A stretch of 64,000 bases of DNA from Fibrobacter sp. UWB11 (lineage in GTDB: Bacteria > Fibrobacterota > Fibrobacteria > Fibrobacterales > Fibrobacteraceae), in contig NZ_FSRT01000001.1 in assembly GCF_900143015.1 (NCBI RefSeq), positions 1,922,001 to 1,986,000 on the forward strand. The letters run 5' to 3'. The first letter of the stretch is position 1, and each line of letters opens with the position of its first letter. The position numbers and the translations under genes were made by a program. The notes under the pieces were generated by a model. The model did not search any database, had not been told where the DNA came from, and worked only from the letters and a program-made list of their open reading frames with translations. Below, in pieces: positions 1 to 64,000 of the stretch.

Positions 1-1
1 G

Positions 2-268
2 AACCTAACCCTTTGGTTGGACTTTGCCAAAGCTGCACAAACAGAAGATTTAAACGAATCTATCGATTATGCAAAGTTGGCGGAAGAACTAAAAGGGTTC
101 ATCCGCCTTTCTTCTTTTAAGCTCGTCGAAACTCTTGTGGTAAAGACTGCTGAATACGTTCTAGAACATTATCCTAAAGCTAACGCAGTCGAAGTATCCG
201 TCGCAAAGCCACAAGCTGTTCCCGGTTGCTTAGGAGCAGAAGCAAGCATTAAGATTAGTAGGCAGTAG
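2..268 (+). CDS. folB: Dihydroneopterin aldolase, 3' part
   Basis: The reading frame is open from base 2, so the gene begins upstream of the window. The 88 visible residues match the second half of the FolB/FolX family: an acidic helix with SIDYAKL, then SSFKLVETLV, and a C-terminal strand with VSVAKPQAVPG. FolB splits dihydroneopterin into 6-hydroxymethyl-dihydropterin and glycolaldehyde in folate synthesis, in the cytoplasm. The conserved Glu of the LVET segment and the Lys of VAKP are present. The upstream gene, which might be another folate gene, is not visible. The stop codon is followed at once by a heptad-repeat element. Confidence 0.85.
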   Translation, partial: NLTLWLDFAKAAQTEDLNESIDYAKLAEELKGFIRLSSFKLVETLVVKTAEYVLEHYPKANAVEVSVAKPQAVPGCLGAEASIKISRQ

Positions 269-275
269 GAAACAA

Positions 276-398
276 AAGTAACTAGTTTCGAGTTACTAGT
301 TACTAGAGAATTTTAAATCAACATCTTCTTTTGACCAATAACTAATGACCAAAGACTATTAACTAGTAACTAAGTTCTAGTAACTGCGGCAAAGCCGC
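276..398. repeat. Heptad-arm palindromic element (3' of folB and comM)
   Basis: The left part has tandem 7-bp words of the TAGTTAC type (about 279-306). The right part has TGACCAA/TAATGAC words followed by TAACTAG words (about 333-385). It ends in the mini-hairpin GCGGC-AAA-GCCGC (386-398), identical to the core of the element at 37932-37944. It fills the gap between the convergent 3' ends of folB and comM, and the comM TAG stop is next to the hairpin. It has no T-run, so it is not a standard terminator. Confidence 0.75.
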
Positions 399-399
399 T

Positions 400-1929
400 C
401 TAGCCTTTAAATGCACGGTAGCGCAAGGCTTCGGACAAGTCCATGACGTCTACGGCAGATGCGCCACGCAGATCAGCAATCGTGCGCGCGACTTTTAACA
501 ACCTAAAATATCCGCGCGCACTCAATTCCATTTTGGCAGCAGCTGACACAGCAAATCGTTCCACATCCGGATTCATCGCTGCAAATTTTCGAGCATATTC
601 CGAAGACATTTCTGCATTGGATTTAAAAGGCAAATTGCGGAAACGTTCACGCTGGACAGCTCGTGCTGCACACACGCGTCTGCGAATATCTGCAGACGAC
701 TCCCCTCGCCCTTTTACCGCAAACATTGCGGCATCTACAGGCGGCACGCTCACCTGAATATCAATACGGTCTAACAGCGGGCCCGAGATTTTTTCACGAT
801 AACGTTTACGAGCCTCAGGCAAGCAAGTACATTCGCGTTTCGGATCCATCGAATAACCGCAAGGACACGGATTCATTGCAGCCCCCATCATAAAACGCGC
901 AGGCCAAACCACCGTTCCACTTGCACGACTTACCGATATTTCACCTTCTTCCATCGGCTCGCGTAACGCTTCCAACACGCTCCGGTTAAATTCCGGCAAC
1001 TCATCTAGGAACAACACGCCGTTATGGGCTAAACTCGCCTCCCCCGGCAAAAGCCGCGTACCACCGCCTACTAGCGAAACCATCGAAGCCGAATGATGTG
1101 GAGAACGGAACGGCCTTGCCATCACCGGTTTAAAATCATCCGAATCACCAGCTCGCCTCGCACAAGAATGAATACGTGTCGTTTCTAGAATTTCCTGTTC
1201 AGTCATCTCGGGCAAAATTCCAGGCAAGCATTTTGCACAAAGCGTTTTGCCTGCACCCGGTGAACCGACTAGCAAAAAATTATGAGCGCCAGCAGCAGCA
1301 ACTTCAAGAGCTCGCTTTACCGCATCCATTCCGACAACATTTTTAAAGTCAGGAACTTTATCGTCAACATCCACGCGGTACGAAGCAATTCCCTTTGCAT
1401 CTTTCACATCTTGATTTGAATTGCGCTCCAAGATTTCAACACATTCACCGAGAGAATTAGCACAAACAAAATGAAGACCTTCCACCAGCGAGGCTTCTTG
1501 CATATTTCCTCGCGGAATGACAAGAACACAATCACGCTCTGCGACCAAATTCATTGCGATGGATAACACTCCACGGACAGGCTTCAACAAACCATCCAAT
1601 GAAAGTTCACCCACAAAGACGTAACGATCTAATTGAGGGACCTCAATTTCACCCGTCGAGACAAGCATGCCAATCGCTAGCGGAAGGTCTAAAGCACTCC
1701 CCTCCTTTCGCAGATCCGCTGGAGACAAATTAACCGTTGTACGGAAACCTGTTACCACTTTTCCGATGGAGCGTATCGCCGAAACGACACGTTCTCGAGA
1801 TTCCCTTACCGCATTGTCTGGCAGCCCAACAAGCGTAAAACCAGGTAAACCCTGAGCTGCATCAACTTCGACACTAACAGGAACAGCCTTTATTCCAAAC
1901 AAGCAATAAGAACGGATTCTGCGAAACAA
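400..1929 (-). CDS. comM: YifB/ComM-family Mg-chelatase-like AAA+ ATPase
   Basis: A 509-residue protein of normal length for the ComM/YifB family. The N-terminal Lon-protease-like domain (about 1-170) is followed by an AAA+ domain with Walker A GSPGAGKT (about residues 222-229) and Walker B LFLDELPEF, then the C-terminal Mg-chelatase lid, including the Cys-rich NPCPCGY segment. ComM is a hexameric helicase that drives branch migration during natural transformation in Vibrio and Haemophilus; here the role is inferred. The start is TTG at 1929, preceded on the minus strand by AAGGTAGGTG. The gene lies 12 bp after spoVG and is probably co-transcribed with it. Confidence 0.9.
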   Translation of the reverse strand: MFRRIRSYCLFGIKAVPVSVEVDAAQGLPGFTLVGLPDNAVRESRERVVSAIRSIGKVVTGFRTTVNLSPADLRKEGSALDLPLAIGMLVSTGEIEVPQLDRYVFVGELSLDGLLKPVRGVLSIAMNLVAERDCVLVIPRGNMQEASLVEGLHFVCANSLGECVEILERNSNQDVKDAKGIASYRVDVDDKVPDFKNVVGMDAVKRALEVAAAGAHNFLLVGSPGAGKTLCAKCLPGILPEMTEQEILETTRIHSCARRAGDSDDFKPVMARPFRSPHHSASMVSLVGGGTRLLPGEASLAHNGVLFLDELPEFNRSVLEALREPMEEGEISVSRASGTVVWPARFMMGAAMNPCPCGYSMDPKRECTCLPEARKRYREKISGPLLDRIDIQVSVPPVDAAMFAVKGRGESSADIRRRVCAARAVQRERFRNLPFKSNAEMSSEYARKFAAMNPDVERFAVSAAAKMELSARGYFRLLKVARTIADLRGASAVDVMDLSEALRYRAFKG

Positions 1930-1941
1930 TTTTCACCTACC

Positions 1942-2274
1942 TTATGCTACTGCGGCCTGGTATTTTTCGAGCACACAATTTTCGATATGTTCACGAAGTT
2001 GACGCGTAATCGGCAAGCATACGGTACGATAGTCTTCGCCCTTGTAGAACGTATCGATCGGATAACCGACAAACATTCCATTTTCACCGTCCATCACGCG
2101 AAGCCCACGAATCTGAATTTGGTCATTCAGCACAATCGTCGCAAGGCCTTTCATATGCCCGAGATTTGCGCCCTCCTTAAATGGGAACACTTGAACGTTC
2201 GTCACGGCAAGGCAATCAAAAGCCGGAGACATGGTGGGGATAGTCGATGTTTTCTTTTCTGTTTTTTCAGCCAT
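1942..2274 (-). CDS. spoVG: SpoVG-family protein
   Basis: A 110-residue protein. About 18 residues precede the SpoVG core, which is recognised by the order VTNVQVFP, GLATIVLND, IRGLRVMDGENGMFVGYP and a C-terminal PITRQLREHI segment. SpoVG is a small site-specific DNA- and RNA-binding regulator known from Firmicutes and spirochaetes; its target here is unknown. The start codon has a strong Shine-Dalgarno (AGGAGG, 7 nt upstream). It is the first gene of a probable spoVG-comM unit and diverges from the CBM9-like gene across a 218-bp gap that holds a long palindrome. Confidence 0.88.
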   Translation of the reverse strand: MAEKTEKKTSTIPTMSPAFDCLAVTNVQVFPFKEGANLGHMKGLATIVLNDQIQIRGLRVMDGENGMFVGYPIDTFYKGEDYRTVCLPITRQLREHIENCVLEKYQAAVA

Positions 2275-2410
2275 TTTGGCCTCCTATTTTTTGAAGATTA
2301 GCCGCAGTCGAATACACTCGCATTCATGCGGAATCGCCACACATAATGCAAAACGCGTGCCAATCACAAAATTGGCGATTTTGAGCAAATTTCGCCATTT
2401 CTTTTCTAGA

Positions 2411-2454
2411 AAAAAAGTGATTAATCGATTTAATCACTGATTAATCACTTTTTT
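2411..2454. promoter_or_regulatory. AT-rich 16-bp inverted repeat between divergent genes
   Basis: The left arm AAAAAAGTGATTAATC (2411-2426) and right arm GATTAATCACTTTTTT (2439-2454) are perfectly complementary around a 12-nt spacer that itself contains TTTAATCAC. The word TTAATC/GATTAA therefore occurs three times. The site is 38 bp upstream of the 2493 start and about 135 bp upstream of spoVG. The genes diverge, so an operator is more likely than a terminator. The regulator is unknown. Confidence 0.5.
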
Positions 2455-2492
2455 AGTTTATACAAAACAGTAACTTTTTCTAATTTCTATTC

Positions 2493-3041
2493 ATGCTTTT
2501 AAAACCGAATATGAAATGGACGGCCAACCAGGGAATTATCCACCCGATGGTCACAGCCGAGTTTTCGCAAACCCCAAACAGCGCTATCGTCAAATTCACA
2601 ATTGAAGAACCCGTAGATTGCTACCGCGCAGCCGTTCAAGAAGATAACGGACGAAGCTGGGAAGATTCCTGTGTGGAAATCTTTTTGCAGAACCCCGCCA
2701 ATCCGGCTGAGTATTTCAACTTCGAAACGACAAGCCGAGGCTTTGTACTTGCCGCCCGCGGAACCGGTCGCGAAAACAGACAAACGCTCCCATTCGAAGC
2801 TATCGCAAAGATTAAACGCTCAGGCACAGCGCCAAGCATCCAAGACGATTCCGTTTATTGGACAATGACTGTTGAAATTCCTGCCGAGATTTTTGGAATT
2901 AAAGCGTTTGAGGCGCCCCTCCACGGAAACCTCTATAAGTGCGCCGATAAAGCAAATACGCCCCACTACTTGAGCGCATTCCGCATAGAAACAGAAAAGC
3001 CGGATTTTCACCGGCCAGAATTCTTTGATGTTTTAGGATAA
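2493..3041 (+). CDS. CBM9-like carbohydrate-binding domain protein
   Basis: A 182-residue single-domain protein with no signal peptide. The motif order (YRAAVQEDNGRSWEDSCVEIFL, broken here as RSWEDSCVEIFL, then YFNFETTSRG, then WTMTVEIPAEIFG) is that of the beta-sandwich found in CBM9-like and related DOMON-type domains. The WEDSCVE and NFE segments are characteristic. A cytosolic or unassisted-export location is implied. The substrate is unknown, and many stand-alone members have no tested function. No clear Shine-Dalgarno precedes ATG 2493. A GC-rich ATGACA-type repeat follows 3 bp after the stop. Confidence 0.7.
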   Translation: MLLKPNMKWTANQGIIHPMVTAEFSQTPNSAIVKFTIEEPVDCYRAAVQEDNGRSWEDSCVEIFLQNPANPAEYFNFETTSRGFVLAARGTGRENRQTLPFEAIAKIKRSGTAPSIQDDSVYWTMTVEIPAEIFGIKAFEAPLHGNLYKCADKANTPHYLSAFRIETEKPDFHRPEFFDVLG

Positions 3042-3043
3042 AA

Positions 3044-3073
3044 GGCGATTCCGGCTCGGGGGCCGGAATGACA
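3044..3073 (+). repeat. GC-rich ATGACA-type inverted repeat
   Basis: Reads GGCGATTCCGGC-TCGGGG-GCCGGAATGACA. The 8-bp stem ATTCCGGC/GCCGGAAT is followed by GACA. The same frame (GG[AC]GAT, G/C-rich stem, ATGACA) recurs at 33003, 54069 (inverted), 39627 (inverted) and 62897, and in expanded form at 58839. It lies between the convergent ends of the CBM9-like and thioesterase genes. Confidence 0.7.
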
Positions 3074-3080
3074 GACTCAG

Positions 3081-3836
3081 CTACATCATTCTGAGTTTCA
3101 TCTCGAAGACGGCGCGGTCCGTTTCATCGAGAATGCGCATGTAAGTAGCACCATTGTGGTCTGCGCGGAAAATTCTCATCGTCTGCCCTTCCTCGGACTC
3201 GCCCAAGTAATGAACTTCGAGTTCTGACGGAATGCAGAGTTCCAAATCCGAAGCGCTAAACACGTTCAATGCAAGCTTCACATACTCGATGTTGTTCATG
3301 TGGTGCGACATATCGATATGCTGCGGCAACACTTTTTGCTGATAAACTTCTTCGTATTCTTCGGGTTTAACATTAAAGCGATCAAAATCATCCGTCATAA
3401 ACGCTTCAGGGAAACCTTCTGTTGGGAAGTCCACCGAAGAAAGCCGCATCGGGCGATGGCGATCGAGACTCAAGCAGCACATTTCTTGTTTTGCAAAAAT
3501 AATCGGTTCGCCTTCAATCGTCGTAATCGCAGTATTTTCATTCAAACGAATCAGTTGATTATCCGCCGGGAAAGACGTCGTCACAACCTTGTCGCGCCAG
3601 TACGGGCGTTTGAGGAACTTGAACTTAGCCTTGTAAACAACCCAAAAGCCGCCCTTTTCCTTCACCACAAAATTGTCCATTTTCATGGCGCCAAAATTCT
3701 CGGTAATATTATCCTGGATCATGAGCACCGTTTGAGCAAGTCCCATTTTACCAGACACATCAATATAAGCCGAAGTAATCGTTCTCGGCTTCTGAAACAC
3801 TAGCGGATTTTTCGACAATGCGTAAATATCAATCAT
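3081..3836 (-). CDS. Acyl-ACP thioesterase family protein (double hotdog)
   Basis: Taken as 251 residues starting MIDIYALSKN. The frame is open further upstream, to 4082, but that region is the divergent pseudouridine synthase gene, so the extension is rejected. The family hallmarks are two hotdog repeats. The second carries VLPQHIDMSHHMNNIEYVKL, matching the plant and bacterial FatA/FatB catalytic N-x-H region. The enzyme releases fatty acids from acyl carrier protein in the cytoplasm. ATG 3836 has no Shine-Dalgarno but has TATATT exactly 6 nt before it, which suggests a leaderless transcript. The C-terminus faces the CBM9-like gene. Confidence 0.8.
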   Translation of the reverse strand: MIDIYALSKNPLVFQKPRTITSAYIDVSGKMGLAQTVLMIQDNITENFGAMKMDNFVVKEKGGFWVVYKAKFKFLKRPYWRDKVVTTSFPADNQLIRLNENTAITTIEGEPIIFAKQEMCCLSLDRHRPMRLSSVDFPTEGFPEAFMTDDFDRFNVKPEEYEEVYQQKVLPQHIDMSHHMNNIEYVKLALNVFSASDLELCIPSELEVHYLGESEEGQTMRIFRADHNGATYMRILDETDRAVFEMKLRMM

Positions 3837-3842
3837 GGTTTT

Positions 3843-3848
3843 AATATA
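3843..3848 (-). promoter_or_regulatory. TATATT -10 box, 6 nt before the thioesterase ATG
   Basis: On the minus strand TATATT is followed by 6 nt (AAAACC) and the ATG at 3836. No purine-rich ribosome-binding site fits between. The same spacing occurs before nrdR, the 38012 glycosyltransferase and the 58426 amidase. The divergent side has the perfect palindrome ATTTGCGCAAAT (3861-3872) overlapping the next gene's start. Confidence 0.5.
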
Positions 3849-3870
3849 AATTTTTTTATCATTTGCGCAA

Positions 3871-4422
3871 ATGTCGACCGTTATTATTTTCAACAAGCCA
3901 TTCGGCGTTTTAAGCCAGTTTACTCCAGAATCGGGCCACCCCGCTCTGGATACTTTTGGATTTCCGCCGGGAGTGTATGCAGCAGGCCGTCTCGACCACG
4001 ACAGCGAGGGGGCTTTACTCCTGACCGATAACGGCAAGCTCATCAAAAAACTTCTGGACCCCAAATACGAGCATCCGCGCACGTACTTGGCACAGGTCGA
4101 CGGTCAGATTACCGAAGAAGCTGTTCGCAAACTTTCCAAAGGCGTCGACATCAAAGGTTACCACACCAAACCCTGCAAGGCAGAAATCGTCGAAGCCCCG
4201 GACTGGATTTGGAACCGCAACCCGCCGGTACGCTTCCGCGCAAACATTCCCACCAGTTGGGTAAAACTTACACTTATCGAAGGCAAGAACCGACAAGTGC
4301 GCCATATGACCGCAGCCGTGGGCTTCCCTACACTGCGTCTAGTCCGCGTGCAAATCGGGAACATTCCGCTTGGAAACTTAAAGCCCGGTGAATGGCGTAT
4401 AGTTACAGATAAAGTTATTTAG
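3871..4422 (+). CDS. rluE: 23S rRNA pseudouridine synthase, RsuA/RluE type
   Basis: A 183-residue enzyme lacking the N-terminal S4 domain, like RluE. The catalytic motif GRLDHDSEGALLLTDNG (around residue 41) carries the essential Asp of the R-L-D triplet. Later family blocks are PRTYLAQVDG, EGKNRQVRHM and NIPLGNLKPGEWR. It converts a specific uridine in 23S rRNA to pseudouridine. The exact target (U2457 in E. coli RluE) is inferred only from domain content. The start overlaps the palindrome ATTTGCGCAAAT, and there is no clear Shine-Dalgarno. Its stop overlaps the convergent lipoprotein gene by 8 bp. Confidence 0.82.
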   Translation: MSTVIIFNKPFGVLSQFTPESGHPALDTFGFPPGVYAAGRLDHDSEGALLLTDNGKLIKKLLDPKYEHPRTYLAQVDGQITEEAVRKLSKGVDIKGYHTKPCKAEIVEAPDWIWNRNPPVRFRANIPTSWVKLTLIEGKNRQVRHMTAAVGFPTLRLVRVQIGNIPLGNLKPGEWRIVTDKVI

Positions 4423-5614
4423 TGATAAAATCACTCGGTTTGACACCATATAGTGTAACATCATCAAACCAGAATTCAGTATCGTCGTAGGCGGCTATCG
4501 AAATTGTTGTCACCGCCTTGCTGATAACCTCCCAGCCAAGGTTACCATAAAGGTCGTCGCGCGGTTTGAAGTCTGAAGGCTTTATACTGTAACGTTTCCA
4601 CTCATCACTCGTCTTGAGCGTATCGTAAGCCAAAGTTTTTCCTTCTGTATTTGACGAGCCAAGCGTCTCGAGCGTAATCGAGATGACACCGTTTCCGCGA
4701 GCATAGTAGACAATGGAATCAATAGCAGACAAGTCACACGGAGAGTCTTCCTTGCAAATCCAAATTCCATAGAACGACCAATTTCCAAGCCTTGCCGAAG
4801 ACTCCCAGTGAATAGCGTTCCCTTCGCGACCCGCTCCGGCCTCCACGATAAATTCCTCAATATCTTTGCGAGTTTCAGGCACCGTCGCCACATTCGGAGT
4901 AACCTTCACGCTCGTATCCGTAGCGGACATGTAACCCGCCTCGCGGATTCCGAGTTCCCTGATAATAAACTGCGCATCCGCAGATTCAAAATCCAGCACC
5001 TTGAAAGAATCCGGTTCAAACGCGTAAACATTCGAGCGCGTATCCTCGCCAGCACCAACCAACGCCGATTGTTCGACAACGCTATCACCCACAATGACGC
5101 GCAAGTCGTATTCATACGGCGGGAGCGAATCCATTTCGTAGAATCCCTCGCCATCGGTCTTTACCAGACGATCGGAGCCATACACCTGAACCCAAGCGTA
5201 GTCAACGCCTGCCGGCAGATAAACCCTTCCTTGCACGCTTCCCATCTTTTCGAGAACGAATCGCACAGAATCACCTTCGCGTACATCATCAGCAAGGATT
5301 TTCCTAAAAACACCTTCACCTTCATTGAGAATTTCAATCGTCACCGAATCGACATCAAGACCGTTCAAACGAATATATCCCAATGAATCAGCAACGTATT
5401 CTGCAAGGAATTCTTCTACAGAATCAGACTCAACGTTGCGAATAAAATCCACAGCACGAACGCGGGCCACCACATTTGATGCCGGTAGCGAGTCACTGCG
5501 AACAACCTGAATCAAAAAAGCATTTTGCGTTTCAACAGAACTAATGCCCGATACATCTCTATCGGAGCAGGCGCAAAGCGCAATCAACACGAGAAGTAAA
5601 AGCAACTTTTTCAT
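4415..5614 (-). CDS. Lipoprotein with carboxypeptidase-regulatory-like and CBM-like domains
   Basis: The start is set at MKKLLLLLVLIALCACS (ATG 5614), preceded by AGGAGG. It gives a 399-residue protein with a clear lipobox (LCAC), so it is probably an outer-membrane lipoprotein. Residues about 125-195 look like a carboxypeptidase-regulatory-like Ig domain (VQGRVYLPAG, TDGEGFYEMDSLPPYEY). The C-terminal 130 residues form a jelly-roll-like module (NWSFYGIWICKED, FWFDDVTLYG), similar to carbohydrate-binding or CIA30-type folds. No catalytic motif is seen. It starts 4 bp after the DUF4423/TIGR02147-type gene and shares its operon. Confidence 0.75.
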   Translation of the reverse strand: MKKLLLLLVLIALCACSDRDVSGISSVETQNAFLIQVVRSDSLPASNVVARVRAVDFIRNVESDSVEEFLAEYVADSLGYIRLNGLDVDSVTIEILNEGEGVFRKILADDVREGDSVRFVLEKMGSVQGRVYLPAGVDYAWVQVYGSDRLVKTDGEGFYEMDSLPPYEYDLRVIVGDSVVEQSALVGAGEDTRSNVYAFEPDSFKVLDFESADAQFIIRELGIREAGYMSATDTSVKVTPNVATVPETRKDIEEFIVEAGAGREGNAIHWESSARLGNWSFYGIWICKEDSPCDLSAIDSIVYYARGNGVISITLETLGSSNTEGKTLAYDTLKTSDEWKRYSIKPSDFKPRDDLYGNLGWEVISKAVTTISIAAYDDTEFWFDDVTLYGVKPSDFITK

Positions 5615-5618
5615 CGTT

Positions 5619-6464
5619 TTACACCTCCTTTTTGGCGCTATCACCACCGGAAATGTCTGCTACCGGGTATAGTGCAAATACGAACTGCATGGCGCGATTC
5701 ACATTTTTCACCTCTGCAGTCCTTTTTTGAACTTGCCGTCTAAATTCAAGAGCCATTTCATTCAAATCGTCAAAGCACTCATCGTCTACACCCACCAAGA
5801 GTGATGATATATTACGCTTGGCAGGTTCCACCGCAACAAGGGCATTCTGCGCCAAAGCCAAAAGTTGGTTTTGATAACTGCGAATGGCGGCAGTCTTTAC
5901 AGCCGAACCCTCTGAAGTAAAATTAGCAACAGTCGTTGCATAACGTTCCGACGCAAGCGGTGTTATCAGTTTTAAATCCTTGAGAACCTTTATAGCTTCG
6001 CGCACTTGGTCCTCGGAAACTGTCGGTGAAATCTGTTTTACTAACCGTGAGACTTCGGCATGGCCACCATTCATTTCGATAAGAGCCCGCACTACAGGAA
6101 TCCACCACTTGCTCAAGAAAAGATATTCGCTAGCACTGAACTTGCGCAAATCAACATCCTGGAGCGAAAGCGCCATCTTATAAAGCTTGTCTTTTTTTGC
6201 AGGAGATTTCGTCTTGGAGGCAGCCACTAAAATCTCGAAAATTTCACCATTGCGGCCTTTCAAATCCAGCAAGTTTTTTGCCAAGGGAATACTGCGACTT
6301 GGCAAATGGAGATCCTTATTCAACACGCGGAACATTTGACTCGTTTCGAGCCCAAGCTTTTGCCCCATCATTTTATAGGAATACAGCGGCATATCCAACT
6401 TGCGCTGGGTATAATAATTCTTGAGCAAATCCCTGTAATCACTGATTTCGTTAATGTTCAGCAT
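5619..6464 (-). CDS. DUF4423/TIGR02147-family regulator-like protein
   Basis: About 281 residues. The N-terminus LNINEISDYRDLLKNYYTQRK, read as a shorter core DYRDLLKNYYTQRK, is typical of the TIGR02147 family that I recall as expanded in Fibrobacter. Next come a helix-turn-helix-like segment (YSYKMMGQKLGLETSQMFRVL) and a DUF4423-like C-terminal half rich in helices (SEYLFLSKWWIPVVRALIEM). A DNA-binding role is inferred from the N-terminal region only. ATG 6464 is chosen; TTG 6470 is possible. It is followed 4 bp later by the lipoprotein gene, a tight pairing that suggests the two act together. Confidence 0.72.
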   Translation of the reverse strand: MLNINEISDYRDLLKNYYTQRKLDMPLYSYKMMGQKLGLETSQMFRVLNKDLHLPSRSIPLAKNLLDLKGRNGEIFEILVAASKTKSPAKKDKLYKMALSLQDVDLRKFSASEYLFLSKWWIPVVRALIEMNGGHAEVSRLVKQISPTVSEDQVREAIKVLKDLKLITPLASERYATTVANFTSEGSAVKTAAIRSYQNQLLALAQNALVAVEPAKRNISSLLVGVDDECFDDLNEMALEFRRQVQKRTAEVKNVNRAMQFVFALYPVADISGGDSAKKEV

Positions 6465-6643
6465 AGGCAAATTCTCGAAAAATACAATTGTCCAATCAAT
6501 AAAATAATCTATTACTTGCCCAAAAGCTCTTAAAGAATATATCGCCTTTGATAAATTTTCAATGAAATCTTATAAAGCACCCGTTCATTTTTGCTTTTTC
6601 TAGAAATATTTTTCTGGTAGAATACAACCAAGGGGATATTTGG

Positions 6644-8377
6644 ATGATTAACAACACACTTACGTCTGTTGCAGCTTTTGTTGTGGCTGCAGCAGTTTCT
6701 CAGGCAATCGCGGAAGGCCCATGCGACATTTACGCAAAGGCAAAAACACCATGCGTTGCTGCCCACAGCTTGACACGCGCGCTCTACTCCAGCTACAGCG
6801 GGAACCTCTACCAAGTCCGCAGAGCCGATGGACAAACCAAGGACATTCCAGTCGAAGAAGCGGGAGGCTTTGTCAAATCCTCCGTACAAGACGACTTTTG
6901 TGCAGGCTCCAAATGCACAATTTCAATCATTTACGATCAGAGCAGCTACAAGAACGATTTGAAGAAATCGCCGCCAGTCTATTGGCTAAAAGAAGGCGCC
7001 AAGGAAGCGGACGCCAACAGAGCCCCGATTTACATCAGCGGGCGCAAGGCTTACGGATTCTATCGCGACGCCTGGTCCGCTACCGGTTACCGCAATAACA
7101 ACACCAAAGGTGTAGCCACCGGCGATGAAGAAGAATCCATGTACATGGTGGTTGATGGCAAGCATTACAACGACTTGTGCTGTTTCAACTACGGAAACGC
7201 AGAAACGACCGGCAACGACGACGGCCCGGGAACTATGGAATGCATCTACTTCGGAAGCGACAAGGACTGGGGCGGCCCAGGACAGGGCAATGGCCCGTGG
7301 GTAGCCGCCGACTTGGAAGATGGTGTATTCAAGGGAAACGATGCTGGTTGGCAATGGGGCAAAACCCATACGACACCGTGGCCAAACGCACTTTCTATTG
7401 AAGCAGACTATGTAACCGCCATGCTGAAAGGCCCGAACGACGGAACGTTCAAACTCAAAGGCGGCAGCGCCCAAAAAGGAAAACTCAACACCATGTGGGA
7501 TGGCCCACGCAAAAGAGGCTACAGCCCACGCAAGCTGCAAGGCGCCATCGTGCTCGGCAATGGCGGTGACGGCAGCGACGGCGGTGCAGGAACGTTCTTC
7601 GAAGGTGTGATGACAATCGGAAACCCGCCAGATTCCGTAGACGATTTGGTACAAGCAAACATTGTCGCCGCCGGTTACGGAAGCAAAATTGAGCTCAAGA
7701 AGCCTGATCCGATTGAACCGTTTAAGGATACGCTTACCATCCCGGGAAAAATCGAAGCAGAAAACTACGACAAGGGCGGCAACGGTCAGGGATTCTTGGA
7801 CACCGACATTGAAAACGAGAATTCCCTCTACCGCGATGACAACGCAGGCCTCGACAGCGCAGAAGGCGCCATCATTTACGGCTGGGGTTATGCCGATGAC
7901 TGGTTACGTTACACGGTAAAAGCGTCCAAGAACGACTCGCTCACGCTCACGACGCGCGTCGCCTCCCCAAGCGATAGCACATTCTTCTCCGTACTCGTTG
8001 ACGAAAAGAACGTCGCCACCGTGATGGTCCCGAACACCGGTGACTGGAAGAAATTCGAAACGGTTACAGTCTCCGTGCCTGCAATTGCGGAAGGGGCACA
8101 TGTGCTAAAAATAAAGATTGACAAGCCCTACTTCAATCTTGACTGGATTGAATTTGCAGTCGCCACATCCCAAACAGAATCCATCAAGTTTACAAGGCAA
8201 GCCGCAGCATCGCAAGTCTACACAGTTTACGATGTCCTTGGAAACCGTGTTACCTCATTCCAAGCAAACGAAAACGCTATACGTAACATTTGGGACAAAG
8301 TCCGCATAAATATGCCAGGCGGCATTTACGTCATCAAGACGATGAACAAAACCATTCGAATTTCAAATATAAAATAA
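6644..8377 (+). CDS. Secreted alpha-L-arabinofuranosidase, GH54-CBM6 with sorting tail
   Basis: 577 residues. The signal peptide ends near AIA-EG. Residues about 24-345 match the GH54 catalytic domain of fungal AbfB closely: GPCDIYAKAKTPCVAAHS, SIIYDQSS, GYRNNNTKG, CCFNYGNAET and GTFFEGVM. By comparison with the fungal enzymes, Glu225 (in DLEDG) is the likely nucleophile and Asp309 (in GGDGSDGG) the acid/base. A CBM6-like module follows (about 365-505; IPGKIEAENYDKGG, FNLDWIEF). The last 55 residues (VYDVLGNRV, MPGGIYVIK) resemble a type IX secretion tail. Fungal enzymes carry CBM42 instead of CBM6. The likely role is removing arabinose side chains from arabinoxylan. Confidence 0.87.
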   Translation: MINNTLTSVAAFVVAAAVSQAIAEGPCDIYAKAKTPCVAAHSLTRALYSSYSGNLYQVRRADGQTKDIPVEEAGGFVKSSVQDDFCAGSKCTISIIYDQSSYKNDLKKSPPVYWLKEGAKEADANRAPIYISGRKAYGFYRDAWSATGYRNNNTKGVATGDEEESMYMVVDGKHYNDLCCFNYGNAETTGNDDGPGTMECIYFGSDKDWGGPGQGNGPWVAADLEDGVFKGNDAGWQWGKTHTTPWPNALSIEADYVTAMLKGPNDGTFKLKGGSAQKGKLNTMWDGPRKRGYSPRKLQGAIVLGNGGDGSDGGAGTFFEGVMTIGNPPDSVDDLVQANIVAAGYGSKIELKKPDPIEPFKDTLTIPGKIEAENYDKGGNGQGFLDTDIENENSLYRDDNAGLDSAEGAIIYGWGYADDWLRYTVKASKNDSLTLTTRVASPSDSTFFSVLVDEKNVATVMVPNTGDWKKFETVTVSVPAIAEGAHVLKIKIDKPYFNLDWIEFAVATSQTESIKFTRQAAASQVYTVYDVLGNRVTSFQANENAIRNIWDKVRINMPGGIYVIKTMNKTIRISNIK

Positions 8378-8398
8378 TACACCTCAAACCAAACTCAC

Positions 8399-8427
8399 TT
8401 AAGTAGGTTTCGCAAGAAGCCTACTTT
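8399..8427 (+). terminator. Rho-independent terminator of the GH54 gene
   Basis: Stem AAGTAGGTTTC / GAAGCCTACTT (one G-T pair) around loop GCAA, followed by TTTC. It lies 21 bp after the GH54 stop. Confidence 0.65.
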
Positions 8428-8480
8428 TCAATTATATAAAATTTTACTATTATTTTAATACAACCTAAAAAGGAGATTCT

Positions 8481-9110
8481 ATGAAAAAAGTTTTATCGAT
8501 TTCACTTGTTTTAGCAGCATTTGTACTTTCTAGCTGCGCTGTTCTGATGGGTACAAGGATGCAACCCATCGTTCTTGGAGATATGCTCATCTACGTCCGC
8601 GTATCAACAGCAAAAGCATTCATTGCAACAGGAATGCCCGAGAAACTCGAAATTGACACCCCATTCGACGCCAATGGCAGGTTCTATTACAAAAATGCCG
8701 TTCACGACACCACTAAAGGTATCGCCTCAGTTACATTAAATGATGAAGAATTAGAAATGAGCATGATACTCGCATCATACAGTAAAGCAGCACAAAACAA
8801 TCCTGAAGTTTTCCAGAACGATATAAGCGATTCTTTAAAGACAACCAGAATTTTTTCTGCTTACGATGCTCTTTTCAAAGATTGTACAAATGAAAACCTA
8901 GTCGATGCCGACTATAATTCCGAAAAGAAGTATACTTACAGATGCTACAAAATAACACATGATGACGGAACGCCAGAGGACATGTGTCTCGCATCAAGAT
9001 TAACAAAACAGGGAAACATTCTCCTTGTCATCATGCGAAGCTTCGCTTTCGGCACAAGTGTTAGAAACGAGCTTTTGGATGCCATTGAAAGCGTAGAATT
9101 CAAGGAATAA
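8481..9110 (+). CDS. Hypothetical lipoprotein
   Basis: 209 residues. The Shine-Dalgarno AAGGAG is well placed before ATG 8481. A lipoprotein signal peptide ends in the lipobox LSSC (Cys19), so export and lipidation are expected. The mature part has mixed alpha/beta character, with two more Cys (FKDCTNEN and YRCYKI) and a third in DMCLAS that could form disulfides. No family is recognised. It is flanked by terminators and so appears to be a single-gene unit. It ends convergent to the subtilase-like gene. Confidence 0.75.
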   Translation: MKKVLSISLVLAAFVLSSCAVLMGTRMQPIVLGDMLIYVRVSTAKAFIATGMPEKLEIDTPFDANGRFYYKNAVHDTTKGIASVTLNDEELEMSMILASYSKAAQNNPEVFQNDISDSLKTTRIFSAYDALFKDCTNENLVDADYNSEKKYTYRCYKITHDDGTPEDMCLASRLTKQGNILLVIMRSFAFGTSVRNELLDAIESVEFKE

Positions 9111-9130
9111 TTTTTCAAAATAACGAATAA

Positions 9131-9166
9131 AAAATATCCCGCCGGTTTTACCGACGGGATATTTTG
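9131..9166. terminator. Bidirectional terminator between convergent genes
   Basis: AAATATCCCG(C)CGGT-TTT-ACCG(A)CGGGATATTTT forms a long near-perfect hairpin with A- and T-rich flanks on both sides, between the stops of the 8481 lipoprotein and the 9182 protein. Confidence 0.7.
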
Positions 9167-9181
9167 CATTCATCTAAACGA

Positions 9182-11101
9182 TTACGCAGCCAAATCAAAG
9201 CCCAAAATCATTTGGCCATAATTTTCAGCTTCATCATCATCTTCATAAAGAACGATACGAACTACGATATAATCAGAATGTGCGGTAAATGCAACCTTTT
9301 CAAAGGCATTTGAACCATCAGCAGAAAAGTCAGCAGCACTAGAATTGTTTCTTGTATCAATATTATTCACATCATTACCTTCATAAATATAAAGGTCGAA
9401 ATCTTGAGGAATCTTGCCAAGTTTCGCAATATCATCACCACTGCTCAACCATGAAATTGCAGCCCTAACATATCTTGTCGTAAAATCAGAAAGATTTACA
9501 ACAAATCGTATTTCCTTTTTATTAGAACCACTATAATTTTTCATCAACTTATTCACATCACCAATCCAGAAACGAGAATCATGCATACATCCATAATTTG
9601 GATTTCCTCGTCCCGGCAATAAGCTGAAATAAGTAGGAGCATTAGAAGCACTAGCGCTCGTCAACAACACAGATTTGACAACTTCAGGATGTCTACGATA
9701 AAACGCATTGGTTGCCAAAAGATCAGAAACCATCCCTGCAGTATAAGCAGCAGCGGCTTCAGTACCGTCATAATACGGATCTTGTGCAGAAGTTGCCCCT
9801 GATGCAGAAGTATACTTTCTACCAATATCAGTCTTCCTTTCACCTTCATCAAAATAGAAATGGGAGTAATTATAAATTTCCGGTTTTGCAGAACCATTCA
9901 CATAATCAGGATAAGTAGACTGTGCGTTACATTTGCCAATCCCTTTTTTGCAATACCTAGGAGTATTAGTAGGCGTATAAGCTGTAATCTTTTTTGTCGA
10001 TTGATTAATAGCACCAACTGTAATAGCGTTTGCAGCATGGGCTTCATAAACAAAGTTCTTATTATTTGCAGATGCATTTCCGGCAGCTACAATTTCTACA
10101 GTACGATTATCATATATGAAGTTATCTAAATTTCGAGCAGTACTTGTATAATACAGACCTTTAGAAGTGCCTCCTTGCTTACCTTTACGGATTCGAAGAC
10201 CCATATAAACGTTATCGTCTTCATAATATTCAGAAGAACCGATATAGACATTCGAATTTTTAGATGAATTCTTTATAATTTTATATGCTTTCGACACATC
10301 CATTTCATGTCCAGGGACAAAATTATAACTGGACGATGGTGTCTGAACATATTCAATGTAATCATTATGAGCCATCTTAATTGGCGTTGCATACGAAGGC
10401 ATGTAAATACCAACTTTAGACCATTCAGGCAGCCATTCAGAATACGGTTGATAATCAATAACCCAACCATAATCTAAGCTATTTTGGTCTCCATACCAAC
10501 TTTCAATGGACAATCTAGAAGAATGAGTTGCATTTCTTCTTATTGGTGCAAAATTACTATAATAGAGTTGTTCGCCATCTCCATAAGGTGATACTCGTTT
10601 TGGATTCGAGAAATTGAAATTATACTTAGATACGTCATACCCATTATTAACTGTATTTGAGTTCATATCCGTCTTACGAACAAAAGACGTAGCAGACGAT
10701 CTAGATATATTTTTAAAATAACGATTCGACTTATCTATAAAGCCTTTTTCACCATCATACAACTTTTTTCCATAAGCTACGGCCGCGCTATATACAGGAT
10801 TTGGATTGTACACTTGCAGATAATAGTAATCATCATTGTGGTTAGACCAGCCACGACTAAAATAAGCGCCTTCCATAGCTTTTGCATTTTTCAAAAGGCC
10901 CGATGCCCTTTTTGCAAGCGCATGATTTTCCAATGACGAACCAACTTTTTGTTCATTCTTCTTAATCTTGGAATAATCTATATCTCTATAGACCATCGGC
11001 GAGTTCATTTTACTGCCACGGCGGCCAAGAACGTCATAGTTCATAGAAGCTGCGAACGCCCCTACACAGCCAACAGCCATAATTAAAGTTAACTTTTTCA
11101 T
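9182..11101 (-). CDS. Secreted subtilase-fold (S8-like) protein with Ser-to-Glu active site
   Basis: 639 residues. AAGGAG precedes the ATG, and the signal peptide ends near AFA-AS. The C-terminal half carries S8 landmarks: VEIVAAGNAS (oxyanion Asn region), HAANAITVGAIN and the block normally read GTSMAAP-VAG. Here the block reads DGTEAAAAYTAGMV, with Glu448 (codon at 9758-9760) where the nucleophile Ser should be. The usual Asp (DTG) and His (HGTH) motifs are not evident. The last 100 residues form a beta-rich domain like those after S8 domains. It is likely a non-catalytic pseudoprotease, perhaps binding peptides or polysaccharide outside the cell. The gene is more AT-rich than its neighbours. 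Confidence 0.7.
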   Translation of the reverse strand: MKKLTLIMAVGCVGAFAASMNYDVLGRRGSKMNSPMVYRDIDYSKIKKNEQKVGSSLENHALAKRASGLLKNAKAMEGAYFSRGWSNHNDDYYYLQVYNPNPVYSAAVAYGKKLYDGEKGFIDKSNRYFKNISRSSATSFVRKTDMNSNTVNNGYDVSKYNFNFSNPKRVSPYGDGEQLYYSNFAPIRRNATHSSRLSIESWYGDQNSLDYGWVIDYQPYSEWLPEWSKVGIYMPSYATPIKMAHNDYIEYVQTPSSSYNFVPGHEMDVSKAYKIIKNSSKNSNVYIGSSEYYEDDNVYMGLRIRKGKQGGTSKGLYYTSTARNLDNFIYDNRTVEIVAAGNASANNKNFVYEAHAANAITVGAINQSTKKITAYTPTNTPRYCKKGIGKCNAQSTYPDYVNGSAKPEIYNYSHFYFDEGERKTDIGRKYTSASGATSAQDPYYDGTEAAAAYTAGMVSDLLATNAFYRRHPEVVKSVLLTSASASNAPTYFSLLPGRGNPNYGCMHDSRFWIGDVNKLMKNYSGSNKKEIRFVVNLSDFTTRYVRAAISWLSSGDDIAKLGKIPQDFDLYIYEGNDVNNIDTRNNSSAADFSADGSNAFEKVAFTAHSDYIVVRIVLYEDDDEAENYGQMILGFDLAA

Positions 11102-11365
11102 ATATCTCCTTTATTTGAAGTCAACGAAATATAAAAACTTCAATTGCAACTTTATTTACAATAATACTACAACTTTTATATAAAATAATCAATTTACCTT
11201 ATACTAACAATTTATACAAAATATCATGACATATAAACAAATTAATAACAAAACAAATTGCAAATTTCATTATTTTATACACAACGTTTCATTTATCATC
11301 ATTTTTTTCACATCATCTTTTCAGCTTATCATAAAACATACAAGTCATTAAATAAACTTCTTATA
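11102..11365. other. AT-rich intergenic leader, no gene seen
   Basis: Very AT-rich sequence upstream of the subtilase-like gene, with its Shine-Dalgarno at the left edge. Multiple TATAAA/TATACT-like words could serve as promoter -10 boxes, but none stands out. No reading frame here looks coding. Confidence 0.5.
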
Positions 11366-11368
11366 TAT

Positions 11369-11408
11369 ACAAAAGCGCCCCGCAAGCTCAAACTTGCGGG
11401 GCGTTTCT
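11369..11408 (-). terminator. Terminator of the fumarase gene
   Basis: A strong 12-bp stem GCGCCCCGCAAG / CTTGCGGGGCGT with a 6-nt loop, about 50 bp beyond the fumarase stop. On the minus strand it is followed by CTTTTGTATATA. Confidence 0.7.
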
Positions 11409-11412
11409 GTTT

Positions 11413-11454
11413 AGATCCTTCGACTCTGCCCTACGGGCTTCGCTCAGGATGACA
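11413..11454 (+). repeat. GC-rich ATGACA-type repeat (ATCCT..AGGATGACA form)
   Basis: GATCCT at the left and AGGATGACA at the right flank the mini-hairpin GCCC-TAC-GGGC and TTCG words. It shares the ATCCT...AGGATGACA frame with the copy at 55907-55941. It lies at the 3' end of the fumarase gene. Confidence 0.6.
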
Positions 11455-11460
11455 AATGTG

Positions 11461-13098
11461 TTAGATCAAGCCTTCGAAGAAGTTGTTGCCCTTGTCATCC
11501 ACGAGGATGAATGCGGGGAAATCCTTGATGGTGATCTTGCGGATGGCTTCCATGCCGAGTTCCGGGAAGGCCACGATATCGTTGGACAGAATGTTCTGTT
11601 CGGCGAGGATGGCTGCCGGACCGCCGATAGAGCCGAGGAAGAATCCACCGTACTTCTTGCAAGCGTCGGTCACGTCCTGGCTGCGGTTGCCCTTAGCGAC
11701 CATGATCATCGAAGCACCCTTGCTCTGGAAGCGCATCACGTACGGGTCCATACGGTTAGCCGTCGTCGGGCCGAAGCTACCCGTCGGCATGCCTGCCGGG
11801 GTCTTGGCCGGACCGGCGTAGTAAATCGGGTGGTCAGAAACAACCTTGAGCACGGTCTTTTCTTCGTCCGTGAGTTCTTCACCGCGTTCCTGCTTGTCGA
11901 AGATTTCGGCAATCTTGGCGTGGGCCATGTCGCGGGCCACAATCATCGTACCCTTGAGGGAGAGACGCGTCTTCACCGGATACTTGGTGAGGTCGGCGAG
12001 AACTTCCTTCATCGGACGGTCGAGGTCGATTTCAACTGCCGGAGCGAGGTTCACGGCATTGCCAGCCGGGATGTAGTTTTCCGGATGGTGTTCCATCTTT
12101 TCGAGCCAGAGGCCGTTTTCGTCAATCTTGGCCTTGATGTTACGGTCAGCAGAGCAGCTCACGCCGATAGAAACCGGGCAGCTTGCAGCGTGACGCGGAG
12201 CGCGAATCACGCGAACATCGTGCACAAGGTACTTGCCGCCGAACTGGGCGCCAATGCCCGTCTTCTGGCAGATGTGCAGAACCTTTTCTTCCATTTCGAG
12301 GTCACGGAAAATACGACCACCTTCGGAACCGGAAGTCGGAATATCGTCGAGGTAGCCGCAGCTAGCGAGCTTCACCATGTGCGTGTTCATTTCGGCAGAG
12401 GTACCGCCAATCACGATAGCGAGGTGGTACGGAGGGCAAGCTGCAGTACCGAGGGTCTTCACCTTTTCGGCGAGGAACTTTTCCAAGGACTTCGGGTTGA
12501 GGAGTGCCTTGGTCATGGGCCAGTAATAAGTCTTGTTGGCAGAACCACCGCCCTTGGCGACGAAGAGGAACTTCATTTCGGCACCTTCTTCGGCGTGGAT
12601 GTCGATCTGGGCCGGGAGGTTGCAACCGGTGTTCTTTTCTTCGTACATCGTCAAGGGAGCAATCTGGCTGTAGCGAAGGTTCTTGGTGGTGTAAGCGTTG
12701 TAGACACCTTCAGAAATCGCTTCGGCGTCATCAAAGCCCGTCCAGACCTGCTGGCCCTTGTGGGCAACGCAGATAGCCGTACCGGTGTCCTGGCAGAACG
12801 GGAGGATGCCCTTGGCGGCAACGCAGGCGTTCTTGAGCATGGTGAGGGCGACAAACTTGTCGTTATCCGAAGCTTCCGGGTCCTGGAGAATCTTGGCGAC
12901 CTTGGCCGTGTGAGCCGGACGGAGGCAGAATTCAACTTCTTCGAAAGCAGCCTGGGCGATCTTGGTCAAAGCTTCCTTAGAAACCTTGAGAATCTTCTTG
13001 CCTTCGAATTCGGCGACGGAAACGCCATCTTTACCGAGATTTACGTATTCGGTAGTATCTTCACCGTGCTGGACGGTAGCTTCGTATTTGAATGCCAT
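11461..13098 (-). CDS. fumA: Class I fumarate hydratase (Fe-S)
   Basis: 545 residues, full length for FumA/FumB-type class I fumarases, with fused alpha and beta parts. Conserved blocks are [12 protein letters not shown] (first cluster Cys), [36 protein letters not shown] (second Cys), [13 protein letters not shown] (third Cys) and [12 protein letters not shown] in the beta part. The enzyme holds an oxygen-sensitive [4Fe-4S] cluster and interconverts fumarate and malate. In a succinate-forming fermenter it is expected to run malate to fumarate. It is monocistronic, with its own terminator. A long open frame on the opposite strand is a codon-bias shadow. Confidence 0.95.
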
Positions 13099-13144
13099 AG
13101 TAGTTTGGGCGCCAGAGGCGCAGTTGATAGTTAAAGGACAGGTC

Positions 13145-13233
13145 CACAGTCATTGGTCAATAGTCATTAGTTTTATTTAGGCGCCAAAGGCGCAATTATA
13201 TCTAATAACCAATGACCAACTACTAAAAACCAT
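13145..13233. repeat. Heptad-arm palindromic element
   Basis: The left arm has AGTCATTGGTCAATAGTCAT (words TAGTCAN/TGGTCAN). The core is GCGCC-AAA-GGCGC (13181-13193). The right arm has TAATAACCAATGACCAAC, the imperfect complement. It lies upstream of fumarase and downstream of nothing obvious. A second GCGCC-AGA-GGCGC hairpin lies just left, at about 13110-13122. Confidence 0.75.
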
Positions 13234-13307
13234 ATTTCGTTACTTTCGGCTGTAAAAATAATTCTTTCCACTGAATGTTACAAGTACTTTTGCAATAGAC
13301 TGCAGAA

Positions 13308-13403
13308 CTTAGTTACTAAGAGCCTTCGGCATTGTTACTAGTTAATAGAGAACCCTATTTTAAGATATTCTCGTAACTCAAAACTTGGGACTAGTAACTC
13401 ATC
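13308..13403. repeat. Heptad-arm element, TAGTTAC subtype
   Basis: Words AGTTACT, GTTACTAG and TTAATAG at the left (about 13310-13345) and CGTAACT and CTAGTAACT at the right (about 13370-13402) form imperfect inverted arms around an AT-rich centre. The subtype is that of the element at 276-398. A small hairpin, GAGCC-TTC-GGCAT (imperfect), lies near 13320. Confidence 0.6.
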
Positions 13404-13543
13404 TTATCCCCCGATTTCGACCATTCATCCCCCTTTTTCACATATTTTTTGAACTTTTTTACTTTTTTTATGACCAAAATCACATAAGATGTATTATTTT
13501 TGATAACGAAACAAAAAACTCATTTTTATAAGAGGATTGAATA
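13404..13543. promoter_or_regulatory. Upstream region of the Ala-rich protein gene
   Basis: An AT-rich stretch leading to the Shine-Dalgarno AAGAGGAT just before ATG 13544. It is the likely promoter region, but no box is convincing. Together with the two heptad elements it fills the 445-bp gap after fumarase. Confidence 0.35.
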
Positions 13544-14272
13544 ATGAAAAAGATTCTGCTCGCCACGATGATTTCGGCAGCTATGGTTTTTGCAGCTCCG
13601 GCAGCAAAAACGGTTAGTAAGGCCGCCACAGCAAAGAAGGCTGTTGCCGCCAAGGTAGAAAAAGCAGCCGAAGCACCGGCCGCCGCAGAAGCAAAGGCAG
13701 CAGAAGCCACCGCCGCTGCTCAGACGCAGGCTGCAGCAGCTACTACTGCAGCACAGGCTCAGGCTACTGAAGCAACAGCTACTGCAACCCAAGCTGCTGA
13801 GAACACCGCAAATGCAGCTCAGGCTCAGGCAACTGCAACCGCTGACGCTGCACAAGCACAGGCCGCTGCAGCACAAGCTCAGGCAACCGCAGTAGTTGAT
13901 TCCGCAAAGGCTCAGGCAACTGACGCCGCAGCAGCAACGCAAGCCCAGGCCGCAGCAACCGCAGACTCCGCTAAGGCTCAGGCACAAGCTGTCGTAGACA
14001 CCGCTAAGGCTCAGGCCGCTGAAGCAACTGAAGTTCTCGAAGCCAAGGCTGCCGAAGCTCCTGTTGACTCCGCCGCTCTCGCCAAGGCCGAAGAAGAAAA
14101 GAAGGCCGCCGAAGCAGAAGCTCAGGCAAAGGCTGAAGAAGAACAGAAGAAAGTCGAAAACGAAACCAGCGGCACCGCAAAGTCTGCAGTCATGGACAAT
14201 CCGTGGGAATTCATCGCTGTTTCCGCAGCATTCATCGCTTCTGTCCTCGTTATCATCTTCACTGGGGACTAA
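13544..14272 (+). CDS. Exported Ala/Gln-rich 11-residue-repeat protein with C-terminal membrane anchor
   Basis: 242 residues. The signal peptide (MKKILLATMISAAMVFAAP) is followed by about 170 residues made almost only of Ala, Gln, Thr, Glu, Lys and Asp. These fall into 11-residue units such as AQAQATEATAT, AQAQATATADA, AQAQATAVVDS, AKAQATDAAAA, TQAQAAATADS, AKAQAQAVVDT and AKAQAAEATEV, with one 7-residue unit. After a charged EEEKKAAEAEAQAKAEEEQKK coil (cut here to EEEKKAAEAEAQAK) comes a transmembrane helix, FIAVSAAFIASVLVIIF. Eleven-residue periodicity is typical of amphipathic helices in LEA group 3 and synuclein-like proteins. A periplasmic spacer or membrane-surface role is inferred; no homologue is recognised. 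Confidence 0.8.
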   Translation: MKKILLATMISAAMVFAAPAAKTVSKAATAKKAVAAKVEKAAEAPAAAEAKAAEATAAAQTQAAAATTAAQAQATEATATATQAAENTANAAQAQATATADAAQAQAAAAQAQATAVVDSAKAQATDAAAATQAQAAATADSAKAQAQAVVDTAKAQAAEATEVLEAKAAEAPVDSAALAKAEEEKKAAEAEAQAKAEEEQKKVENETSGTAKSAVMDNPWEFIAVSAAFIASVLVIIFTGD

Positions 14273-14308
14273 TAAGCGATTCTAAAAACGCTTTGTTAAA
14301 GTTTATAG

Positions 14309-14336
14309 ACCGCCCGAAAGGACGGTCTTTTTTTTT
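14309..14336 (+). terminator. Rho-independent terminator
   Basis: AGACCG-C-CC-GAAA-GG-A-CGGTCT followed by nine T residues, 36 bp after the Ala-rich gene's stop. Confidence 0.85.
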
Positions 14337-14524
14337 GAACAATTTAACTTTTGTAAACTTTTCAAAACACGGAAATTTTGAAAAAACAGGACCTAAAAAG
14401 TCTATATACTACACCCCAAGAAAAAAACGCAAAAATGGAGTATAATTTGAGAACAAAAAAACATTTATCCCAAAACTTTTTTTCATAAATAATCTATTTT
14501 ATCTTTTGAGAGATTATAGCTAGA

Positions 14525-14552
14525 GGGCAAGACTTGTTTTGCCCGCTTTTTT
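14525..14552 (+). promoter_or_regulatory. Terminator-like hairpin in the leader of the first GH9 gene (attenuator candidate)
   Basis: GGGCAAGA-CTTG-TTTTGCCC (8 bp with one G-T pair) is followed by GC and six T. The Shine-Dalgarno AAGGAG starts 9 bp later and GTG 14573 follows. The preceding gene already ends at the terminator at 14309-14336, so this hairpin lies in the leader of the cellulase transcript. Similar arrangements precede the second GH9 gene and the 60250 gene. Confidence 0.55.
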
Positions 14553-14572
14553 GGTTATACAAAGGAGACAAA

Positions 14573-17500
14573 GTGAGTATTAAGAAGTTTCTGTTAGCAT
14601 TGTGCGCAGCCACGACCGTAATGGCTGAAGATCCAACTCCTTATGAATTGCTTCGACCAGTGTTCCCATTAACATGGGATAGTACGGTATTTAAGGATTT
14701 CGACACCACTGTTACGAGAAAGCACAACGTTCTGCCGAAAAAACTAACTCCTAAAGAATATGCGCCGAACGCGATGATTCCTGATACGCTTGAACAAGCG
14801 TACTTGGACGCCATGAACGTCAAGATTTCCCCGATTCGTGTTAACCAAGCGGGTTATTTGGAAAGCGACCCCGAGCGTCAGTTCTATTACGTCGGTAACG
14901 AGACCACCTTTGAAGTTGTCGATATCGACGGAAAATCATTTGTACCAGCATTCACAGGAACACTCAAGCCTACAGGCAGCACCACATCATCTGATTGGAC
15001 AATTGTTGCCGGTACAAACGCAGCAACAGCAGACCAAAAGCGTTATAAAGTTACCACATCCGGCCCTTCCGGAAAACTCATGTTCGGTAACATTCCTCAG
15101 AACGTGCCTACCGAAACCCGTCTCCGTATCAAGGTTGGCAACAATATTTCGAGTACATTCATCGTCTCTGAAAAAGTTTACTCCATGGTAAAAGATGCAG
15201 CGCTCAAGTTCTACGGCATCAACCGCAGCGGTTTTTCCGAATCATGGTTCCGCAATCGCCTAAAGAGCCATACGAAAGATGGCGGTGGTCTAGTTATAGA
15301 TGGTCCATTAGATGCTGGTCGAGGATATTACGATGCATCCATGGCAGGAACTCTCGAAGGCGGTTACTACGACTGCGGCGACCACTTGAAGGAATCACAA
15401 ACCCAGATGTATGCCTTCATGGTTATGGCTTTGATGGCCGCTGCCAATCCAGATGTTGACGAAGACCATTACGCATTTAACCAAAGTATCACCTCCACCA
15501 CAGATGCTATCCCGGACATGCTCCGCGAAGCTAAACACGGAGCCGACTTTGTACTCCGTTCTTTCAAACGAGCAAAAGGCGTTGTTGACGACATGGCCCT
15601 CTCTATCGGTAACTACGGAACAGACCATGGCTGGTGGGGCCTCCCTGAAAACCAAGACTTTTTGCCTGTAGATACGTCTACAATTGCAAGGGACCGCGGT
15701 GGTCCAGCTTCAAGGCCGGTCCGTCTCGCAGAAATCGGTGCTAACGTTGGTGGCGAAACAGCAGCAGCACTCGCTTTTGTCGGCAAGATGTATAAGGACT
15801 ATTTCCCCGAATACAAGGTTTTTGCAGATAGCTGCATCATGGTTGCCGAAAAGATGTACGATTTCGCCAAGGCTTTGGCACAAGGCAAAAACACCTATGA
15901 TGGCGGAAAACAAATTGTTCACAACAAACAATTCGCTATTTCGTCTCCGGCATATAACGGAAATAACGAATTTGTAGATGACATGGCACTTGCATCCGTA
16001 GGCCTTCTCTACGCTACCGGCAAAAAAGAATATGCCGACGACATGATTCGAAACAAGAACATGTTCAAAGAGCAAGTTATTTCCCAGAATGGAGGTCCAG
16101 TATTCTTCGAAGGTGGTTGGTTTGTCACGGAAAACCAGGGATTCCTCAAGAATACAAAGAACACAAGCTGGGCAAACTCCTATGCCTATGCTCTTTACGC
16201 CCTCTATAAGTTAATTCTTGCAGACAAGACTAAAGCAACGACTGAATACGGCCTTACAGAAACTGAATGGCTAAACGCCGTCGAAGACTGCATTGCCAAC
16301 ATGATTGTAAACCTTGGCGATATGCGCTATGACGAAGGTGTTACAGAGACATTCCAATTCCCGAACGTCCCTAACATTTGGAAAAACAGCTCTGTTACTT
16401 ACGACAAGATTTGGTACACGATGCACACGGACCAGACCTGGATTTACAACCGTTACCGCGCGGGCGACATTTTTGAAGTTCTTGCCTACGCCGAAATCGC
16501 AGCAGATATCGAAAAGAAAGGCATAGCACTCCCTGCTATGGGCACCCCAAACTGGAAAGCTGCCGAAGCAAAACAATTCGGAATCAACCAATTGAACTAC
16601 TTGCTAGGCGTGAACCCATGGGATATTTCCTTTATCATGGGCGTTGGCGATAAGAACGATGCCCACCCACACCATCGTGCAGCCAACCCCGAAGGTAAAA
16701 ACGTTCCCGGAGCAAACTACGTCTATAAAGTTCCTATCGGAGCCCTTTATGGCGCAGTACCTCCGAACCAGCACATGAATGGCTCTGGAGGAAATGCCGG
16801 CGGAGGAACCCTTTCTTGGGAAAATTATCAAATGTCCGAAGTCTGTATTGATGCAGCAGCAACGCTTGTCAGTACGGTTAGTCTTGCATCACAAAAAATC
16901 GACAAGACCGCTGCTCCAGACATTGACGTTGAAATCCGCCATGTGAGCTTGGATTCAGCCATCGTGACCGTCAAACTGACCCAACGCGGAACAGCTACAA
17001 TTTCTTACGGCACAACCGAAGGCCAGTACAATCTGACGGCAACAGACGGAACCGCAGGCGTTCAGCATAATATCGTTCTCCGTGACTTGCAACCAGGTAC
17101 TACCTACTATTTCTATGTCACAGGAGCTAACGCATACAAGCCTGAAAATACAAAGACCAAGTTCCGCGTCGATAGCACCCAGACTCCATATAGCTTCATG
17201 ACGCTCCCCAATCTCGAAGACGCAAACATCGTGAATGTCACGGTTTGTAACGTCACTGCCGACAGTGCCGAAATCATGTGGTACACCCCCAACGGCGAAT
17301 ACGAATCCAAAGTTTACTGGGATACCATACCGCACTCTACGGCTGCAGAATTTGCATACAACACCGGAGCCGGTAACGCAGACGTCGCTGGCATTCCGAC
17401 ACAATTCCACTATGTGAAAATTGGCGGACTTAAAGAAAGCACGACCTACTACTTCATGGTCGAAAGTAACGGAATCATTGTAAACCTCAACGACAAGGGC

Positions 17501-20500
17501 GAACTTCTTAAATTCAAGACTCCTGTAACCTGGTACGACTTTAGTGTTCGTGGCTACCAATACATTTTCTCCGACATGGACTTCTTGAACCTGAACATTT
17601 ACAACAACGAAGCAAGACCATTCGACAGCTTGACGCTCCGCCTTTACTTCACTGCATTGCCAGAAGAAGTTGACAGATGCGCAACCTTGATCGACTCCGA
17701 TATCTGCTTTGCATACGATGAAGGTGGTTTTAGCGTTCCGTGCGAAAACGACCGCGAACTCAGGGACTTGATGAGAGCCGCGTTGCCAGTCCGCCTCGAC
17801 GACACTTATGACCCGGCTACCGGTAAATATTCTTACTACTTCCCGGCCCCGCTCGGTTCTACCGTTATCAAGTCCCAGTCCCGCCTCCGCGTAGACTTCG
17901 GCTTCTCTTACGGTATTTCGAACGATGGTTACAAGACTTGCGAAACATTACGTCAACCCGGCAAGAAACGCTTTAGCAAGAACTCTGGCGACTGGTCTTG
18001 GCGCCCGCATAGTTACTTGGAAGATGGCGCCGATTACGAAGGCATGCCTGTATATGCCAAAGATTACGGCGATATTGACGTCAATGTTCCTATAGATCCT
18101 TATATTGCCGTTTATCGTAAAGACCAGTTCATCTGGGGTAACAGCCCGTCCAAGAAGGAAATGGAAACCAAGAGGGCTAACTACAGAATGGACCTCAAGT
18201 TAGACGCTCCGTTCAACCTTTCCAACGGTTCCCATATCAATATGGACCAGCCGAGCAGCATCGTCCACGTCAAGGGTCGAGTCAAAATTACCGAAGGCGG
18301 CTATGTGACAAAGATTTGGGCAAATGGTGTTAAAGTCACCGGCGAAGTCTTTGCAGAAGGAACCGATAGATGGATTCTGAACGAAGCCGGAACAGATGTC
18401 GTCGCAAAGTACGATATTCCGACTGACGAATGGGTTCTCGATATTCCTGTGAAGATGACGATCGGCAGCAATAAGGTCGACGTGACTATCTTTGCAGGCC
18501 CAGATCCAACATGTGATGCTTGCACTGAAAATGGCGGTTGCGCATTCGAGAACAGAACATTCTATGTGGAATTCTCTAAGGGCGATGCAACAGCTTCTAT
18601 CTTGGTTCTCAAAGATGCAACAACAGGCACTCCGGTCATAAGCCCTGCTGCACCTGAAGGAACTACATTCATTATCGATTTGAAGGACGAAGACAAGAAG
18701 AAGACCAACCCCCAGACTCTCGAAGTTCAAGTCCTGAACAACAAGAAGAACGACATTCTCAAGGTGACCTTGACGGCTGACCCGGCAACACCGGGACACT
18801 ATGTCAGCGCTCCGATTACCGCAATCAGCCACAGCAAGGAAACAAGGAACCAGACTTCTGAAATATCCTTCTTCGCAGGCGATACAATCGTGGTCACCTA
18901 TATAGACCCGAACGACGAAGAAGATATCTCTAAGTATTCCTTCTTTGCCGAATCCAAGATCCCGTCGCCGCAAGTCGCTCTCGCCGAAGACAGCAATTGC
19001 GACAACAAGGCAGACCAGCTGAGAATCAAGTTCACGAACAAGCTTACTGAAGGCTACACACTCGACAGTATCCGCTACTTTATCGAAGGTATGGCAGATA
19101 CAGTCAAGCTCCCGCTTGTTGCAGCCAACTATGCTGAAATGAACGAAATTCTCATCGCAATCGACACAAGTCTTATCCAGACCAATGCTAATCCGACAGG
19201 CAAGATTACGACTTACATTACCGACAAGGGAACCGCAAACGCAGAATTCATCAAGATTTCTGATGGCATCCTCCCCACTCTCGTAAGCGTATCTATCCTC
19301 GAAAAAGCAGACAACAGCGATCTCGACACCGTCATGATTGCATTCTCCGAACCCGTCATCCTCTCGTCTGTAAACGAATGGCCGCTCGTTATCGCTGGTA
19401 CGGTTGGAGTTCCGACAGTTGTCGGAGCTGCTTCCACGACAAACAACGGCAAGACCTGGCAGCTGGTTATCAGCGGCAATGTCAACAATACACTCGTTCC
19501 GGTCGGAGCTTTGGCTAGCGCAAGAACCGCAGGCGGATTCACAATTACCGACCAGAACTTCAACCAAATTAATCCGCTGGGTTGCAACCCGAGTGTGCCT
19601 GTAACGCTCATTTCTCGCCCAGTCCCGATTTACTATGCAGAAATGGTTGACAAGGAAGGCGATGGCGTTCCGGACTTGGTCCACATCATATTCGAAAGAA
19701 AGCTCAAAAACAAGGATGTATTCGACAGTATCGTGACGATTTGGGGCAACCCGGGCATCACCCGCAGCTTCGTTACTACAGCAGATACATCTACCGGCGT
19801 AATCGTTCCGAAGGAAGCTTACTGGACCATCCGCGACTCTGTTTCGGCACCGTTCCAAGTCCAAGTCGATTCCGTCACAGTAAAGGATTCTGTCAACACC
19901 TATAGCATTATCGATATTACCATTCCAGCAACACACGCTTATCCATACGGCTCTACAAGCGGTGACAAGGACGGAAATGGAACAATTTCGCCGATGAAGG
20001 GCGTTGCAAACGGATTCTTCGAAACAAACTTCACATTGTACGACAAGTGCGCTCCGGTTATTTCTTCTGCAAGAATGATCAATAACGGAATACTCAACGT
20101 CAACATGTCTGAACCGCTCAACATGCTCGCATCGGGCAAATATATCCAGCGTGAACGTGACGAATACATTCCGTCTGAAATTCCGCAGGGTTCCGGCAGA
20201 TCCTACATCTTCACCTATAACGAAAAGGATAACGTATTCCACGCCGGAGACCGCGTACGCCTTGTTCCGCAGACACTTGGTTCGGCTTATATCGACAAGA
20301 ACAACAACGTGCCGACAATAGATAACCCCTACGTGCGCATCACCGGTGATGACAATGTTCGCTTTACGGTAACGCTAAAGGAACCTGTTGCTACACCGAA
20401 GGTCGGTGCTAACATCGGCCGTCCGGAACAAACGCAGAACGATGCATTTGTAACATCAGCAGTAATCAACGGCAAGCGTAACTTTATTAGTAGCAACGGG

Positions 20501-20977
20501 ACATTCCTTGGTCAAGTGGATGATGCCGCTTACGTTAGCTCGGGTCCGAGTTTCGAAATTGAAGTCGTGATGCCTTCCGCAAGTTTCATAACACACGAAG
20601 GCTTAGCGATGTACGATTTCCACCTGAAGATTGTCACGGATCTCTACGATAACATTGGGCAGTATATCAACACTTACACGCTTGATATTCCGAAAGAAAA
20701 CTTCGCAACGATCAGAAGCTTTACCGATAATGGAACCCTCAAGCTCAACGTCGAATGGGCCGCTAAAGACAACGAAGCACCAGTCGCCAAGAAGGGTCAC
20801 AAAATCGGAACCGGCGCTTACATCGCTAAGTTTGACTTCACTGCAGAACCGTTCTGCGCAGCCAAATTCGATGAAGCCAACAACGATTACAAGGCCAAGT
20901 GTTCTGAAATCGGAGCTAAAGTCGGTAGAGTAACCAGCAACAAAACAAAGACCCTCGGCTTTAAGAGAAAGAAATAA
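14573..20977 (+). CDS. Giant secreted GH9 endoglucanase, multidomain
   Basis: 2134 residues. Start GTG 14573 with AAAGGAGA upstream; the signal peptide ends at VMA-ED. Domains: N-terminal Ig-like CelD_N (about 85-200, IRVNQAGY); GH9 (about 205-770) with YYDCGDH (Asp267 and Asp270, the latter the likely base), HHRAANPEG and SEVCIDAA (Glu756, likely acid); two fibronectin III-like modules (about 785-970, LQPGTTYYFYV and LKESTTYYFMV); and a beta-sandwich reminiscent of CBM3 (about 985-1180). About 900 residues of repeated Ig-like modules end in the basic tail TLGFKRKK. It hydrolyses beta-1,4-glucan outside the cell. The tail is probably a type IX-related surface signal. First gene of a five-gene unit. 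Confidence 0.88.
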   Translation: MSIKKFLLALCAATTVMAEDPTPYELLRPVFPLTWDSTVFKDFDTTVTRKHNVLPKKLTPKEYAPNAMIPDTLEQAYLDAMNVKISPIRVNQAGYLESDPERQFYYVGNETTFEVVDIDGKSFVPAFTGTLKPTGSTTSSDWTIVAGTNAATADQKRYKVTTSGPSGKLMFGNIPQNVPTETRLRIKVGNNISSTFIVSEKVYSMVKDAALKFYGINRSGFSESWFRNRLKSHTKDGGGLVIDGPLDAGRGYYDASMAGTLEGGYYDCGDHLKESQTQMYAFMVMALMAAANPDVDEDHYAFNQSITSTTDAIPDMLREAKHGADFVLRSFKRAKGVVDDMALSIGNYGTDHGWWGLPENQDFLPVDTSTIARDRGGPASRPVRLAEIGANVGGETAAALAFVGKMYKDYFPEYKVFADSCIMVAEKMYDFAKALAQGKNTYDGGKQIVHNKQFAISSPAYNGNNEFVDDMALASVGLLYATGKKEYADDMIRNKNMFKEQVISQNGGPVFFEGGWFVTENQGFLKNTKNTSWANSYAYALYALYKLILADKTKATTEYGLTETEWLNAVEDCIANMIVNLGDMRYDEGVTETFQFPNVPNIWKNSSVTYDKIWYTMHTDQTWIYNRYRAGDIFEVLAYAEIAADIEKKGIALPAMGTPNWKAAEAKQFGINQLNYLLGVNPWDISFIMGVGDKNDAHPHHRAANPEGKNVPGANYVYKVPIGALYGAVPPNQHMNGSGGNAGGGTLSWENYQMSEVCIDAAATLVSTVSLASQKIDKTAAPDIDVEIRHVSLDSAIVTVKLTQRGTATISYGTTEGQYNLTATDGTAGVQHNIVLRDLQPGTTYYFYVTGANAYKPENTKTKFRVDSTQTPYSFMTLPNLEDANIVNVTVCNVTADSAEIMWYTPNGEYESKVYWDTIPHSTAAEFAYNTGAGNADVAGIPTQFHYVKIGGLKESTTYYFMVESNGIIVNLNDKGELLKFKTPVTWYDFSVRGYQYIFSDMDFLNLNIYNNEARPFDSLTLRLYFTALPEEVDRCATLIDSDICFAYDEGGFSVPCENDRELRDLMRAALPVRLDDTYDPATGKYSYYFPAPLGSTVIKSQSRLRVDFGFSYGISNDGYKTCETLRQPGKKRFSKNSGDWSWRPHSYLEDGADYEGMPVYAKDYGDIDVNVPIDPYIAVYRKDQFIWGNSPSKKEMETKRANYRMDLKLDAPFNLSNGSHINMDQPSSIVHVKGRVKITEGGYVTKIWANGVKVTGEVFAEGTDRWILNEAGTDVVAKYDIPTDEWVLDIPVKMTIGSNKVDVTIFAGPDPTCDACTENGGCAFENRTFYVEFSKGDATASILVLKDATTGTPVISPAAPEGTTFIIDLKDEDKKKTNPQTLEVQVLNNKKNDILKVTLTADPATPGHYVSAPITAISHSKETRNQTSEISFFAGDTIVVTYIDPNDEEDISKYSFFAESKIPSPQVALAEDSNCDNKADQLRIKFTNKLTEGYTLDSIRYFIEGMADTVKLPLVAANYAEMNEILIAIDTSLIQTNANPTGKITTYITDKGTANAEFIKISDGILPTLVSVSILEKADNSDLDTVMIAFSEPVILSSVNEWPLVIAGTVGVPTVVGAASTTNNGKTWQLVISGNVNNTLVPVGALASARTAGGFTITDQNFNQINPLGCNPSVPVTLISRPVPIYYAEMVDKEGDGVPDLVHIIFERKLKNKDVFDSIVTIWGNPGITRSFVTTADTSTGVIVPKEAYWTIRDSVSAPFQVQVDSVTVKDSVNTYSIIDITIPATHAYPYGSTSGDKDGNGTISPMKGVANGFFETNFTLYDKCAPVISSARMINNGILNVNMSEPLNMLASGKYIQRERDEYIPSEIPQGSGRSYIFTYNEKDNVFHAGDRVRLVPQTLGSAYIDKNNNVPTIDNPYVRITGDDNVRFTVTLKEPVATPKVGANIGRPEQTQNDAFVTSAVINGKRNFISSNGTFLGQVDDAAYVSSGPSFEIEVVMPSASFITHEGLAMYDFHLKIVTDLYDNIGQYINTYTLDIPKENFATIRSFTDNGTLKLNVEWAAKDNEAPVAKKGHKIGTGAYIAKFDFTAEPFCAAKFDEANNDYKAKCSEIGAKVGRVTSNKTKTLGFKRKK

Positions 20978-20986
20978 CAAAACAAC

Positions 20987-21026
20987 AGCCCCAGGATTTA
21001 ACAGTCCTGGCGGCTCTTTATTTTTA
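20987..21026 (+). promoter_or_regulatory. Intercistronic hairpin with T-run between the GH9 genes
   Basis: AGCCCCAGGA / TCCTGGCGGCT (10-bp stem, one bulge, 8-nt loop) is followed by CTTTATTTTTAG. It ends 17 bp before ATG 21044. It could be a partial terminator that lowers expression of downstream genes, or an mRNA 3'-end stabiliser. Confidence 0.55.
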
Positions 21027-21043
21027 GAACAAAAGATAAACGT

Positions 21044-24000
21044 ATGAAAAAACTATTCAGCATTATTTCGTTACTAGCACTGTTCTGCATTGACCAAGCC
21101 GCTGCAATACCTGCCGCAGAGCTTCCGAATATCGATAGGACGTGTACAAACTGCGACCGTCGATACTTGGACTCTATCAACGTCTACAACAGGCGCCCTA
21201 TTCGCGTCAACCAAGTCGGTTTCAGACCTCAGGACAACAAGTACGCCTATGTTGCCGATACCAAGGAAACGACGTTCAAGGTTATCGACGCTAAAACCGG
21301 CAAGGAAGTCCCTGGTGGCGGGAACCTGGAAAAACTTGGAGTTTATCCAAAGCCAAACATATGGGTCAATGGAGCATTCAATTCCCTCGAAAGCGTCTAT
21401 ATATTCGGATCAAACGATTCCATCGCTTCGGGAACAGAGACCCTTTACAAAGCCGACTTTACACCGCTCTCGACAACGGGTGAATATTTCATCGTCATCG
21501 GAAACGATACATCAGCAACGTTCAACGTTCATCCGTCGATTTACAACGCCATTATGGAAAACGCGCTGCGCTTCTTCGGAGCACAGCGTTGCGGAGATAC
21601 CGATTCTTGGTTCCATGGCGCCTGCCATTTGAAAGACGGCTCCGAAATCGGGCATGACCTCACCGGCGGTTGGCATGACTGCGGTGACCATTTCAAGGTT
21701 TCCGAAACCCTCGGCTATACCGCTTATGCGCTAGCAACAACATACATTGTCTACAAGGACAAAGCCGAAGACCGTTACGGCAAAACCTACGCCGACACAT
21801 TCCCGGACGGCATTCCCGATATTCTCTACGAAGCAAAGATTGGTGCTGACTACATTTTCAAGCTCTACAAAGCGTCTAAGGCCGACAAACTCATAGATAA
21901 AGGCGACATGTACCACTCCATCGCCGTCGGTAGTGAAGACCACCAGTTCTGGGACGTTCCTGAAAAACAAGATGCACAGCCCCAAAGCAAGGGTGGTCCG
22001 CATCGCCATGTTGCTAAAGGAATTGGAACGGCATCCGGCATGTACATTGCAGCCCTTGCCTATTTCGCCATGGGTTGGAGCGAATTCGACCCCGTTTACG
22101 CCGACTCACTTGTAGAAGCCGCAAAGGATATTTATGCTAAAGTGATGAAGCCCGTATCTCCGACCACCGTCAACAATAGCCATAATTATAAAAATACAGA
22201 AGAACTCGGAGGATTTTACCCCGGTGGTTCTAGCGAAACGAACATGATTGACGATGCCGCCGCAGCAGCTCTTGCCTTGTGGTACGCCACAAAGGATACG
22301 ATTTACCAATACGACCTCTACAAGAACACAGCTATCAACGACAACGCGACCAACTACTTCTACAACAACGAACCTAATGACGCAGGTCCGTATTTCAGAG
22401 CAGGTTACCTCGGTCTTGTCAGCGGCTTCTATCCGGGTGGATGGATGACGGACTTCGAAAACGTCCATTCTTATGTGTTATTCTCGTTCGTAAAGCTCAT
22501 CCTTAAGGACAAAGAAACCGCGCAAATGTACAATGTGGGCGAACTGGAACGCGACACGCTTATCCAGCGCGCTACAAACGCACTCCGTCGCCTTACGGAT
22601 GACGGGTCTGAAGGAGATGTCACCATTTACGAAAACCGATTCGGAAGCGTGACAGCAACAAAACCGTACAATCTTGTGTGGACCTCTAGCAACTGGGGTT
22701 TCAACCGTTACAACATGGGTGCCGCAAACGCCATCTTTATGCTCTCGGAAATTACGTCCGGTGCAGAAAAAGAAGCCTACAAGAACCTTGCTCTCGATAA
22801 CATTTATTACAACATGGGCGCAAACCCCTGGGATATTTCGTTCATGATGGGTGCGGGCGACAAGAACTCGAACCACCCCCACAACCGCGCTGCAAACCCG
22901 GACGGCTACAATGCCGGTAGTATGCCGTACAAGTACAAATGCCCGAAGGGCGCTCTCATGGGTGGCCGCGCCCCCGACAAGACTTTGCTTGAAGACTGGA
23001 GCGATTATACGGCAACAGAAACCTGTATCGACTTCTCCGTGCAGCTCCTGATGCCGGCACAAAGCTTTGCAGAAACACTCCCGCCGGACAACGAAGGCCC
23101 GATATTCAGTAACATCATCGGAACGCCTATTACGGAAACTACCGCAGTTGTCAGCTGGGACGCCAACGAAGTTGCAACGGTAACCGTGTTCTATAACACC
23201 ACTCCGGATGTAAGCACCGCAAAATCGGTCCAGCAAGAAAAAGCCTCCAAAGGCGGCTCTGTAACGCTTAAAGACCTTGTCCCTGGCCAGACTTACTACT
23301 TCTTCCTCGAAGGCATGGACACCAAGAAGAACCTCACGACGGATGATAACCATGGTTACTGGTACCAATTTACCATGACCCCGATCAGCACGACAATCAA
23401 GGGCGTCACCATTTGCCAGGTGGATCACCGCAGCGCAAAGATTTACTGGTGGAGCACCGACCGCTTGAACGGCATCGTGAACTTCGGTAAGGCCAAGGGC
23501 CAATACACTTCGTCCGTTTCTGCAAATGGTGGCGCAGTGCTCTTCCACGAAGCTGAACTCACAGGACTCGAAGCAGGCACAACATACTACTTCACCGTTT
23601 CTTCGGGCACAACCACATCCGATGAATATTCGTTCACCACAGAAAAACATGCCACATACGCAGACTTTGACATTTACTTGAAACCGAGTTCTTACAGTAG
23701 CGATGCTAGCTGCAGCAACTGGCAAGATTGTCACGCATTTATCTTGTCCATTGCAAACAACGATACCGTTCAATTTGAAGATTTTGAAATTCGCATGTAC
23801 CTCAAGGATTCAAACCTTGCTGCTCTTGGTAACGCCCATCAGAACTTCGGTGGCGACGGTCAAATGGGCAAGGCAATCAATGTTACATTTGGAGCCGCAC
23901 AACCTGATGGCTTTGGCGGATACTATCTGCCGATTAACGTAAAAGCCGTTCTGGAAGTTTCAGGACAGTTGCTCATTCAAATCATCTTCAAGGATTACAA

Positions 24001-26902
24001 CCCTGCCGTACCGACAGTAACCTTCAAGGACATCAAAGGTTCCTGGTCTCTGCGCGCTCACACGGATGAATCCGATCCTGAACATTTTGAAGGCATTGAC
24101 TTGACTCAAGCCCCCTACTTCAAGGGGTCTGAAACGACCTTCCTCGAAACCAACTCCAATGGCACAAAGGTCATCGCCTTTACACGTGACCCCTACATAG
24201 CCGTCTATTATCACGACAAGCACATCTACGGTTACGGACCGGACTACACACCGGAAACAGCACCGCAAGTCAAACGCACGATTACAACAAACTTTACAAG
24301 TCCGTTCATAAGCCCAATCCACTCTGTTGAAAAGGTGGATCCGCTCACGACATACGCTGCAACAAGTACTGTTGCGCCGACCGGTCTCCTCGATGCCGTG
24401 GAAATGAACAGCAACCCCTATCCGTTCGCATACGCAACGGCAAACCGTACAGACGCCATTGTGTTCGGTGGCGATACGACTCTCGCCTACGGCAACAACT
24501 ACATGGAATGGGTCACCTGGCACAACAGAAATGCAAACCAGAAGGCCGATAACAAGTACGATTGCGCATGCTCTATCGTACGCTCTAACGTCGAAATCGA
24601 CAGTATCACCAAGCCGCTCGAAAAGCGTTACCTCGTATTCGACAAGCCAACCATTACCGGTTATAAGGACAAGTTCGTCGAAGTCCAGATTTCGCTCCTC
24701 GATAGCAATCTGGACGTTATCACGGAAGAAAAGAGCTTGAACATCGATCTCATTACAGCAGACCCAAATGTTCGCTTCTACACCGACCCGACGGCAACCA
24801 TCCCGGTAACAACAGTTACGCTCTACGATGGCGTCGCAACAATTTACGTCAGTTCCGATGTAGCCGTGAAAACGACGATTTCTGCTACACACGGCAATAC
24901 GGCAGATTACGCCTATACACCGGCTACCGCCGAACTCACCATCGAAGAACTTCCGCCTTGGCCGATTATCGATGTCGCAAAGATTGTGGACTTGAACTGC
25001 GACCATATTCCTGACGCCATGGATATCACGCTGTCCTCGGAATACGCAGAAAATCAGTCTTTCGCTTCTATTTCGTTCACCTACGGTAACGAAACCATCG
25101 TATCAAACAAGGTGAAGTCTTTAGCAGGCAAGTCTCTCATTGTTGAGATTTCTGTCCCACAAGAAATCATGACAAACGCAACAGGAAAGATTACGCTCGA
25201 AAGTACAATCCAGGGTGCATCAAAGATCGTCGACGACATCTACTCCGATGGAATTTCGCCGGCACTGCTATCTGCAACAATCCTCGAACGTCAGGATACT
25301 TCGACAACCGATCACCTTTACTTGCAATTCAGCGAACCGATTTCTGCTCCGGGTACAAAATTCCCGCTCGTCCTTTATAGCGCAGATGCAATCACCCCGG
25401 TTGCGATTCCAACAGTTGTCTCAGCTAAGCTCTATAACGAAGCCAAGAACATTTGGGATTTCGAACTCGCCTATGATGCCGGAAACGGATCTATGGTAAC
25501 TGCCGGCATGTGGGGTCAGCTCGATGTAACAGGAACAATCACCGACTTGAACGGCAACGGAGTTGCTGGCATCTGCACACCGGAAAAGGTTCAAATCCTC
25601 CTGAAGATTTTGCCGATTCCGATGACATACGCCGTTATCACAGACAAGTTCCAGAACGGTTATGCAAGCCATGTCGATGTTACATTCCAAAAGCCGCTCG
25701 ACGAAAAGCATACGCCAGAAAAGTTGGAAATCATCTTTGGTATGGCAAAGCCCGAAACACTCACGGTTGAAAAGAGCAAGTTCGTATTCATCGGAGAAAA
25801 TCTCTCCATTGACCTTGAAAAGCCATTCCAGTTCGGTAATACCGCAGGCAATTACGAAGGCTCCCTCCCAGGAGGAAAGGTCCTTACGAACGCAGGTCTT
25901 GTGACACAGTACCTCGGAACAGGTGCTGCCGCCGAAACGAATACGGTTCTTGCCGAAGATAAGGTTGGTCCAGTCTTTGTTTCTGCAACAATCAACCAGA
26001 CGGCAACCACCGACATCTTAAGCATTGTCGCAAGTGAACCGCTTGTCATTGCCGACGAAACACAGCAATTCTACAGACATAAACGTGCAGAAAAGCAGTC
26101 CAATGCGTTCAGCACCAGTTTCACGAACTGGAACTTTATGCAGTATAACGCAGGTATCACGCTCATCTACACAGGTGACCTTGCCGGCACCGTGATGGAA
26201 GGCGACTACGTCAGAATGGGTTCTATGATGACAAGTACCTTCAAGGATGCAAACGGCAACTATCCTGAATTTGAAGTACCTTGGATCCTTGTCAACGGTA
26301 AGGGAACCCCGGTCATCAAATACGATGTCAAGCTGCGCGAAATCGTCAATGATGCAAACTCCATCAACCGCTCGAAGGTTGATGTAGCCGAAACAATGCG
26401 CTTCTATATCAAGAATCCGACAACGAGCAAGTTCGACCTCATTCAGAACGGCAAGATTACGCTTGCAGGAATCGACTCTGCCGACATCAGCGGCGCCATC
26501 TTCGACGTGAAACTCACCGTACCGCGCGGAGCCTCTTATGGTGAAGAATGTGCTTGGGACAATCTCCTCGTCAGGTTCAATATTCCTATTTACTCGAACC
26601 TCGGAAGCTTTGTCAACCGATTCCACAACTCCTTCAATGTTGATCCGAAGCAATATCTTTCTGCCAACAACATGGTTGAATTTGCTATCGAATGGGCAAA
26701 CAAGGGGCCGTCGGGTATCCGCACCAAGGAAGACAGGGCTGTGGGTACAGGCGCATACATTTACAAGGCTGAGATTGATGCAACATTCTCGCCGAACATG
26801 AACAACCCCGAAGTAAAGAGCAATGCCAAAACCATCAGCAACTTCTCGACAAAATCTTCGTTCGAGCAGAGAAAGACTTTTGGCATAAAGAGAACAAAGT
26901 AA
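21044..26902 (+). CDS. Giant secreted GH9 endoglucanase, paralogue of the upstream gene
   Basis: 1952 residues. The signal peptide ends near AAA-IP. Domain order as in the preceding gene: CelD_N Ig (about 48-155, IRVNQVGF); GH9 (about 165-680) with GGWHDCGDHFK (Asp212 and Asp215), HNRAANPDG and ATETCIDF (Glu659); two fibronectin III-like modules (LVPGQTYYFFLEG and LEAGTTYYFTVSS); a CBM3-like module with SWSLRAHTD; long Ig-like repeats (LNCDHIPDAMDI, YLQFSEPIS); and the basic tail TFGIKRTK. Both catalytic carboxylates are kept, so an active cellulase is expected. Tandem duplication followed by divergence is likely. It lies 66 bp after the first gene and 24 bp before the kinase gene. Confidence 0.88.
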   Translation: MKKLFSIISLLALFCIDQAAAIPAAELPNIDRTCTNCDRRYLDSINVYNRRPIRVNQVGFRPQDNKYAYVADTKETTFKVIDAKTGKEVPGGGNLEKLGVYPKPNIWVNGAFNSLESVYIFGSNDSIASGTETLYKADFTPLSTTGEYFIVIGNDTSATFNVHPSIYNAIMENALRFFGAQRCGDTDSWFHGACHLKDGSEIGHDLTGGWHDCGDHFKVSETLGYTAYALATTYIVYKDKAEDRYGKTYADTFPDGIPDILYEAKIGADYIFKLYKASKADKLIDKGDMYHSIAVGSEDHQFWDVPEKQDAQPQSKGGPHRHVAKGIGTASGMYIAALAYFAMGWSEFDPVYADSLVEAAKDIYAKVMKPVSPTTVNNSHNYKNTEELGGFYPGGSSETNMIDDAAAAALALWYATKDTIYQYDLYKNTAINDNATNYFYNNEPNDAGPYFRAGYLGLVSGFYPGGWMTDFENVHSYVLFSFVKLILKDKETAQMYNVGELERDTLIQRATNALRRLTDDGSEGDVTIYENRFGSVTATKPYNLVWTSSNWGFNRYNMGAANAIFMLSEITSGAEKEAYKNLALDNIYYNMGANPWDISFMMGAGDKNSNHPHNRAANPDGYNAGSMPYKYKCPKGALMGGRAPDKTLLEDWSDYTATETCIDFSVQLLMPAQSFAETLPPDNEGPIFSNIIGTPITETTAVVSWDANEVATVTVFYNTTPDVSTAKSVQQEKASKGGSVTLKDLVPGQTYYFFLEGMDTKKNLTTDDNHGYWYQFTMTPISTTIKGVTICQVDHRSAKIYWWSTDRLNGIVNFGKAKGQYTSSVSANGGAVLFHEAELTGLEAGTTYYFTVSSGTTTSDEYSFTTEKHATYADFDIYLKPSSYSSDASCSNWQDCHAFILSIANNDTVQFEDFEIRMYLKDSNLAALGNAHQNFGGDGQMGKAINVTFGAAQPDGFGGYYLPINVKAVLEVSGQLLIQIIFKDYNPAVPTVTFKDIKGSWSLRAHTDESDPEHFEGIDLTQAPYFKGSETTFLETNSNGTKVIAFTRDPYIAVYYHDKHIYGYGPDYTPETAPQVKRTITTNFTSPFISPIHSVEKVDPLTTYAATSTVAPTGLLDAVEMNSNPYPFAYATANRTDAIVFGGDTTLAYGNNYMEWVTWHNRNANQKADNKYDCACSIVRSNVEIDSITKPLEKRYLVFDKPTITGYKDKFVEVQISLLDSNLDVITEEKSLNIDLITADPNVRFYTDPTATIPVTTVTLYDGVATIYVSSDVAVKTTISATHGNTADYAYTPATAELTIEELPPWPIIDVAKIVDLNCDHIPDAMDITLSSEYAENQSFASISFTYGNETIVSNKVKSLAGKSLIVEISVPQEIMTNATGKITLESTIQGASKIVDDIYSDGISPALLSATILERQDTSTTDHLYLQFSEPISAPGTKFPLVLYSADAITPVAIPTVVSAKLYNEAKNIWDFELAYDAGNGSMVTAGMWGQLDVTGTITDLNGNGVAGICTPEKVQILLKILPIPMTYAVITDKFQNGYASHVDVTFQKPLDEKHTPEKLEIIFGMAKPETLTVEKSKFVFIGENLSIDLEKPFQFGNTAGNYEGSLPGGKVLTNAGLVTQYLGTGAAAETNTVLAEDKVGPVFVSATINQTATTDILSIVASEPLVIADETQQFYRHKRAEKQSNAFSTSFTNWNFMQYNAGITLIYTGDLAGTVMEGDYVRMGSMMTSTFKDANGNYPEFEVPWILVNGKGTPVIKYDVKLREIVNDANSINRSKVDVAETMRFYIKNPTTSKFDLIQNGKITLAGIDSADISGAIFDVKLTVPRGASYGEECAWDNLLVRFNIPIYSNLGSFVNRFHNSFNVDPKQYLSANNMVEFAIEWANKGPSGIRTKEDRAVGTGAYIYKAEIDATFSPNMNNPEVKSNAKTISNFSTKSSFEQRKTFGIKRTK

Positions 26903-26926
26903 AACAAAACAAGTGATTGGGAAAAT

Positions 26927-29302
26927 ATGCAAGAGAGTCTATTTACAAACTCACCCTACGTCATTGCACTATCTGTTATAGCGTTAATCGTCGTATGCTA
27001 TTTTCCCATCATGCTTGGACAAAAAACGTCCGTCAAGCAGCTTCCGCAATCCATTCACCAACTGGTGATTATCAGCATCTTTTGGCAGGCGAGCAACTTG
27101 ATTGGCGATATTTTCTTTAGCGGTGCAGACTTTGTCGCAGGAACAAAAGCTTACACGGCAAGGCAACTTGTTTTTGGCGCCGCAGCTCTTGGCTGGATTC
27201 AATTAGGAAATGCGGTACAGCATACTGCAGAAATAAGCCTCAAGATCAAACGAAAGAACGGTTGGAAGCTCATGAACATTATCGGAGCTGCCGCCGTTAT
27301 CATTTCGACTTATCTATTCATTAACAACAACTCGTTTATTCCAAGCCTAAACTTTTTTGGATACAGGCCCTTTGCTGAAAGACCTGTATTCAGTTTTTAT
27401 TCTTTGTTATTCTGCATTTTTGTACTCCCGAACATTATCATCACAGCATACGTTTTTCTTCGCAATATCGTGCAATCTAGCGATACGACACTTCCCCATC
27501 AAGTCAGTATCTACATGCTTGCATCGTTCGTATTTTTCGTAACGCTTGCTGCTCTCTTTGATTTTGTCATTCCCATTTCTACGAAATTCAACAATTACGA
27601 TCAGTTCCTCAAATGGTCGCAGTTTATCTCGGTATTCCTTGCGATTCTTTCGGGACAATACTTCACATCGGTTTCGTTTAAAAACAAAAGCGCTTCTTGG
27701 TTTTTAGACAAACTAAGAGAAAAAATGGTCGATGGACTTTTATACTACAATTACAAGGGCGAAATTCAACTTGCAAACCCGGCTGCATTAAACATTTTGC
27801 ACACGACGCAAGAAGCGTTGCACAATAAAAAAGTATCATCGATTTTCCCGCAAATTACAGACCCTTCAAGAGAATCGACTTACAACAAAATAAGAGTCAA
27901 GATTGATAACGAAGACCATATCTTTAACGTCTCCATTTTTGAGATTCGCCAATCACTGACAACAAACTACAACGTAGCCTTTTTTAGCGATGTTTCGAAT
28001 ACGTTGCATTATCAGCAAATTATCAAGAACCGCGATGAGCAGTTTAAGGAATACCAGCTCGACCAAATTCGCTATCAGGAACGTTTGAACATTTGGAAAA
28101 AGAAAGTCGATGAAAGTAAATACTTCCTGGATACGCTTATCAGTACACTACCCTTCCGTTTTTGGTCCAAGAACGAGCAAGGCGTGTTCATGACGCAAAA
28201 CCAGACCGACATCAAGAGTCGCGGAAACTTATTGCAAACATCAGAACCCGACAATAGAATCTTGCCGGAAGAACTTCTTGCGCGAAACGAAGGCGAACCG
28301 CAGAGTTTTATTTCTTACGAGCGAATCAAAAAGCCTACTGGAAATTTGGAAGACGAAGATACTGTCGAAATTTTGAAGCAAGATGAATACAATATGGAAG
28401 TGCGCAAAGGGCAAGCCAAGGATATCATGATTTTCGAAAACATGTTTATCCCGATTATCGCGCCGCGCAAGCCGTATAAAATCATCGGCATCAAAATTGA
28501 CATTACCAATGAAAAGCGACTCGAAAAAGAACGTGACATGTTGCAAGAACAAAAGCACATCCATTCGAGACTCGAAGAATTGGGAACCATCTGCGGTGGC
28601 TTTGCTCACGACTATAACAACATCCTGGGCTCGCAAATCGGGTTCTGCGATCTTGCACTCGAAGTTCTCGACAAAGACAACCAGGCATACATGTTCATTC
28701 AAGAAGCGCGAAAGGCCGCTACACGCGGTAAGGAATCGCTCGAAGAACTTTTGAACACCATCCGTGGAAAGACATCCGAAAAGGACAAACTCACAGAATT
28801 TGCACCATACATGATTATCGAAGATGTGGTGAAGAAACTCTGGATTACCCTCCCTCCGAACGTGAAGGTAAAGGCAGACGATATAGACAAGAACATCCGC
28901 ATTGTCGGAAACGTGTCGGCACTCGACCGCATTATCAGCAACCTTGCGAACAACGCCATCTTTGCCATGAAGGAAAATGGCGGAACGCTCACAATTGCTT
29001 TAAAGCGTGAAGTGCTCACGGAGCCTCTCATTACGCCATACGCACCACAAATTGATGCGGGCACTTATGCGAAAATAATCGTCGAGGACACAGGCACTGG
29101 TATGGATACAGCCACCCTCGAACGAATCTTTTCACCGTTCTTTACGACCAAGGCGCCGGGCGAAGGCCTCGGTTTAGGCCTGTCTTCGGCATTAAGACTG
29201 CTAAAAGAAGGCAATGCAGGCTATACAGTACAAACAACCTTGGGCGAAGGAACTATTTTTAATCTATATTGGTCTATAAGAAACGAGAAAATGGAGGCTT
29301 AA
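26927..29302 (+). CDS. Membrane sensor histidine kinase with PAS domains
   Basis: 791 residues. Seven or eight hydrophobic helices in the first 250 residues resemble 7TM-type sensory modules. A PAS domain (about 265-370, [18 protein letters not shown]) and a second PAS-like region (about 400-530) follow. The H-box [11 protein letters not shown] has phospho-acceptor His561. The ATPase domain has N-box [10 protein letters not shown] (near 672), G1 DTGTGMD (near 721) and G2 GLGLGLS (near 747). The fold is of the hybrid, NtrB-like class. It starts 24 bp after the second cellulase and overlaps the next gene by one base (TAATG), so cellulase and signalling genes are probably one transcript. Confidence 0.87.
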
Positions 29303-29676
29303 TGTCTACAATACTCATCATTGACGATGACGCTCAGCTCAACCTCATGTTGAAGTCTGCCCTGGAATTGAAAGGTTACACTGTCGATACTGCTTGCAAC
29401 GGTAAGAAGGCTAAGTCGCTTTATCAGAAGAATACCTACGATGTAATTATCACCGACATCATTATGCCGGAAGGTGACGGATTTGAAGTAGTTCTTGATC
29501 TTCGCCGCATGGGCATGAGTGACCGTACGATCGCTATTAGCGGTGGTGGACGTACTTCTGCCGAAGACTACCTTGCAACGGCACAGCATTTCGATGTTGC
29601 CGCAATTTTCAGCAAGCCGCTGGATCTCCAGCTGCTCCGCAACAAAGTTGACGAGATAATCAAAGCTCATTCGTAA
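29302..29676 (+). CDS. Single-domain response regulator (CheY-like)
   Basis: 124 residues starting [13 protein letters not shown]; an upstream in-frame GTG is rejected because the kinase stop overlaps ATG 29302. The receiver is complete: acidic pocket D8-D10, phosphoacceptor Asp52 in TDIIMPEGDG, Ser/Thr switch SGGG and Lys in FSKPLD. It has no output domain, so it probably passes phosphate on or acts through a partner. It is translationally coupled to the kinase (one-base overlap) and is followed 8 bp later by the NtrC-like gene. A phosphorelay intermediate is a reasonable guess. Confidence 0.88.
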   Translation: MSTILIIDDDAQLNLMLKSALELKGYTVDTACNGKKAKSLYQKNTYDVIITDIIMPEGDGFEVVLDLRRMGMSDRTIAISGGGRTSAEDYLATAQHFDVAAIFSKPLDLQLLRNKVDEIIKAHS

Positions 29677-29684
29677 TAGCATAA

Positions 29685-31241
29685 ATGATGAATATCCTGA
29701 TCGCTGATTTTGATCGGAAATTTGTCGAGGAGCTACAGCGCAACTGGTCCACTCCCGGAACGAACCTCCTGGTCTGCTCCGACGAAAAGACTCTGATGCC
29801 GCTTATAAAAAAGACGTCGATAGACCTTGCGTTTATCGAGGTTCCTTTTTTAATGCTCGACAATATGGATTTAATCAGCTATTTGAAGGAACGTCAGCCT
29901 GGTATCGAAATTTTCGTACTGTGCGACGACCGCAATTGGCAAGGTGCTGCAAGTGCCATTACACGCGGTGCTACAAGTTTTTTGAAGAAGCCGGTCACGT
30001 TATCACTTCTTGAAAACACAGCTAGCAAAATCCAAGCTCAACAGCAAAACAAATCCAACACGCAGCTGATGGAATCACAAGTGTTGGATAGCCTTCTCGG
30101 TGACACTCCCGAGATGCGCAAAATCTTAAAAACAGTATACAAGGTCGCTCCGACCAACAGTACCTTGCTCATAACCGGTGAGTCCGGTTCGGGCAAGGAG
30201 TTTTTGGCAAACGTCGTTCACCGCTACAGCAAACGCGCGAACGAACCGTTTGTGCCCGTGAACTGCGGAGCCATTCCCGAGAACCTCGTCGAAAGTGAAC
30301 TATTCGGCAGCAAGAAAGGTTCTTATACCGGTTCTACCGCAGATAAAAAAGGTTTGTTTGAATCTGCAAATGGCGGCACGCTATTCCTCGATGAAGTCGG
30401 CGAACTGTCGCTTGCAACGCAGGTCAAACTTTTACGTTTCTTACAAAGTCACGAAATCAGGCGCGTGGGCGAAACAGAAGCCCGTTATTTGGACATTCGC
30501 ATTATCGCGGCTACAAACCGCGATTTGCAAAAATCCATGCACGAAGGACGGTTCCGCGAAGACCTTTACTACCGCTTGAATACGTTCCACTTGCAACTTC
30601 CGCCGCTTCGCGATAGAAAGCCGGTCATTCCGAACTTGATACGTTACTTTATTCTAAAAAATAAGGAGGCGCAGGGTAAGGAAATTCACGACCTTGAACC
30701 GGCGGCTCTTTACGCTCTTTCGAAGTACCCCTACCCCGGCAATATTCGCGAACTCGAAAACATCATGGAACATGCCATAGTGCTTTCGGAAGGTGGTGTC
30801 ATCAAGCTCGAAGACTTGCCAGAATATGTGCAAGTAGAAGCACGCGAAAAGACCGTTGCAATCCCGCATATCAAGGATGATGGCGGCTACAAGGAAAGTG
30901 CAAGCGAGCCTGTACGCGACATAATCGAAGAAGTTGAGGAAAACGAAAAGTCTGCCGAGAATCCGATTGGAAAACCGATTCATTTTGAACCGATTTCGGG
31001 CAAGACGGATAACGCAGGGCTTTTAACGCATAATCCAACAAAGTACTTGACGCACAATCCCGAGCCCGTTGAGGAAGAAATTCTTTCGCTTGACGAATTG
31101 GAACGCAGGCACATTTTGCACGCCCTCAGCATTTGCAAGGGCAACAAGACCGAAGTCTGCAAAAAGCTCGGAATTAGCCGCGCCACTCTTTGGCGAAAGC
31201 TCAAAGAACTCAAAATCGAAATGGTCGGCGGAGAAGATTAG
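29685..31241 (+). CDS. NtrC-family AAA+ regulator with degenerate receiver
   Basis: 518 residues. The receiver-like domain (1-120) has Glu52 where the phosphoacceptor Asp should be (DLAFIEVPF); pocket Asp8 and Asp10 and Lys in LKKPV are kept. The AAA+ domain (about 140-385) has Walker A GESGSGKE, Walker B GGTLFLDEVGE, and the sigma-54 contact loop GSYTGS (residues 212-217) where GAFTGA is standard. After an acidic linker comes a Fis-type helix-turn-helix (KTEVCKKLGISRATLWRKL). It should bind DNA and remodel RNA polymerase. The altered loop raises doubt about strict sigma-54 use, and Glu52 suggests phosphorylation-independent control. Last gene of the cellulase-signalling unit. Confidence 0.85.
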   Translation: MMNILIADFDRKFVEELQRNWSTPGTNLLVCSDEKTLMPLIKKTSIDLAFIEVPFLMLDNMDLISYLKERQPGIEIFVLCDDRNWQGAASAITRGATSFLKKPVTLSLLENTASKIQAQQQNKSNTQLMESQVLDSLLGDTPEMRKILKTVYKVAPTNSTLLITGESGSGKEFLANVVHRYSKRANEPFVPVNCGAIPENLVESELFGSKKGSYTGSTADKKGLFESANGGTLFLDEVGELSLATQVKLLRFLQSHEIRRVGETEARYLDIRIIAATNRDLQKSMHEGRFREDLYYRLNTFHLQLPPLRDRKPVIPNLIRYFILKNKEAQGKEIHDLEPAALYALSKYPYPGNIRELENIMEHAIVLSEGGVIKLEDLPEYVQVEAREKTVAIPHIKDDGGYKESASEPVRDIIEEVEENEKSAENPIGKPIHFEPISGKTDNAGLLTHNPTKYLTHNPEPVEEEILSLDELERRHILHALSICKGNKTEVCKKLGISRATLWRKLKELKIEMVGGED

Positions 31242-31265
31242 CGCGGTCGAAAACTGCGCAAATTC

Positions 31266-32318
31266 CTACACTTCTACGAGAGTTGCAACAAGGCAAGAAT
31301 CTTTCGTAGAACCGCTACCGACAAAGTCTACGTCTTGGGATTTTTTCCAAGACGTTTTTGCATTCGGGTGCACAGAAGAAACTGCGGCGAGAACATCGCG
31401 GGCAAAAACGGACAAATTGAATTCGCTGTAATTGGAACTCACCATGAAAAATCCGTTTAGATTCAGGAGCGTCGCGCAATCGGCAACAAGCGGCATCAAG
31501 TGTTCACGCACGTTAAAGTTAAAGCCCTTGAAACGCGCAAAGCTCGGCGGATCAAGTACGATACCATCAAAGCGGAGCCCTTTCTTTTGAGCCCAATGCA
31601 CGTATTCGATGGCGTTACCGCGGAAGAACTCTCCTGGACGCAAATCGAGGTCGTTTAAGGCATAATTTTCACGCCCCTTATCGAGAATTTTGCCGCTGAT
31701 ATCGGCGTTTGTAGCGATGGCGGCTCCGCCCAAGCGCGCATGAACCGAGAAACTGCATGTATAGCTGAACAAGTTCAAAAAGCGGAGGCCGGGTTGCGCG
31801 GGATTCTCGAGATTAGCCGAGTCAGCGAGATGCGACGAAGATGCGTTTGCGAATTCAAGATTCGACGAAGATGCGCCGGACATAGCGCGGAAACGTTCTT
31901 CGACCTCGAGGCGCACATGACGCATGTCTAAAAAAAGCCCCGGATTAATCGTATCAAGCAAATCTACATGGAATTTGGCATGGCCTTCACGCACAACACC
32001 TACAGCATCTTCGCGGGAGCCCAAAACAACGTCCATAGGAGCGTTTTCGAGCGATTTCCCTGCACTAGAAAGGCGTTCCTTCGCAACGACGCAGACAGGC
32101 TTAAAAAGGGCCGCCAAAGCCTCGACAATTTCGGTCTTGCTCGTCAAAAGCTCCGGTCCAAAAAACTGCATCTGGTAACGGTCACCAAACTTGTCAATCG
32201 TAAGTCCCGGGAAACCGTCGGCGGCGCCGTTCACAATGCGATAAGCATCTGTAACATCAAATAACGGGGCTCGCTTTTCGAGCGCAATCGCTAACTTGTT
32301 TTTTAAATCAAAAGCCAT
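31266..32318 (-). CDS. Class I SAM-dependent rRNA methyltransferase, RlmI-like
   Basis: About 350 residues. ATG 32318 is taken; TTG 32327 is possible. The order of blocks fits RlmI-type 23S rRNA m5C methyltransferases: N-terminal RIVNGAADGFPGLTIDKFGD, then GLFLDMRHVR, LNLFSYTCSFSVHA (SAM motif I) and VLDPPSFAR (catalytic motif IV). The usual PUA domain is missing or reduced. Between DMRHVR and LNLFSYT lies an Ala/Ser/Asn-rich stretch encoded by an imperfect tandem repeat (18-bp units at 31828 and 31858), likely an expansion. It converges on the NtrC-like gene with a 24-bp gap. The 3' end faces that gene, and the 5' side carries a heptad element. Confidence 0.8.
   Translation of the reverse strand: MAFDLKNKLAIALEKRAPLFDVTDAYRIVNGAADGFPGLTIDKFGDRYQMQFFGPELLTSKTEIVEALAALFKPVCVVAKERLSSAGKSLENAPMDVVLGSREDAVGVVREGHAKFHVDLLDTINPGLFLDMRHVRLEVEERFRAMSGASSSNLEFANASSSHLADSANLENPAQPGLRFLNLFSYTCSFSVHARLGGAAIATNADISGKILDKGRENYALNDLDLRPGEFFRGNAIEYVHWAQKKGLRFDGIVLDPPSFARFKGFNFNVREHLMPLVADCATLLNLNGFFMVSSNYSEFNLSVFARDVLAAVSSVHPNAKTSWKKSQDVDFVGSGSTKDSCLVATLVEV
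31828..31875 (-). repeat. In-frame tandem repeat in the methyltransferase gene
   Basis: Two 18-bp units, AGATGCGACGAAGATGCG (31828-31845) and AGATTCGACGAAGATGCG (31858-31875), differ by one base and are spaced exactly 30 bp, or 10 codons. They encode the repeated ASSSNL / ASSSHL motif in a region that is a loop in the family. Confidence 0.7.
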
Positions 32319-32327
32319 AAACAACAA

Positions 32328-32442
32328 GGTTACAGGTTGTAGGTTATAGGTTTTAGAAGAAAAATCGCGCTTCGCGCATCATCAGAGGCGGCTCTGCCGC
32401 AATTATAATCCTAAAACCTAGCACCTAATAGCTAAAGCCTAC
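32328..32442. repeat. Heptad-arm element, TAGGTTN subtype
   Basis: The left arm has GGTTGTAGGTTATAGGTTTTAG (words TAGGTTN, here joined across 32334-32355). The right arm has CCTAAAACCTAGCACCTAAT (32411-32430), its imperfect complement. Between them are mini-hairpins GCGC-TTC-GCGC (about 32367-32377) and GCGGC-TCT-GCCGC (32388-32400). The nrdR TAG stop is flush with its right end. Confidence 0.8.
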
Positions 32443-32886
32443 CTATTTATCCAGCGTCTTAATCTGGTCGACAAACTCGCCTACTTCCTTGAATTCACGA
32501 TAAATGGAAGCGAAGCGAACATAGGCTACAGCATCGAGTTTCTTGAGTTCCTGCATAACGAGGTTACCGATCTGGTCGTAACCGACTTCAAAGCCTTCGG
32601 ACATCTGCAAGGAATTTTCAACACGGGTCGCAAGCTGTTCGATATCGTCAACAGACACCGGACGCTTTTTGCAAGAGTTCATGATACCGCGCAAAAGCTT
32701 TTCGCGCTGGAACGGTTCACGTTCACCACTGCGCTTGATAACAGTCAACGGCTGAAGTTCGATATATTCACGGGTCGTAAATCGGCGACCACACGCAAGA
32801 CATTCGCGGCGCCTACGAATCGAGGTTCCGCTCATGCGACTATCGACAACTTTGTCGTTATCGTTCTTGCAAAAAGGGCAAATCAT
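32443..32886 (-). CDS. nrdR: Transcriptional repressor NrdR
   Basis: 147 residues from ATG 32886. Zinc ribbon MICPFC...CLACGRRF (two CxxC pairs) is followed by an ATP-cone domain (PLTVIKRSGEREPFQREKL, MQELKKLDAVAYVRFASIY). NrdR senses ATP and dATP and represses ribonucleotide reductase genes by binding NrdR boxes. The size and motif order are canonical. A longer form starting at 32922 is rejected because the zinc ribbon begins at this Met in the family. There is no Shine-Dalgarno, but TGCTATATT lies 6 nt before the ATG, giving a predicted leaderless mRNA. The stop is flush with a heptad element. Confidence 0.93.
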   Translation of the reverse strand: MICPFCKNDNDKVVDSRMSGTSIRRRRECLACGRRFTTREYIELQPLTVIKRSGEREPFQREKLLRGIMNSCKKRPVSVDDIEQLATRVENSLQMSEGFEVGYDQIGNLVMQELKKLDAVAYVRFASIYREFKEVGEFVDQIKTLDK

Positions 32887-32892
32887 GCATTG

Positions 32893-32898
32893 AATATA
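32893..32898 (-). promoter_or_regulatory. Extended -10 box (TGC-TATATT), 6 nt before nrdR
   Basis: On the minus strand GTGCTATATT is followed by CAATGC and the ATG. The TGn extension and the 6-nt spacing match the box at 38000-38005. No -35 hexamer is evident. Confidence 0.55.
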
Positions 32899-32946
32899 GC
32901 ACTTTTTAAGGGGAAAGTGCACAAAATCACAATAAAATTACATATT

Positions 32947-32987
32947 TAGCCAATAGTTGTTAGTCAATGGTCAATAGCAATTAATGG
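32947..32987. repeat. Half heptad element
   Basis: AGCCAATAGTTGTTAGTCAA-TGGTCAATAGCAATT, a run of TAGTCAA/TGGTCAA-type words without a core hairpin or a second arm. It lies between nrdR and the ATGACA-type repeat at 33003. Confidence 0.6.
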
Positions 32988-33002
32988 AAGTTGCTCAAAA
33001 AA

Positions 33003-33032
33003 GGAGATCCCCGCTCAGAGGCGGGGATGACA
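33003..33032 (+). repeat. GC-rich ATGACA-type inverted repeat
   Basis: GGAGATCCCCGC-TCAGAG-GCGGGGATGACA, an 8-bp stem ATCCCCGC/GCGGGGAT. The same frame as at 3044 and 62897. It is downstream of transketolase. Confidence 0.75.
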
Positions 33033-33033
33033 A

Positions 33034-33061
33034 AGAAAAGGGGCCGCGAGGCCCCGATTTT
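33034..33061 (-). terminator. Transketolase terminator
   Basis: On the minus strand AAAATCGGGGCC-TCGC-GGCCCCTTTTC. The stem abuts the tkt stop codon. Confidence 0.8.
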
Positions 33062-35136
33062 TAAGCGTTAGCTTTCTTGAAGTCTTCGACGTTCTTGGCG
33101 TATTCAGCGAGGTATTCCTTGGCAGCTGCGGCAACAGCTTCTGGAACGTAACCGAATTCCTTTTCGAGGACGCCTGCCGGAGCAGAAGCACCGAAGCGTT
33201 CGAGACCGGAGACCTTACCGAAGCCACCCACGACCTGGGCGAACAAGAGCGGAAGACCGCTGGACTTTGCAAACACCGGAGTCCACGGAGCGATGATGCT
33301 GTCGCGGTAAGCCTTGTCCTGCTTGAGGAAGAGAGCTGGGCTGATCATGGAAACCACGCGAACGGCCTTACCTTCGGCGCGGAGGAGTTCAGCAGCCTGG
33401 TGTTCGAGGAGAACGTCGCTGCCGTTTGCAACCAAAGTAAGTTCCGGCTTCTTGCCAGCGGCAGTGTTATCGCTAACAATGTAAGCGCCCTTGCGGCAAG
33501 CCTTGGCAGCTTCGTAGCGGTTGTCACCCGGAAGAGAATTTACGACCTGACGAGTGAGGATGAGAGCCGTCGGGCTATCGTTGTTTTCGAAAGCCATTTC
33601 CCAAGCAGCGAGCGTTTCAAAAGCGTCTGCCGGACGGAGTACGAGCATTTCGGCCTTGCCGTTTGCCTTGGTGAGACTTTCGAGCAAGCGAATCTGCGTT
33701 TCATGTTCGATCGGCTGGTGCGTCGGGCCGTCTTCGCCCACGCGGAAGCTGTCGTGCGTAAACACATACTTGACCGGAAGGCCCATGAGAGCAGCCATAC
33801 GGATAGCCGGCTTCATAAAGTCACTGAACACGAAGAACGTTGCGCAAATCGGATAGAGACCGCCGTGGAGAGCGATACCGTTTGCAATAGCGCCCATCGT
33901 GAGTTCGGCAACACCGACCTGGACAAATGCACCCTTGAAGTCGTTAGCGCGGAAGATGCCCGTCTTGTCGAGGAATGCCTGAGTATTGTCGGAGTTCGAA
34001 AGGTCAGCAGAGCTGCAGATGATGTTGTGATAATTTTCGGCGAGGTAGCCAAGAACTGTACCGCTCGTGACGCGAGTTGCAACGCCTTCCTTGATATTGA
34101 GCTTGGAGAGGTCGATCTTGAGACCCTTGCCCGAGAGCCATTCGTTGAGGGTTGCAGACTTTTCGGCGTTAGCCTTGTCCCAAGCAGCCTTGGCCTTCTT
34201 CCATTCGGCAACTTCCTTGCGGAGTTCGTTAGCGCGGGCTTCAAAGCCAGCCTTCACGTCATCAAAGACCTGGAACGGATCGTCCGGGTTACCACCGAGA
34301 TTCTTGATCGTAGCAGAAGTAGAAGCACCTGCGGCATTGAGCGGCTGACCGTGCGTAGAGACTGCGCCTTCGTAGCTCTTGCCGTCTTCGGCGATTGCGC
34401 CCTTGGCCATCGTGGTGTGACCGTAGACGAGCACCGGCTTTTCGGTTTCGGCCCAAGCAGCCTTGAAAGCCTTGCGGAGTTCTGCAATGTTGGAACCGTC
34501 ACATTCGATGACGCGGAAGCCCCAAGATTCGTACTGCTTCACGAAGTCGTGGTCCATCACGTCTTCGGTCTTGCAACTGAGCTGGACCTGGTTTGCGTCG
34601 TAGAAGAAAATGAGGTTCGAAAGCTTGAGGTGACCAGCAATACGGCCCACGCCGTATGCGATTTCTTCTTCGAGGCCGCCGTCAGAAACGAGGCAGACCG
34701 TCTTGTGTTCGAGGATAGAGCCAAAGCGTTCGACCATGAAGCGTTCGGCGATAGCACCACCGAGAGCAATGCCGTGACCGATACCGAGCGGGCCCGAGGA
34801 GTTTTCAATGCCGAGGGCGACATCGACTTCCGGATGGCCCGGAGTGCGGCTGCCAAGCTGGCGGAAGTTCTTCACGTCTTCGAGCGTAAGACGGTTCGTG
34901 AGGACGAGTTCAGAGTAGAGGAGCGGGCTCATGTGACCCGGATCCATGAAGAAGCGGTCGCGAGCCATCCAGTTAGCGTCGTCCGGATCGAAACGCAAAA
35001 ATTCAGCAAACAAAAGCGTAATAGCGTCGGCGGCGCCCATGGCTCCACCCGGATGTCCGGACTTGGCCTTCTGCACCATGGCGGCAGAAAGGATACGGAC
35101 GTTGTCAGCTGCTTTTGTAACTAATGAATCTTGCAC
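33061..35136 (-). CDS. tkt: Transketolase
   Basis: 691 residues, full length. It contains KSGHPGGAMGAAD, the thiamine-diphosphate motif region (GDGGLEE variant SDGGLEEEIAYGVG, then NLIFFYDAN), VAELTMGAIANGIALHGG, and the pyrimidine-domain HDSFRVGEDGPTHQPIEH. The enzyme moves two-carbon units between pentose- and hexose-phosphates in the non-oxidative pentose phosphate pathway, in the cytoplasm. The start is GTG 35136 with AAAGGGG upstream. The usual GDG of the ThDP motif reads SDG; many transketolases vary there. It is a single-gene unit with its own terminator. A 574-codon open frame on the other strand is a shadow. Confidence 0.94.
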   Translation of the reverse strand: MQDSLVTKAADNVRILSAAMVQKAKSGHPGGAMGAADAITLLFAEFLRFDPDDANWMARDRFFMDPGHMSPLLYSELVLTNRLTLEDVKNFRQLGSRTPGHPEVDVALGIENSSGPLGIGHGIALGGAIAERFMVERFGSILEHKTVCLVSDGGLEEEIAYGVGRIAGHLKLSNLIFFYDANQVQLSCKTEDVMDHDFVKQYESWGFRVIECDGSNIAELRKAFKAAWAETEKPVLVYGHTTMAKGAIAEDGKSYEGAVSTHGQPLNAAGASTSATIKNLGGNPDDPFQVFDDVKAGFEARANELRKEVAEWKKAKAAWDKANAEKSATLNEWLSGKGLKIDLSKLNIKEGVATRVTSGTVLGYLAENYHNIICSSADLSNSDNTQAFLDKTGIFRANDFKGAFVQVGVAELTMGAIANGIALHGGLYPICATFFVFSDFMKPAIRMAALMGLPVKYVFTHDSFRVGEDGPTHQPIEHETQIRLLESLTKANGKAEMLVLRPADAFETLAAWEMAFENNDSPTALILTRQVVNSLPGDNRYEAAKACRKGAYIVSDNTAAGKKPELTLVANGSDVLLEHQAAELLRAEGKAVRVVSMISPALFLKQDKAYRDSIIAPWTPVFAKSSGLPLLFAQVVGGFGKVSGLERFGASAPAGVLEKEFGYVPEAVAAAAKEYLAEYAKNVEDFKKANA

Positions 35137-35330
35137 GGTCTAACCCCTTTAGAGTTTTGTTTTTACGCGGCAAATTTAGTTTTTTCTTGCGAAACTCTCA
35201 AGGTATATTGTCAAATGAAAAGCCCAAAGCAATAAAAAGTTATATTTTCGCAACAACCTAAAATAATCCACAAACGCCCCAAAAGAAGCAATTTCTGGAG
35301 CGCTTTTACGTGTTATCGAGAAGGAACCAA

Positions 35331-37892
35331 ATGAATATTAAAGACGCTATCTTGAAGCTATTCAAGAACTTAGCTCACCCCGCAGGCATTTTCGGCACAC
35401 TCGTTGCTATAGCCATTCCCGCCCTTATTTACCTCGCCCCGAACATCAAACACAGGGAAACCATCCGACAGATGGATTTGAACTGGCCGCTCCCACTTTT
35501 TGCGATTCAGTTCATTCTTGGAATTGTTCTTTTCTGCTTTTTGAGCAAAGATTTTAGGGAATGGATCAAAGGAATCCTCCCCGCAAAGTCCGTAAGCATC
35601 ATGACGCTAGTGTTCGCAGTCGCGATTTCCATTTTCGCAGGCACACAGATTGAAGCCCGTCACCGCGTGCAAAGCGACGAAAGCGTGTTCATGGCCGTTG
35701 CTCAAAACATGTACTACAACCATGTATCGGGAACATGCAATCAAGGCGAATTCGACAAGAACAACCTTCAATGCATAGCGAACTCCAACAGTTTCAAAAC
35801 CAAGGGGCTTTCGTTCCTCTACTATCTCGGCATGTTCTTGAACGGCAAGGATCTCCATTGGATTTTCACAGCGGAATTCATAATGCTCCCGCTCTCCTTC
35901 TTGCTCATGTTCCTTGCAATTGTCGCATGGACAAGGCAACCCCTCCTTGCATTCCTCGCCGCACTTCTCATGGCACTCCAACCGACGGTTCTATTCCAGT
36001 TCCGTTCCATGTCCGTTGAACCGCTTTACATTTTCCTCTCCGCATTGTCGCTGCTCATGTTTAAGTGGGCTTACGACAGAAACACTGTAATGCACTGGGC
36101 GTTCCTAGCCCTCATTCTCGCCTTCTTCGCCCAAACACGCCAGGAAACAATTTTCTGCATTTTCGCTTTCATCATCTTTGCGCTACCCAAACTGCTCGAC
36201 AAGAAAGACGAGAAAGCACCTGTTTTCTTCGCGACGTTTACCCTATTCTCCGTGCCGGTGCTCCTCACCATCAGCTATTTCCAAGGATTCGGTTTCCAGG
36301 GCGGCGAATTTGAAGCCCATGGACATTTCTTCGAAGACCTCGCCAAGAACTGGGATGTGATGACAGCAAAGCTCGACAAGAACGGCAATCTCACAAATCC
36401 GTTCCTCAGCTATTTCAACTACCTCTTTGCAATTGGCGGCATTTACCTTATCTTCCGCGCCATCAACGATGCAAGAAAGAGCGATTTCACATACCTTAAG
36501 ATCCTCGCCTTTTTGCTCCTGTACCACATCCAGACGTATGTGATTCTCGAAAACGTCTCGGGCGATTTCACCATCGAAATCAACCAGCGCTATAGCCTTG
36601 TAATGCTTCCGTCGATGGCATTTGTGGCAGCACTCCCCATCGCCCACATGATCCAATATTTTGCAACTCCGACAAACAGTACGGAAAAAAATGGCAAGGG
36701 CGCCATTATCGGCACGCTCATCGCAGCCATCATCTTTACCGGCTGGACGTTCCATTACAAGCAGAGTTTCAATAACAATATCATGTATAACCGCAACCAT
36801 TTGACCATCGAAGAATACGAGATTCTCAATTGGCTTAAACAACAGCCCAAGGCAGACCGATTCTTCATTTATGGTCGTCCGTGGCATTTTGTCGGTTACG
36901 GCATTTCTTCCATTCATTATGATGAAGCTCGTAGAATGAGCAACTCCAAGATGAATGAACTCATCGAAAAATATAAAGGCGAAGTCTACTACATCCGCGG
37001 ACTGGACTGCTGGGATAGCCAGACATACCACAAGAAAGCTGTGGAACACCGTATCGCCACGACCTGCGACGTATTTGAACGCGAAATGGACATGACCGGA
37101 GTCAAGAATATCTTGATTACGAACAACTACTGGGTACAAATTGCAAAGTTCAACGGCCGCAAGAATTACAATCCCGAAAAAATTATTTCGACTAGCGAAC
37201 TAGAATTTGTCCCGGCCGATTCTGCAGCATCAAAGCCAGCCGTGCTCAAATTCCATTACGATCTCAATGAACAGGGACAGACAGCCGCCAACTGGAAATT
37301 TGCCATCCTTATCAACAAAAAAATAGTCAAACAAGGGGACTACAAATACGGCTCTTATGATAAAGAAGTGGAACTTGCACTTTTGCAGCCAGGCTATAAC
37401 CAAGTGCGATTCCTGGTACAAGATATGGCTACAAGAAGTAAGCTTGCCGATATTTCCAAGTTCTACTTTGAAAAGGGGAACGGCGCTATAGCCCTCTCGG
37501 ACTACCCCATCGAAAGCCACACCCAAGAATGGGGAAAAATGCACAAGGACGAAAGCATCGATGGAAACAAGTTTAACGTAGATGGTCAACGTTACATGTA
37601 CGGCATCGGAGTCCACGCCGCCTCGACAACGACATTTGATATCGGGAAAAAATTCTCTACGCTCCAATTTTCTACAGGACTGGACGACGAATCGCTTTGC
37701 AGTGAAGGCGTTGCTGTAGAAGTTTTCGGTGACGGGAAGTCGCTTGCAAAGACACCGTTCTTCAAGAACGGCGAATTGCAAAAAGTCGAAGCCAATGTTG
37801 CCGGGGTGCAAAAGCTTATCATCAAGACATTCCCCAAAGAAGGCATCAACTGCAGCCACGTAGACATTATCAACCCGGTACTTATACCTTAG
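35331..37892 (+). CDS. Membrane glycosyltransferase (ArnT/PMT-like) with C-terminal NPCBM domain
   Basis: 853 residues from ATG 35331 (AGAAGGA upstream; GTG 35310 is an alternative). About 11-13 transmembrane helices fill residues 10-500, with a large first extracytoplasmic loop beginning QSDESVFMAVAQNMYYN. The acidic DE there resembles the catalytic Asp region of lipid-linked-sugar glycosyltransferases (GT39/GT83 type). A soluble region follows, then an NPCBM-like galactose-binding fold (about 725-850, MYGIGVHAAST, FSTGLDDES, SHVDIINPVL). The fusion suggests a polysaccharide- or lipid-modifying enzyme that grips its glycan. Its stop lies in a heptad element, and a GT2 enzyme that could make the polyprenyl-linked donor follows. 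Confidence 0.78.
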   Translation: MNIKDAILKLFKNLAHPAGIFGTLVAIAIPALIYLAPNIKHRETIRQMDLNWPLPLFAIQFILGIVLFCFLSKDFREWIKGILPAKSVSIMTLVFAVAISIFAGTQIEARHRVQSDESVFMAVAQNMYYNHVSGTCNQGEFDKNNLQCIANSNSFKTKGLSFLYYLGMFLNGKDLHWIFTAEFIMLPLSFLLMFLAIVAWTRQPLLAFLAALLMALQPTVLFQFRSMSVEPLYIFLSALSLLMFKWAYDRNTVMHWAFLALILAFFAQTRQETIFCIFAFIIFALPKLLDKKDEKAPVFFATFTLFSVPVLLTISYFQGFGFQGGEFEAHGHFFEDLAKNWDVMTAKLDKNGNLTNPFLSYFNYLFAIGGIYLIFRAINDARKSDFTYLKILAFLLLYHIQTYVILENVSGDFTIEINQRYSLVMLPSMAFVAALPIAHMIQYFATPTNSTEKNGKGAIIGTLIAAIIFTGWTFHYKQSFNNNIMYNRNHLTIEEYEILNWLKQQPKADRFFIYGRPWHFVGYGISSIHYDEARRMSNSKMNELIEKYKGEVYYIRGLDCWDSQTYHKKAVEHRIATTCDVFEREMDMTGVKNILITNNYWVQIAKFNGRKNYNPEKIISTSELEFVPADSAASKPAVLKFHYDLNEQGQTAANWKFAILINKKIVKQGDYKYGSYDKEVELALLQPGYNQVRFLVQDMATRSKLADISKFYFEKGNGAIALSDYPIESHTQEWGKMHKDESIDGNKFNVDGQRYMYGIGVHAASTTTFDIGKKFSTLQFSTGLDDESLCSEGVAVEVFGDGKSLAKTPFFKNGELQKVEANVAGVQKLIIKTFPKEGINCSHVDIINPVLIP

Positions 37893-37982
37893 TCATTAGT
37901 CAATAGTCACAAGTCATTAGTTTTACGTATGGCGGCAAAGCCGCGATTATTTAGCTAATGACTAATGACCAACTTCTAAAAA
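37890..37982. repeat. Heptad-arm palindromic element
   Basis: The left arm TTAGTCATTAGTCAATAGTC (from 37889) starts on the stop TAG of the previous gene. The core is GCGGC-AAA-GCCGC (37932-37944). The right arm AGCTAATGACTAATGACCAA (37953-37972) complements it imperfectly. The core is identical to that at 386-398, 37.5 kb away. Confidence 0.85.
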
Positions 37983-37999
37983 CTTTATCATAAAATTGC

Positions 38000-38005
38000 T
38001 ATAAT
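38000..38005 (+). promoter_or_regulatory. Extended -10 box (TGC-TATAAT), 6 nt before the GT2 ATG
   Basis: TTGCTATAAT-TGCACT-ATG. A perfect -10 with TGn extension puts the expected transcription start at or next to the A of ATG 38012, so the mRNA should be leaderless. No Shine-Dalgarno is present. Confidence 0.6.
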
Positions 38006-38011
38006 TGCACT

Positions 38012-38923
38012 ATGCTTTTATCCGTAATTATACCTGTATTTAATGAAGAAGAGATCGTAGCCGAAACTTACCGCGTCTTGGAGGAAGAGCTTAAGGATAT
38101 CGAGCACGAACTCATTTTTGTCAACGATGGTTCCAAGGACCGCACCCGAGAAATCGTGGAAGGTCTCCTCCCCGGAAACCCGAACAACAAGATTATCAAC
38201 TTCAGCCGCAACTTCGGGCACCAGGCTGCATTTAGCGCCGGTCTCGACCATTGCATTGGCGATGCCGTGGTAATCATTGACGGTGACTTGCAAGACCCGC
38301 CAAGCCTGATTCACGAAATGCTCGAGAAATGGCGCGAAGGCTATCAAGTTGTTTACGCCCAGCGCAACAAGCGCAAAGGCGAAACGCTCTTCAAGCGCTT
38401 TACGGCATTCTGCTTCTACCGCTTGATTGGCAAGCTCACTAGCATCGACATTCCGCCTGACACTGGCGACTTTAGACTCATGGACCGCTGCGTGGTGGAC
38501 CAGCTCAAGAACCTTCCTGAACGTAGCCGTTTCTTGCGCGGCCTCGTATGCTGGGTTGGCTTCAAGAAGATTGGCGTCAAGTACGACCGCGCCGAACGCA
38601 CTGCAGGCACTTCGAAGTATCCGCTCAAGAAAATGTTGCGCCTTGCATTTGACGGCATTACAGGGTTCAGCTCTGCACCGCTCAAGCTCAGCTTTTACAT
38701 GGGATGGATTGCAACGGTAGTCGGCTTTGCCTTGCTCGTCTGGTCGATTCTCGAAAAGTTCCTCTCCCCTGCAACAACGGTTCCCGGTTGGGCATCGCTC
38801 ATGACCGCCATCGTGTTCTTCGCAGGCGTGCAGCTTTTGACCATCGGTATTCTCGGCGAATACATCGGCCGAATCTATGACGAAGTCAAGCAACGTCCGC
38901 TGTACATCGAAGACAAGAAATAG
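38012..38923 (+). CDS. GT2 polyprenyl-phosphate glycosyltransferase (DPM1/GtrB/ArnC-like)
   Basis: 303 residues. The GT-A domain has VIIPVFNEEE, FVNDGSKDRT, the DGDLQDPP metal-binding DxD region and a DTGDFRLMDR block. Two C-terminal transmembrane helices (about 228-285) follow, as in GtrB and ArnC. The enzyme loads a sugar from a nucleotide donor onto undecaprenyl phosphate at the inner membrane. It follows the ArnT/PMT-like gene, its natural downstream partner, but a heptad element and its own promoter separate them. The sugar is unknown. Confidence 0.85.
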   Translation: MLLSVIIPVFNEEEIVAETYRVLEEELKDIEHELIFVNDGSKDRTREIVEGLLPGNPNNKIINFSRNFGHQAAFSAGLDHCIGDAVVIIDGDLQDPPSLIHEMLEKWREGYQVVYAQRNKRKGETLFKRFTAFCFYRLIGKLTSIDIPPDTGDFRLMDRCVVDQLKNLPERSRFLRGLVCWVGFKKIGVKYDRAERTAGTSKYPLKKMLRLAFDGITGFSSAPLKLSFYMGWIATVVGFALLVWSILEKFLSPATTVPGWASLMTAIVFFAGVQLLTIGILGEYIGRIYDEVKQRPLYIEDKK

Positions 38924-38931
38924 ACGAGTGA

Positions 38932-39025
38932 GTTGTTAGTCATTGGTTATTAGTTATATTTGGCACATATAGAGCCTAGTTAAAGCTAATGGCTATTGAC
39001 TAACAACTATTGACCATTGACTAAA
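38932..39025. repeat. Heptad-arm element upstream of gmk
   Basis: The left arm GTTAGTCATTGGTTATTAGTTA is given here as words GTTAGTC-ATTGGTT-ATTAGTT. The right arm has words GCTAATG, GCTATTG, ACTAACA, ACTATTG, ACCATTG and ACTA, which run to within 3 bp of the gmk start. The centre (GGCACATATAGAGCC) is a weaker hairpin, GGC...GCC. Confidence 0.75.
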
Positions 39026-39027
39026 AA

Positions 39028-39588
39028 ATGAAAAACAAACTTTTCGTTATGAGTGCCGCAAGTGGCGCGGGCAAGACCACCCTCAAGGATCTTGTCATCA
39101 AGGATTTCCCAGACATCAAGTATTCCATCTCCGCAACGACCCGCAAGCCGCGCGAAGGTGAAGTTGATGGAGTCCACTACTTCTTCAAGACGAAAGAAGA
39201 ATTCGAAAAGCTCATTAAAGAAAACGGCTTGATTGAATGGAACGAAGTCCACGGCAATTACTACGGAACTCCTAAGAGTTTCGTCGAAAAGACTCTTGCC
39301 GAAGGAAATCGCGTACTGTTCGATCTCGACGTTTTCGGGAAAATCAACTTCGATAAGGTCTACCCCGATGCCACGGGAATCTTCATTTTGCCGCCAAGCG
39401 AAGAAGAACTCGAACGCCGCCTCCGCGGGCGCGGCACCGATAGCGAAGAAGTCATCCAGCTCCGCCTTGCAAACGCCAAGAAGGAAATCGAATTTGCCAA
39501 AACCAAAGGCAAGTACGAATACACTATCATCAACGACGATTTGCAGAAGGCCGCAGACGAACTCCGCGCCATTTTGAGCCAGAAGTAA
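39028..39588 (+). CDS. gmk: Guanylate kinase
   Basis: 186 residues, normal length. The P-loop reads SAASGAGKTTL (usually SGPSGAGKS). GMP-binding blocks are SISATTRKPREGEVDGVHY, given in part as SATTRKPREGE, then EWNEVHGNYYGTP and LRGRGTDSEEVIQLR (lid Arg residues). It phosphorylates GMP to GDP. There is no Shine-Dalgarno: the heptad element runs right up to the ATG, so the promoter and any leader must lie in the repeat or transcription must read through from the GT2 gene. Confidence 0.93.
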   Translation: MKNKLFVMSAASGAGKTTLKDLVIKDFPDIKYSISATTRKPREGEVDGVHYFFKTKEEFEKLIKENGLIEWNEVHGNYYGTPKSFVEKTLAEGNRVLFDLDVFGKINFDKVYPDATGIFILPPSEEELERRLRGRGTDSEEVIQLRLANAKKEIEFAKTKGKYEYTIINDDLQKAADELRAILSQK

Positions 39589-39626
39589 ATCGAGCTCCAA
39601 AGCCGCGAGATCGCGCACACACTTAA

Positions 39627-39657
39627 AGTCATCCCGAACTCCGTTCCGGGATCGCCA
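39627..39657 (-). repeat. GC-rich ATGACA-type repeat (inverted orientation)
   Basis: Minus strand: GGCGATCCCGGAACGGAG-TTCGGGATGACT. Same frame as the others, with a slightly eroded stem (ATCCCG/CGGGAT) and a final T instead of A. Confidence 0.6.
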
Positions 39658-39672
39658 TCTTAGGAAAAATTT

Positions 39673-39714
39673 TAAAATTCCCGCCCCATCGTTCAACGAG
39701 AGGCGGGAATTTTT
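39673..39714. terminator. Bidirectional terminator (gmk / HIRAN gene)
   Basis: AAATTCCCGCC / GGCGGGAATTT stem of 11 bp with an inner mini-hairpin TCGTT-C-AACGA and T-runs on both strands, between convergent genes. Confidence 0.8.
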
Positions 39715-39724
39715 GTGTGAGGTG

Positions 39725-40732
39725 TTATGTGTGAATTCTTACGACAATGGAATTTTCAAAGAAACTCGGGTCCGCTCCCAAGCGCCATAGCTTAGAACCA
39801 TACGCAAACAAGCTCGGACGCGCCTTACGCAAAATTGCAGCACCCGTTGCACGCAAATACCCAGCCTTGCTCTTGGATTGCATTCCCTTGAGCTTTGCAC
39901 CCAAGTCATCAATGCTCACGCTAATCGCATTATGATCATGCGGGTTGTACGGTTCCGCCTGCACCTTAGTCGAGAGCGATTCAAAAAAATCTCGGCTTTT
40001 GGCACCAACCGTAGCATCATCAAAAAAGCGGAATGCCGTCGCTGTTTTTACAACCGATTCATACTTTTCTACACCATCAATCCACGGATGGTTCGTTGCA
40101 CCAACAAGCCCGATTGTAAAGTCAAACGATTCCGCATCACGAAAATAGCGGATGAACATTTCCTCTGGAGATTCCTTTTCAGGACTAGGCTTGAGAACAT
40201 CTTTTGCAGCCTCCAGAAGAATCGCCGAAACATCAGTCTCGCCCGTTGCTATCGGAGCATTAGCCTTGTAAATCTGTGCAAAGTTAGAATCGCCACGGAA
40301 ACCGCCATAAACATACGCAAACAGGGCCTCGGCAGCCACAGGCTTTACGAGGTGCAACACAAGCGGTAAAAAATTTGCAAACACCGTCGAACGGCGGCGC
40401 AAAAGTTCTGCGACAAGCAAGCCATCGCCTTCATCAACGGCTAGCAAAAGCGCCCCCACATGCAACAAGAACGAATACTGCCCAACATCCAAATTTTTGA
40501 CATCACTAGGCAAATAGACATTAATCGTCGCTTGCAATTCCTTGGGCAAGTACGTGTACCAAGAAGGCGTAAAGTAGGCACTGCCGTCTACGCACTGCAT
40601 TTGCGAAAGGACCTCATCTGTCGCAGACGATGCATCAGCGTAATCAAGAATCCCGGTCGCACTCCGCGAAAACCCGTAAAACGTTATGTCTCGGGACGTT
40701 TCTATCTTGACATAAAACATTTCATTTGCCAT
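39725..40732 (-). CDS. HIRAN-domain protein, otherwise unassigned
   Basis: 335 residues, cytoplasmic (no signal). AAAGGAGG lies 6 nt before ATG 40732. The C-terminal 85 residues contain EPYNPHDHNAISVSIDDLGA followed by GYLRATGAAILRKA, the pattern of HIRAN domains (NPhDpNAv..GYlp...A), which bind 3' ends of single-stranded DNA in eukaryotic HLTF. The first 240 residues show short hydrophobic helices (GALLLAVDEGDGLLVAELL) but no known motif. HIRAN domains usually sit beside helicases or nucleases, and none is adjacent here. A DNA-repair or stress role is only a guess. Confidence 0.6.
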   Translation of the reverse strand: MANEMFYVKIETSRDITFYGFSRSATGILDYADASSATDEVLSQMQCVDGSAYFTPSWYTYLPKELQATINVYLPSDVKNLDVGQYSFLLHVGALLLAVDEGDGLLVAELLRRRSTVFANFLPLVLHLVKPVAAEALFAYVYGGFRGDSNFAQIYKANAPIATGETDVSAILLEAAKDVLKPSPEKESPEEMFIRYFRDAESFDFTIGLVGATNHPWIDGVEKYESVVKTATAFRFFDDATVGAKSRDFFESLSTKVQAEPYNPHDHNAISVSIDDLGAKLKGMQSKSKAGYLRATGAAILRKARPSLFAYGSKLWRLGADPSFFENSIVVRIHT

Positions 40733-40856
40733 TGTAGGCCTCCTTTCTGAGGGTTACATGACAAATATACGTTTAAAGAATGTCATATTATGACATTCTC
40801 AACTTTTACCAAAAATTTCTGTCTATGTCTTTAATAAATAATCATTGCGATTCTTT

Positions 40857-43667
40857 TCAAAATTCAATATCTAACGTATGAACCAAAGAATCCAATCGAT
40901 GAGTCAGCTGTCGGGCTCCATAATCCGAAATATGGCTATTGTCATACCCCATGATATCCGTATAATCGTGGTCTCCCATTTTATTCTCATCCATTAGTAT
41001 AAAATTAGAATAAACCTTGCTCAAATCAGATATTTCCTGGATAAGAGCAGGCGCCTCACTTCGGCGAAGCCCTGTATAACCATAAGCACCCGTGTTCTTG
41101 TATTTGGGATCTTGCGGGAACAAAACGCCGATAACAAAAATATCATTCTCTTTGCAAATTTGTAAAAGGCGTTCTAAAAGTCCAAAATTCATCCTGTATA
41201 TATCTGATTTTTTATCCATCCAACAAGAATCTTCTCGAACCCGAATATACGTTGTCGCCCAGGATGAGCCAAATAAGGAATAATAACCCAAATCCTCTCG
41301 CATCTTTCGTTCCAATACAGAATCGGCACCAGGGCTTTCATACGTAGCCTGATAAAGTCCTTCGGGGTACCCGTCTTTCCAGAAATTGTGGTTTTCGTCA
41401 TAAACGTAGCCTGGATAAGATTTATAGGTCTTGTAGAAGATATTTTCGGAGTCCTGCCCTGTAAGGTACCCACGATCAATGTCGATGGAGGTAATAATGA
41501 GCTTAATATTTTTCATATGGAGCAATATGTAATTTTCAAATAGGTACAAATTTCCATAGATAGTGGCAGCAGGAACCGCCATATTGACGGCCTTCATTTT
41601 TTCATCAAATAATTTTGGATTGACTCCGTGATAAGCTCTAGAGGATCCAAGAATGACGGTTTTAGCAGAGTCCTTGTAATGCCATAAAAGTTCCATTTTG
41701 TAACGGAAAATAGCGGCACGAGGGCATGCTCCTGAATTGTTGTAATACATTCCAGCACTATCTAAATCTAGTACTGAACTACCAACTTGAACATCACCAC
41801 TATCATTGCCAAATGTTTTTGCTTTGCGTTTTACCCATAAAGTCGGATGCCAAAGTTCTTCACCTTCAGCCAATTCAACGATACTTTCGTCATCAAGACT
41901 TGCAAGGACTATTTTTGAGTGCGCTCCATTTACATTGGCTAGTGTTGCTACGATGTTAGAATTTTCACTATCACTCACCCATTCGCTATGATCAAAGGTG
42001 TAACCCGATGCAGCCTTAATACTCTTTATTAATTTACCCATACTGTCAGCGACAAGCAAACGTTGGTGTGTGGAATAATTTTCGTTAGCAAACTTTCTAC
42101 CAGTATTTCCACCAAAATCCAGGAACGCAACGCGTTTGCTACCATCGTGAGCTAGAGAAACATTACAAGCCTGTTCACCATTATACCAAACCGTATCGGT
42201 AGCTTCATCTAAGACCGTAGAGCTAGATTTAGCAATGCGAGCGCGCAACAGACGAGCCCCACTCACAGCAAGTGAATAGTCTTCGCTGATACCACCATGG
42301 TATGCCCCATCAAAAAGCTTTTCTGGAACGCCGAATTTGCCATCTACAAATTTGACCTGCCAAGTAGAAGTTTTTTTAAAAGACGCATCGTCCTTGTTAT
42401 TCCCCGCATCTGTAACATAGACAATGACGGTATCTCCGTTTTCAAGGACGCGCCATCGGGGAATAGCGGCACTAGCAACATCAAGTTTTACAAGGTTCGT
42501 CCCTTTTTCATTCAAATCGCGCACATAAAGACGCGAGTCACCACCGAGACCTTCAAACTTGGTACAAAACGCCACCTTTTTTCCATCGGGTGAAATATCA
42601 GGATGGTAAACATCCATAGAATCGCTAATTTCCGTTATAGTCAAAATAGCGTCCTTATAATTTATGTAAGCCAAGTTTCCACTAACGTCGTTGCGGAATG
42701 CAAGTATCATATCATTGGTTCCAGTGAAACTTTTCAAAACCGAAGCACTTGCAATCGGAGAAACAATACTTGATTGAACATTTCCACTAGCGCTTAACCA
42801 TGTCGGCTCTGGAATCGCACCCCAAGCAAGCCTAAAACCGATATGTTTTGCCATAGAGGAAGAAACAACCGTATAGTCATCCCCACGAGAAACGACATTC
42901 ATATTGGATGCATAATCCGAATAATAGCCACCTTTCAAAATTCGTTCACCGATATTGCCATCGCCAGCATTTCCCACAAAATTCACGATAGTAGTGTCAA
43001 GTAATTTTCCGGCCCAATCATTGACCCATTCCTTTACGTTTCCTGCCAAATCACAGAAACCAAGCGAATCTTTTTCTACAGTACAGACATGGTGTGCTTT
43101 AAAATCTGAATTATCGGCATTCCAACTATTACGCGAAGGATCCCACCCACGAGAGGCTACATACACCCATTCTGATTCTGTGGGCAAACGATAGGCTTTT
43201 ACTTCTGGATGGAAAGCAAAGCCATCTAAATTTGTACAATGTCCATCACCATCAAAAACAGCCTTGCTGTATGTATAAGCGGTATCGTAATTTTCCAACT
43301 TGCTCTTTGCATTTGCAAACAAAACGGCATCGTAGTAGGTCACATTAGACAAAGGATATTGGTCATCTTCACATTCGGTAAAATCTTTGAGATTTCCACT
43401 TTTTGCTGTATTCCGATAATCATCGCAAGTCACCTCATGAACATCCATATAAAAATCATAATCCAACAAGACGTTCATTGCAGGACGTTCATTCACTCTA
43501 TACCGAGAATCATTGCTACCTAAAGTAACCGTCCCTCCATGAACAAGAATCATCCCTTCCATTTTTTTTGAAGAACCATTGGATGCTCCATCTACAAAAC
43601 TAGGGGAACTGTCACTACAAGCCACCAAAAAAACAAAAAACAAAAAAGCTAAATAAGCCTTTTTCAT
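40857..43667 (-). CDS. Three-domain lipoprotein: FGE-like, beta-propeller-like, SGNH-like (TIGR02171 type)
   Basis: 936 residues with AAGAGGG before ATG 43667 and a lipobox ending LVAC. Residues about 38-285 are a formylglycine-enzyme-like fold (MILVHGGTVTLGS, YRLPTESEWVYVA, AGNVKEWVNDW, IGFRLAWG) without the paired catalytic Cys, so no oxidase activity is expected. Residues about 310-620 look like TolB/WD-type blades (HPDISPDGKKVAF). Residues about 660-936 look like an SGNH/DUF1574-type domain (VILGSSRAYHG with nucleophile-type Ser, DNSHISDYGA with Asp/His). I associate this architecture with a large Fibrobacter-specific lipoprotein family (TIGR02171). The substrate is unknown; esterase activity on surface glycan is possible. 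Confidence 0.75.
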   Translation of the reverse strand: MKKAYLAFLFFVFLVACSDSSPSFVDGASNGSSKKMEGMILVHGGTVTLGSNDSRYRVNERPAMNVLLDYDFYMDVHEVTCDDYRNTAKSGNLKDFTECEDDQYPLSNVTYYDAVLFANAKSKLENYDTAYTYSKAVFDGDGHCTNLDGFAFHPEVKAYRLPTESEWVYVASRGWDPSRNSWNADNSDFKAHHVCTVEKDSLGFCDLAGNVKEWVNDWAGKLLDTTIVNFVGNAGDGNIGERILKGGYYSDYASNMNVVSRGDDYTVVSSSMAKHIGFRLAWGAIPEPTWLSASGNVQSSIVSPIASASVLKSFTGTNDMILAFRNDVSGNLAYINYKDAILTITEISDSMDVYHPDISPDGKKVAFCTKFEGLGGDSRLYVRDLNEKGTNLVKLDVASAAIPRWRVLENGDTVIVYVTDAGNNKDDASFKKTSTWQVKFVDGKFGVPEKLFDGAYHGGISEDYSLAVSGARLLRARIAKSSSTVLDEATDTVWYNGEQACNVSLAHDGSKRVAFLDFGGNTGRKFANENYSTHQRLLVADSMGKLIKSIKAASGYTFDHSEWVSDSENSNIVATLANVNGAHSKIVLASLDDESIVELAEGEELWHPTLWVKRKAKTFGNDSGDVQVGSSVLDLDSAGMYYNNSGACPRAAIFRYKMELLWHYKDSAKTVILGSSRAYHGVNPKLFDEKMKAVNMAVPAATIYGNLYLFENYILLHMKNIKLIITSIDIDRGYLTGQDSENIFYKTYKSYPGYVYDENHNFWKDGYPEGLYQATYESPGADSVLERKMREDLGYYSLFGSSWATTYIRVREDSCWMDKKSDIYRMNFGLLERLLQICKENDIFVIGVLFPQDPKYKNTGAYGYTGLRRSEAPALIQEISDLSKVYSNFILMDENKMGDHDYTDIMGYDNSHISDYGARQLTHRLDSLVHTLDIEF

Positions 43668-43797
43668 AAGACCCTCTTGATAACTTTGGACACCTTTAAT
43701 ATACCATATTTTTCAGGACTCATCAAAGAAAGTCTTTCAAGAACGTGAAATTGAGCACTATTGGAGGAAAAACAGATATCGAAGTCAAAAAAAATCG

Positions 43798-43803
43798 CTA
43801 TAA
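43798..43803 (+). promoter_or_regulatory. TATAAT box before the 43829 gene
   Basis: CGCTATAATTTTTGCG. The expected transcription start is about 19 nt before ATG 43829, giving a short leader without a clear Shine-Dalgarno. This favours 43829 over the upstream in-frame Met codon at 43745. Confidence 0.45.
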
Positions 43804-43828
43804 TTTTTGCGACATTCATAAAAAACAA

Positions 43829-44773
43829 ATGAAAATCTACTACCACCTCCCCGGACTTTTTGAATTTTACGACTTGTACAAGGCGTTTCTGCCGCTATTC
43901 CGCAAACACCGGGAATATTTTTACGACTGGTGCGAAATCGGTTCTATTTATGGAGCGCCAAGCGACTGCATTTGGGGTGGAGGTCGCGTAGGCTTCGGGG
44001 ATGCAGCACCGCGGAAAGTCGCGGAACTCATGCACGAATATGGAATTTCGGCGAGGCTCACATTCAGCAATTCATTGATTCGCGAAGAACACCTCGCCGA
44101 TGCCCGAAGCAACAAACTGAGCCAATTATTCGAAAGTAGCGCGGATTCAAATGCTGGCGAGACGCGCTCATTTCAAGACGTCGGCGAGACACGCACAATT
44201 CAAAACGGAGTCATCGTTCATTCCGACCTGTTGTTGAATTACATCAAATCAAAGTACCCCAATTTTTACTTCGTATCTTCGACCACCAAAGTCATCACAG
44301 ATTTTGAACAGTTCAAAGCGGAGCTTGACCGTGATGAATTCCGCTATGTCGTTCCCGATTTCAGACTCAACAAGCAATTCGACAAATTGAACGCACTTAC
44401 AAACGCACTAAAGCAAAAGGTTGAATTTCTTTGCAATGAATGTTGTTGGTTCGGCTGCTATGACCGCAAAAAATGCTACGAGAACGTGAGCCAGAAAAGC
44501 CTCGGCGAAAACTGTGAAGACCACATTTGCGTTTCGCCCACAGCCCAAAGAGGCTACCGCTTCTCCGATGCAATGAAGAATCCCGGTTTTATTGGAATCG
44601 AGGACATTCAAAACATCTATGCCCCCGCAGGTTTCCAGCACTTTAAAATCGAAGGACGCAGCCTCGGCAGCGCACTCATTTTAGAATTTCTACTTTATTA
44701 CATGACGAAGCCCGAGCACCAACTCAAAGTAAGAGAAGAAATTTATCTGGACAGCACGCTAGATTTGTTTTAA
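43829..44773 (+). CDS. Cys-cluster protein, possibly U32-peptidase-like TIM barrel
   Basis: 314 residues from ATG 43829, the first Met after the TATAAT box. The fold looks like a beta/alpha barrel (SARLTFSNSLI, FYFVSSTTKVI, YVVPDFRLNKQFDKL). A cluster, FLCNECCWFGCYDRKKCYEN (about 200-219), recalls the metal-binding Cys region of U32-family proteins, but the standard U32 motifs are not clear. A 9-residue in-frame tandem repeat (GETRSFQDV / GETRTIQNG) sits in a loop. The function is unknown; a metal- or Fe-S-dependent role is inferred. Twelve bases separate it from the next small membrane gene. Confidence 0.6.
   Translation: MKIYYHLPGLFEFYDLYKAFLPLFRKHREYFYDWCEIGSIYGAPSDCIWGGGRVGFGDAAPRKVAELMHEYGISARLTFSNSLIREEHLADARSNKLSQLFESSADSNAGETRSFQDVGETRTIQNGVIVHSDLLLNYIKSKYPNFYFVSSTTKVITDFEQFKAELDRDEFRYVVPDFRLNKQFDKLNALTNALKQKVEFLCNECCWFGCYDRKKCYENVSQKSLGENCEDHICVSPTAQRGYRFSDAMKNPGFIGIEDIQNIYAPAGFQHFKIEGRSLGSALILEFLLYYMTKPEHQLKVREEIYLDSTLDLF
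44156..44206 (+). repeat. In-frame 27-bp tandem repeat
   Basis: GGCGAGACGCGCTCATTTCA-AGAC (44156-44179) and GGCGAGACACGCACAATTCA-AAAC (44183-44206), spaced 27 bp (9 codons), encode GETRSFQ and GETRTIQ. Confidence 0.75.
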
Positions 44774-44784
44774 ACGGAGATCAA

Positions 44785-45096
44785 ATGAGTTCTACTATAA
44801 CGGCAGCAATCATAATAATTACGTTATCTTCGTTTATCATAGCAAAGATTCTTAAAAAATTTGCAAAGAAAGCGTCCCCCTATTTGCTGTTCGCCATCGC
44901 AGATATCTTTATCGGGCTTTTGATATTAGGCTTCGCCATCTATGACTTCAATACAGCCGTGGGAGAATTCGCAGGGATCTTAGGCGAATTGGCTCTGATG
45001 ATTGGAGAACCTATAGTCATTGTACTTTTAATTATTGATGCCATTGTATGGTACAAGTCTCGAAAAATCGACCCGACCAAAGGTTGCTCCAATTAA
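44785..45096 (+). CDS. Small membrane protein, unknown
   Basis: 103 residues with three predicted transmembrane helices (about 3-23, 33-54 and 74-91) and a basic loop ILKKFAKKAS after the first. Shine-Dalgarno GGAG precedes ATG 44785. No family is recognised. It lies in a same-strand run from the Cys-cluster gene to the DUF6920-like gene, with small gaps (11 and 19 bp), so co-transcription is likely. Confidence 0.65.
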   Translation: MSSTITAAIIIITLSSFIIAKILKKFAKKASPYLLFAIADIFIGLLILGFAIYDFNTAVGEFAGILGELALMIGEPIVIVLLIIDAIVWYKSRKIDPTKGCSN

Positions 45097-45115
45097 TTTT
45101 AAATATTCAAAAGAA

Positions 45116-45973
45116 ATGAAGAAAAAATTTATGACCATTTTGATTATCATCGGCGCCATCATTTTGCTATTGGCGATTTGGTTCAACATTCCCTATTCGC
45201 CCGTCAAGACACAGTTTCAGAACGATGTTGCAGCAAGGTTGCAAAGTTCCGCAGCAACCGCCGGGCCGCTAGATTTCACGGACATAGCGCGCCTCCCTCC
45301 CCTCATTCAAAAATATCTGGAAACGAGTGGTTACATCGGCAAAGAAAGGCGTACGCACTTAATCATGGAATACAAAAATGTCGATTTCGGCATGGGCGTA
45401 AACAAGCCGCGAATCAAAATCGATTACACGCATGTGGACTTTGCCGATTCTCCGGACAGGCTCGCCTTTATCGACAGCAAAATGTTCGGCATCCCATTCC
45501 AAGGCTACGATTACTACATGAACGGCAAAGGCGGCATGAAGGGCGTCCTCGCAAAGTTCGTTACACTATTCGACCAAACCGGCCCAGAAATGGACAAGGC
45601 TTGCCTCATCACTTATCTCGCCGAAGCATTCTTTTTGCCTGAAGCGCTCCTAAAAGATTTCATCACGTTCAAGCAAATTGACAACCACACCATCGAAGCG
45701 ACAATCACAAACAAAGGCGTAACTGCAACCGGAGTTTTCCATTTCAATGACGCTTACGAAATGACCTCGTTTACAACAAACGACCGCGGTCAAATTTCAC
45801 CCGACGGAACCACCGAATACACCCCGTGGGAAGCGCAATGCGAAAACTACAAAACCTATTCCGATGGCATCAAGCGCCCCACCGTTTTCCGCGCAGTATG
45901 GAAAAATAAAGACAGAGACTTCGTCTATTTCGACGGAGAAATCAGCAAAGTGAATGGAGCTGAGGTAAAGTAA
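45116..45973 (+). CDS. DUF6920/DUF6544-like membrane-anchored protein
   Basis: 285 residues from ATG 45116. An N-terminal signal anchor (MTILIIIGAIILLLAIWF) is followed by the pattern RLPPLIQKYLETSGYIGKER, a middle YYMNGKGGMKGVLAKF, LITYLAEAFFLPEALL, and C-terminal PTVFRAVW. This is the DUF6544/DUF6920 family (LPP-x-xQRYL..., LAE-x-x-x-PxALL). The soluble part probably lies in the periplasm. The function is unknown. A longer start at 45035 would overlap the upstream gene and is rejected. Confidence 0.72.
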   Translation: MKKKFMTILIIIGAIILLLAIWFNIPYSPVKTQFQNDVAARLQSSAATAGPLDFTDIARLPPLIQKYLETSGYIGKERRTHLIMEYKNVDFGMGVNKPRIKIDYTHVDFADSPDRLAFIDSKMFGIPFQGYDYYMNGKGGMKGVLAKFVTLFDQTGPEMDKACLITYLAEAFFLPEALLKDFITFKQIDNHTIEATITNKGVTATGVFHFNDAYEMTSFTTNDRGQISPDGTTEYTPWEAQCENYKTYSDGIKRPTVFRAVWKNKDRDFVYFDGEISKVNGAEVK

Positions 45974-46048
45974 CTATTTATAGTTTTTTAGTTCGGCGTA
46001 TTTTCGAGAAAAGAATGTATTTTTAAAGATAAATGTAAGGTAATCTGT

Positions 46049-46708
46049 ATGCTCAGAAATATTTTGTTCTTTTCTATATCCATTCTGCTGTCATCGTGCT
46101 TTTATCCTGTTTTGGAAGGAATGCACTCGTATTATGAAGATGCTGAACAAATGCTTGTTTATGGAATTCTTGATGGTCCTCTTAAGTTTACTGAAAAATA
46201 TGTGCTGGAATACACTATCAATGGAAAGGAACAAAAGGATATTTCCTATAGTCAAAATGATTCAAATTATAAACAAACTTGGAGCGGAAGTTTGAAATTT
46301 TATGTTGCAAGTTACTGCAATGTTTCTATGTCGGGTGGCGATATTTTCCCGAGCTGCAGGCGTCGTTTAAGTGATGTTGCTGATGTGGAAATCTATATAA
46401 AACGTAAATCGGGAGGTGGGCGACAATTGCTTGCCAAAAAAACCGTTGACATAAGGGACTTCCATCGCTCGGTTTTGCTGACGCAGGTACATTTCGGTTC
46501 CGATAAAGAACAATATAAAACTAGAAGCAGGTTAAACTTTGAATGGGACAGATCGAATCCGATTGTACTAGATGCGACAAATGATACAATTTATCACTAT
46601 ACGGTATGGTATTGGGATAAAATGAAAGAACAAGAGAAGATTGATCCTATTGAAGATGATTATCTCGTTGAAATTCCGCAGTCTTATAAGAGCATTATTA
46701 AAAACTAA
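46049..46708 (+). CDS. Hypothetical lipoprotein, AT-rich gene
   Basis: 219 residues with lipobox LLSSC (Cys17). The mature part is beta-rich with FPSCRRRLSDVADVEIYIK and a second Cys in SYCNVS. No family is recognised. Codon use is clearly more AT-rich (AAT, TTT and TAT dominate) than in the flanking genes, which hints at recent acquisition or low expression. AAGGTAA before ATG 46049 is the likely ribosome-binding site. It is followed 23 bp later by a coiled-coil gene of the same composition. Confidence 0.65.
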   Translation: MLRNILFFSISILLSSCFYPVLEGMHSYYEDAEQMLVYGILDGPLKFTEKYVLEYTINGKEQKDISYSQNDSNYKQTWSGSLKFYVASYCNVSMSGGDIFPSCRRRLSDVADVEIYIKRKSGGGRQLLAKKTVDIRDFHRSVLLTQVHFGSDKEQYKTRSRLNFEWDRSNPIVLDATNDTIYHYTVWYWDKMKEQEKIDPIEDDYLVEIPQSYKSIIKN

Positions 46709-46731
46709 AACAATCCAAGGAGAATACTAAT

Positions 46732-47082
46732 ATGCTACACGCTATTTTCATTTTGATTTTGTTATTCCTTGTTTTAAGCATGTACAAGCAAAAAAAGAAA
46801 TGGGAAAAATTCATCAGCGACTGGAATTTGAATTTTGAAATATTCAATAAAATCGTAGAACTGACAAAAAAAAATCGCAAGGAAACTCGCGACCTGATAC
46901 TTAATGCAAGTATAAATTCGTCCGAGAAATTGAATGAAATAGAAGAAAACTACGATGAAATATTATCGACGTGTGATTCTTTGAGTGAAAGACTTTTGCA
47001 AGTCTTTCAAGAAAATGCTAAAAAGGCTTTTAAAAATATAAAAGTGGAAATTAAACAAGAAACATCCGATAAAGAAAGTTAA
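46732..47082 (+). CDS. Membrane-anchored coiled-coil protein
   Basis: 116 residues. An N-terminal transmembrane helix (about 3-17, AIFILILLFLVLSM) is followed by a basic stretch KQKKKWEK and a predicted coiled coil to the C-terminus (KLNEIEENYDEILSTCDSLS). Shine-Dalgarno CAAGGAG is well placed. No family is recognised; the size recalls small membrane-attached regulators or toxin-type partners, but nothing specific supports that. The last 4 bases overlap the convergent CSD-like gene. Confidence 0.6.
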   Translation: MLHAIFILILLFLVLSMYKQKKKWEKFISDWNLNFEIFNKIVELTKKNRKETRDLILNASINSSEKLNEIEENYDEILSTCDSLSERLLQVFQENAKKAFKNIKVEIKQETSDKES

Positions 47083-47447
47083 AGCACAATCACGATTGCG
47101 GCAATTACTATCAAAATTACTGCAAGCGCGATTAAAACCATGCGCTTGGAAACTTTCACTTGGCAACCGACAGTTTTAGATGCGTACAAAGCATCTCCGC
47201 TAGACAACACAGTCGTGCCTTCAAGTTTGCCTTCTACGATACGTCCGCCCTTCTCTGTTTTGCGATATTTGTAAACGATGATTTTGTCACCAACTTTGGG
47301 CGTTTTGTAGGGATCGCGCAATGCGGAATCGTCTACGAAAAAGTTAAGGCCGTTGATTGAGGCGATGCCGTGTCTTTTGGCATCGTTCCATTGCGTAACG
47401 ATGGCGATGTCCGTCGGAATTATTCTTCTTTTTTTGATTATATGCAA
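47079..47447 (-). CDS. Cold-shock-domain-like protein with C-terminal membrane anchor
   Basis: 122 residues. The N-terminal 70 residues (IVTQWNDAKRHGIASINGLN, then FFVDDSAL, PKVGDKIIVYKYRKT and GRIVEGKL) follow the cold-shock/OB pattern seen in DUF1294-type proteins, but the RNP1 aromatic KGFGFI is replaced by KRHGIAS. A single transmembrane helix ends the protein (VLIALAVILIVIAAIVIVL). The only plausible start is TTG 47447, as no in-frame ATG precedes the domain. Its stop overlaps the convergent coiled-coil gene (TTAA). A membrane-tethered nucleic-acid-binding role is possible, but the lost aromatics make RNA binding uncertain. Confidence 0.6.
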   Translation of the reverse strand: MHIIKKRRIIPTDIAIVTQWNDAKRHGIASINGLNFFVDDSALRDPYKTPKVGDKIIVYKYRKTEKGGRIVEGKLEGTTVLSSGDALYASKTVGCQVKVSKRMVLIALAVILIVIAAIVIVL

Positions 47448-47523
47448 CAGAATTTACAAAAAATTTTTAATACATTTTTATATCAACAACACATAGACTA
47501 TTGAATGGAGCAAAAGGAACTCT

Positions 47524-48231
47524 ATGAGCGAAGAAAACAAATCATGCGAAAACTGCAACGATGACGTAGTTGCCATTACAAAAAATTGCGCAGAATCTTG
47601 GTTAAAAAGAATCCGTAATTTTGCAGGTTTCTTAGGAATGATCCTCCCCTGGATTTCCTTAATCGGAGCCGTAATTGTCTCAAAATCAAAACCCCAAAAC
47701 ATCCCTGACGATTTTTGGACAACACTGTCGATTTCCGCAACCTACTACTTAACCCCAGCATTAGCCGGAATCCTAACAACGGCAGCTATCGTACTGATGT
47801 GCTACAAGGGGTACGACAAAAAAGATGAACTTGTCACAACGATATCTGGCATTTTCGGTTTGATGATAGTTTTATTTCCCTGTGAATGTTCTGTTGCAGA
47901 AAAATTATCCGGCAACATCGTCGGATTTTTCCAGTTGCCCATCGGAATTTCAAACGTAATCCATACCGCTTCTGCAGTCATATTCTTTTTGCTCTTGGCC
48001 ATCAACAGCATGTTCCTCTTCACACTTGGCGAAAGCAACACGCGACAGAAACACATTCGAAACTTTATTTATAAAGTCTGCGGAATCGGCATGTTCTGTA
48101 CACTACCGTTGTTGATTATACCATTTAGTTTTCCAGCAAAAATATTCGTTATCGAAGCAATCGCGCTCACATTCTTCGGCATCAGCTGGCTTGTGAAAGG
48201 GCAAATTTTCGGATTATTTGCAGACAAGTGA
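47524..48231 (+). CDS. Multi-pass membrane protein, DUF998-like
   Basis: 235 residues with about six transmembrane helices. The cytoplasmic N-terminus has a CENCND Cys pair and another Cys in KNCAESW. Helices begin at about 37, 70, 100, 140, 180 and 205. The segment LMCYKGYDKKDELVTTISGI followed by FPCEC is typical of unassigned DUF998-like or Frag1-like membrane proteins. Shine-Dalgarno AAAAGGAA precedes ATG 47524. The function is unknown. A strong bidirectional terminator separates it from the convergent periplasmic protein gene. Confidence 0.65.
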   Translation: MSEENKSCENCNDDVVAITKNCAESWLKRIRNFAGFLGMILPWISLIGAVIVSKSKPQNIPDDFWTTLSISATYYLTPALAGILTTAAIVLMCYKGYDKKDELVTTISGIFGLMIVLFPCECSVAEKLSGNIVGFFQLPIGISNVIHTASAVIFFLLLAINSMFLFTLGESNTRQKHIRNFIYKVCGIGMFCTLPLLIIPFSFPAKIFVIEAIALTFFGISWLVKGQIFGLFADK

Positions 48232-48249
48232 AAAAGCTAACAGAATTTA

Positions 48250-48281
48250 CAAAAAGCAGGCTACCAAGCCTGCTTTTTTTA
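48250..48281. terminator. Bidirectional terminator
   Basis: AAAAAGCAGGCT-ACCA-AGCCTGCTTTTTTT, an 11-bp stem with T-runs on both strands between convergent stops. Confidence 0.9.
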
Positions 48282-48869
48282 GAATGACAACGCGAGCGCT
48301 AAGCCACCTTGCGGAGTCGGTGCAAGGCTAAGATACATACTTGGGTTATATCCCAAACTTTTGTTATAAATTTCAACGGCAGCGCGAGTCCTGCCCCAAG
48401 AAAGATTAGCAAGAATAAGTCCTACTGCACTTACACCGATTCCACCAAAAGTAATCGGCTTGGCATGTTTTCCACTCCCATCGCTCCATTCAGCAAGTCC
48501 AAAACCAAGCGCGGCGCCGCCAATACCTGCGCAAACCATTCCCCAAATAAAATATGTCTTTGCATTATCCACTTCTACAGCAGCTTCTGGATTTGATTTC
48601 AACAACGCTTCGATGGCACCGGGAGTCACCTTGAGATCTCCAACATACCATTGTTTCTGATTTTGAACGTACATGATTTTTCTGTTTACGGGCTTATCAG
48701 ATTCGTTATCTTCACTTTGGATATCCGATTCAACGTTTTCTTTTTGAGCAGGCGCTTCCTTTTCGGGACCATACGATTCCACGCTGCGGTAATTGTCCCA
48801 AACGCTTTGTGCAAAAGATGTACTAACCAGTACAAACAAAAAAGCAATAAAATAAACAGGCCAACGCAT
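48279..48869 (-). CDS. Exported hypothetical protein with paired hydrophobic segments
   Basis: 196 residues from ATG 48869 (TTGGAGGAG upstream). The signal peptide ends near SFA-QS. An acidic linker follows, then WYVGDLKVTPGAIEALLKSN, two Gly/Ala-rich hydrophobic stretches (about 108-125 and 137-155) and a beta-like C-terminus (MYLSLAPTPQGGLALALSF) that ends in Phe, as outer-membrane proteins often do. The Gly-rich segments may be membrane hairpins. No family is recognised. Confidence 0.65.
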   Translation of the reverse strand: MRWPVYFIAFLFVLVSTSFAQSVWDNYRSVESYGPEKEAPAQKENVESDIQSEDNESDKPVNRKIMYVQNQKQWYVGDLKVTPGAIEALLKSNPEAAVEVDNAKTYFIWGMVCAGIGGAALGFGLAEWSDGSGKHAKPITFGGIGVSAVGLILANLSWGRTRAAVEIYNKSLGYNPSMYLSLAPTPQGGLALALSF

Positions 48870-48916
48870 TGAGACTCCTCCAAGAAATAACAATTATATA
48901 TTGAACAATATAAATA

Positions 48917-50974
48917 TTATTCTAATTCCACTTTAATTTCAACACCGGGAACCCATGCTTTGGGAGCATTTAAAATGGGAGAAAGGACTTTACGCACAAC
49001 CGAAAGATTTTGTGTTTTTACATAAAGCTTAACCCAGAATACATTTTGCACTTTCGGGACAAAAGCATCAACAGGCCCAAGCACCGTCAGCGAAGACTCT
49101 TTACGTAAAATACCGTCTAAGCGATTTATCGTATCGCGTAAAAGCGATTCATCACGAGAACCACAACTGATTTCTACCAATTTACAGAACGGCGGGTAAA
49201 AAGCCATTTGACGATTTGATGATTCGAGATTTGCAAATCCATCAAAGTCATGGCGAATTGCAAATTGCATCACGGGTTCTGTAGGATTTAGCGTTTGGAT
49301 AAGCACGCGCCCACCGCTTTCGGCACGTCCAGCTCGTCCAGCAGTCTGGCTCAGCAATTGGTAAAGTCTTTCGCTCGAACGGAAATCTGGAATCCCTAAT
49401 CCAGAATCGGCACCGACAATTCCAACGAGTTTGACACCCGGAAAATCATGGCCCTTTGCAACCATCTGCGTTCCAAGCAAAATGTTGTATTCTCGATTTC
49501 TAAACGCATTCAAGATTTTTTCGACAGCGCCTACATTCTGAGTCGTATCGCGGTCCATGCGAATCACCTTCGCATCGGCCACCCATTCATGAATTTCTTC
49601 TTCAAGTTTTTCAATCGCGCCACCGACAAATTCATACGTTTCGGCACCGCACGACGGGCACGGCATATTCACCGGATACAGCGCAGCGCAATAATGACAC
49701 ATCAGCGCATTATACTGTTTATGATACACAAGCGGGATATGGCAATGCTTGCAATAAAGAGTTTCGCCACATTTAGAACAAACTCTTATTTTCGAATATC
49801 CTCGACGATTCATGAGGATAATCGCCTGATCTCCATTTGCAATACAATCCGACAAAGACTCGCGCAAAACAGGCGACATGAGTACACCTTTTTGCTGACG
49901 AACCTTTCCCATGTCAACAATAGTGACTTCGGGGAGCGGCGCAGCCGTAGCGCGATTCTTGAGTGTCAAAAGTTTTAGATTCCCGGCCTTTGCATTGCGG
50001 TACGTTTCTAGGCAAGGAGTTGCACTGCCAAGCACCACAAGCGCTCCATATTTTTGCGCCAAGTGAAACGCTAGGTCGCGTGTGTGGTAACGTGGAGCCG
50101 GGTCCTGCTGTTTAAATGACGAGTCATGTTCTTCGTCCAAAATGACAACATCAAAATCAAAAGGCGAAAGAATCGCACTGCGTGTGCCAAGCACAACCTG
50201 AGCAGAACCATCAAGGACCGCCAAATAGCCCGCTCTTTTTTGCGGGGCCGAAAGTGCGGAATGTAACACAACTACCGGAACTTTCAAAAAATCTTCGAAC
50301 CTTGATGCCGTCTGCGGAGTAAGACCAATTTCGGGCACCAGAATAAGTACACGCTTATTACGATTGAGCGCCTCACGCACCAATTCCTGATAAACTCTCG
50401 TCTTACCGCTACCGGTCACACCATGCAGGAGTGTTCCACGAAATCCTTCCTTGTCCAAATCTTCAACAAGACTAGCTAGTGCTGTCCGTTGTTCATCTGT
50501 CAAGGGCGGCAAGTCAGAACAGACCTCCAATTTAGGTCCATCCGACAAAGCCTCGCCCCGAGGTTCAGCGTTCTTTTGAGCCAACAGCGCATCAAGGAAC
50601 TTGTCAAAATCAGCAGGCCAAAATACGTTCAAAGCACGCATGGGCGTACTTACATAATACTTAGCCATCCATTCCAACGATTCCATATAACGTTCGGAAA
50701 ATACAAAGCCAGACTCATGCGGACACGCATATCGAACGTCAAAATTTGGCTTTTCGGAATGGACTCGACTCACTAAAGCAAGCGTTGGCTTGCGATGAGC
50801 CAGCTGCACCCAAACAACGCTCCCCCGTACAATATTTGCGCCTTCAGGCACACCATAAATGAAAATTGACGGGGACAAAGGGATATAAACCTCACAAAAA
50901 CAGGAAAGCAACGCCGCATTACAGCGTTCCTTGACCATCTCGGGAGCCGATGTCTTGGGAATTCTCTTTGCCAC
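48917..50974 (-). CDS. priA: Primosomal protein N' (replication restart helicase)
   Basis: 685 residues, full length. The N-terminal 3'-DNA-binding domain is followed by Walker A GVTGSGKTRVY (about residue 184), the DEEHD box in VVILDEEHDSSF, the zinc-binding region with four CxxC pairs (CSKCG, CKHC, CHYC, CPSCG), the helicase C motif QTAGRAGRAESGG, and the PriA C-terminal domain (PPFCKLVEI). PriA reloads the replisome at stalled forks. The start is GTG 50974 with no Shine-Dalgarno; TATCTT lies 7 nt upstream, so it may also be leaderless. It diverges from the DUF349 gene. Confidence 0.94.
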   Translation of the reverse strand: MAKRIPKTSAPEMVKERCNAALLSCFCEVYIPLSPSIFIYGVPEGANIVRGSVVWVQLAHRKPTLALVSRVHSEKPNFDVRYACPHESGFVFSERYMESLEWMAKYYVSTPMRALNVFWPADFDKFLDALLAQKNAEPRGEALSDGPKLEVCSDLPPLTDEQRTALASLVEDLDKEGFRGTLLHGVTGSGKTRVYQELVREALNRNKRVLILVPEIGLTPQTASRFEDFLKVPVVVLHSALSAPQKRAGYLAVLDGSAQVVLGTRSAILSPFDFDVVILDEEHDSSFKQQDPAPRYHTRDLAFHLAQKYGALVVLGSATPCLETYRNAKAGNLKLLTLKNRATAAPLPEVTIVDMGKVRQQKGVLMSPVLRESLSDCIANGDQAIILMNRRGYSKIRVCSKCGETLYCKHCHIPLVYHKQYNALMCHYCAALYPVNMPCPSCGAETYEFVGGAIEKLEEEIHEWVADAKVIRMDRDTTQNVGAVEKILNAFRNREYNILLGTQMVAKGHDFPGVKLVGIVGADSGLGIPDFRSSERLYQLLSQTAGRAGRAESGGRVLIQTLNPTEPVMQFAIRHDFDGFANLESSNRQMAFYPPFCKLVEISCGSRDESLLRDTINRLDGILRKESSLTVLGPVDAFVPKVQNVFWVKLYVKTQNLSVVRKVLSPILNAPKAWVPGVEIKVELE

Positions 50975-51105
50975 GGGGGCAAAGATAGTTATTGATACAA
51001 CCTTAAATGGGCATAAATTCGTGTAAAATTTCCTGACTGCAAGTTTTTTTTAGTTAGATTATGCTATACGGAGCTGAGGAAGCCCCGCCTACCTTTGGAG
51101 ATATT

Positions 51106-54018
51106 ATGAGCTTTTTTGACGCATTTAAACCGAAATGGCAAAATTCCAACCCAGCAAAGCGCATCGAAGCGATTGCCGACTTGGATGAACTCACTAGTCA
51201 AGATATTGTCGAACGAGTGGCCCTTTCTGATGATAATGTCGAAGTGAGAATAGCTGCAATTAATAAACTTGCAATTATTAAGACACTTCAGGAAATTTCT
51301 AAAAACGATAGTGACTCTAGCGTACGCCGTTTGGCAGAAACAAGAGCATTCGAAGAAATTGTCAAAAAGCTGAAAGACTTTAAAGAATCGAATTTGAACG
51401 ACGAAGTCCGCGGTTATATCGAAGCCGTCAAGGACACGCGTTACGCCGAAGACGTCCTTAAGGCTACAGACAACTTAACAATCAAGAGAGAATTGGTCAA
51501 GCTTTGCAATAAGCAATCGCTCCTTGCCCAAATCGCAACTCGTGATTCTAGTGAAGAAATTGCAATGGCCGCTGCAGACCGCGTGGTTTCTGAATCTCTG
51601 CAAGCAGACCTCATCAAGAATTCCAAGCACGTTTCTGTCCGCAAGAAGATTTCGGATAAAGTTCGTACAAAGAAAGAAGCTGAAGACAACGGCAAAAAGG
51701 CTTTGGAACTTTTGCAGAGCAAGCGTGAAGCATTGATCAAGCAAGCCCACTTCCTTGCAGCTCAAAAAGACGCCATTGCAACGAAGCCGCAGTTCGACGC
51801 CCTTATGACCGAAGCGAACGCACTTGGCATGGGCGACCTTGCAGGCTCACTCAACGAAATTTACGACAGCTTCAACAAGTTCTACGACGAAGCAAATGCC
51901 GCCAAGAGAGCCGCTGAAAATGCCGAAGCCGAAAAGCAGGCCAAGATAGCCCACTTGACGGAAACGCTTGCAGAGCTCGAAGGCATGCTTGAAGCAAATA
52001 CGACGGAAGAAAACGCAGAACGCGTGAACGCCATTGTCGAAGAATGGACCGCTAGCAAATCCATCATGGATGCAGCCTCCATCAAGCGTTTCAACAACGC
52101 CTACTTCAAGACTCAAGAAGCAAAGAAAATTGTACTCCCGACTGCAGAATCCGAAAACGCTTGCGAAGAAGAAATTGCAGCACGCAAGAGCCTTCTCGAA
52201 CGTCTCCAGGCTCTCTCCGAAACGGAAATTGACGAGAACACCGGCAAGCACTTGCACGCTATCGTCCGCGAATGGGAAAAGCTCGACCTTCTCGAAGGCG
52301 ATGACCCGATTCTCCAGGCATACAATGCCCTGCGCACCAAGTTGAACGAACTCATCTCTGCATTCAACGAAAAGGCACAGAAGGTCGTCGAAGAAAATTC
52401 CAAGAAACTCCGCACACTCATCGAACGCATCCAGAACATCGACGAGAATCAGGAATTCCGCGAAATCCATAAGATTCTCCGCGACACCTACCAGGAATGG
52501 AAGGAAATCGTCGGCGAACAGAAATTCAAATATCACGATCTTTGGCAGGAATACAAGATTGCCACATCCCGCTTCCAGGAAATGCAACAGTGGGAAAACT
52601 GGCACAACGAAAAGGACCGCGATACAATCATTGACGAGATGACCGCACTTTCTAAGGAAGCTCCGAGCCAGGACGTTTTGGCCAAGTTCCGCGAGCTCTG
52701 CAGCAAGTGGCGTGAAATCGGCCCCATCTCTGCAGCCAAGTTCCAAGATTACAGAGACCGTTTCCAGGCCTTGGTCGATAAGGTCAAAGAAAACTGCGCT
52801 CCGTTCATCGAAGAACAGAATGCAGAACGCCAGAAAAACCTCGTTGACAAGGAAGCCCTTTGCCAGAAGGTCGAAGAACTCGTTGCCAACGCCGAAATTT
52901 TTTGGAAGGACAAGTTCAAGGCCGTTCAGGAAATTCAGGAAAACTGGAAGAACATCGGCATGGTTCCAAAGGAAGCCTTTGCGGCGCTCAACAAGCGTTT
53001 CAAGGATGCCGTGAACGCCTTCTACGCCCAGCATAAAGAAAATGTAAAGCGCGAAGATGACAGCCGCGAAGCCAACTACGAAAAGAAGGTCGCTCTCTGC
53101 ATCGAAGCCGAAGCCATCAAGGATTCGACCGATTGGAACGCAACCTCCACCAAGCTCAAACAGTTGCAGGATGCATGGAAGGCAACCGGTCCTGTTCCGA
53201 AGAGCAAGTCCGACGAGATTTGGACCCGCTTCCGCACCGCATGCGATTCATTTTTCGATAAGAAGCGCAACCACTTCGAAGAAATGGATGCCGCTAAGCA
53301 GAAGAATCTCGAACAAAAGCAAGCCATTTGCGAAAAGCTCGAAGCTCTCGACTTGAACAACGTGACTCCGGAAATCATCGAAGCATACAAGACCATCGAA
53401 GCCGAATGGAAGACTATCGGCATGGTCCCGAAGGATGCCGTCGAATCTATCAATGAACGTTACAGCGCAATTGTCAACAAGATTGTTGCCAAGATGGCTG
53501 AAACCGATCCGGAACTTCAAGCCAAGATTGCCGAAATCAAGAAGAAAAAGCAAGACTCCATCGAAAAGGTTCGTCAGTTTGCCGAAAGTGCAGGCTCCAA
53601 CCAGCTCGCCGATGCCGTTCGCGACATCCAGAAGGAATGGGTTACGCTGGGTTCTTGCGGTAACGACGATGCTGAACTCCAGAAGGCATTCCGCGATGTT
53701 TGCGATGACTTCTTCACCCGCCGCCGTGACCAGCTCGACATTCAGGAACAGGCTCGCCAGAACAACTTGCAGAAGAAGATTCTCCTCTGCGAACAGGCCG
53801 AAGACTTGCTCACTGACTTGAACGAATCTACAGTCGTGGCCTCGATGAACAAGGTCAAGCATTTCCGCCGCTTGTGGAAAGAAGTCGGTGCCGTTCCTCG
53901 TGAACACTCCGAAAAAATCTGGAAGCGCTTCAACACGGCATGCGATCAGGTGTTTGCATTCGGCCGCAAGGACGAAAAGAAGGAAGAAGCTCCGGCAGCA
54001 GCAACTACCGAAGCATAG
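51106..54018 (+). CDS. DUF349 repeat protein
   Basis: 970 residues from ATG 51106 (TTGGAG upstream; an ATG at 51061 is not preceded by a site). The N-terminus (about 1-180) looks like HEAT-type helices (LSDDNVEVRIAAINKLA). After a coiled middle part, at least six C-terminal repeats carry the DUF349 signature W-x-x-x-G-x-V/I followed by a second helix with RF: KWREIGPIS, NWKNIGMVP, AWKATGPVP, EWKTIGMVP, EWVTLGSCG and LWKEVGAVP, each about 75 residues apart. DUF349 proteins are large helical rods of unknown function. Cytoplasmic. No export signal and no enzymatic motif. An ATGACA repeat follows. Confidence 0.82.
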   Translation: MSFFDAFKPKWQNSNPAKRIEAIADLDELTSQDIVERVALSDDNVEVRIAAINKLAIIKTLQEISKNDSDSSVRRLAETRAFEEIVKKLKDFKESNLNDEVRGYIEAVKDTRYAEDVLKATDNLTIKRELVKLCNKQSLLAQIATRDSSEEIAMAAADRVVSESLQADLIKNSKHVSVRKKISDKVRTKKEAEDNGKKALELLQSKREALIKQAHFLAAQKDAIATKPQFDALMTEANALGMGDLAGSLNEIYDSFNKFYDEANAAKRAAENAEAEKQAKIAHLTETLAELEGMLEANTTEENAERVNAIVEEWTASKSIMDAASIKRFNNAYFKTQEAKKIVLPTAESENACEEEIAARKSLLERLQALSETEIDENTGKHLHAIVREWEKLDLLEGDDPILQAYNALRTKLNELISAFNEKAQKVVEENSKKLRTLIERIQNIDENQEFREIHKILRDTYQEWKEIVGEQKFKYHDLWQEYKIATSRFQEMQQWENWHNEKDRDTIIDEMTALSKEAPSQDVLAKFRELCSKWREIGPISAAKFQDYRDRFQALVDKVKENCAPFIEEQNAERQKNLVDKEALCQKVEELVANAEIFWKDKFKAVQEIQENWKNIGMVPKEAFAALNKRFKDAVNAFYAQHKENVKREDDSREANYEKKVALCIEAEAIKDSTDWNATSTKLKQLQDAWKATGPVPKSKSDEIWTRFRTACDSFFDKKRNHFEEMDAAKQKNLEQKQAICEKLEALDLNNVTPEIIEAYKTIEAEWKTIGMVPKDAVESINERYSAIVNKIVAKMAETDPELQAKIAEIKKKKQDSIEKVRQFAESAGSNQLADAVRDIQKEWVTLGSCGNDDAELQKAFRDVCDDFFTRRRDQLDIQEQARQNNLQKKILLCEQAEDLLTDLNESTVVASMNKVKHFRRLWKEVGAVPREHSEKIWKRFNTACDQVFAFGRKDEKKEEAPAAATTEA

Positions 54019-54068
54019 CGATCGGAGAAGGTCTCCGCGACCTTTTCAAGTTCGCTTTTACAAGACCT

Positions 54069-54101
54069 TGTCATGCCCGCCTCCGAGCGGGCATCTCCTT
54101 T
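54069..54101 (-). repeat. GC-rich ATGACA-type inverted repeat (inverted)
   Basis: Minus strand: AAGGAGATGCCCGC-TCGGAG-GCGGGCATGACA; 8-bp stem ATGCCCGC/GCGGGCAT. Followed by T-rich sequence on the plus strand, so it could double as the terminator of the DUF349 gene. Confidence 0.75.
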
Positions 54102-54118
54102 TTATACCGTAAAATTTT

Positions 54119-54124
54119 TATTTT
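54119..54124 (+). promoter_or_regulatory. TATTTT box, 6 nt before the tsaC ATG
   Basis: TATTTT-TGGGTC-ATG. Same 6-nt spacing as nrdR and others, but the box is a weaker match, and TAAAAT at 54110 is an alternative with a 15-nt leader. Confidence 0.35.
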
Positions 54125-54130
54125 TGGGTC

Positions 54131-55090
54131 ATGAAATTCCCGCCATGGACAAGTGTAAGCGAAGCTGCCCGCCTCCTCAAGGAAGGCGAAGTCGTCGCCA
54201 TCCCGACAGAAACGGTTTACGGCCTCGCCGGCAACGCATTCGAACCTAAAGCACTAGCGAAGATTTTTGCTGCCAAGGAACGCCCCACGTTCGATCCGCT
54301 GATTGTCCACATTGCAGATATCGCCCAGCTGACCGACATCGCAAAAGACATTCCCGATAGTGCCTACAAGCTCGCCGAAGCCTATTGGCCGGGCCCGATG
54401 ACGATTATCCTTCCCAAGAAGGACTGCATCCCCGACCTTTGCACAAGCGCCCTTCCCTCCGTGGCCGTGCGCTTCCCGAGCCATCCGATTGCGCAGGCAA
54501 TCATCAAGGAATCAGGGCTCCCGCTGGCAGCCCCGAGCGCAAACCTCTTTAAGCACGTGAGCCCCACGACCGCAGAGCACGTAGCTGCTCAGCTTGCAGA
54601 CCGCATCGCGGGAATCGTCGATGGCGGCCCCTGCTCCGTTGGCGTCGAAAGTTCCATCATCTCGCTTGTTGGTGAACCGACCGTGATGCGTCCAGGCGCC
54701 ATCACACCCGAGATGTTCAAAGCCATCCTCGGTGAAGTGAAAATCAAGGAATCTACATCAAAGCCAGGCCAGCCAATGCTTGCCCCCGGCCAATGCGACA
54801 CGCATTACCGCCCGCAAGTCCCGCTTTACTACGGCGAAATTCCAGCAGGCTACACGCTCCCCGAGCACACCGTGCGCATTGCATTCGGTACACAGCCGGG
54901 TCCGATTCCTGCTACTGTAAACTTGTCTGCTACAGGCGACATGGTCGAAGCAACATCCAAGCTTTACGCATTCATGCACGACCTTGATGACCCGAAATAC
55001 GACTTGATTCTCGTGGACCCCATCCCGAACACAGGCGTTGGCATGGCTCTAAACGACCGCCTGAAACGCGCAAGCATAAAGAGGCTTTAG
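54131..55090 (+). CDS. tsaC: Threonylcarbamoyl-AMP synthase, long Sua5 form
   Basis: 319 residues. The YrdC fold (about 1-205) has IPTETVYGLAGNAF, the KERP nucleotide-contact motif (AAKERPTFDPLIVHI), APSANLF and GVESSIISL. A C-terminal Sua5 domain (about 245-319) follows a linker with PGQCDTHYRP. The enzyme makes threonylcarbamoyl-AMP from threonine, bicarbonate and ATP for t6A in tRNA. No Shine-Dalgarno; a -10-like box lies 6 nt upstream. The stop TAG merges with a heptad element. Confidence 0.92.
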   Translation: MKFPPWTSVSEAARLLKEGEVVAIPTETVYGLAGNAFEPKALAKIFAAKERPTFDPLIVHIADIAQLTDIAKDIPDSAYKLAEAYWPGPMTIILPKKDCIPDLCTSALPSVAVRFPSHPIAQAIIKESGLPLAAPSANLFKHVSPTTAEHVAAQLADRIAGIVDGGPCSVGVESSIISLVGEPTVMRPGAITPEMFKAILGEVKIKESTSKPGQPMLAPGQCDTHYRPQVPLYYGEIPAGYTLPEHTVRIAFGTQPGPIPATVNLSATGDMVEATSKLYAFMHDLDDPKYDLILVDPIPNTGVGMALNDRLKRASIKRL

Positions 55091-55182
55091 GTAATAGGTT
55101 GTAGGTATTAGAAAAAAATAGGCATCAGAGTTTGATTATTATAACCTAACCCCTGTAACCTAAAACCTAGCACCTACTAAAT
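55086..55182. repeat. Heptad-arm element, TAGGTTN subtype
   Basis: The left arm TAGGTAATAGGTTGTAGGTA starts on the tsaC stop codon. The right arm has CCTAACC, CCTGTAA, CCTAAAA, CCTAGCA and CCTACTA words and ends on the vanX stop. The centre AAAATAGGCATCAGAGTTTG lacks a strong mini-hairpin. Same subtype as 32328-32442. Confidence 0.8.
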
Positions 55183-55896
55183 AGGGAACAGCGGGTAGTG
55201 TTCCTTGGTATACGCCCGCGTGAATGCGTTAAAATGCCACCATTCGCTAGAGAGCATCACCCACCCCGCACGCTTCATGATATTGCGGAGCAAGTTGCGG
55301 TTATCGATTTGCTGTTGCGTGAGGCGCCCGGACTTTAAAGCATCAGCCTCGCCCACTGCACCCGCACAACGTTCAAACGAATCAAAGTCGGCTCCCATAT
55401 CCAGCAAATTGCCAGTGCTATCGGCTAGCCCTAAATCAAGCGCAAGCCCGTAATTGTGGAGCCCGCCCGTCTTGCCCGACGAAACGAAATGGCTGTAAGG
55501 CGTTCCCGCCACAGATTGTTTCAGAACCGATTGCGCATACATCGGGCGCGCCGCATCAAAAATTACAAGAGAATAACCCGGCAATTCCTTCGAGATAATA
55601 GAAATTGCACGCTTCAATTTAGGCAGGCCATCCTTATGCATAAAAGCACGCTGGATGCCGCAATACATGTCATGACCGGTCACATTGTTAAACGTTGCGT
55701 AGCGCAAGTCCATACGGATGCCACGCATGTACGTGATTTCGACCAAATTAGAATCGTGCGTTGCGTAGTCAATCCACTTTTTTGCAGATGTGCAAAAGCG
55801 CAATGGCTTTTCGGGCTTCGGCGGCACAAACAAGGAGTCCGTCTCATGCCCGAATGACAGAACTGCAAAAAAGAAAATGATTAAAAGGAATTTCAT
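55177..55896 (-). CDS. vanX: Secreted D-Ala-D-Ala dipeptidase, VanX/M15D type
   Basis: 239 residues from ATG 55896; GTG 55905 is an alternative. The signal peptide ends near SFG-HE, so it acts in the periplasm. M15D signatures are present: GLHNYGLALDLGL (zinc His and Asp in H-x6-D), catalytic Glu in SSEWWHFN, zinc His in WWHF, and the IFDAARP Arg block. VanX-type enzymes cut D-Ala-D-Ala. Cytoplasmic VanX confers vancomycin resistance, whereas exported forms recycle cell-wall peptides. With no van genes nearby, wall recycling is likelier. An ATGACA-type repeat abuts its 5' end and a heptad element its 3' end. Confidence 0.85.
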   Translation of the reverse strand: MKFLLIIFFFAVLSFGHETDSLFVPPKPEKPLRFCTSAKKWIDYATHDSNLVEITYMRGIRMDLRYATFNNVTGHDMYCGIQRAFMHKDGLPKLKRAISIISKELPGYSLVIFDAARPMYAQSVLKQSVAGTPYSHFVSSGKTGGLHNYGLALDLGLADSTGNLLDMGADFDSFERCAGAVGEADALKSGRLTQQQIDNRNLLRNIMKRAGWVMLSSEWWHFNAFTRAYTKEHYPLFPI

Positions 55897-55906
55897 ATAA
55901 GCCACT

Positions 55907-55941
55907 GGATCCTATCGGTCTTGCAGACCTCCAGGATGACA
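55907..55941 (+). repeat. ATGACA-type repeat (ATCCT..AGGATGACA form)
   Basis: GGATCCTATCGGTC-TTGCA-GACCTCCAGGATGACA. Mini-hairpin GGTC/GACC nested in ATCCT/AGGAT. Same frame as 11413-11454. It lies at the 5' end of vanX, so its promoter must be inside or beyond the element. Confidence 0.65.
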
Positions 55942-55953
55942 TTCATAAGATTC

Positions 55954-56002
55954 TCGCCCATAGCTCAAAGTGCCATAGGCACGACCTCATACCTCACAGC
56001 TC
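55954..56002. repeat. Variant heptad element with mini-hairpin
   Basis: Mini-hairpin GTGCC-ATA-GGCAC (55970-55982) flanked on the right by CCTCATA, CCTCACA, GCTCCTA and on the left by GCCCATA, GCTCAAA. Heptads read in the same direction on both sides, unlike the inverted arms elsewhere. It is flush with the TAG stop of the 56003 gene. Confidence 0.55.
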
Positions 56003-58357
56003 CTAAATTCCCAACTGCACTTCGACACCGAATTGCAGATAGAGCCCCATGCCCTTTGCAATAAACGGTACCAAATCATAGCCATTGGCCGTATTCTTGT
56101 CTTTATCGCGAGCAACCCAAGAACGTTCGCGTCCGTTTTCCCCGCCAAGGAACTTGAGTGCAGCCACATCAAGTTTCGAGAAGATGTTATCCACTTCCAA
56201 ATAGAACCTGGCGTGCCTAAAGAAGAACTTAGACTTGGTCAAATCCAAATTGACACGCAAGTCCGTTCTGTACAGGTCCGTAAACTTGTTATAATCCTTA
56301 AGTTCGCGAGTTCCACTCTTACCATCCGACGAAGGCTTGATTGAATAGAAGTAGAGCGGTCTATGCCATGCCGCATGATGTGTCAAAATCACAGACACAA
56401 TGGAATCCTTACGCGGATAATATCTAAAGTGCGACACCACATCTAAACGGGAATTCGCTTCCCATGGCAGAGACTTGCCACCCTTCAGTTCGTATTCACC
56501 GTACACAGAGCTTGCATTCATTGCCATCGAGAAATGGTGAGACGTTTTCCATTCTACAGAACCCGAGGCGCCAGAAACCCAAGCATAGTCAATCGGGGTA
56601 ATGTCTTGATAATTTGCAAAAGCCTTCGGCAGTGGGAGCAGCGGATCAGCATAGAAACGTCCAAAGCCAGACACCTGAGCCACCAAGTACTTGGAACGGT
56701 AGCCAACGCCCAACTTAAGAGAAGTTCCCGATTCCAAACGACCCGTCAAATCACCGTCATCAAAGTAATGTTTCCAGTCCGCACGATATGCAGCGTTACC
56801 AAAAAGTCTCCAATAGGCAGAATCTGTTTTAGACAAATTACGTTCCATATCAAACGATGCTGTCGGGCGTGCATTATGGTCACGAGCATCTGCGACTGCA
56901 CCAACAGAGAACATATGTTCTGAATAATCATTTTTCCAGTCAAGCGTTACCGCACCCGATAAAACACCCGTCTGGTATTTACTGGTTTCATCACCACCAG
57001 GAACCAAATAACTGCGATCAACCAAATGATGTTCATAAAGAACGGCACCACGTAAATCAGCACCACCAAAGATATCGGCATGGAAATCCTTGTCAGCACC
57101 CAAGCTCAGTGTTGTATGCGTTTGGCTGTAACCATCAATAAATGTCCTTGCAGATTCATCGGTAAGTTTGCCCGTACGGAACCCAGTCGTATCGCGCAAA
57201 GTATCGCTCAAGCTTTCGCGAACAAGCCCCGCGTGGAAGCTTGCCCCGAACTTCGATGCATATTCCGCACCGATGACCAAGTAGCTTTGGCTACCTTCGA
57301 TAATATCAATGGAATTGACACTGCCATAAGATCTCGACGTATCCTGGCGGATTTTGTATTCATCGGAACTATACAACGTGCGCAATGCCCAAGAAGCATT
57401 TCCCAAAGAATCGGAACCATTCAACTGAGCGTACAAATCAAAAGCCGAAAGGTTAAACGGGTCCGAAGACTTCATCTTTTCGTTGTCAGTATTTTCGTTA
57501 CCACGCTTACGGAATTCCGTATAGAACTTTTCACCTAGATTCTTGAGCATAAAGTCATCAAGACGGCGGAATGCAAAACGGAAGCTATCCCAAATAAAGA
57601 ACGGAGCATCAAGCACGACTTCTTGGAGTGTAAGTCCAACAGAACCTTTCAAGCCCCATTCCCCGCTTGTCTGTTCCGGAAGGTACTGGATAGACGTTGC
57701 AAGACCTTGCCCAAGCGGCCCTTGACCATAATGGTCATGAACTTCGATACCGCTCAAAGTATGCGGGTTCACAATGGACAAGTTGCCCGGGAATCCAACA
57801 TCCAGGTGTCGCATGTTCGGAATGCGGAGGCGACCTAAATGATACGCCACGTCACTTGCACGGGAACCTTCATAATACAAAGCACTGCTAAAATCCTTTT
57901 GGCCCGAAATACCAGGCATCTGGCTCAAGTGTTCCGTCAAGTCGAAGCGCATACCCGCAGCGTCTTCAAGTTTTTCGAGTTGGACCGTACGTTCCACATT
58001 CCACTTGATGGGTTCGCCATCACCGATAATCGTGCTTGCCCCAAGATTTGTGACATTGGTGCTAAGCGTAATCACCATGTCCATGAGGTCGGCAAAATCT
58101 TGCAATTCCACAAAGACGCTATCAAAGCCATCCTTCTTGAATACAAGCGTTGCATTCTTGGAATCTACCGAGAACTCAAAACGACCGCGGGAATCAGTCG
58201 TTCCAATCGGCTTGCCAGACTTATATGTAACAGCAACATCCTTGACCGGCAAATCAGATTCGGCTTCGAGAACGACGCCAATAACCATTGTAGGCGAGGC
58301 AGCAAGAGCCCCAACTACAAGAAACAAGACAAGACAGAAAATAAAGCGAAACTTCAT
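56003..58357 (-). CDS. TonB-dependent receptor-like outer-membrane protein
   Basis: 784 residues. GAGGG before ATG 58357; the signal peptide ends near LAA-SP. A carboxypeptidase-regulatory-like domain (about 23-100, VIGVVLEAESDLPVKDVAV, TDSRGRFEFSV) is followed by a plug-like domain (about 125-235, LTEHLSQMPGISGQ, SRASDVAYHLGRLRIPNMRHL in part) and a long alternating beta-strand region to the end, finishing FGVEVQLGI. This is the SusC-like/TonB-receptor layout, but a clear TonB box is not seen. Outer-membrane uptake or secretion of an unknown ligand is inferred. No SusD partner is adjacent. The stop is flush with a heptad element. Confidence 0.8.
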   Translation of the reverse strand: MKFRFIFCLVLFLVVGALAASPTMVIGVVLEAESDLPVKDVAVTYKSGKPIGTTDSRGRFEFSVDSKNATLVFKKDGFDSVFVELQDFADLMDMVITLSTNVTNLGASTIIGDGEPIKWNVERTVQLEKLEDAAGMRFDLTEHLSQMPGISGQKDFSSALYYEGSRASDVAYHLGRLRIPNMRHLDVGFPGNLSIVNPHTLSGIEVHDHYGQGPLGQGLATSIQYLPEQTSGEWGLKGSVGLTLQEVVLDAPFFIWDSFRFAFRRLDDFMLKNLGEKFYTEFRKRGNENTDNEKMKSSDPFNLSAFDLYAQLNGSDSLGNASWALRTLYSSDEYKIRQDTSRSYGSVNSIDIIEGSQSYLVIGAEYASKFGASFHAGLVRESLSDTLRDTTGFRTGKLTDESARTFIDGYSQTHTTLSLGADKDFHADIFGGADLRGAVLYEHHLVDRSYLVPGGDETSKYQTGVLSGAVTLDWKNDYSEHMFSVGAVADARDHNARPTASFDMERNLSKTDSAYWRLFGNAAYRADWKHYFDDGDLTGRLESGTSLKLGVGYRSKYLVAQVSGFGRFYADPLLPLPKAFANYQDITPIDYAWVSGASGSVEWKTSHHFSMAMNASSVYGEYELKGGKSLPWEANSRLDVVSHFRYYPRKDSIVSVILTHHAAWHRPLYFYSIKPSSDGKSGTRELKDYNKFTDLYRTDLRVNLDLTKSKFFFRHARFYLEVDNIFSKLDVAALKFLGGENGRERSWVARDKDKNTANGYDLVPFIAKGMGLYLQFGVEVQLGI

Positions 58358-58413
58358 GCCCTCAAAATAGATAATTTACGCCAAGAAATTTCCTCCAGCC
58401 CGCAAACATCGGT

Positions 58414-58419
58414 TATATT
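58414..58419 (+). promoter_or_regulatory. TATATT box, 6 nt before the amidase ATG
   Basis: GTTATATT-ATACGC-ATG. Spacing identical to that before nrdR, the 38012 gene and the thioesterase. There is no Shine-Dalgarno. Confidence 0.5.
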
Positions 58420-58425
58420 ATACGC

Positions 58426-59322
58426 ATGCTTAAAGTTTATTTAATCCAAATGGATAGCGCAAAAGGCTCCAAGTCCGAAAATTTAGACCGAGCAAAGGCT
58501 ATGATTCTTGACACCCACCCCGCCGAAGGGAGCCTTATCCTATTGCCCGAAATGTTCGCCACGGGCTACATCCCCGCAAACCTAGCAGCCGCTGCCGAAG
58601 ACTTTAGCACCAATACCGCGGGCGAAACCGCACGTATGCTTTCCGAGATTGCCGACGCCACAAACTGCACCATCATGGGTGCAGGCATCACTCGCGCATC
58701 TAGCGGTTATTTCAACCATGTAAGCATTTACGCCCCGCACACGCCCAAAGAGTTCTGCGGATACAACAAGATGAACTTGTTCTTCCCTGAAAAAGAAAGC
58801 TTTAAAGCGGGCGAAAATATTAATTTATTTAAATTAAAGGAGATTCCCTCCCCATACGCGGATCATGCTCACATAAGTGCTAAAGCACTAAGTGATCAAA
58901 GAGATCAAGTCGGGAATGACAATAAGGCAGAATCTGTAAGCTGGACAATAGCTTCATTTATCTGCTACGACTTGCGGTTCCCCGAGATTTTCCGCGAAGT
59001 AACCAAAAAAGGCGCAAATTTAATCACGATCCAAGCAGCGTGGCCCGCCAAAAGACGCGCCCACTGGGAAACGCTCCTCAAGGCTCGTGCTATCGAAAAC
59101 CAGGTCTACATTGCAGCCGTAAATGCCGTAAGCACCGCACCCAATGCCCCAACCCCGCTTGCTGGTACATCCCTCATCATTTCACCAAACGGTGATATAA
59201 TTGCCGAAGGATCCACTCAAAGCGAAATGATTATTACTACCGAACTAGACTTGCAAGCCGAAAGAAATTACCGCAAATCATTCCCCGTACTCGACGGAAT
59301 AGTCCCTCCAGATTTGATTTAA
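58426..59322 (+). CDS. Nitrilase-superfamily amidase (omega-amidase-like)
   Basis: 298 residues. The catalytic triad is in place: Glu42 (LLPEMFATGY), Lys115 (YNKMNLFFPE) and Cys180 (SFICYDLRFPEIFREV). The family also shows KARAIENQVYIAAVNAV and SLIISPNGDIIAEG. The LPEMFATGY and CYDLRFPE patterns fit omega-amidases, which hydrolyse alpha-keto-glutaramate or -succinamate, but substrate is not proven. Residues 138-167 (KEIPSPYADHAHISAKALSD and ten more) are an insertion encoded by an ATGACA-type repeat at 58839-58921, placed before the catalytic Cys strand. It may be tolerated as a loop. Predicted leaderless. Confidence 0.85.
   Translation: MLKVYLIQMDSAKGSKSENLDRAKAMILDTHPAEGSLILLPEMFATGYIPANLAAAAEDFSTNTAGETARMLSEIADATNCTIMGAGITRASSGYFNHVSIYAPHTPKEFCGYNKMNLFFPEKESFKAGENINLFKLKEIPSPYADHAHISAKALSDQRDQVGNDNKAESVSWTIASFICYDLRFPEIFREVTKKGANLITIQAAWPAKRRAHWETLLKARAIENQVYIAAVNAVSTAPNAPTPLAGTSLIISPNGDIIAEGSTQSEMIITTELDLQAERNYRKSFPVLDGIVPPDLI
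58839..58921 (+). repeat. ATGACA-type repeat inserted in frame in the amidase gene
   Basis: Starts GGAGATTCCC and ends GGGAATGACA, the same ends as the intergenic copies, but the loop is 63 bp. That loop holds further mini-hairpins, such as AGTGC-TAA-AGCACT (near 58876) and GATC-AAAGA-GATC. It adds about 28-30 codons with no stop and keeps the frame. Confidence 0.75.
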
Positions 59323-59506
59323 AACACACTCAAAGCCATAATTTCAAGTTCGTCTTGGACAATCAGTCAATCCTAAATTATTGACTATCAACGAGTTACA
59401 GACTCTCTTTTGTATATTTGTCTTGCAAAATTTTCTTTTTATTTGAGCCAAGCCCTCTCAAAAAGATTATTTTTTTCTTACAGGATTAAATTCAAGAGGT
59501 TTTAAA
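59323..59506. promoter_or_regulatory. Upstream region of the small 59507 gene
   Basis: An AT-rich 184-bp gap with AGTCAAT-cctaaatt-ATTGACT (7-bp inverted repeat near 59366) and CAAG-TTCGT-CTTG. It probably contains the terminator of the amidase and the promoter of the next genes. No coding frame. Confidence 0.35.
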
Positions 59507-59644
59507 ATGGCAACGACAGGTAATCTCGATTACGCAAAAGAGCTCATCAAAGCAGGGCTTAAACGCGAGTTGATTTTAAAAATCACCTCCATTTCGGAAC
59601 ACGAATACAGCCTCCTCCAACGTGAACTCTTAGCAACAGCTTAA
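59507..59644 (+). CDS. Small 45-residue helical protein
   Basis: ATG 59507 is preceded by CAAGAGG at a good distance. The encoded peptide starts MATTGNLDYAKELIKAGLKR and ends QRELLATA; it looks like two amphipathic helices. The composition (short, charged, no Cys) fits a structured small protein rather than chance. The next gene starts 2 bp after its stop, so the pair is probably translated from one message. No family is recognised. Confidence 0.55.
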   Translation: MATTGNLDYAKELIKAGLKRELILKITSISEHEYSLLQRELLATA

Positions 59645-59646
59645 TC

Positions 59647-60009
59647 TTGCAGCTTATTCTAAACATCCCTGCACAAAAAGCGACCAACAACGAATCTCGT
59701 AAGGCCGCAGTTCTAGCTTGTTACAAAGACGGAAGCCTTTTGCTCGATGCAAGGGACAACCTCAAACCAGCAAGATTCACCATGCATCCGTCCGACATTT
59801 TTCCCTGGGCGGAATTCATAGAAAAACTCCTTGCCGCCTGGCAACTCTGCGATTACAGCGATGTTCCAGAAGCATTCAAGCCCGTCAAGCAAATTCCGCC
59901 ATTTGTTGTTGAAGGGCTCCCCAATGAACCTGTCCCGCAGCAACTCAAAATTCTTGCAACACTGCGTTCCCAGGGATATTTCGCCCCGCTCACAAGCCCC
60001 GGCAAATAA
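59647..60009 (+). CDS. Hypothetical protein, TTG start
   Basis: 120 residues. The first in-frame ATG is at codon 47, but the frame looks coding from TTG 59647 (LILNIPAQKATNNESRKAAV). TTG lies 2 bp after the preceding 45-codon gene's stop, which suggests translational coupling. Blocks such as MHPSDIFPWAEFIEKLLAAW and PPFVVEGLPNEPVPQQLKIL give no known family. Cytoplasmic. A frame change joining it to the 59507 gene into one protein cannot be excluded. Confidence 0.55.
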   Translation: MQLILNIPAQKATNNESRKAAVLACYKDGSLLLDARDNLKPARFTMHPSDIFPWAEFIEKLLAAWQLCDYSDVPEAFKPVKQIPPFVVEGLPNEPVPQQLKILATLRSQGYFAPLTSPGK

Positions 60010-60024
60010 TGTTCAGATAAAAAG

Positions 60025-60097
60025 AAGAAAGTGTCCTCTCCTAATCCGAATCGACCAAACATCGACCATAATCGAAGACACTTTCTTTATTTTTCCA
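60025..60097 (+). terminator. Long-loop hairpin with T-rich tail (terminator or small RNA)
   Basis: An 11-bp stem AAGAAAGTGTC (60025-60035) / GACACTTTCTT (60077-60087) encloses a 41-nt loop that contains the repeated word TCGACCA/ATCGACCA. T-rich tail TTATTTTTC. It is 16 bp after the 59647 gene stop. Confidence 0.5.
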
Positions 60098-60213
60098 AGG
60101 AGAATCCACCCTTCCATCTCCTATTATTAATTATACTCTTTTTAATTAAAATGGTTTATTATTTAAAAACTATTTTTCTAACCAAAATAAACATACTTCA
60201 AAAAATATATATT

Positions 60214-60238
60214 GACGCCTAGAAGCGTCTTTTTTTTT
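60214..60238 (+). promoter_or_regulatory. Terminator-like hairpin before the maltokinase-like gene (attenuator candidate)
   Basis: GACGC-CTAGAA-GCGTC followed by nine T and then GAGGG (Shine-Dalgarno) and ATG 60250. Upstream transcription is already covered by 60025-60097, so this second hairpin sits in the leader of the next gene. Confidence 0.55.
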
Positions 60239-60249
60239 GAGGGTTGCTA

Positions 60250-61434
60250 ATGAACCTTATCAAACATTTTAGCAAACAACGTTGGTTCATGGGGAAAAAC
60301 AGAACCATCACCAACATGGAAGTACTCGATTCCACGGAAGCCGGCGGCACACGAATCAAGCTAATCAAGGTTTCGTTCGATGATGGCGAAAGCGATATTT
60401 ACACGTTCATCGATGACGAAAACGCCGTCGGAAAAATTCTCGAAGACGCATTCCTAGACGGCTCTCAGCAATCGGTATTCTCCGGTGATTCAGGCTTTTT
60501 CTCGTTCCGGATTACAGCGCCGCTCCCTAAAGTTCCTCTTACAAATATCAAGCCCGTTTCGAAAGAACAGAGCAATTCAGCCTTTTGCGCACCCGGTAAA
60601 TATTTCTTTAAACTTTACCGCCGACTTGAACCGGGATTACATCCCGAAGCCGAAATTCTAGAAGCTATGAACAAGGCCGACAGCCGCCGCGTGCCGAGAC
60701 TTTACGCCGTCTGTAATTACAAAGCAAAAGGTGGTGAAGTTTACACCTGGGGAATCCTCGAAGAACATTTTGCAGATGCCAAAGACGCTTGGAATGAATT
60801 TTGCAACAACATGGATAGTACCGATGCATTCCAACTCGGCATGTCCACCGCACAAATGCACGAAAGCCTAAAGCCGCTGAGTGGCCCCAAATACAGCAAC
60901 ATCGAGCCACCCTTCGACAAACTAGAACTATTGCTCAAAAATTCAACGGATACCGAGTACGCCCCACAACTGCGGGAACATCTTGCAGAACTGCGTATCC
61001 GTTATAGCGACTTGCTCCGCGAGACATTCAGCGACAAGACTATAAAGAAACAGCGCATCCATGGGGATTACCACCTGGGTCAGGTGCTTATCACACAAAG
61101 CGCCAACGGCACAAAGCATTTCGAGATGATTGACTTCGAGGGCGAACCCACGCGCAGCCTCGACTACAGACGCACCATCCGTTCCCCCGCGGTCGATATT
61201 GCAGGGATGCTCCGCAGTTTTGCCTATGCAGGCGCCGTTGCAAAAGTGGATCCGAGTGAAGCACAACAAGCATTTATTACGGGGTATTCCAAAGTTTCTG
61301 GGATTTCTATCGATGCCATCGAAAAAGAATCCAAGCCCTACATTTTGGCAAAAGCCATCTACGAAGCATGTTACGAACTAGAATTCCGCCCCGACTGGTT
61401 CTGGATTCCCGCCAAAGCGCTGCTAGAGCTATAA
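60250..61434 (+). CDS. Maltokinase-like protein (Mak/Pep2 type)
   Basis: 394 residues from ATG 60250 (GAGGG 6 nt upstream). It shows the maltokinase pattern: N-terminal QRWFMGKNR, catalytic HGDYHLGQVL (near residue 270) with the base Asp, DFEGEPTRSLDYRRTIRSP (near 294, here DFEGEP), PAVDIAGMLRSFAYA, and C-terminal FRPDWFWIP. Maltokinases phosphorylate maltose to maltose-1-phosphate for the GlgE alpha-glucan pathway; treS, often fused or adjacent, is not near here. Specificity is therefore inferred from motifs only. A terminator-like hairpin directly precedes its Shine-Dalgarno. Confidence 0.82.
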   Translation: MNLIKHFSKQRWFMGKNRTITNMEVLDSTEAGGTRIKLIKVSFDDGESDIYTFIDDENAVGKILEDAFLDGSQQSVFSGDSGFFSFRITAPLPKVPLTNIKPVSKEQSNSAFCAPGKYFFKLYRRLEPGLHPEAEILEAMNKADSRRVPRLYAVCNYKAKGGEVYTWGILEEHFADAKDAWNEFCNNMDSTDAFQLGMSTAQMHESLKPLSGPKYSNIEPPFDKLELLLKNSTDTEYAPQLREHLAELRIRYSDLLRETFSDKTIKKQRIHGDYHLGQVLITQSANGTKHFEMIDFEGEPTRSLDYRRTIRSPAVDIAGMLRSFAYAGAVAKVDPSEAQQAFITGYSKVSGISIDAIEKESKPYILAKAIYEACYELEFRPDWFWIPAKALLEL

Positions 61435-61456
61435 AATTTCTATATTTGGCGTCATC

Positions 61457-62242
61457 ATGACACCAGAAGAAATGGAACAGTTACTCCGCAAGGAAGCACA
61501 AGAGCTCGTCAAGACCGAGCCTCTTTCTAAGTTGATGCTCGAAGAACAAGTCCTTAACCGCAAGGATTTTGCGGACATGCTCTGCGTTACCCTAGCCTGT
61601 CAATTGGCAGGTGAAGTCATCGACCGTGCAGAACTGGAAAAGATTTTCTGTTCCATGTACGAGAAATACCCTAATTTGCTCGTTTCCGCCACCAAAGACT
61701 TGAGAGCAACCGTCTTGCGCGACCCCGCTTGCACAAGCTATCTAGAACCATTGTTACTTTTCAAGGGTTTCCAAGGTTTGCAGGCTTACCGCGTTGCTCA
61801 CGTGTTGTGGGAAGAACACAGGCATTTCCCGGCCAAGATGCTCCAAAACATCATCAGCCGCAAGTTCGGCATGGACATCCACCCGGCTGCAAAAATTGGC
61901 CACGGACTTTTGGTAGACCACGCAACGAACATTGTTATTGGCGAAACCGCGACCGTCGGCAACAACGTGAGCTTTTTGCATGGTGTGACCTTGGGCGGTA
62001 CCGGTAACGAAATCGGCGACCGTCACCCGAAAATCGGAAACGGCGTGATGCTCGGAGCCCATGCCCAGTTGCTCGGCAACATCCACATTGGCGATGGCGC
62101 TAAGATTGGCGCAGGCGCCGTGGTGCTTTGCGATGTTCCGGCTCACACGACGTATGCAGGCGTGCCAGCTGTTCAGGTAGGCCACCCGCACGACGACATG
62201 CCGAGCTTCAACATGCAACAGGACTTCACGCGAGACGTTTAA
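61457..62242 (+). CDS. cysE: Serine O-acetyltransferase
   Basis: 261 residues. An N-terminal helical domain (about 1-140) is followed by a left-handed beta-helix of hexapeptide repeats (about 145-235: HPAAKIGHGLLVDHATNIVI, IGDRHPKIGNGVMLGA, GDGAKIGAGAVVL in blocks). The catalytic His/Asp of DHATN and the VTLGGTG acetyl-CoA loop are kept. It makes O-acetylserine from serine and acetyl-CoA, the entry to cysteine. TATATT at 61441 lies 10 nt before ATG 61457, so the leader is very short. The C-terminus is longer than the enteric enzyme's feedback tail and lacks its Ile end. nth follows 15 bp later. Confidence 0.9.
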   Translation: MTPEEMEQLLRKEAQELVKTEPLSKLMLEEQVLNRKDFADMLCVTLACQLAGEVIDRAELEKIFCSMYEKYPNLLVSATKDLRATVLRDPACTSYLEPLLLFKGFQGLQAYRVAHVLWEEHRHFPAKMLQNIISRKFGMDIHPAAKIGHGLLVDHATNIVIGETATVGNNVSFLHGVTLGGTGNEIGDRHPKIGNGVMLGAHAQLLGNIHIGDGAKIGAGAVVLCDVPAHTTYAGVPAVQVGHPHDDMPSFNMQQDFTRDV

Positions 62243-62257
62243 ACGAAAGTAGCGCGA

Positions 62258-62884
62258 ATGAACAAGACTGCAAAAATCAAATTCATTGGCGAAAAGCTGG
62301 ACGAACTCTTTCCAGATCCCCCTATTCCTTTAAATTACACGAACCCCTTCACGATGCTTGTCGCAGTTGTCCTGAGCGCCCAATGCACAGACATCCGCGT
62401 GAACCAGGTGACCGAAGTCCTTTTCAAGCTTGCCGACACGCCTCAAAAAATGCTCAAACTCGGTGTCGACCGCATTGCCGAAATCATCAAGCCCTGCGGA
62501 TTCTTTAACACCAAGAGCGTAAACATCTACAAACTCTCGCAGGCGCTCGTCAAAAAATTCAAGGGCGAAGTTCCGCACACATTCGAAGAGCTTGAAAGCT
62601 TGCCCGGCGTGGGCCACAAGACGGCAAGCGTCATCATGATCCACATTTTCAAGATTCCGGCCTTCCCCGTCGACACGCACATTCACCGCCTTGCAGAACG
62701 CTGGGGGTTAAGCGATGGTTCGAGCGTCGAAAAGACCGAAGCAGACCTAAAAAAAGCTTTTCCCAAAGAAGAATGGGAAAAGCGTCATTTGCAAATCATT
62801 TATTTTGGTCGTACCTACTGCAAGGCTCGCGGGCATAAAGACGAAGAATGCCCGATTTGCAGTGTTGTCAATAAGCACGGGTAA
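62258..62884 (+). CDS. nth: Endonuclease III, variant iron-sulfur motif
   Basis: 208 residues. The HhH motif LPGVGHKTASVI carries the catalytic Lys, and FPVDTHIHR carries the catalytic Asp. The C-terminal Fe-S site normally reads C-x6-C-x2-C-x5-C. Here it is C188-x9-C198-x2-C201-x5-H207, so the first spacing is longer and the last ligand is His, two residues before the stop. The glycosylase removes oxidised pyrimidines and cuts abasic sites. Activity is likely, but cluster binding is uncertain. It is downstream of cysE in a short operon. Confidence 0.9.
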   Translation: MNKTAKIKFIGEKLDELFPDPPIPLNYTNPFTMLVAVVLSAQCTDIRVNQVTEVLFKLADTPQKMLKLGVDRIAEIIKPCGFFNTKSVNIYKLSQALVKKFKGEVPHTFEELESLPGVGHKTASVIMIHIFKIPAFPVDTHIHRLAERWGLSDGSSVEKTEADLKKAFPKEEWEKRHLQIIYFGRTYCKARGHKDEECPICSVVNKHG

Positions 62885-62896
62885 AATTCTCTAAAA

Positions 62897-62926
62897 GGCG
62901 ATTCCGGCACAACGGCCGGAATGACA
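62897..62926 (+). repeat. GC-rich ATGACA-type inverted repeat
   Basis: GGCGATTCCGGC-ACAACG-GCCGGAATGACA, with the same stem as the copy at 3044-3073 and a different loop. It is 12 bp after the nth stop. Confidence 0.8.
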
Positions 62927-62942
62927 TACAAGGTTAGACAGC

Positions 62943-63171
62943 ACGAACGCTTGCGTTCGTATTGGACAACCGCAGTTGTCAAGCCTCGAAGAGGAATGAC
63001 ATGCAAGGCGAGAGCAGCAAGAATGAGCGAACTCATTCTTATTGCCGAGCCGCAGAGTCATGTGCTTGCACAATGACAACGAAGCCGAGCGATGCAGAAA
63101 CATGCTTGCATGTTTCTATATCCGAGGCGAACATGTCATGCCTCGAAGAGGAATGACAACGAAGCCGAACG
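62943..63171. repeat. Array of short hairpin words, ATGACA-linked
   Basis: In order: ACGAACGC-TT-GCGTTCGT (62943), GACAAC-CGCA-GTTGTC (62965), CCTC-GAA-GAGG then AATGACA (62984), AAGAATGAG-CGAA-CTCATTCTT (63019), TGTGC-TT-GCACA (63061), AATGACAACGAAGCCGAGCG (63072), AGAAACATGC-TT-GCATGTTTCT (63096), CCTC-GAA-GAGG then AATGACAACGAAGCCGAACG (63141). The GAA/TT loops and the ATGACA linker repeat, but each stem is a different sequence. No gene is seen. It sits between nth and the convergent DUF3300 gene. Confidence 0.75.
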
Positions 63172-64000
63172 TTACCTTCTACGCGACGGTGGCGGAGGTG
63201 GATTATGCGGTCCAGGACGACGTTCTGCTCTGCGTGAATCCCGGTTATCATCCGAACTCGAAGCCTGCGGAGGCGGAGGTGGAACCGGACGCTTGTAATT
63301 TGACGGCGGAGGAGGCGGTGCCGAAGTTGTACGCGGTTCCGGTGCAGCCGACTTGTTCAAGCCCTTCCCATCCCTAAAACTATTAGAACGCGGAGGCGGA
63401 GGTGCTGCCGGACGTTTATAATTCGGAGGTGGCGGATTATCAAAATGCCTAGGCGCAGGTCTGTCGCGGAGCCTATCATGACGTGGCGGGCGAACAGATT
63501 CGTGAAAACGACGATGACGCGGAGGTGGCGCATAGCGGTGCGGATGGCGGTAATGCGGGCGGCGATGCACCCAATCGTAATAGAACGGATCCCAGCCCCA
63601 ATAAACAAGACCAGCACCAGTCCAAACCCCATTCACATAGCGAATGCGGATATTACCATCCGATACGACATAATAAACGACACGCGGATCGTATTCAGGA
63701 ACATACACGTATTCTTCGCGGACAGGCTGAATCGAAACATTTTCGTTCACTGTCACAGAAACCTTGTCATCGCTATTCAAATAACCATTCTTATGAGCAA
63801 CCCTGCGCATTCTCTGCACGGCATCCATCACGTCGGCCTTTTGCATTTCAACAGCTTCGCCGAGCTGATGAGACCAAGTTGCATATTTCGCTAATTTGCG
63901 CAGTACATCCGGGAACGGAATGAGTGCAATCACCGATTCGTCGTAATCGAGTTCAGCTCGTTCAATTGCAGCTGCCAAATCATCACCTTTCAAATGGCGA
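63172..64000 (-). CDS. DUF3300 family protein, 5' end outside the window
   Basis: The frame is open to the right edge, so the N-terminus, probably with a signal peptide, is missing. The visible part has the DUF3300 core: VIALIPFPDVLRKLAKYATW, LGEAVEMQKADVMDAVQRMR, YVYVPEYDPRVVYYV, then WGWDPFYYDWVHRRP. It ends in a Pro/Arg/His-rich disordered tail with repeated PPPPP blocks, ending PPPPPSRRR. DUF3300 proteins are exported and of unknown function. The tail may bind cell wall or polyanions. It converges on nth across the hairpin array. Confidence 0.8.
   Translation of the reverse strand, partial: RHLKGDDLAAAIERAELDYDESVIALIPFPDVLRKLAKYATWSHQLGEAVEMQKADVMDAVQRMRRVAHKNGYLNSDDKVSVTVNENVSIQPVREEYVYVPEYDPRVVYYVVSDGNIRIRYVNGVWTGAGLVYWGWDPFYYDWVHRRPHYRHPHRYAPPPRHRRFHESVRPPRHDRLRDRPAPRHFDNPPPPNYKRPAAPPPPRSNSFRDGKGLNKSAAPEPRTTSAPPPPPSNYKRPVPPPPPQASSSDDNRDSRRAERRPGPHNPPPPPSRRR

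Follow-up and report, generated by a model that had tools for sequence, protein, structure and literature searches.

The best-known palindromic elements lying in frame within genes of bacteria are those of Rickettsia, which are obligate intracellular bacteria. The Rickettsia palindromic elements (RPEs) are dispersed palindromes found in frame in protein-coding genes, and the ERIC, RU and YPAL elements of enterobacteria are palindromes of about 100–170 bp that are mostly intergenic, with some copies in frame in genes (both reviewed in PMC2229807). Other dispersed hairpins include the REPINs and GTAG REPs, which are described together with RAYT transposases (PMC3116915, PMC3733652), and the CGTC-tagged REP superfamily, whose members carry a CGTC or TGTC tag, an 8–9-bp stem starting with A-T and a 4–5-nt loop, and include Neisseria dRS3 and Rickettsia RPE-6 (Di Nocera 2013, PMC3733652). 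CGTC-tagged REPs lie mostly downstream of genes and at times within genes, including uvrA, and have no dedicated transposase (PMC3733652). Here we describe a Fibrobacter element whose RPE-like mode, and the REP superfamily to which its first module belongs, are already known, and whose nested, site-exact, frame-preserving stepwise growth is new.

A composite palindrome in a nitrilase-family gene

The element lies in a 64,000-nucleotide stretch of DNA (the window) from a 3.76-Mb Fibrobacter genome, referred to as G000; the other G numbers denote compared genomes. Its host gene (58426–59322, + strand) encodes a 298-residue protein of the nitrilase/carbon-nitrogen hydrolase family (Pfam CN_hydrolase, PF00795, E = 2e-34; the NCBIfam nitrilase match falls below its curated cut-off), in which the catalytic residues Glu42, Lys115 and Cys180 are invariant across 30 orthologues. 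Within this open reading frame, GGAGATTCCC at 58839–58848 and GGGAATGACA at 58912–58921 stand in frame at the two ends of an 83-bp palindromic element (58839–58921, + strand) that is supported by repeat matches in its own genome and by covariance-model matches. The element corresponds to residues 138–165, contributes the peptide (K)E-I-PSPYADHAHISAKALSDQRDQVGND and ends 14 codons ahead of Cys180. The initial annotation had described an in-frame repeat just before the catalytic cysteine that adds about 30 residues; the repeat is real, and the protein is indeed some 30 residues longer at this point than its insert-free orthologues in G019 (265 residues) and G004 (270 residues).

An AlphaFold model of the G000 protein shows a confident nitrilase fold (pLDDT 85.7, pTM 0.85), with residues 147–168, between strands 134–138 and 172–179, falling below a pLDDT of 50. 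The protein is predicted to tolerate the insert, which would form a disordered loop ahead of the strand leading to Cys180, and the insert is probably neutral for the enzyme. That the insert might instead be an old, functional, conserved loop of the enzyme agrees with the intact frame and catalytic residues, but this reading is almost certainly wrong, given the low modelled pLDDT and the presence of the same peptide in unrelated proteins (see below). An insert conserved in orthologues across the phylum had been named beforehand as the sign of such a loop; in the orthologue alignment most congeners lack the insert, which refutes it.

The element had been taken for one 83-bp repeat. It is a repeat, but not a single unit, as it consists of a 29-bp hairpin (module 1) and a 54-nt core (module 2), so that 58839–58921 reads as GGAGATTCCC, 54 nt and GATCAAGTCGGGAATGACA. 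The 5' part of module 1 (58839–58848, + strand) is GGAG followed by the first outer-stem strand ATTCCC (58843–58848). Its 3' part (58903–58921, + strand) holds the inner mini-stem GATCAAGTC, the second outer strand GGGAAT (58912–58917) and GACA, with a TGACA tag at 58917–58921. Together these two parts make up the 29-bp hairpin that is uninterrupted in the G001 and G014 orthologues. Module 2 (58849–58902, + strand; TCCCCATACGCGGATCATG...GTGATCAAAGA) spans 18 codons and is missing from those same orthologues with both flanks intact. In the aligned copies it sits at the same offset, interrupting the 5' strand of the hairpin stem directly behind base 10 of module 1. It comes in two lengths, type A measuring 54 nt and type B 53 nt.

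The consensus from 16 aligned copies contains the outer stem, two core stems and the inner mini-stem. Core stem P2 (58849–58862, + strand) pairs TCC (58849–58851) with GGA (58860–58862), as found in the RNAalifold consensus and by pair counts, and core stem P3 (58866–58898, + strand) pairs 58866–58872 with 58892–58898 and is kept through two-sided changes across copies. An apical hairpin of P3, pairing 58876–58881 with 58884–58889 (+ strand), was read from the sequences. Taken alone, one copy has only a slight folding advantage over shuffled sequences (z = −1.8). Across 96 distinct copies, standard pairs make up 96.3% of the pair cells, both sides have changed in 243 cells against 83 ± 6.5 in shuffles, and sliding the pairing partners abolishes the signal. 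The long element is thus a covarying three-way junction, though the covariation could partly reflect arm-to-arm template correction rather than selection. In alignment A2, the sequences GGA[T/C]CATG and CAAAG[A/T] display a perfect, non-Watson-Crick correlation between two sites, T occurring with A in 78 copies and C with T in 7, with zero C-A or T-T combinations; a tertiary contact may lie behind this correlation, or it may mark one subfamily.

On the opposite strand, module 1 reads TGTC-ATTCCCGA-CTTGA-TCGGGAAT-CTCC, with an unpaired TGTC at one end, where the superfamily has CGTC, TGTC or CCTC, an 8-bp ATTCCCGA/TCGGGAAT stem that begins with A-T, and a 5-nt loop, both within the family's range of 8–9 bp and 4–5 nt. 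The long copies are mostly intergenic and downstream of genes, and module 1 further resembles CGTC-tagged REPs in its occasional copies within genes (uvrA) and in having no dedicated transposase. The tail may be a difference: it reads C[TGA]CC in Fibrobacter, which is partly set by the choice of pattern, and in the family CCA fits only "most" tails (PMC3733652). Because tag, stem, loop and position fit, we place module 1 in this known superfamily. The 54/53-nt core at one point of the hairpin is a Fibrobacter feature that is not described for CGTC-tagged REPs in PMC3733652, a survey in which the word Fibrobacter occurs 0 times; our literature search likewise found no report for this genus, as the initial annotation had supposed. 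The TGTC-tagged hairpin pattern occurs at 156 places in the G000 genome (control, 0) and at one place in 24 genomes from outside the genus. Two uninterrupted short REP-type hairpins lie elsewhere in the window, at 54069–54098 (− strand) and 33003–33032 (+ strand), with the sequences GGAGATGCCC...GGGCATGACA and GGAGATCCCC...GGGGATGACA.

Copies, distribution and reading frame

The 83-bp element has 27 further DNA matches in its own genome (E = 1e-24 to 7e-4), which puts its repeat nature far beyond chance, and about 22–28 long copies are present there. Covariance-model matches were obtained in 30 of 37 sampled Fibrobacter genomes, with up to 35 per genome, and in 0 of the 24 genomes sampled from the phylum's other genera. 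The exact core pattern was found in 118 stretches in a collection of 84,980 species, and all but three of the matches listed are labelled Fibrobacter; by this criterion the core appears to be restricted to the genus. The three exceptions (Oscillospiraceae, Tannerellaceae and Prevotella) were dismissed as chance matches, as the rest of the core and the arms are missing. No exact core was seen in viral contigs. Copies were studied from the stretches around them, with a flank query that spanned 11 of 21 loci. Because the regular-expression counts misplaced the core end in some copies and undercounted REP arms, just the length and orientation tallies were used. One locus in G019 (L144:1353–1854, contig 40) holds three long elements in tandem with a 209-bp period. 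At another (L021:1203–1271, − strand), an Rfam match to the ftsZ-DE RNA (RF02985, 94 bits) lies about 160 nt from a core-like repeat.

Outside the nitrilase gene, the remaining full-length copies examined in the G000 genome are apparently intergenic or just overlap gene ends or short open reading frames, and of the 60 near genes downstream of long copies, 47 have their end toward the 3' (tag) side of the element (p = 1e-5). This placement, together with the covarying stems, is what one would expect if the elements were functional RNA parts of mRNAs, such as stabilisers or terminators, that occur in genes merely by accident. We regard this as unlikely, though worth considering, since G-U wobbles have no clear strand excess (23 versus 16) and so do not point to selection for the RNA of one strand, and no Rfam family was found at the element in 11 loci with E values up to 1.

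The mobile-element reading, which we prefer, draws on the copies within genes. A search for similar peptide inserts, as suggested in the initial annotation, located them in conserved proteins of the genus other than the nitrilase, and long copies occupy six in-frame sites in five genes. They comprise the G000 nitrilase, two distinct positions in TilS (one in G004 and L394, the other in G069), RsgA (G004 and G075), the UvrA-like protein of G071 and the HrpB-like helicase of G077; the NCBIfam identities of RsgA and TilS lie above the curated cut-off, and those of the UvrA-like and HrpB-like proteins, like that of the nitrilase, below it. All six sites carry the 54-nt, 18-codon type, read in one shared frame, giving the peptide P-S-P-Y-A-D-[HY]-[AD]-H-I-x-A-K-A-L-S-x-Q-R. 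The 53-nt type B was not seen in genes. Among the 20 copies of subfamily A1, 10 have the shared frame open, compared with 1 for all five other frames taken together. This pattern is best seen as that of a selfish element that survives in genes only if its length (54 and not 53 nt) and its single open frame fit. Fibrobacter tilS is a hotspot: in addition to the long element, several further in-frame repeats of the SAQDD, FDFAQDD and GGGNDK type occur in it at varying sites (L092, L172 and L394).

Empty, short and long alleles

At the nitrilase site, about 25 congeners, including G004 and G019, carry no insert. Four congeners have a 28–29-bp hairpin, one of them with a different extra sequence: G001 and G014 have the short hairpin GGAGATTCCCGATCAAGTCGGGAATGACA, G027 carries GGAGATTCCCGCCTGCGCGGGAATGACA, a short hairpin with another loop, and the hairpin of G006, similar in kind, holds a different short insert. 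The 54 nt occur only in G000, where both parts of the short hairpin are unchanged. At the rsgA site, G069 and G071 have the short form GGAGGTGCCCGCTCAAGGCGGGCATGACA, and G004 and G075 have this form plus exactly 54 nt following base 10; G014 carries another insert at that point, and G027 and G003 are empty. The uvrA-like site is empty in G069, G004, G027 and G003, short in G000 and G019 and long in G071, with another extra sequence in G006, and the tilS site is short in G014 and long in G069. Two intergenic loci with shared flanks behave alike, L002 being long in G000 and short in G014 and G075, and L007 long in G000, G069 and G077 and short in G075. The same forms recur in several genomes, and an assembly error was rejected on this ground. 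No within-species polymorphism of short and long forms was seen. These comparisons suggest that two-step growth has taken place in at least three conserved genes besides the nitrilase (rsgA, uvrA-like and tilS).

At these sites the short and long forms differ at the core junction by the core alone, with no target-site duplication at the core ends such as a MITE would have, and the junctions CCC|TCCCC...AAAGA|GATC show no microhomology. In tilS (G069) and the uvrA-like gene (G071) the inner mini-stem also differs from that of the short orthologue, so the exchanged unit sometimes exceeds the bare core. The Fibrobacter element shares with ERIC, RU and YPAL its palindromic structure, mostly intergenic location and some in-frame copies in genes; those elements, however, have target-site duplications, which we do not see at the core junction, and other sequences. 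Some copies of ERIC have further sequence inserted within them at set positions.

In a three-gene tree (12 genomes, 2940 columns), the nitrilase and uvrA-like genes each have their long allele at a single tip amid short ones, and gain is a simpler account of this than repeated exact loss. The single-gene trees are partly discordant with each other, and the direction, core gain, is thus a matter of parsimony and not of proof. The opposite direction, in which the long element is ancestral and the short hairpins are remnants of precise core loss, would account for short hairpins at orthologous sites and would sit well with the strong link between core subtype and arm type (below), as if long units had spread whole. 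It nonetheless seems improbable to us: short hairpins outnumber long ones in the G000 genome (about 156 versus 22–28), the long form of the nitrilase site is found in one genome and the hairpin alone in several, with the uvrA-like site likewise, and slippage at junctions without microhomology would not repeatedly yield exact loss.

We consider it likely, then, that the nitrilase insert is a nested, mobile palindromic element acquired in two steps. In the first, a 29-bp CGTC/TGTC-tagged REP-type hairpin would have entered the nitrilase gene in frame in an ancestor. In the second, the G000 lineage would have gained the Fibrobacter-specific 54-nt structured module at one exact point, immediately behind base 10 of the hairpin. 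The hairpin would have become a three-way junction, and the gene would have grown by 18 codons with its frame unbroken. The comparison with RPEs made in the initial annotation holds in kind, since a dispersed palindrome lies in frame in a conserved gene whose orthologues in some 25 congeners lack it, and the conclusion that the element works like an RPE is well supported: as with RPEs (PMC2229807), in-frame insertion is tolerated in many unrelated conserved proteins, and several of these conserved genes have orthologues without the element. The whole element falls outside the Rickettsia families by sequence and occurs in a different phylum, with a core found only in Fibrobacter among the matches listed from the 84,980-species collection. 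It also differs from RPEs in that it grows when a second module nests within it at one set position, and in that orthologous sites can be empty or carry a short or a long allele.

Candidate movers and nested modules

Like REPINs and GTAG REPs, the element is a non-autonomous hairpin of high copy number, but it lacks the GTAG tag (its ends are TGTC and GGNGA) and there is no RAYT (Y1_Tnp) in its own genome. Movement by a REP-associated Y1 tyrosine transposase, as supposed for GTAG REPs, would agree with the hairpin structure and with a core junction free of target duplication, both of which resemble the Y1 mode, and a Y1 gene is present in some congeners (G001 and G004). Against this, the Y1 transposase family (PF01797) has no match in G000 and is missing from the copy-rich genomes G014, G019 and G027, and the tag is TGTC rather than GTAG, making this explanation quite improbable. 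No mobile intermediate or dedicated transposase was seen.

The core subtype is linked to the type of arm that surrounds it. Subtype A1 occurs with C at base 10 (17:0) and A2 with G (31:2), with a p value of 2e-11 that is rough because the copies are related. Such a link fits movement of the core by arm homology, or spread together with the arms as a whole element, and the joint change of mini-stem and core in tilS and the uvrA-like gene leans toward gene conversion or template switching. We give about an even chance to a mover that copies between hairpins sharing arm sequence, by gene conversion or replication template switching, and a somewhat smaller one to a transposase acting in trans; some other mechanism seems unlikely.

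A few cores reside in hairpins that are not of the REP type (L109:1509–1582, L346, L148, L350 and L360), for example GGCTCT...AGAGCC beside CTACAGAC, and the target of the core may be hairpins more broadly than the REP type. In five of the G000 copies, the core has a third module nested in its apical loop. This module is about 80 nt long, contains GCATTCAAGGCGAGTGTCGC, GAGCCGAA and TGACGC/GCGTCA, and is found at L013:1012–1174, L015:973–1135, L017:1010–1171, L027:1067–1227 and L028:1020–1180; some of its sequence is similar to a distinct dispersed repeat, GGCTCGGTC...GACACTCGCCTT, present in the flanks. We tentatively propose that the 54/53-nt core could be a distinct mobile element that targets the stems of REP hairpins already in place and so parasitises a parasite. 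On this proposal, which we hold with less than even confidence, an enzyme reading the hairpin structure would move the core, the 54-nt form would be kept in genes as 18 open codons, and further modules would nest alike in its loop.

Gut bacteria of another phylum thus show all stages at the same sites, empty, short hairpin, and hairpin with core. The spread of CGTC-type REPs without a transposase becomes testable in this system, which points to a stepwise route by which selfish DNA may lengthen proteins by exact multiples of three.
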